DNA of 15,389 nucleotides from Nitrospirae bacterium CG2_30_53_67. GTDB taxonomy: Bacteria; CG2-30-53-67. Each line of letters begins with the position of its first letter. Position 1 is the first letter of the stretch. Below are positions 1-15,389 of this stretch, piece after piece. The stretch lies in assembly GCA_001873285.1 (NCBI GenBank), contig MNYV01000131.1, positions 1-15,389 on the forward strand, read 5' to 3'. Made by a program: the position numbers and the translations under genes. The notes under the pieces are model-generated. The model had not been told where the DNA came from. It searched no databases and saw only the letters and a list, made by a program, of their open reading frames with translations.

Positions 1-113
1 TGCCCGGGCTTCTCCAGGGCGCCGTTCAGACAGATCCCTTCTTCTTCCTGAATCAGATGAATGATACGCTGTCCCATCCTGCCCATGGCGCCGGTGACCA
101 CCGCTCTGATCAT
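1..113 (-). CDS. dapB: 4-hydroxy-tetrahydrodipicolinate reductase, N-terminal part
   Basis: Partial gene running off the left edge; 37 codons are visible. DapB reduces the dipicolinate-pathway intermediate with NAD(P)H on the way to diaminopimelate and lysine, in the cytoplasm. The visible N-terminus reads MIRAVVTGAMGRMGQRII, the Rossmann nucleotide-binding loop (GAMGRMG) typical of this family at the extreme N-terminus. The ATG at 111-113 has an upstream AGAGG about 6 nt away. It lies 252 bp downstream of murA on the same strand, separated by a palindromic repeat string, so co-transcription with murA is possible but not shown. Only the cofactor loop is visible, so the assignment rests on that motif and the start context. 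Confidence 0.8.
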   Translation of the reverse strand, partial: MIRAVVTGAMGRMGQRIIHLIQEEEGICLNGALEKPG

Positions 114-183
114 AAACACCTCTCTATAAAAATTATTCGGCTCTTCGCGTAAGAGTGTGGGTTGATTCCAATAACAAAAACCT

Positions 184-322
184 TGTCATTCCCCGACCCC
201 CGATCGCAGTCGAGGGCAGGCTTGATCGGGGAATCCACCCTTCGACAGGCTCAGGGTGACCATTGTCATGGTGAGCTTGTCGAACCATGGATTGTCCGGT
301 CGAGCCGGACAATGACGAAATT
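184..322. repeat. String of dispersed palindromic repeats between murA and dapB
   Basis: Three inverted repeats stand side by side. The first pairs ATTCCCCGA (188-196) with TCGGGGAAT (226-234). The second pairs TTCGACAGGCTCA (241-253) with TGAGCTTGTCGAA (272-284), with one mismatch. The third is a perfect 9-bp stem, ATTGTCCGG/CCGGACAAT, around TCGAG (291-313). No open frame fits the block. Sequences of this kind are, from general knowledge, widely dispersed in environmental bacterial genomes; copy number here cannot be judged. The hairpins could affect murA-dapB readthrough but lack a T-run, so they are not called terminators. Confidence 0.7.
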
Positions 323-365
323 TAAAACCGGGCAATAGACCTGCTTGTGCAATGGCAGATGGGTA

Positions 366-1649
366 TTAGCTCAGCAGTGTCCTCTTTTTCCCCGGTTCCT
401 TCTCCCTCCGGATTTCAGCGCCCAGACCTTGCAGCTTCTGCTCGATCCTCTCGTACCCTCGATCAATGTGATAGATCCTGGAAACCGTGGTTTCGCCCCG
501 GGCCGCAAGCCCGGCCAAAATCAGGGAGGCGCTGGCCCGGAGGTCCGTAGCCATGAGAGGGGCCCCGCTTAAGTGTTCCACCCCTCGAACCACGGCGCTG
601 TTTCCTTGCACGAGGATATCCGCTCCCATTCTGTGGAGCTCGGCCACATGCATGAACCGGTTCTCAAACACGGTCTCGGTGATCACGCTGGTCCCGCAAG
701 CGATCGTCATCAGGGCCATGAACTGGGCCTGCATATCCGTGGCAAATTCCGGATAGACCCCGGTCTTTACATCCACGGCATGGAGATCCCCGGATCTTCT
801 GATCCGGATGTCGCGGCCCATGATAGAAATCTCCGCCCCGGCCTCTCTGAGTTTGTTGATCACGGCATCCAGTTGCTCAGGGCGGCATCCTTCAACGGTG
901 ATATCTCCTCCGGTGATGGCCCCTGCCGCAAGAAACGTTCCGGTCTCGATTCTGTCGGGCATGATCTCATATGACATGCCCGAAAGGCCCTCCACGCCCT
1001 GGATCTCGATGCGGTCGCTTCCCGCCCCATAGATCCTTGCACCCATACGATTCAGGACGGAAGCGAGCTCCCCGACTTCCGGCTCACAGGCGGCATTTTC
1101 TATGACCGAGGTCCCCTTTGCCAGCGAGGCGGCCATCATGATATTCATGGTTCCGGTGACGGTGGGAAAATCCAGGGTGATCTTTGCGCCCTTGAGCACG
1201 GAGGCCTCGGCACAGGCATACCCTTTCTCAATGCGGATCCTGGCGCCCAGCTTTTCAAGGCCCATCAGGTGAATATTAATGGGCCTGGCGCCGATGGCGC
1301 ATCCGCCGGGCAGGGAGACCTCGGCTCGGCCGAACCGGGCGAGCAAAGGCCCCAGCACCAGTACCGATGCCCGCATGGTCTTGACCAGTTCATAGGAGGC
1401 CCGGTAACCTTGGACCCCGCCGGCGTAAAGTTCCATCCTTCCGGGTTCAGGCTGCTCGACCGCGACCCCGAGATCGCTGAGAAGAACGGACATGGTATTC
1501 ACGTCCCTGAGCGCCGGCACATTGGACAGGGAACACCGGCCCTGACAGAGCAGGGACGCGGCCATGATCGGAAGGGCGGCGTTCTTTGCCCCGCTGACCC
1601 TGACCTTTCCCATCAAAGGGGCGCCGCCCCGGATCACGATCCGTTCCAT
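366..1649 (-). CDS. murA: UDP-N-acetylglucosamine 1-carboxyvinyltransferase
   Basis: First committed step of peptidoglycan synthesis: transfers enolpyruvate from PEP to UDP-GlcNAc in the cytoplasm. The protein is 427 aa with the chosen start, close to the family's usual ~420. K22-N23 in SGAKNAALP and C117 in [13 protein letters not shown] correspond to the UDP-GlcNAc-binding Lys and the PEP/fosfomycin-reactive Cys of E. coli MurA (K22, C115). With the Cys present, the enzyme is predicted to be of the fosfomycin-sensitive type. [11 protein letters not shown] holds the catalytic Asp region. The frame opens 10 codons further up at 1679, but those codons lie in a repeat element; the ATG at 1649 has AGAGG 6-7 nt upstream and gives the normal N-terminus. 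The 5' leader is formed by repeat family A, whose end lies 16 nt before the ATG. Confidence 0.97.
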
Positions 1650-1665
1650 GTGAAACCTCTTTTTT

Positions 1666-1917
1666 GGTTCTTCTCCCATCTAGTGGGTAAGAAGGGTTCG
1701 AGGGTTCCAGGGGTCAAGGGGTCAAGTGAAATACTGTAACGCAAGCAAAATCTCCAGATAAAAACACTGGAACCCTTGACCCATGATGTTTTTAGCACTT
1801 CACTCGACCCCTTGAATCCTTGGCCCCTCGGACCCTCAAGTCTTGAAAATCACCTCACTTGACCCCTGGAATCCTTGACCCCTTGACCCCTGATGTTTTC
1901 ACCCACTCTTTTGGAGA
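1666..1917 (-). repeat. Family A MITE-like element, copy 1 (upstream of murA)
   Basis: Non-coding element of about 252 bp between rpsR and murA. Its ends form an imperfect inverted repeat: TCTCCCATCTAGTGGGT (1672-1688) against the reverse complement of 1901-1917, TCTCCAAAAGAGTGGGT (13 of 17 identical). Just inside are arrays based on the 8-nt unit GGGGTCAA, facing each other across the element. The middle carries AACGCAAGCAAAATCTCC followed by a small CCAG...CTGG hairpin, shared almost identically with copy 2. There is no plausible protein. The strand given is that of the downstream gene (murA), toward which the GGGAGAAGAACC end points. Confidence 0.8.
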
Positions 1918-1942
1918 TGATCTTCTTCTCTAAACCATGGGA

Positions 1943-2200
1943 TCAGGGCTCGGCAAAGGGTATGAGGGCGATATTACGGGCCCTTTTGATGGCCTCGGTC
2001 AGGATGCGCTGATGGGGTGCGCAATTCCCGGAGATCCTTCTCGGAATGATCTTCCCCCGCTCGGTGATGAAATTTCTCAGCAGCCGCATGTCCTTGTAGT
2101 CAACCGAGTCAATCTTGTTCTCGCATAAGCGGCAGACTTTTTTTCGGTAAAAAAATTTTTTCTTCTTTTTGGGATCTTGCTCCCGTTCCCGGTATGCCAT
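1943..2200 (-). CDS. rpsR: 30S ribosomal protein S18
   Basis: 85-aa primary binding partner of S6 on the platform of the small subunit. Diagnostic stretches are [37 protein letters not shown] and the terminal [10 protein letters not shown]. The N-terminus is a very basic [11 protein letters not shown] run. A CRLC motif plus the Cys of GNC are retained, as in Cys-containing S18 forms. Slightly longer than the ~75 aa of E. coli because of the N-terminal extension. The ATG at 2200 is preceded by AGGAG about 8 nt upstream. It follows rpsF on the same strand, but a family C repeat lies between, and neither ssb nor rplI is adjacent, unlike many bacteria. Confidence 0.97.
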
Positions 2201-2219
2201 ACGTTACTCTCCTATCTCT

Positions 2220-2370
2220 GACGGCTTCGTAAAAAGTCCGCCTGCGGCGTTACGCTTCATCCTTCGTCATTGCAGCGTACCTCTCAGTACGCCTCATTCC
2301 TCAGGATTCGCAAGCCTTGCATCCGGAGCTTTTTACTGTGCCGTCCCATTTTAGGACTTTTTACGAGTCC
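2220..2370. repeat. Family C MITE-like palindromic element between rpsF and rpsR
   Basis: About 150 bp bounded by inverted copies of TCGTAAAAAGTCC: left end GACGGCTTCGTAAAAAGTCC (2220-2239), right end GGACTTTTTACGAGTC (2354-2369). A second inner arm, AGCTTTTTACTGTGCCGTC (2327-2345), also mirrors the left end. The centre has a hairpin around GCGTACCTCTCAGTACGC. This type, with TTCGTAAAAAGTC ends, is familiar from general knowledge as a dispersed repeat in deltaproteobacterial-type genomes. The right end overlaps the 3' end of rpsF and contains its stop codon. Confidence 0.75.
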
Positions 2371-2732
2371 CTCATCTCCGCCTGTTGCGGAGGCGTGCCG
2401 GACAAGGACTCTTCGCCCTGTTTGAGCGAAGCGGTCTGCAGCGCCTCCTTCTCGATTCTGAGGGACATGAATTTTATGACGCTGTCATTGACGCGGTAAT
2501 TTCTCTCAAGCTCATGGAGAACGCCGCCGCTCCCCAAAAACTGCATGAGCACATAACGACCTTTCTTGTGCTTCTTCACGTCGTAGGCGAGCTTTTTCAC
2601 TCCCCAGTCATCCACGATATGGATCTCCCCGCCCTGCTTTCGGACAACTTCAGCCATGGTCTCTTTGATTTTTTCGGTCTCTTCAGGTGAGAGTTCGGGG
2701 TTGAGGATAAAAATGGATTCGTAGTAGTTCAT
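2361..2732 (-). CDS. rpsF: 30S ribosomal protein S6
   Basis: 123-aa S6 protein of the small-subunit platform; pairs with S18. The family signature is clear: MNYYESIFILNPELS at the N-terminus, DDWGVKKLAYDVKKHKKG, and the final strand YRVNDSVIKFMSLR. The start is the ATG at 2732, with AGGAGG 5 nt upstream; an in-frame GTG at 2738 overlaps the Shine-Dalgarno and is rejected. The C-terminal tail after about residue 100 is hydrophilic and not conserved. The last codons (GAC TCG) and the TAA stop lie inside the right end of the family C repeat, so the present C-terminus was probably set by its insertion. Two hairpins and a promoter-like sequence precede the gene. Confidence 0.96.
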   Translation of the reverse strand: MNYYESIFILNPELSPEETEKIKETMAEVVRKQGGEIHIVDDWGVKKLAYDVKKHKKGRYVLMQFLGSGGVLHELERNYRVNDSVIKFMSLRIEKEALQTASLKQGEESLSGTPPQQAEMRDS

Positions 2733-2755
2733 GATCACCTCCTTTTGGATATCAA

Positions 2756-2776
2756 GCCCCGGAACGTGTCCGGAGC
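2756..2776 (-). promoter_or_regulatory. Leader hairpin just before rpsF, possible S6:S18 autoregulatory site
   Basis: In the rpsF transcript GCUCCGGA pairs with UCCGGGGC around CACGU, an 8-bp stem ending about 12 nt before the Shine-Dalgarno. The S6:S18 complex is known to bind a leader RNA hairpin of its own operon in many bacteria, and position and a CCG-containing stem fit that idea. I could not confirm the consensus of that motif from memory, so the regulatory role is inference; the hairpin itself is seen. Confidence 0.35.
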
Positions 2777-2789
2777 AAGGGGTTATAAT

Positions 2790-2814
2790 GACCTGAATGT
2801 TTCAGGTCTTTTTT
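2790..2814 (+). terminator. Hairpin with T-run (plus-strand intrinsic terminator) opposite the rpsF leader
   Basis: GACCTGAA/TTCAGGTC is a perfect 8-bp stem with a 3-nt loop, followed by TTTTTT on the plus strand. It has the form of an intrinsic terminator for plus-strand transcription, yet no plus-strand gene lies immediately upstream; it would block antisense transcription coming out of rpsF. On the minus strand the same hairpin would sit near the 5' end of the rpsF leader, preceded by an A-run, where it could instead be a leader structure. Confidence 0.5.
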
Positions 2815-2826
2815 CGTGCGGCTTCA

Positions 2827-2856
2827 TGTATATCACAGTGAGCGTCTTGGTTTCAA
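2827..2856 (-). promoter_or_regulatory. Candidate promoter for rpsF-rpsR
   Basis: Read on the minus strand: TTGAAA (-35, at 2851-2856), an 18-nt spacer, then TATACA (-10, at 2827-2832). Predicted transcription begins near 2820, giving a leader of about 90 nt that includes the two hairpins upstream of rpsF. Recognised by eye only. Confidence 0.45.
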
Positions 2857-2893
2857 GCGTTTTTTTGCTTGATGCTTTTTTTTGCCTGAACCG

Positions 2894-2928
2894 AAAAAAG
2901 GCCCCCTCTCCAGGAAAAGAGGGTGGCC
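2894..2928 (-). terminator. Intrinsic terminator with no obvious gene
   Basis: On the minus strand GGCCACCCTCT pairs with AGAGGGGGCC (one bulged base) and is followed by TTTTTT. It is a strong-looking terminator, but the nearest minus-strand gene upstream (hppA) already has its own terminator some 430 bp earlier. It may be a leftover of a lost gene or a second barrier protecting the rpsF promoter. Confidence 0.6.
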
Positions 2929-2981
2929 TGATAGTCTTATTCAGGGGTCTTTTCACACAACTATTGGCAACTGTAAAACAA

Positions 2982-3083
2982 ATGTCCTATATGCGCCGCT
3001 GGTTATCCTCCTCACCCTCCCCTCTCCCCCTTTCTTTGAAGGGGGAGAGGATAAAGGTGAGGGGGTCCGAGATCATAGGACAT
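2982..3083. repeat. Family D palindromic element with 9-bp inverted ends
   Basis: A 102-bp segment bounded by ATGTCCTAT (2982-2990) and its exact inverse ATAGGACAT (3075-3083). Inside, CTCACC...CCCCTCTCCCCCTT mirrors AAGGGGGAGAGG...GGTGAG, making one long imperfect hairpin with its loop near 3039. It has no ATG-led coding capacity of its own. Pyrimidine-rich CCCTCTCCC palindromes of this style are common dispersed repeats in bacteria. Confidence 0.6.
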
Positions 3084-3177
3084 TACCAAATCCTTCCTCG
3101 ACTACCGAAAACTTCCCCTCCTCATAGGTGATTCTGCTGTGATCCGCCCGCCACAATTCCCTTTACAAATCCAATAG

Positions 3178-3306
3178 TACTTGATAAATGAGTACTTGCT
3201 GGACAAGAATCAGTTGTACGTCAATCTCTCCGAGATAGACGACGCGCAGTCTAACGATAAGGAGAAGGCGATGAAGCAGGCATTCTCCGGAGAAACGTAC
3301 GAGTAA
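3178..3306 (+). pseudogene. Short coding-like remnant, unknown protein (C-terminal piece)
   Basis: A 42-codon open frame follows an in-frame TAG (3175-3177) and ends at TAA (3304-3306). It contains the protein-like stretches YLLDKNQLYVNLSEIDD and DKEKAMKQAFSGETYE, with C/G-biased third positions typical of real genes in this window. There is no ATG and no ribosome-binding site; a TTG at 3181 is the only possible start. It ends about 20 bp before the hppA terminator, tail to tail. I do not recognise the family. It could be the tail of a gene mostly lost by deletion or cut by repeat insertion, or a small gene with an unusual start. Confidence 0.35.
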
Positions 3307-3328
3307 TCCTGACAGATTCTGCACAGCG

Positions 3329-3362
3329 AAAAAAGGCCCCTTCCTTTGGAGAAAGGGGCCTT
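3329..3362 (-). terminator. Intrinsic terminator of hppA
   Basis: On the minus strand AAGGCCCCTT and AAGGGGCCTT form a perfect 10-bp stem around a 10-nt loop, followed by a T-run. It begins 22 bp after the hppA stop codon. Confidence 0.85.
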
Positions 3363-3384
3363 AAAACGCCATGGACCGTAAAAA

Positions 3385-5448
3385 CTACCGGCCGGCCAGG
3401 GCCACAAGCGGCGCAATCACCAGGGAAACAATGGACATGAGTTTGATCAAAATATTCATGGCCGGTCCCGATGTATCCTTGAAGGGATCGCCGATGGTGT
3501 CTCCCACCACCGCGGCCTTGTGGGCGTCCGAACCCTTGCCGCCGAGGTTCCCTTTTTCAATATACTTCTTGGCATTGTCCCAGGCGCCGCCGCCGTTTCC
3601 CATGAAGAGGGCCATGAGAACTCCGGTCACCGTGGCGCCGGCCAGCATCCCCCCGAGGGCTTCAGGACCGAGAACAAATCCCACAACTAAGGGGAGAATG
3701 ACCGCCGTAAGTCCGGGCACGATCATCTCCCGAATGGCGGCAGCAGCGCTGATATCCACGCACTTCTTGGAATCAGGCTTGACATCGGGCTTTCCTTCGA
3801 GAAGGCCGGGGATCTCCCTGAACTGACGCCGGATCTCTTCGACCATTTTCATGGCGGCCTTGCCCACCGAGGTCATGGTCATCGCGGCGACCAGGAAGGG
3901 GATAATACCTCCGATAAAGAGGCCGATCACCACCTTGGCGTCGGTCACAATAATCTGCATCGATTGAAGACCGTTTCCGACCCGGGTATGATCAACGGCC
4001 TGGGTATAGGCGGAAAAAAGGGCCAGCGCCGTGAGCGCCGCAGAACCAATGGCAAACCCTTTGCCGATGGCCGCCGTGGTATTTCCCAGTGCATCCAGGG
4101 CGTCGGTGATCTTACGGGTTTCCTTACCCAGCCCGGCCATCTCGGAGATTCCGCCTGCGTTATCGGCCACGGGCCCATAGGCGTCCACGGACATGGTGAT
4201 TCCCACGGTTGCGAGCATGCCCACAGCCGAGATCCCGATACCGTAGAGTCCTGCCACCTTGTCGGCGACATAGATGGCCGCGCAGATGATCAGAACCGGA
4301 ATCGCCGTACTCTCAAGACCCACGGCAAGCCCCGTGATCACATTGGTGGCGGCGCCGGTCTTGCTGGACTCGGCGATCCGGACGATGGGACCGGCAGAGG
4401 TGTAATATTCAGTGACAAGACCGATGAAGATCCCGGCCAATGTCCCGACAAGCACGGCCCAGAACGCGGAATTATGCACCTCCATGGTGGTCACAACAAA
4501 CCAGGCAAGGATCAGAAAGAGGCCTGCGGCCACAAACGTGGAATAACGCAGGGCCGCTGCCGGGCTCCAGTTCTGCATGATCTTCATGGAAAGAATGCCG
4601 ATCAATGAGGCCACAAGCCCGAACATGGCCAGGATGATGGGTAGGCTCATATAACTCGACTTCAGGGCCGCGGTGATATGCGGATCGGTTTCCAGGGCGG
4701 TCGCAGCGATGGCGATGGTGGCGACGATGGATCCCACGTAGGACTCGAAGATGTCGGCGCCGAGGCCTGCCACGTCACCCACGTTATCACCTACGTTGTC
4801 GGCGATCACACCGGGGTTCCTGGGGTCGTCCTCGGGAATGCCGGCCTCAATTTTCCCGACCAGATCCGCTCCCACGTCAGCAGACTTGGTGTAGATCCCG
4901 CCGCCCACACGGGCGAAGAGGGCGATGGAGCTCGCTCCCATGGCGAATCCGTTGATGTTTGCAATCGCCAGCTGATTCGCCGGATCATGACCGAAAAAGT
5001 AATATGCAATCCCCAGGCCCATGATCCCGAGGCTGGCCACGGCAAGCCCCATGATGGCGCCGCCGCTGAATGCCATGGAAAGGGCCGGCCCGTGGTTCGG
5101 CTTGTTGGCCTCGGCGGCCTGAGCCGTTCTCACATTGGCGATGGTCGCCCCATTCATCCCGATAAAGCCGGCCAGGATGGAGCAGATCGCTCCGCCCACA
5201 AAACAAAAGGCGGTCATGATGCTCACCTTCCAGGTTAACAGGATAAAGACGATCACGATGAAGCCGGCAAGGACCTTGTACATGCGGAACAGGAAGACCA
5301 GGGCCCCATCATGGATCTGATCGGCAATATCTTTCATTCTTTCATTTCCCGCAGGCTTGGCCTTGAGCGATGAGAAGATGATGAACGCAAAGATCAGCCC
5401 GATGATCCCGATCAAAGGTGCAAGATTCGTGTTAAGAAGCATGGACAT
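3385..5448 (-). CDS. hppA: Membrane-bound ion-pumping pyrophosphatase, K+-dependent type
   Basis: 687-aa integral membrane enzyme, expected to have about 16 transmembrane helices, that hydrolyses pyrophosphate to pump H+ and/or Na+ across the inner membrane. All three acidic motif regions are intact: [11 protein letters not shown] (about 191-201) with EDDPRNP and [21 protein letters not shown] (about 422-433); and [17 protein letters not shown] near the C-terminus. NTTAAIGKG (about 456-464) has Ala where K+-independent enzymes have Lys (NTTKAxTKG), which marks the K+-dependent group. H+ versus Na+ specificity cannot be settled by eye. The frame opens 13 codons earlier, but AGGAGG (5457-5462) sits 8 nt before the ATG at 5448, deciding the start. 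The gene has its own terminator and an AT-rich leader, so is probably separately transcribed. Confidence 0.97.
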
Positions 5449-5642
5449 TTTCCGTTCCTCCTCTGCAAAAAAAATTAGAAAATCCATCGAAAAACTTAAA
5501 ATTAATCCCGGAAAACTAAAAACCTTAAAATTAGAATATTGATATTTAAATATATCTCTAAAAAAGTAAAGTTAGAATTTCTTATAGTTTTGTTAGTAAA
5601 TATTATCGTTGAGTTTTCATGCTATGGGAATCTCATTTTGTG
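5449..5642 (-). promoter_or_regulatory. AT-rich hppA leader/promoter region
   Basis: These 194 bp between pth and hppA are far more AT-rich than their surroundings, with runs such as TATATTTAAATATC on the minus strand and a T8 run just before the hppA ribosome-binding site. Several A/T hexamers could be -10 boxes and no single promoter stands out. The composition and gap suggest an independent hppA promoter and an A/T-rich, probably unstructured leader. No coding content is seen. Confidence 0.35.
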
Positions 5643-6200
5643 TTATGAATGAAAATGGTTCATGGCTTCAGTCATTCCATGTAAAACAAGGTATTCCATG
5701 ATATCCGCCGCTTTCTCGGCCCATTTCCGAGACTCGGCAGGGTCTGGAAAATTTCTTAACACATAGTCCGCCGGGTCCTCGCCCGCTTCAGGACGTCCGA
5801 TACCGATTCGGATCCGGACAAAATCGGCCCCGCATATTTCGATAATGGAGCGGAGCCCGTTGTGACCGCCGTGACCGCCTCCCTTCTTGATTTTGATTCG
5901 GCCTCGCTCCAGGTCTATATCGTCGTGGACCACGATTACGGATCCGATATGGACCTTGTCCTTACCCATGAGCGAGGCTAACGCCTCTCCGCTCCGGTTC
6001 ATGAAGGTCTGCGGCTTGGCCAGCAGGACCGGAATGCCGCCCATCTCTGCTTTCCCGACCAGGGACTTGCAACTCCTGTGCCGGAGCCGCATCCCTGCTC
6101 TCTTGGCCAACTCGTCAACGACCAGAAACCCGATATTGTGCCGGTGCTTCTGGTACTTGCGTCCCGGATTTCCGAGCCCGACGATCATGCGAAGATCCAT
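5643..6200 (-). CDS. pth: Peptidyl-tRNA hydrolase
   Basis: 185-aa cytoplasmic enzyme that frees tRNA from prematurely released peptidyl-tRNA. Catalytic and binding residues match E. coli closely: N11 in VGLGNPG, H21 in RHNIGF, N68 in TFMNRSG, D93 in VVHDDID and N114 in GHGGHNGLRS. Length is close to the usual ~190. The start is a little uncertain: ATG at 6200 (AAAGG about 10 nt upstream) or the ATG four codons later at 6188, which would put MIVGLGNPG at the N-terminus as in many homologues. It follows rplY by about 100 bp, the common rplY-pth arrangement. Confidence 0.97.
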   Translation of the reverse strand: MDLRMIVGLGNPGRKYQKHRHNIGFLVVDELAKRAGMRLRHRSCKSLVGKAEMGGIPVLLAKPQTFMNRSGEALASLMGKDKVHIGSVIVVHDDIDLERGRIKIKKGGGHGGHNGLRSIIEICGADFVRIRIGIGRPEAGEDPADYVLRNFPDPAESRKWAEKAADIMEYLVLHGMTEAMNHFHS

Positions 6201-6304
6201 GCCTGTGAGCCTTTTGCAATGGGACTTCTACCGACTTAGCGGCCTTTCATGCAGATTCGCAAAGAATGTCCGGCCGGTTCACACATGGATGAAATGAATG
6301 GCGC

Positions 6305-6979
6305 TCAACTCTTGGACCCGGGTTTCTTTTCGGTCGCATCGGGCTTTTCCGGGGCCTCTCCTTCGGGAGCAGCCCCCTCTTCAGCAACAGCCCCTTCCAC
6401 GGCCTCAGCCGGTTTGGCCGCCTCCTCCACCACAGGCGCCAGAACCGAATAGAGCACCTGATCTCCTGGCGTCAGAACCTTGACCCCCAGGTCCGGCAGA
6501 TCCGAGACATGAATCGCATCTCCCACATCCAGATTGGAGCAGTCAACCTGGAAAAACTCTGGAATTTCGTGGGGGAGGCATTCGATCTCCACGTGGCTCA
6601 AGGCATGGGTCAGAATCCCGCCCTTTTTGCACCCCTCAGGCGTGCCTCCCTCTGCCTTGACCTCCACCACGACCTTGATCTTCTGGTCCATGGAGACCTC
6701 AAAGAGGTCGGCATGAATCGGCACGCGTTGGATCGGATCCATCTGGACGTCCTTCAAGAGAGCCATCTTCTTGTTTCCGTCTATGGTGATCTCCAGGATG
6801 GCATTGAACCCGGCCTCGGATTTTAAAACCTGCTGTAAATCCTTGAGCCGGACGGTGAGGCTTCGGATGACTTCGTGTCCATACATCACGGCCGGAACCA
6901 TTCCCATCCGCCGGAGTTTCCTGGCCGCCCCTTTGCCTGCCGCTTCCCTTGATAAAACTTCGAGTGAAATCGTTTTCAT
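6305..6979 (-). CDS. rplY: 50S ribosomal protein L25 (CTC/TL5 type, long form)
   Basis: 224-aa 5S-rRNA-binding protein of the large subunit. The N-terminal L25 domain covers about residues 1-92 (EAAGKGAARKLRR, VPAVMYG, LLKDVQMDPIQRVPIHADLF). The second beta domain of the TL5/CTC type covers about 95-185 (VEVKAEGGTPEG, KGGILTHAL, IECLPHEIPEFFQVDCS, GDAIHVSDL). A low-complexity Ala/Glu/Pro tail fills about 187-224 and ends in a Lys-rich KKPGSKS. GAGGTG lies about 5 nt before the ATG at 6979. It is 25 bp downstream of prs, so certainly in the same operon. Confidence 0.96.
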   Translation of the reverse strand: MKTISLEVLSREAAGKGAARKLRRMGMVPAVMYGHEVIRSLTVRLKDLQQVLKSEAGFNAILEITIDGNKKMALLKDVQMDPIQRVPIHADLFEVSMDQKIKVVVEVKAEGGTPEGCKKGGILTHALSHVEIECLPHEIPEFFQVDCSNLDVGDAIHVSDLPDLGVKVLTPGDQVLYSVLAPVVEEAAKPAEAVEGAVAEEGAAPEGEAPEKPDATEKKPGSKS

Positions 6980-7004
6980 CTTGCACCTCTATATATCATG
7001 TTTC

Positions 7005-7937
7005 TTATTCAAAAAGTGTACTGATCGTGGTCTCTTCATGAATATTCTGAATGGCTTTGGAAAAGAGTTCTCCAATGGAGAGGATCACGATCTTTTTGCA
7101 CTGATCCCCTTTCTTGAAGGGGATACTGTTGGTCGCTACAACCTTGTTCAGGGCCGATTCATTGATCCGGGTCAGGGCCGGGCCTGACAGGACCGGATGC
7201 GTACAGCACGCGGAGACGCTCATGGCCCCCTGGTTCATAATCGCGCTGGATGCTTCAGCCAGAGTTCCTGCGGTATCCACCATGTCATCCAGGATCAATG
7301 CCTTTTTCCCTTCCACTTCACCGATCAGGTTCATGACCTTGGATTCATTGGGCATGGTACGCCGCTTGTCAATGATGGCGAGAGAGGCATTGAGCCGTTT
7401 GGCAAAGGCCCGGGCGCGTTGCACGCCGCCCGCATCCGGTGAGACCACCACGCAGCCCTCCCCATGCATTCCGTTCTTTCGAAAATAGTCGAGGAGTATC
7501 GGAGCGGAATACAGGTTGTCCACCGGGATATTGAAAAACCCTTGAATCTGACCCGCGTGCAGGTCCATGGTTAAGACGCGATTCGCTCCTGCGGTGGTGA
7601 TGAGATCGGCCACAAGCTTGGCGGTGATGGGAACCCTCGGAAGGACCTTACGGTCCTGCCTGGCATAGCCGTAATAAGGAAGAACGGCCGTAATGCGGCG
7701 GGCCGAAGCCCTCTTCATGGCATCGATCATGATCAGGAGTTCCATCAGGTTGTGATTGACCGGGTTACAGGTGGATTGGACCACAAAAACATCCCGGCCT
7801 CTCACGTTTTCATTGATCTGCACCATGATCTCACCGTCGCTGAAGGTGCTGACCTCGGCATCTCCCAGAGAAATATTCAAATGCCCGCAGATTTCTTTTG
7901 CAAGCTCCGGATCGGAGTTTCCGGAAAAGATCTTCAT
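7005..7937 (-). CDS. prs: Ribose-phosphate pyrophosphokinase (PRPP synthase)
   Basis: 310-aa cytoplasmic enzyme that makes PRPP from ribose-5-phosphate and ATP for nucleotide, His and Trp synthesis. Class I features: the N-terminal [13 protein letters not shown]; the ATP-binding YGYARQDRK loop (R93-K97); [12 protein letters not shown] with D125/H127; [15 protein letters not shown] at 191-193; and the PRPP loop [13 protein letters not shown] (214-226). Length is standard. The ATG at 7937 has AAGGA about 9-11 nt upstream. Its 5' side carries family A copy 2, which separates it from tRNA-Gln; the 75 bp between element and gene show no clear promoter. Confidence 0.98.
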
Positions 7938-8118
7938 CCCGCATGATCCTTTCTTGTGTCACATTCAAGAAGTGCCTTTTAACAAAAAGCTTGACTTCAC
8001 TAAACATTTTTAGTTCTTCTCCCCTTTAATGGGGAAAAAAGGGTTCGAGGATTCCAGGGGTCCAGGGGTCAAGTGAAATGCTGAAACGCAAGCAAAATCT
8101 CCAGAGAAAAACACTGGA

Positions 8119-8188
8119 TCCCAAGATGCCTTAGTGTAGTAGCCGTCGCAGACGGCAATGATATAGAAAAGCGGGACACGCGAAGCGT
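8119..8188. repeat. 70-bp insertion nested in family A copy 2
   Basis: Comparison with copy 1 shows that the sequence running from ACACTGGA into ACCCTTGACCCAT is interrupted here by about 70 bp. The insert contains a perfect 6-bp hairpin GCCGTC-GCA-GACGGC (8142-8156). No coding frame or obvious duplication is seen. Confidence 0.5.
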
Positions 8189-8236
8189 AACCCTTGACCC
8201 ATAGGACCCTCGGCCCCTTATATTTTTAGCACTTCA

Positions 8237-8264
8237 CCCCGTTAGAGGACAACCTCTAACGGGG
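8237..8264. repeat. Perfect 12-bp hairpin nested in family A copy 2
   Basis: CCCCGTTAGAGG and CCTCTAACGGGG form a perfect 12-bp stem around ACAA. Copy 1 lacks it at the equivalent place. There is no T-run on either side, so it is read as a nested palindromic repeat rather than a terminator. Confidence 0.65.
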
Positions 8265-8348
8265 TTCACTTGACCCCTGGAATCCTTGACCCCTTGACCC
8301 CTAATGTTTTCACCCGCTCTTTTGGATATGATCTAAATTTTATAAACA

Positions 8349-8422
8349 TGGCTCGGGGGCAGGGATTCGAACCCCGATAGCCAGAACCAAAATCTGGAGT
8401 CCTACCGTTGGACGACCCCCGA
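8349..8422 (-). tRNA. tRNA-Gln (anticodon TTG), CCA encoded
   Basis: Full cloverleaf on the minus strand: acceptor stem TCGGGGG/CCCCCGA; D arm GTCC...GGAC; anticodon stem CCAGA/TCTGG with loop TTTTGGT giving TTG; T arm CGGGG-TTCGAAT-CCCTG (one G-T pair). The discriminator G and CCA are encoded at 8349-8352. It lies about 50 bp downstream of spoVG and upstream of prs, so is probably cut from the operon transcript. Confidence 0.95.
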
Positions 8423-8475
8423 TTTCTATTTCCCGGTCTATGGACATAGTAAAAGGTGCGCCTCGGCTTCGGCCA

Positions 8476-8766
8476 TCAGGATCCGCTCCCCTCTCCCAAT
8501 CCCATAGTCCGGCTCTTGATGACCGTCCAATATTCGCTCAATACTTTTTCTTGAATTCTCTCGCGTGTCTCCGTATCCAGGGGATGCGCCGTATCCTTAA
8601 ACGTCCCGTCCGACCGGCGTCGGCTGGGCATGGCCACAAAGATCCCTTTTCGTCCCTCGATCACTTTTAAATCTCGAACCACAAAACAATCATCAATGGT
8701 AATCGTTGCATAAGCCTTCAGCATCTTGTCTGCTACCGGAAAGATGTGAACCTCTGTAATTTCCAT
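8476..8766 (-). CDS. spoVG: SpoVG family RNA/DNA-binding regulator
   Basis: 96-aa protein matching Bacillus SpoVG along its length: MEITEVHIFPV, KAYATITIDDCFVVRDLKVI, GIFVAMPSRR, DGTFKDTAHPLDTETRERI, VLSEY. SpoVG proteins bind nucleic acid and act as global, often post-transcriptional regulators; in non-sporulating bacteria the target is generally unknown. The frame stays open a further 69 codons to 8973, but those codons are family B repeat sequence; the ATG at 8766 gives the universal N-terminus and is preceded by an AAAGGTGGTGAT stretch. It sits between ispE and tRNA-Gln-prs, a common place for spoVG in deltaproteobacteria and Firmicutes relatives. Confidence 0.95.
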   Translation of the reverse strand: MEITEVHIFPVADKMLKAYATITIDDCFVVRDLKVIEGRKGIFVAMPSRRRSDGTFKDTAHPLDTETRERIQEKVLSEYWTVIKSRTMGLGEGSGS

Positions 8767-8810
8767 ACAGTTGACATCACCACCTTTCTGCCGTTGAAAG
8801 ATGTTCCTTA

Positions 8811-8973
8811 GTGGTCCTGTTCGTAAATATGGTGACGCACCGAGAGGATCGTAGGGCGGTCTCATCAAGGCACGCGACTGAGGCGTACCCTCTGTGGTAC
8901 GTCGCAAGGAGCGTAACGCAGAGGAGACCGCCCTACGGCACTCGAATGCCACCGTATTTACGAATAGGGCCAC
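8811..8973. mobile_element. Family B MITE, copy 1 (between ispE and spoVG)
   Basis: 163-bp element with long terminal inverted repeats: left GTGGTCCTGTTCGTAAATA and the inverse of the right end, GTGGCCCTATTCGTAAATA. A second nested pair, CGTAGGGCGGTCTC / GAGACCGCCCTACG, lies inside. It is flanked by TTA (8808-8810 and 8974-8976), a 3-bp target duplication. It begins 12 bp after the ispE stop codon and ends about 45 bp before the spoVG start. It carries no transposase. A 3-bp TTA/TAA duplication resembles the target choice of some IS5-family subgroups, so a transposase of that kind elsewhere in the genome is a reasonable guess. Confidence 0.88.
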
Positions 8974-8985
8974 TTACATTGGCTT

Positions 8986-9861
8986 CTATTCAAGCGATTC
9001 CGGCAAGGCGCTCAGCGTATGTATCATAAAAACCGATAGATCTTTTTTTTCTCCTAATTGCTGTTTTACGGCTCTGGCCGGATCCTCATCTGAAAAGGCC
9101 CCGAAAATAGCCGGCCCGCTTCCTGACATCAGGACATGCAGAGCACCCGAAGTTTCAAGTGTTTCTTTGATCTGCTTCAGGCATGGGTAAGCCTTAAAGG
9201 TTGCTCTTTCCAAATCGTTCTCTAAACAAATCCCGCCCGCACAGGAAACGGCGGGGAAAAACTTGGGTATGCTAATATTTTTATGTTCTATTGTCAACCC
9301 TAATTTTAGGTTCTGATATGCCCATGCCGTTGAAACTTTAAAACCCGGATAAATGAGGAGAATCCATAGGGGGGGAGATGGGGGAGAAAGTTTTTCAAGT
9401 ATTTCTCCCCTCCCTGTTGCATAGGCCGAGGGGGAGAAGAGAAAGAAGGGAACATCCATGCCGATCTTCCCGGCCAGATCCATGAGCCTCTCCCTGGGAA
9501 AACCGAGATCCCACAACCGGTTCAACCCGATCAGGGTTGCTGCGGCATCGCTGCTCCCCCCTCCCAGGCCGGCGGCAATGGGTATCCTCTTGGTCAGCCG
9601 TATCCGGACCGCCGGGAATTTTCCTGATTCCCTCGCCAACAACTCTGCCGCCCGATAGATCAGATTCTCTTCGCCGACAGGGAGATCGTCCCGATCGGTT
9701 TCGATCCGGATCCCGGTCCCTCCCTCTTGAATCAATAGATCGTCAAACAGAGAGATCATTTGCAGCACGGTCTCAATCTCGTGGTATCCGTCCGGCCTTT
9801 TCTTGAGGACGCGCAACCCGAAATTTATTTTTGCAGGCGCCCTCACCGCCGCCTGATTCAT
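8986..9861 (-). CDS. ispE: 4-diphosphocytidyl-2-C-methyl-D-erythritol kinase
   Basis: 291-aa GHMP-family kinase; phosphorylates CDP-ME in the non-mevalonate (MEP) isoprenoid pathway, so the organism uses that pathway. Motifs are complete: RAPAKINFGL (K11) with DGYHEIETV; the ATP loop PIAAGLGGGSSDAA (94-107); the catalytic Asp D136 in GMDVPFF; and SGSGPAIF (246-253). Length is typical. The ATG at 9861 overlaps the stop of the upstream LolB-like gene (ATGA) and is preceded by GGAG inside that gene, indicating translational coupling. A family B element inserted just past its stop codon. Confidence 0.97.
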   Translation of the reverse strand: MNQAAVRAPAKINFGLRVLKKRPDGYHEIETVLQMISLFDDLLIQEGGTGIRIETDRDDLPVGEENLIYRAAELLARESGKFPAVRIRLTKRIPIAAGLGGGSSDAAATLIGLNRLWDLGFPRERLMDLAGKIGMDVPFFLFSPSAYATGRGEILEKLSPPSPPLWILLIYPGFKVSTAWAYQNLKLGLTIEHKNISIPKFFPAVSCAGGICLENDLERATFKAYPCLKQIKETLETSGALHVLMSGSGPAIFGAFSDEDPARAVKQQLGEKKDLSVFMIHTLSALPESLE

Positions 9862-10628
9862 GGCCGATGGTCTCCATTCATATTCGTGGTTTCGAAAAGG
9901 CTCCCCTCTATAGCCTGATTCAGCAAAAGTGAACGGTATCGGAGTGTGAGCTCCACACCTTCAGAGCCGCTATAAGTGATATGGTAGGGGATGGAGATCC
10001 CCTCCACCGCTCGGAAATCGTCAAATACAAGCGTTTCCACGGGGCTGCCTTTTGCATTGAGCCGTTCCCAGCGGATGATCCGCCCGGCCGGATCCATCCA
10101 GACCTTCTGGATGACACGGCGGTCATTTAGGATTTTCAGCATGGTTTCTTCATGATCCGGCTCAATTAGGATATGATCCGGCTCCAGGGGTGGAAGGGGC
10201 GGTCTTCCCATGAGAATCCGGATAAGATCCGGTATGGAGAGGTCCAAGCCGAGGAATCGCTTCAGGGGTCCCGGTTCCGAAGCAAATTCATAGGTCTTGA
10301 ATTCTCCGGGGACCACAAAAACCCCTCTTTTCCCTCTTGAAATCATCAGAAGCTGCAGTCCGCCTGCGGGATTCCAGGATTCGAGCCGGACGGCGTCCGG
10401 TATCTGTAAAAGGATCACCTCTTCCATGGCGTCGCGGCCTGCTGATGTCCGGATGGACACCCTGGCCGTTCCGGTGAGCGTGTGAATACGTTGGGTCTCC
10501 TCTCGCATTTGTTGGATCATCTTCTGGTGAAGGATGATCTGGTCCGGGAGAAGAAACCATCTGGTTTTGGGGACACAGCCGCAAAACAAGATCAGGAGCG
10601 ACAAAAAAGATAAAACCGATTTCCTCAC
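9858..10628 (-). CDS. LolB-like outer-membrane lipoprotein of unknown role
   Basis: 256-aa predicted lipoprotein. The N-terminus MRKSVLSFLSLLILFCGC is a lipoprotein signal with the modified Cys probably C18 (Phe-Cys-Gly-Cys, an atypical lipobox). The mature part resembles the LolA/LolB half-barrel fold in layout: a TGTARVSIRTSAG strand, then LLQIPDAVRLESWNPAGG and repeated beta strands. LolB proper inserts lipoproteins in the outer membrane; whether this homologue does so is unknown. The start is GTG at 10628 with GAGGGGG about 5 nt upstream. The gene follows the TPR lipoprotein and overlaps ispE by 4 nt, an order seen in other deltaproteobacteria. The family B element inserted right upstream leaves its ribosome-binding site intact. 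Confidence 0.75.
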   Translation of the reverse strand: MRKSVLSFLSLLILFCGCVPKTRWFLLPDQIILHQKMIQQMREETQRIHTLTGTARVSIRTSAGRDAMEEVILLQIPDAVRLESWNPAGGLQLLMISRGKRGVFVVPGEFKTYEFASEPGPLKRFLGLDLSIPDLIRILMGRPPLPPLEPDHILIEPDHEETMLKILNDRRVIQKVWMDPAGRIIRWERLNAKGSPVETLVFDDFRAVEGISIPYHITYSGSEGVELTLRYRSLLLNQAIEGSLFETTNMNGDHRP

Positions 10629-10640
10629 ATCCCCCTCTAA

Positions 10641-10801
10641 GTGGCCCTGTTCGTAAATATGGTGACGTACCGAGAGGGTCGTAGGGCGGTCTCATCAAGG
10701 CGCGCGACTGAGGCGTACCCTCTGGTACACCGCAAGGAGCGCAACTTTGATCCGACCGCCCTACGACCCTCGAATACCATCGTATTTACGAATAGGGCCA
10801 C
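10641..10801. mobile_element. Family B MITE, copy 2 (at the TPR gene stop codon)
   Basis: 161-bp element in the same orientation as copy 1 and very similar to it, differing mainly around 10720-10755. The ends GTGGCCCTGTTCGTAAATA and the inverse GTGGCCCTATTCGTAAATA match well; flanking TAA at 10638-10640 and 10802-10804 is a perfect 3-bp target duplication. The insertion falls exactly on the TAG stop codon of the TPR gene. There is no transposase gene. Confidence 0.88.
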
Positions 10802-12525
10802 TAAGGCAATCCGTTATTCAGTTTATTGAGAAGAGACGGGTCATCAGGATTCGTCTTGAGCGCCTTCTCCCAATATTCCCTGGCCTTTTCAGGGTACCCG
10901 GCCTTGAAATAAGCATCCCCCAAATGCTCGGTCACGACAGGATCTCCAGGGAGATTCCCGTTGGATTGCTCCAGATATTTTACGGCATCATCAAAGCGGC
11001 CCATTTTAAAGTAGATCCATCCGAGGCTATCCAGATAATAGGCGTCTTCGGGTCGGATCTTGAGCGCTCGGACAATCAGGTCCTCGGCCTCTTTCAGGTT
11101 GATCCCTTTTTCAGCAAACATGTACCCCAGGTAGTTGAGGGCATTGCCGTTATCCGGGTTCAGTTCAATGGTCTTGCGGAAGGCCGCAACCGCATCATCA
11201 AAACGTTTCAGCCTTTCATAAACCACCCCTAACTGAAAATAGAGATTATCGTTATTCCCGTTCAGCCGGACGGCCTCCTGAAGGACCTCAACGGCCTTGG
11301 TGTCTTCTTTTTTAATGGAATAGATCATGCCGAGATACAAAAGGACTTCCGGATTGTCCGGCAGCTTTTCCCGGGTCTCCATCAGGAGAGTCACGGCCTT
11401 TTCCAGGCGGTCCATTTTTTGATAAAGCTGCGCCAGGCGGAAAATCGTATCCAGATCGTCCGGCATCATGGAAAGGACCTCAAGATATTCCTTTTCGGCG
11501 AGGTCCAGCTTTTCGGATCCTTCATAGGCCGCACCCAAATAAAAGTGCGCCTTCACGTTTCCCGGCTCCAAGGCCAGGGCAATCCTCAGCTCCTCGACCG
11601 CACGGCTCAGGTTCTCCTGTTGAAGATAAATCAGGCCCACCTTCAGGTGTGCGTCTGCATTGTTGGGCTCCAGTTCACTCAACTCTTTCAACTGACTCAG
11701 GGCCTTATCCATCTGATTCCCCTGGATATAGAGTATACTCAGCCTCTTCTGGATTTGCGTTTGATGGGGGTTGATCTTCAACGCTTTTTTATAGGTCTGA
11801 ATCGCCTTGTCGTTTTTTTTCTCGATCTCATATAGGATCCCAAGGCTGAGATAGGCCTGCATAAAATCCGGATCCGTGCGTATACTTTTTTCAAAATACC
11901 TTCCGGCCCGTGCAAACTCCTTCTGGTTGGCATACACCCGACCAAGATAATAATACCCCAGACTTTCCTGGTTCTTGATCCTTGAGAGTCTCTTGAAAAG
12001 TTCCACGGCCGGATCTGTCCGTCCCTGCTGCAGATAGAGGGTTCCGAGAAAGATATAGGCCTCATGTTGTCCGGGATTTAAACGCAGAACTTTTTCATAA
12101 ATCCGGACGGCATCATCCTGGCGCTTCAAGCTGGAGTAAACCCCGGCCGTCAGCATCAGCAAATTGACCGATTCCGGATCCATGGCAAGGGCCTTTTCGC
12201 AGGCATCGGCGGCCTTTTGCAGGTCTCCGTTCTGAAGGTAGAGAGATGCCAGATACGATTCGAGCAAAGGGGAGCCGGGATCAGCTTGCTCCGCCTTTTT
12301 AATCTCTTCCAGAGCCCCCTTCTGATCCCCCTTAAGCCGGTACCGGTTCGCATTCAAAAAATGGGCATAGGCCTTAGGAGATGCCGTCCGGACTCTGGTC
12401 GGCAGCTCGACTTTGGGTTCAGGAGGCGCCGCCGCACTCTCCGGTCCCACGGCATGATTGAGAATCGAGCAAGCGGAAAGAGTGAGAAGTGTGAAAACAG
12501 AAAAAAAGAACCATCTGAACCACAT
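10801..12525 (-). CDS. Lipoprotein with 15 tandem TPR repeats
   Basis: 574 aa. A lipoprotein signal MWFRWFFFSVFTLLTLSAC gives lipidated C19 (lipobox L-S-A-C), then a Pro/Ala/Glu linker to about residue 48. From there to about 563 run 15 consecutive 34-residue TPR units (the 13th has 35), most with the A-x-x-x-L/Y-x-G and A-x-x-x-Y/F-x-x-A-L pattern and P closing each unit. This forms a periplasmic superhelical binding scaffold anchored to a membrane, probably the outer one. Partner proteins are unknown; the adjacent LolB-like lipoprotein is the obvious candidate. AAGGAG lies 8 nt before the ATG at 12525. It appears to be first gene of the long operon. Its TAG stop sits at the junction with family B copy 2. 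Confidence 0.9.
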   Translation of the reverse strand: MWFRWFFFSVFTLLTLSACSILNHAVGPESAAAPPEPKVELPTRVRTASPKAYAHFLNANRYRLKGDQKGALEEIKKAEQADPGSPLLESYLASLYLQNGDLQKAADACEKALAMDPESVNLLMLTAGVYSSLKRQDDAVRIYEKVLRLNPGQHEAYIFLGTLYLQQGRTDPAVELFKRLSRIKNQESLGYYYLGRVYANQKEFARAGRYFEKSIRTDPDFMQAYLSLGILYEIEKKNDKAIQTYKKALKINPHQTQIQKRLSILYIQGNQMDKALSQLKELSELEPNNADAHLKVGLIYLQQENLSRAVEELRIALALEPGNVKAHFYLGAAYEGSEKLDLAEKEYLEVLSMMPDDLDTIFRLAQLYQKMDRLEKAVTLLMETREKLPDNPEVLLYLGMIYSIKKEDTKAVEVLQEAVRLNGNNDNLYFQLGVVYERLKRFDDAVAAFRKTIELNPDNGNALNYLGYMFAEKGINLKEAEDLIVRALKIRPEDAYYLDSLGWIYFKMGRFDDAVKYLEQSNGNLPGDPVVTEHLGDAYFKAGYPEKAREYWEKALKTNPDDPSLLNKLNNGLP

Positions 12526-12566
12526 GTTAAAAACTCCTTAAAAAAACATAGGGTTACAATTCTATA

Positions 12567-12595
12567 AACTTAACTGATTTTGGCTCCATTGTCAA
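12567..12595 (-). promoter_or_regulatory. Candidate promoter of the TPR-lolB-ispE-spoVG-prs operon
   Basis: On the minus strand a perfect TTGACA (12590-12595) is followed after 17 nt by TAAGTT (12567-12572), a weak -10. Transcription would start near 12560, leaving a leader of about 35 nt to the TPR gene. The -35 is convincing, the -10 less so. Confidence 0.4.
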
Positions 12596-12658
12596 AATAA
12601 AAATCTCCGCTTGAATGCGTTTTCGTTTGGCATTATCTTATTTATTATTTTATGATCA

Positions 12659-12900
12659 GCTCCAAAAGAGTGGGTGAAAACATAAGGTTTCAAGGGATCA
12701 AGGATTCCAGGGGTCAAGTGAAGTGCTTTTCAAAAACTTGAGGGTCCGAGTGAAAAGCTTAGCAAGAAGCTGAGGGGTTAACAGATCAAGAGCCCCGGGG
12801 GCAGGTGAGATGATAAAAGAATATCTAAATCAAAAAACCCTTGGACCCTATAACCCTTGACCCCTCGACCCCTTTTTAACCACTAAATGGGAGAAGAACC
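12659..12900 (+). repeat. Family A MITE-like element, copy 3 (upstream of the ABC exporter)
   Basis: Inverted relative to copies 1 and 2. It begins with TCCAAAAGAGTGGGTGAAAAC and ends with CCACTAAATGGGAGAAGAACC, the complements of the two ends of copy 1. GGGGTCAA-type units follow each end in mirrored orientation, and CTTGAGGGTCCGAG near 12738 matches the inner right part of copy 1. The AACGCAAGCAAAATC core of copies 1 and 2 is missing; the middle has diverged or been replaced. It fills most of the 413-bp divergent gap between the TPR gene and the exporter, leaving only the TPR gene's promoter stretch. The strand given is that of the downstream gene. Confidence 0.75.
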
Positions 12901-12938
12901 TTTAATTGCCCGCTTTTATTTCGCCCGGAGATAGGGAC

Positions 12939-13871
12939 ATGGAACCGCTGATCATTGCGAAACACCTGACCAAAAGATTCGGCGAGGTTGCCGCCGTAAA
13001 AGGGGTTGATTTCACAGTCTATAAAGGGGAATGCTTTGGGTTTCTCGGACCCAATGGGGCGGGGAAAACCAGCACGATCCGGATGATTTACGGCTTCTCT
13101 CCCATGACCGCAGGCGTCTTGAAGGTCATGGGCATGGACATCCGGACATCGGCAAGATTAATTAAAAAGCATATCGGCGTGGTCTCCCAGGAAAACAATC
13201 TGGATACGGACCTGACGCTTATGGAAAACCTCCTGGTCTACTCCCGGTATTTCAACATCCCTAAAAAAGAGGCTTTGACGCGGGCCCGGCAGCTCATCGA
13301 ATTCATGCAGCTTGGAGATAAAATCCATCATCTGGTAGAACATCTTTCCGGGGGAATGAAACGGCGTCTGGTCCTTGCCCGGGCGCTCATCAATTCTCCG
13401 AGCCTCCTCCTTCTGGATGAACCCACGACCGGCCTTGACCCGCAGGCCCGCCATCTGATCTGGCAGAGGCTACGCTCCTTGAAAAAGACCGGGGTTTCCA
13501 TCATCCTGACCACACACTACATGGAAGAAGCGGCGCAGCTCTGCGACCGGATCGCGGTCATGGACCACGGTAAAATCATTGCAGCGGGCCCGCCCAAGGA
13601 GATGATCCTGACGCACGTGGGCGCCGAGATCATTGAACTTCGAATTGCCCCTGAACTGGATGAGGAGATCAGAACCTCGCTTCATGACCTTGAGCTCAAA
13701 ACCGATCGATTCGACGATACGTTCTATATTTATATCCCGGCGGGAAAGCCCCTCTTCAAAGAACTGACGCACAGGCTGATTCAATACACCCATACGGAAA
13801 TGGTTCATCGACCGGCAACCCTTGAGGATCTTTTTTTACAGTTGACAGGAAGGGAACTCTCCGAATCATGA
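12939..13871 (+). CDS. ABC transporter ATP-binding protein, NodI-like
   Basis: 310-aa cytoplasmic ATPase of an ABC-2 type exporter. Walker A is GPNGAGKT (37-44), Q-loop Q84, signature LSGGM (136-140), Walker B LLLLDEP (156-162), and switch His H193 in TTHYMEEA. The ~90-residue C-terminal extension after residue 215 is typical of the NodI/CcmA-like subfamily. The frame could start at a TTG at 12906, but the ATG at 12939 has GGAG 8 nt upstream and a normal N-terminus. The stop overlaps the permease start by 4 nt (ATGA). NodIJ of rhizobia export lipo-oligosaccharide; homologues in free-living bacteria have unknown, probably lipid- or glycan-like, substrates. Confidence 0.93.
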   Translation: MEPLIIAKHLTKRFGEVAAVKGVDFTVYKGECFGFLGPNGAGKTSTIRMIYGFSPMTAGVLKVMGMDIRTSARLIKKHIGVVSQENNLDTDLTLMENLLVYSRYFNIPKKEALTRARQLIEFMQLGDKIHHLVEHLSGGMKRRLVLARALINSPSLLLLDEPTTGLDPQARHLIWQRLRSLKKTGVSIILTTHYMEEAAQLCDRIAVMDHGKIIAAGPPKEMILTHVGAEIIELRIAPELDEEIRTSLHDLELKTDRFDDTFYIYIPAGKPLFKELTHRLIQYTHTEMVHRPATLEDLFLQLTGRELSES

Positions 13872-14650
13872 AAGAGATATTTAAACTCCCCCGCGTCTCC
13901 TGGAGTTGCCTGAGGGTCTGGCAGCGGGACAGAGACGCCTATATGAAATTTTACAAGGTCGGTCTTGTGGGCTCCCTCGGAGATCCGATCCTGTATCTGC
14001 TGGCCATGGGGTACGGACTGGGCAATTTTCTGGAACAGATGGAAGGAATGAGTTATGTGAAATTTATCGCTCCCGGTCTGGTGATCTCTTCCGCCATGTT
14101 CTCCGCCTCCTTCGAATGCACCTATGGATCCTATTTAAGGATGATTTATCTGAAGACCTATGATGCCATCATCGCCACCCCGCTTTCCATTGAAGACGTG
14201 GTGGTCGGTGATATTCTCTGGGGCGCCACCAAAGGCATCATCAACGGCATGATCATGTTCCTGGTCATCTGGGCATTCGGGCTCATCGATTCCTACTGGG
14301 CCATAGGCATCCCTTTATTGATTGCCCTCGTTAGTTTCCTGTTTGCCTCTCTCTCCATGATCACCACCGCCTTTGTCCCCAATTTCGAGGCCTTCAATTA
14401 TTATATTACCATTTTTCTGACTCCCATGTTCTTCTTCTCCGGGGTCTTCTTTCCTTTAACTAAACTCCCGCCATGGGTGACGACCTTGTCGAAGTTCCTG
14501 CCCCTGACTTACTCGGTGAACATTTCCCGCGCCCTGATCTATGGAACCCCCTCCTGGATCATCGCCTGGTGGACCCTGCTTCTTTCAGTCCCCGCTTTGA
14601 TTTCTTTCGGCCTGGCTGTAAATCTGGTTAAGAGACGGGTGATCAAATAA
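13868..14650 (+). CDS. ABC-2 type permease, NodJ-like
   Basis: 260-aa inner-membrane partner of the ATPase encoded immediately upstream. It has about six hydrophobic segments, for example LYLLAMGYGLG near residue 40, GIINGMIMFLVIWAFGLI, LLIALVSFLFASLSMI, a segment ending in LTPMFFFSGVFFPL, and the C-terminal WWTLLLSVPALISFGLAV. The stretch FFFSGVFFPLTKLPPW followed by LPLTYSVNISRAL is the hallmark of the ABC-2 permease family and particularly of the NodJ group. The N-terminus is cytosolic and amphipathic. Translation is coupled to the ATPase through the ATGA overlap. Substrate unknown; no sugar or lipid biosynthesis genes are nearby to suggest one. Confidence 0.92.
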   Translation: MKEIFKLPRVSWSCLRVWQRDRDAYMKFYKVGLVGSLGDPILYLLAMGYGLGNFLEQMEGMSYVKFIAPGLVISSAMFSASFECTYGSYLRMIYLKTYDAIIATPLSIEDVVVGDILWGATKGIINGMIMFLVIWAFGLIDSYWAIGIPLLIALVSFLFASLSMITTAFVPNFEAFNYYITIFLTPMFFFSGVFFPLTKLPPWVTTLSKFLPLTYSVNISRALIYGTPSWIIAWWTLLLSVPALISFGLAVNLVKRRVIK

Positions 14651-14663
14651 GAATTTTTCAATC

Positions 14664-14692
14664 TTGACTTGTTATGATTGTTTTGATAGCAT
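14664..14692 (+). promoter_or_regulatory. Candidate promoter of the DksA-family gene
   Basis: TTGACT (14664-14669), a 17-nt spacer and TAGCAT (14687-14692) resemble a sigma-70 promoter. It starts 13 bp after the permease stop codon and would give a leader of about 30 nt, so the downstream gene is probably transcribed on its own. Confidence 0.55.
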
Positions 14693-14729
14693 AGGGACAT
14701 TATATTACGAAATGGGAGGATGAGTTCCA

Positions 14730-15119
14730 ATGGCTGTAAAAGCAGGGGCATCTGCAAAGAAAAAACTTTTTGAAAAAATCAAGCAGGACTTAACTGAAAA
14801 AAAGAGACTGATCCTGGCCGGGGCCAACGAAGCCATTTCTTCAAAGCTCGGCGCCCAGAATGAGAACCTCCCTGAGCTTGGGGACCAGGCCATGGTGGAG
14901 ATCGACAGTAATTTTCTGCTCCGCCTCAAGGACCGGGAAAAGCGGCTCCTCACAAAGATTGACCAGGCCTTGGAACGGATTGAAAAAGGAACCTTCGGCA
15001 TCTGCGAAGAGTGCGGCCAGGAAATCGGCGCTAAGCGGCTGGAGGCGAGACCGGTCACCACCATGTGCATTGAGTGCAAAACCGATCAGGAAGAACGGGA
15101 AAAACTCTTGAAGGAATAA
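14730..15119 (+). CDS. dksA: DksA/TraR-family RNA polymerase-binding regulator
   Basis: 129-aa cytoplasmic protein predicted to enter the RNA polymerase secondary channel and, with ppGpp, adjust promoter activity. It has an N-terminal coiled coil of about 85 residues and a four-Cys zinc finger (C92, C95, C113, C116) in the pattern CEECGQEIGAKRLEARP...CIEC, very close to E. coli DksA. At the coil tip, NLPELGDQA (46-54) aligns with NFPDPVDRA of E. coli: D74 and A76 are kept (D52, A54) and D71 is replaced by Glu (E49). It is shorter than E. coli DksA (151 aa) at the N-terminus. GGGAGG lies about 10 nt upstream of the ATG. Confidence 0.9.
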   Translation: MAVKAGASAKKKLFEKIKQDLTEKKRLILAGANEAISSKLGAQNENLPELGDQAMVEIDSNFLLRLKDREKRLLTKIDQALERIEKGTFGICEECGQEIGAKRLEARPVTTMCIECKTDQEEREKLLKE

Positions 15120-15163
15120 GGCCTCCACCTCCTCTTTTTACATAACCTGCTTCTTTGAATTCA

Positions 15164-15389
15164 AACTTCGATATGGGCGCCAAGCTCTGAAGCCAAACGC
15201 CGATATGTTCCTGATGAGCCTATAAAAAAGGCTCCTTGTCTTATTACCTATTCTCCTTTTTTTTCTATTATAGACCCCGTGCTCCTTCTCATGGTCCCCT
15301 TTACTGATCATGCAGGCATGGAGTTTTTTTCTTATCGGGAAGTCGAAATTGAAATTCTTCACCCGCAATTTCACGCATTCGAAGAGACG
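15164..15389 (+). other. Open frame running off the right edge, uncertain gene
   Basis: One plus-strand frame is free of stops from after a TGA near 15161 to the edge, about 75 codons. The first ATG is at 15291, followed by protein-like residues such as MEFFSYREVEIEILHPQF; other possible starts are GTG at 15279 and ATG at 15318. None has a good ribosome-binding site, and base composition before 15290 is poor for coding in this window. It may be the start of a gene continuing beyond the window or a chance frame. The space just after the DksA-family gene (15120-15163) shows no clear terminator. Confidence 0.25.

Follow-up and report, generated by a model that had tools for sequence, protein, structure and literature searches.

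A MITE family with a strong orientation bias near gene starts in Nitrospirae bacterium CG2_30_53_67

Three copies and their neighbours

The window, by which we mean the whole 15,389-nucleotide stretch of DNA analyzed here, comes from Nitrospirae bacterium CG2_30_53_67 and contains three intergenic copies of one MITE family. A complete copy is made up of an R end (TCCAAAAGAGTGGGTG) and an L end (GGGAGAAGAAC); we refer to the direction from R to L as the sense of the element and to that from L to R as its antisense. The copies and the features around them are as follows.

366..1649, minus strand: murA, downstream of copy 1 (gene call, ORF translation)
1658..1665, no strand: target duplication on the L side of copy 1; its partner is 1924-1931, and 6 of 8 positions match
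1666..1923, minus strand: MITE copy 1, sense, between rpsR and murA (both minus); R on the rpsR side, L facing murA
1943..2200, minus strand: rpsR, upstream of copy 1 (gene call, ORF translation)
7005..7937, minus strand: prs, downstream of copy 2 (gene call, ORF translation)
8012..8334, minus strand: MITE copy 2, sense, between a tRNA gene and prs (both minus); has an extra inner module and a hairpin
8352..8422, minus strand: tRNA gene, upstream of copy 2 (Rfam tRNA, 58.3 bits)
12627..12656, plus strand: promoter-like site TTGGCA-18-TATGAT (10/12), immediately ahead of copy 3's R end and directed into the element, toward the ABC transporter gene
12653..12900, plus strand: MITE copy 3, between divergent genes for a TPR protein (minus) and an ABC transporter (plus); L faces the ABC transporter gene
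12939..13871, plus strand: ABC transporter ATP-binding gene, downstream of copy 3 (gene call; NCBIfam ABC transporter family matches)

A sequence-only reading of the window had described three copies with shared inverted ends and inner arrays, and all three are present, with imperfect ends. When aligned with the R end first and the L end last, they have in common G-rich and C-rich inner arrays that are mutual inverted repeats. The copies are real but slightly longer than that reading had them, since their true limits, given above, are set by flanking 8-bp duplications. Those of copy 2, at 8004-8011 and 8335-8342, agree at 6 of 8 positions, and the 8-mers beside copy 3 (12645-12652 and 12901-12908) at only 4 of 8. 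The start codon of the next gene lies 16-17 nt away for murA, 74-75 nt for prs and 38-39 nt for the ABC transporter gene, in agreement with the earlier values. The same end was said to face the downstream start in all three cases, and it does, but copy 3 sits between divergent genes and would face a start either way. Because of this only two of the three copies are informative, and the chance level within the window, previously put at 1 in 4, is 1 in 2.

About one promoter-like site of the kind found before copy 3 is expected by chance in the scanned region. The L-end ATG of copy 1 (1650-1679) is in frame with murA, and automatic annotation may place the murA start inside the element; an N-terminal extension through this ATG was considered and rejected, as the frame is random genome-wide. 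Two more inverted-repeat families are found in the window (2219-2375; 8807-8976 and 10637-10812); the sister species (G001) has many copies of them, and they show no consistent orientation to genes.

A mobile family and its target sites

The family is spread throughout the genome. In the 2.36-Mb assembly (183 contigs), the R-end pattern with up to three mismatches was matched 115 times and its backward-read control not once, giving at least 115 R ends; exact L-end matches numbered 68, against 2 for the backward-read control. Family members are mostly 140-440 bp long and contain no transposase gene; those with two recognised ends measure about 120-430 bp and have imperfect inverted ends. One gene cluster (L111, 2979-7024) holds three of them, after folP, after cdaA and after glmM. 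A variant of the L end carries the insert CCGATGGCTCGTAGA (L235, L237, L239, L241, L247, L255 and others); the 23-mer GCCGATGGCTCGTAGAGGAGAAG, the same as in this insert, is also found in unrelated repeated sequence, with one such occurrence (L256) near a group II intron.

Just outside their ends, the 52 two-ended copies are flanked by 8-bp direct repeats, which are perfect in 13 copies and match at 7 or more of 8 positions in 25. The mean match is 5.54 compared to 3.58 in shuffled pairs, and it never exceeded 4.17 in 2000 shuffles. The target sequence is rich in A and T and almost a palindrome (WWAAWTWW). On a syntenic contig of the sister species, with the same genes, the element is absent at all three window sites. 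The murA-rpsR site there (L233) has the footprint TCTTTTTT-GGT-TCTTCTCT, that is, both duplications with three bases between them, and copy 1 was therefore probably lost from the sister species rather than never there.

The sister species also has a disrupted transposase of the ISL3 family (PF01610). Its upstream end reads TACCCACTCGTTTGGGAGAAGACCC and is very similar to the L end TACCCACTAAATGGGAGAAGAACC; no second end of this truncated remnant was found. Ends starting with GG and the 8-bp AT-rich duplication are features shared with ISL3-family insertion sequences. Unlike these, the copies described here have no transposase, and none was detected in the window's own genome assembly; an intact ISL3 transposase was also absent from the eight genomes of the class that were searched. 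Given the duplications, the empty sites and the end of the ISL3 remnant, the family is a MITE, a non-autonomous transposon, and most likely one of the ISL3 type.

Orientation relative to gene starts

As the sequence-only reading had proposed, orientation was tabulated across the genome. We examined about 0.57 Mb of sequence around the copies, called genes with a home-made codon-based caller that recovered the genes of the window, and recorded each copy against its neighbours. The comparison base is a fragmented assembly and one close relative; the counts leave out 43 copies at contig ends with one neighbour missing, and copies with no recognisable second end were oriented from the end found. 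Between co-directional genes, the L end points toward the downstream start in 68 copies and the R end in 5 (p = 3e-15); for two-ended copies the numbers are 38 and 0 (p = 7e-12). A hand count in the sister species gave about 13 to 3, a result that is only partly independent, as at least seven of its sites are common to both genomes. The L-end variant with the insert shows a weaker bias (8 sense versus 5 antisense, both species pooled). As a control, the two other repeat families of the window show no such bias, on small counts (2 to 6 and 1 to 3).

The bias depends on distance. Of 72 L ends facing a start, 56 are no more than 60 nt from it, compared to 1 of 18 R ends (p = 2e-8); the remaining gaps from R to a start range from 65 to over 600 nt. 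Among tandem genes the near class (up to 60 nt, a cut-off set after looking at the data) has about 45 sense copies to 1 antisense, and the small far class has 6 to 4 (p = 0.003 for near against far). The single antisense copy of the near class lies about 30 nt from mfd; its R end has diverged, and it was added after inspection. The earlier suggestion that only one orientation is tolerated is supported by this pattern, with a strong bias close to starts and none farther off. Two antisense copies are known next to a start, at mfd here and at engB in the sister species. Between R and the start, about 10 of the 18 genes faced by an R end have a promoter-like site with a score close to or higher than the 99th percentile for random 150-mers; several of these sites are nearly perfect. 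In divergent regions the end nearer a start is usually L, and both R-R copies lie between convergent genes.

Sense copies occupy tight spaces: the reconstructed spacing before insertion has a median of 60 nt and is 100 nt or less in 31 of 38. Many lie at what we take to be classical operon junctions, among them murF-mraY, tgt-yajC, folP-cdaA, argD-argF and purD-purE. What the biased copies have in common is a downstream gene that needs transcription through the element, and the bias is located where that gene has no room for a promoter of its own. To our knowledge, no ISL3 MITE that follows an orientation rule of this kind has been described, and our literature search returned none. The search did bring up orientation effects for bacterial MITEs, with no case like the present one.

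Orientation effects are reported for the ERIC elements of enterobacteria, intergenic MITEs that are co-transcribed with their neighbours and alter transcripts in an orientation-dependent manner (PMC2229807, PMC3049150). The ERIC effect differs in acting on the upstream transcript via an RNase E site, whereas the constraint here is on the downstream start, and no sequence match was seen between the two. The BOX, RUP and SPRITE repeats of pneumococcus are likewise modular, hairpin-forming, present in high copy and variable in size between strains. About 61-63% of them are on the leading strand, which mirrors gene bias, and they are over-represented away from co-transcribed junctions (PMC3049150); the present copies, in contrast, are common inside operons and nearly all point one way near starts. 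A compact hairpin followed by a U run, as in a SPRITE-like terminator, was absent from the three window copies. The uniform orientation also led us to consider an integron attC-like arrangement, which was rejected on the basis of the housekeeping neighbours and the 8-bp duplications.

Selection, insertion and function

The explanation that we consider probable is that a non-autonomous MITE, probably of ISL3 type, is purged by selection where it would be read through in antisense and is tolerated in sense. Insertion would take place in intergenic DNA rich in A and T, with duplication of 8 bp and no strong orientation signal in the target. Selection would then remove those copies where transcription of the next gene has to pass through the antisense strand, leaving the L end nearly always toward the next start in operons and leaders; if a gene has retained a promoter of its own between the element and its start, copies would survive in either orientation. 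The share that lies between tandem genes is the same for copies as for element-free intergenic regions (p = 1), so no positive function is needed; the pattern would arise from randomly spread copies once those read through in antisense are lost. We infer selection rather than an insertion bias. Against the explanation as a whole stand the small far class and the two antisense copies beside a start. In addition, no antisense copy is found among those with perfect duplications, meaning that such copies are lost quickly or that insertion has a bias of its own.

What blocks the antisense strand is conjectural. Premature Rho-type termination on a long C-rich, G-poor antisense RNA appears the most plausible mechanism, RNA of this composition being the kind of sequence used by Rho. 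The C-rich, G-poor stretch is longer in the antisense RNA: the median excess of C over G is 26 there versus 15 in the sense RNA, and the antisense value is the higher one in 48 of 52 copies. In the two antisense copies beside a start the excess is unusually low (16 at mfd, 12 at engB), values that 2 of the 52 two-ended copies reach; this comparison is post hoc, and engB is confounded by its short length. Intrinsic termination would predict the opposite bias, because the sense strand carries the better U run.

A promoter in the L end, directed outward, or a terminator-plus-promoter unit could instead mean that copies with L near a start were kept for driving the gene. Promoters are indeed carried by other bacterial MITEs, among them the Correia elements of Neisseria, which are likewise high-copy and near gene starts and contain sigma-70 promoters (PMC10969869), and L ends come down to 6-10 nt from a start, leaving no space for another nearby promoter. 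Sigma-70 promoters like those of Correia elements are, however, not recognisable in the present element, where both ends score at background: the best score is 5.3 for the consensus element in sense and the median is 6.1 for the L end with its flank, compared to a median of 5.1 and a 90th percentile of 8.4 for random sequence. Moreover, sense copies show no excess relative to convergent ones (p = 0.65), and copy 3 has its promoter-like site just before the R end. We consider this reading unlikely, and the promoter in the 5' leader that the sequence-only reading had offered as an example did not stand out.

Orientation might also be fixed at insertion, through a polarity of the transposase relative to transcription or replication. 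The lack of antisense copies with perfect duplications fits such a polarity, but the target is nearly palindromic, the bias is absent more than 60 nt from starts, and a strand rule alone would not place L nearer a start in divergent regions. A bias set at insertion is quite unlikely.

It is very unlikely in our judgement that the sense element has been adopted as an RNA module, for processing or insulation between genes, in dozens of core operons; if true, a single mobile family would have a part in operon expression throughout the genome. The RNA switch suggested earlier is not borne out either: the Rfam search of the window returned only the tRNA and no riboswitch or structured RNA in the element, and inner modules have been gained and lost at orthologous sites. 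Copies shared by the two species (L133/L207, L116/L216, L149/L221) differ by whole inner modules of about 85 bp or more and are otherwise mostly very similar, and this coming and going argues against a conserved RNA fold. Least probable of all is harm to translation by the R end, whose well-conserved outward reading UUUUGGAGAUGAUCC would act as a decoy ribosome-binding site and start before the real one: R ends hardly ever come to within 60 nt of a start, yet GGAG and AUG are adjacent, unlike in a working site, and the L end also has an AUG, in random frame relative to the gene (15, 19, 19).

More than 100 natural insertions of one element are a ready-made experiment on which intergenic content operons tolerate. 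The near-exclusive orientation at starts predicts that transcription can pass through one strand and not through the other. The family also illustrates that the core operons of a small genome can fill with a mobile element and stay unbroken.
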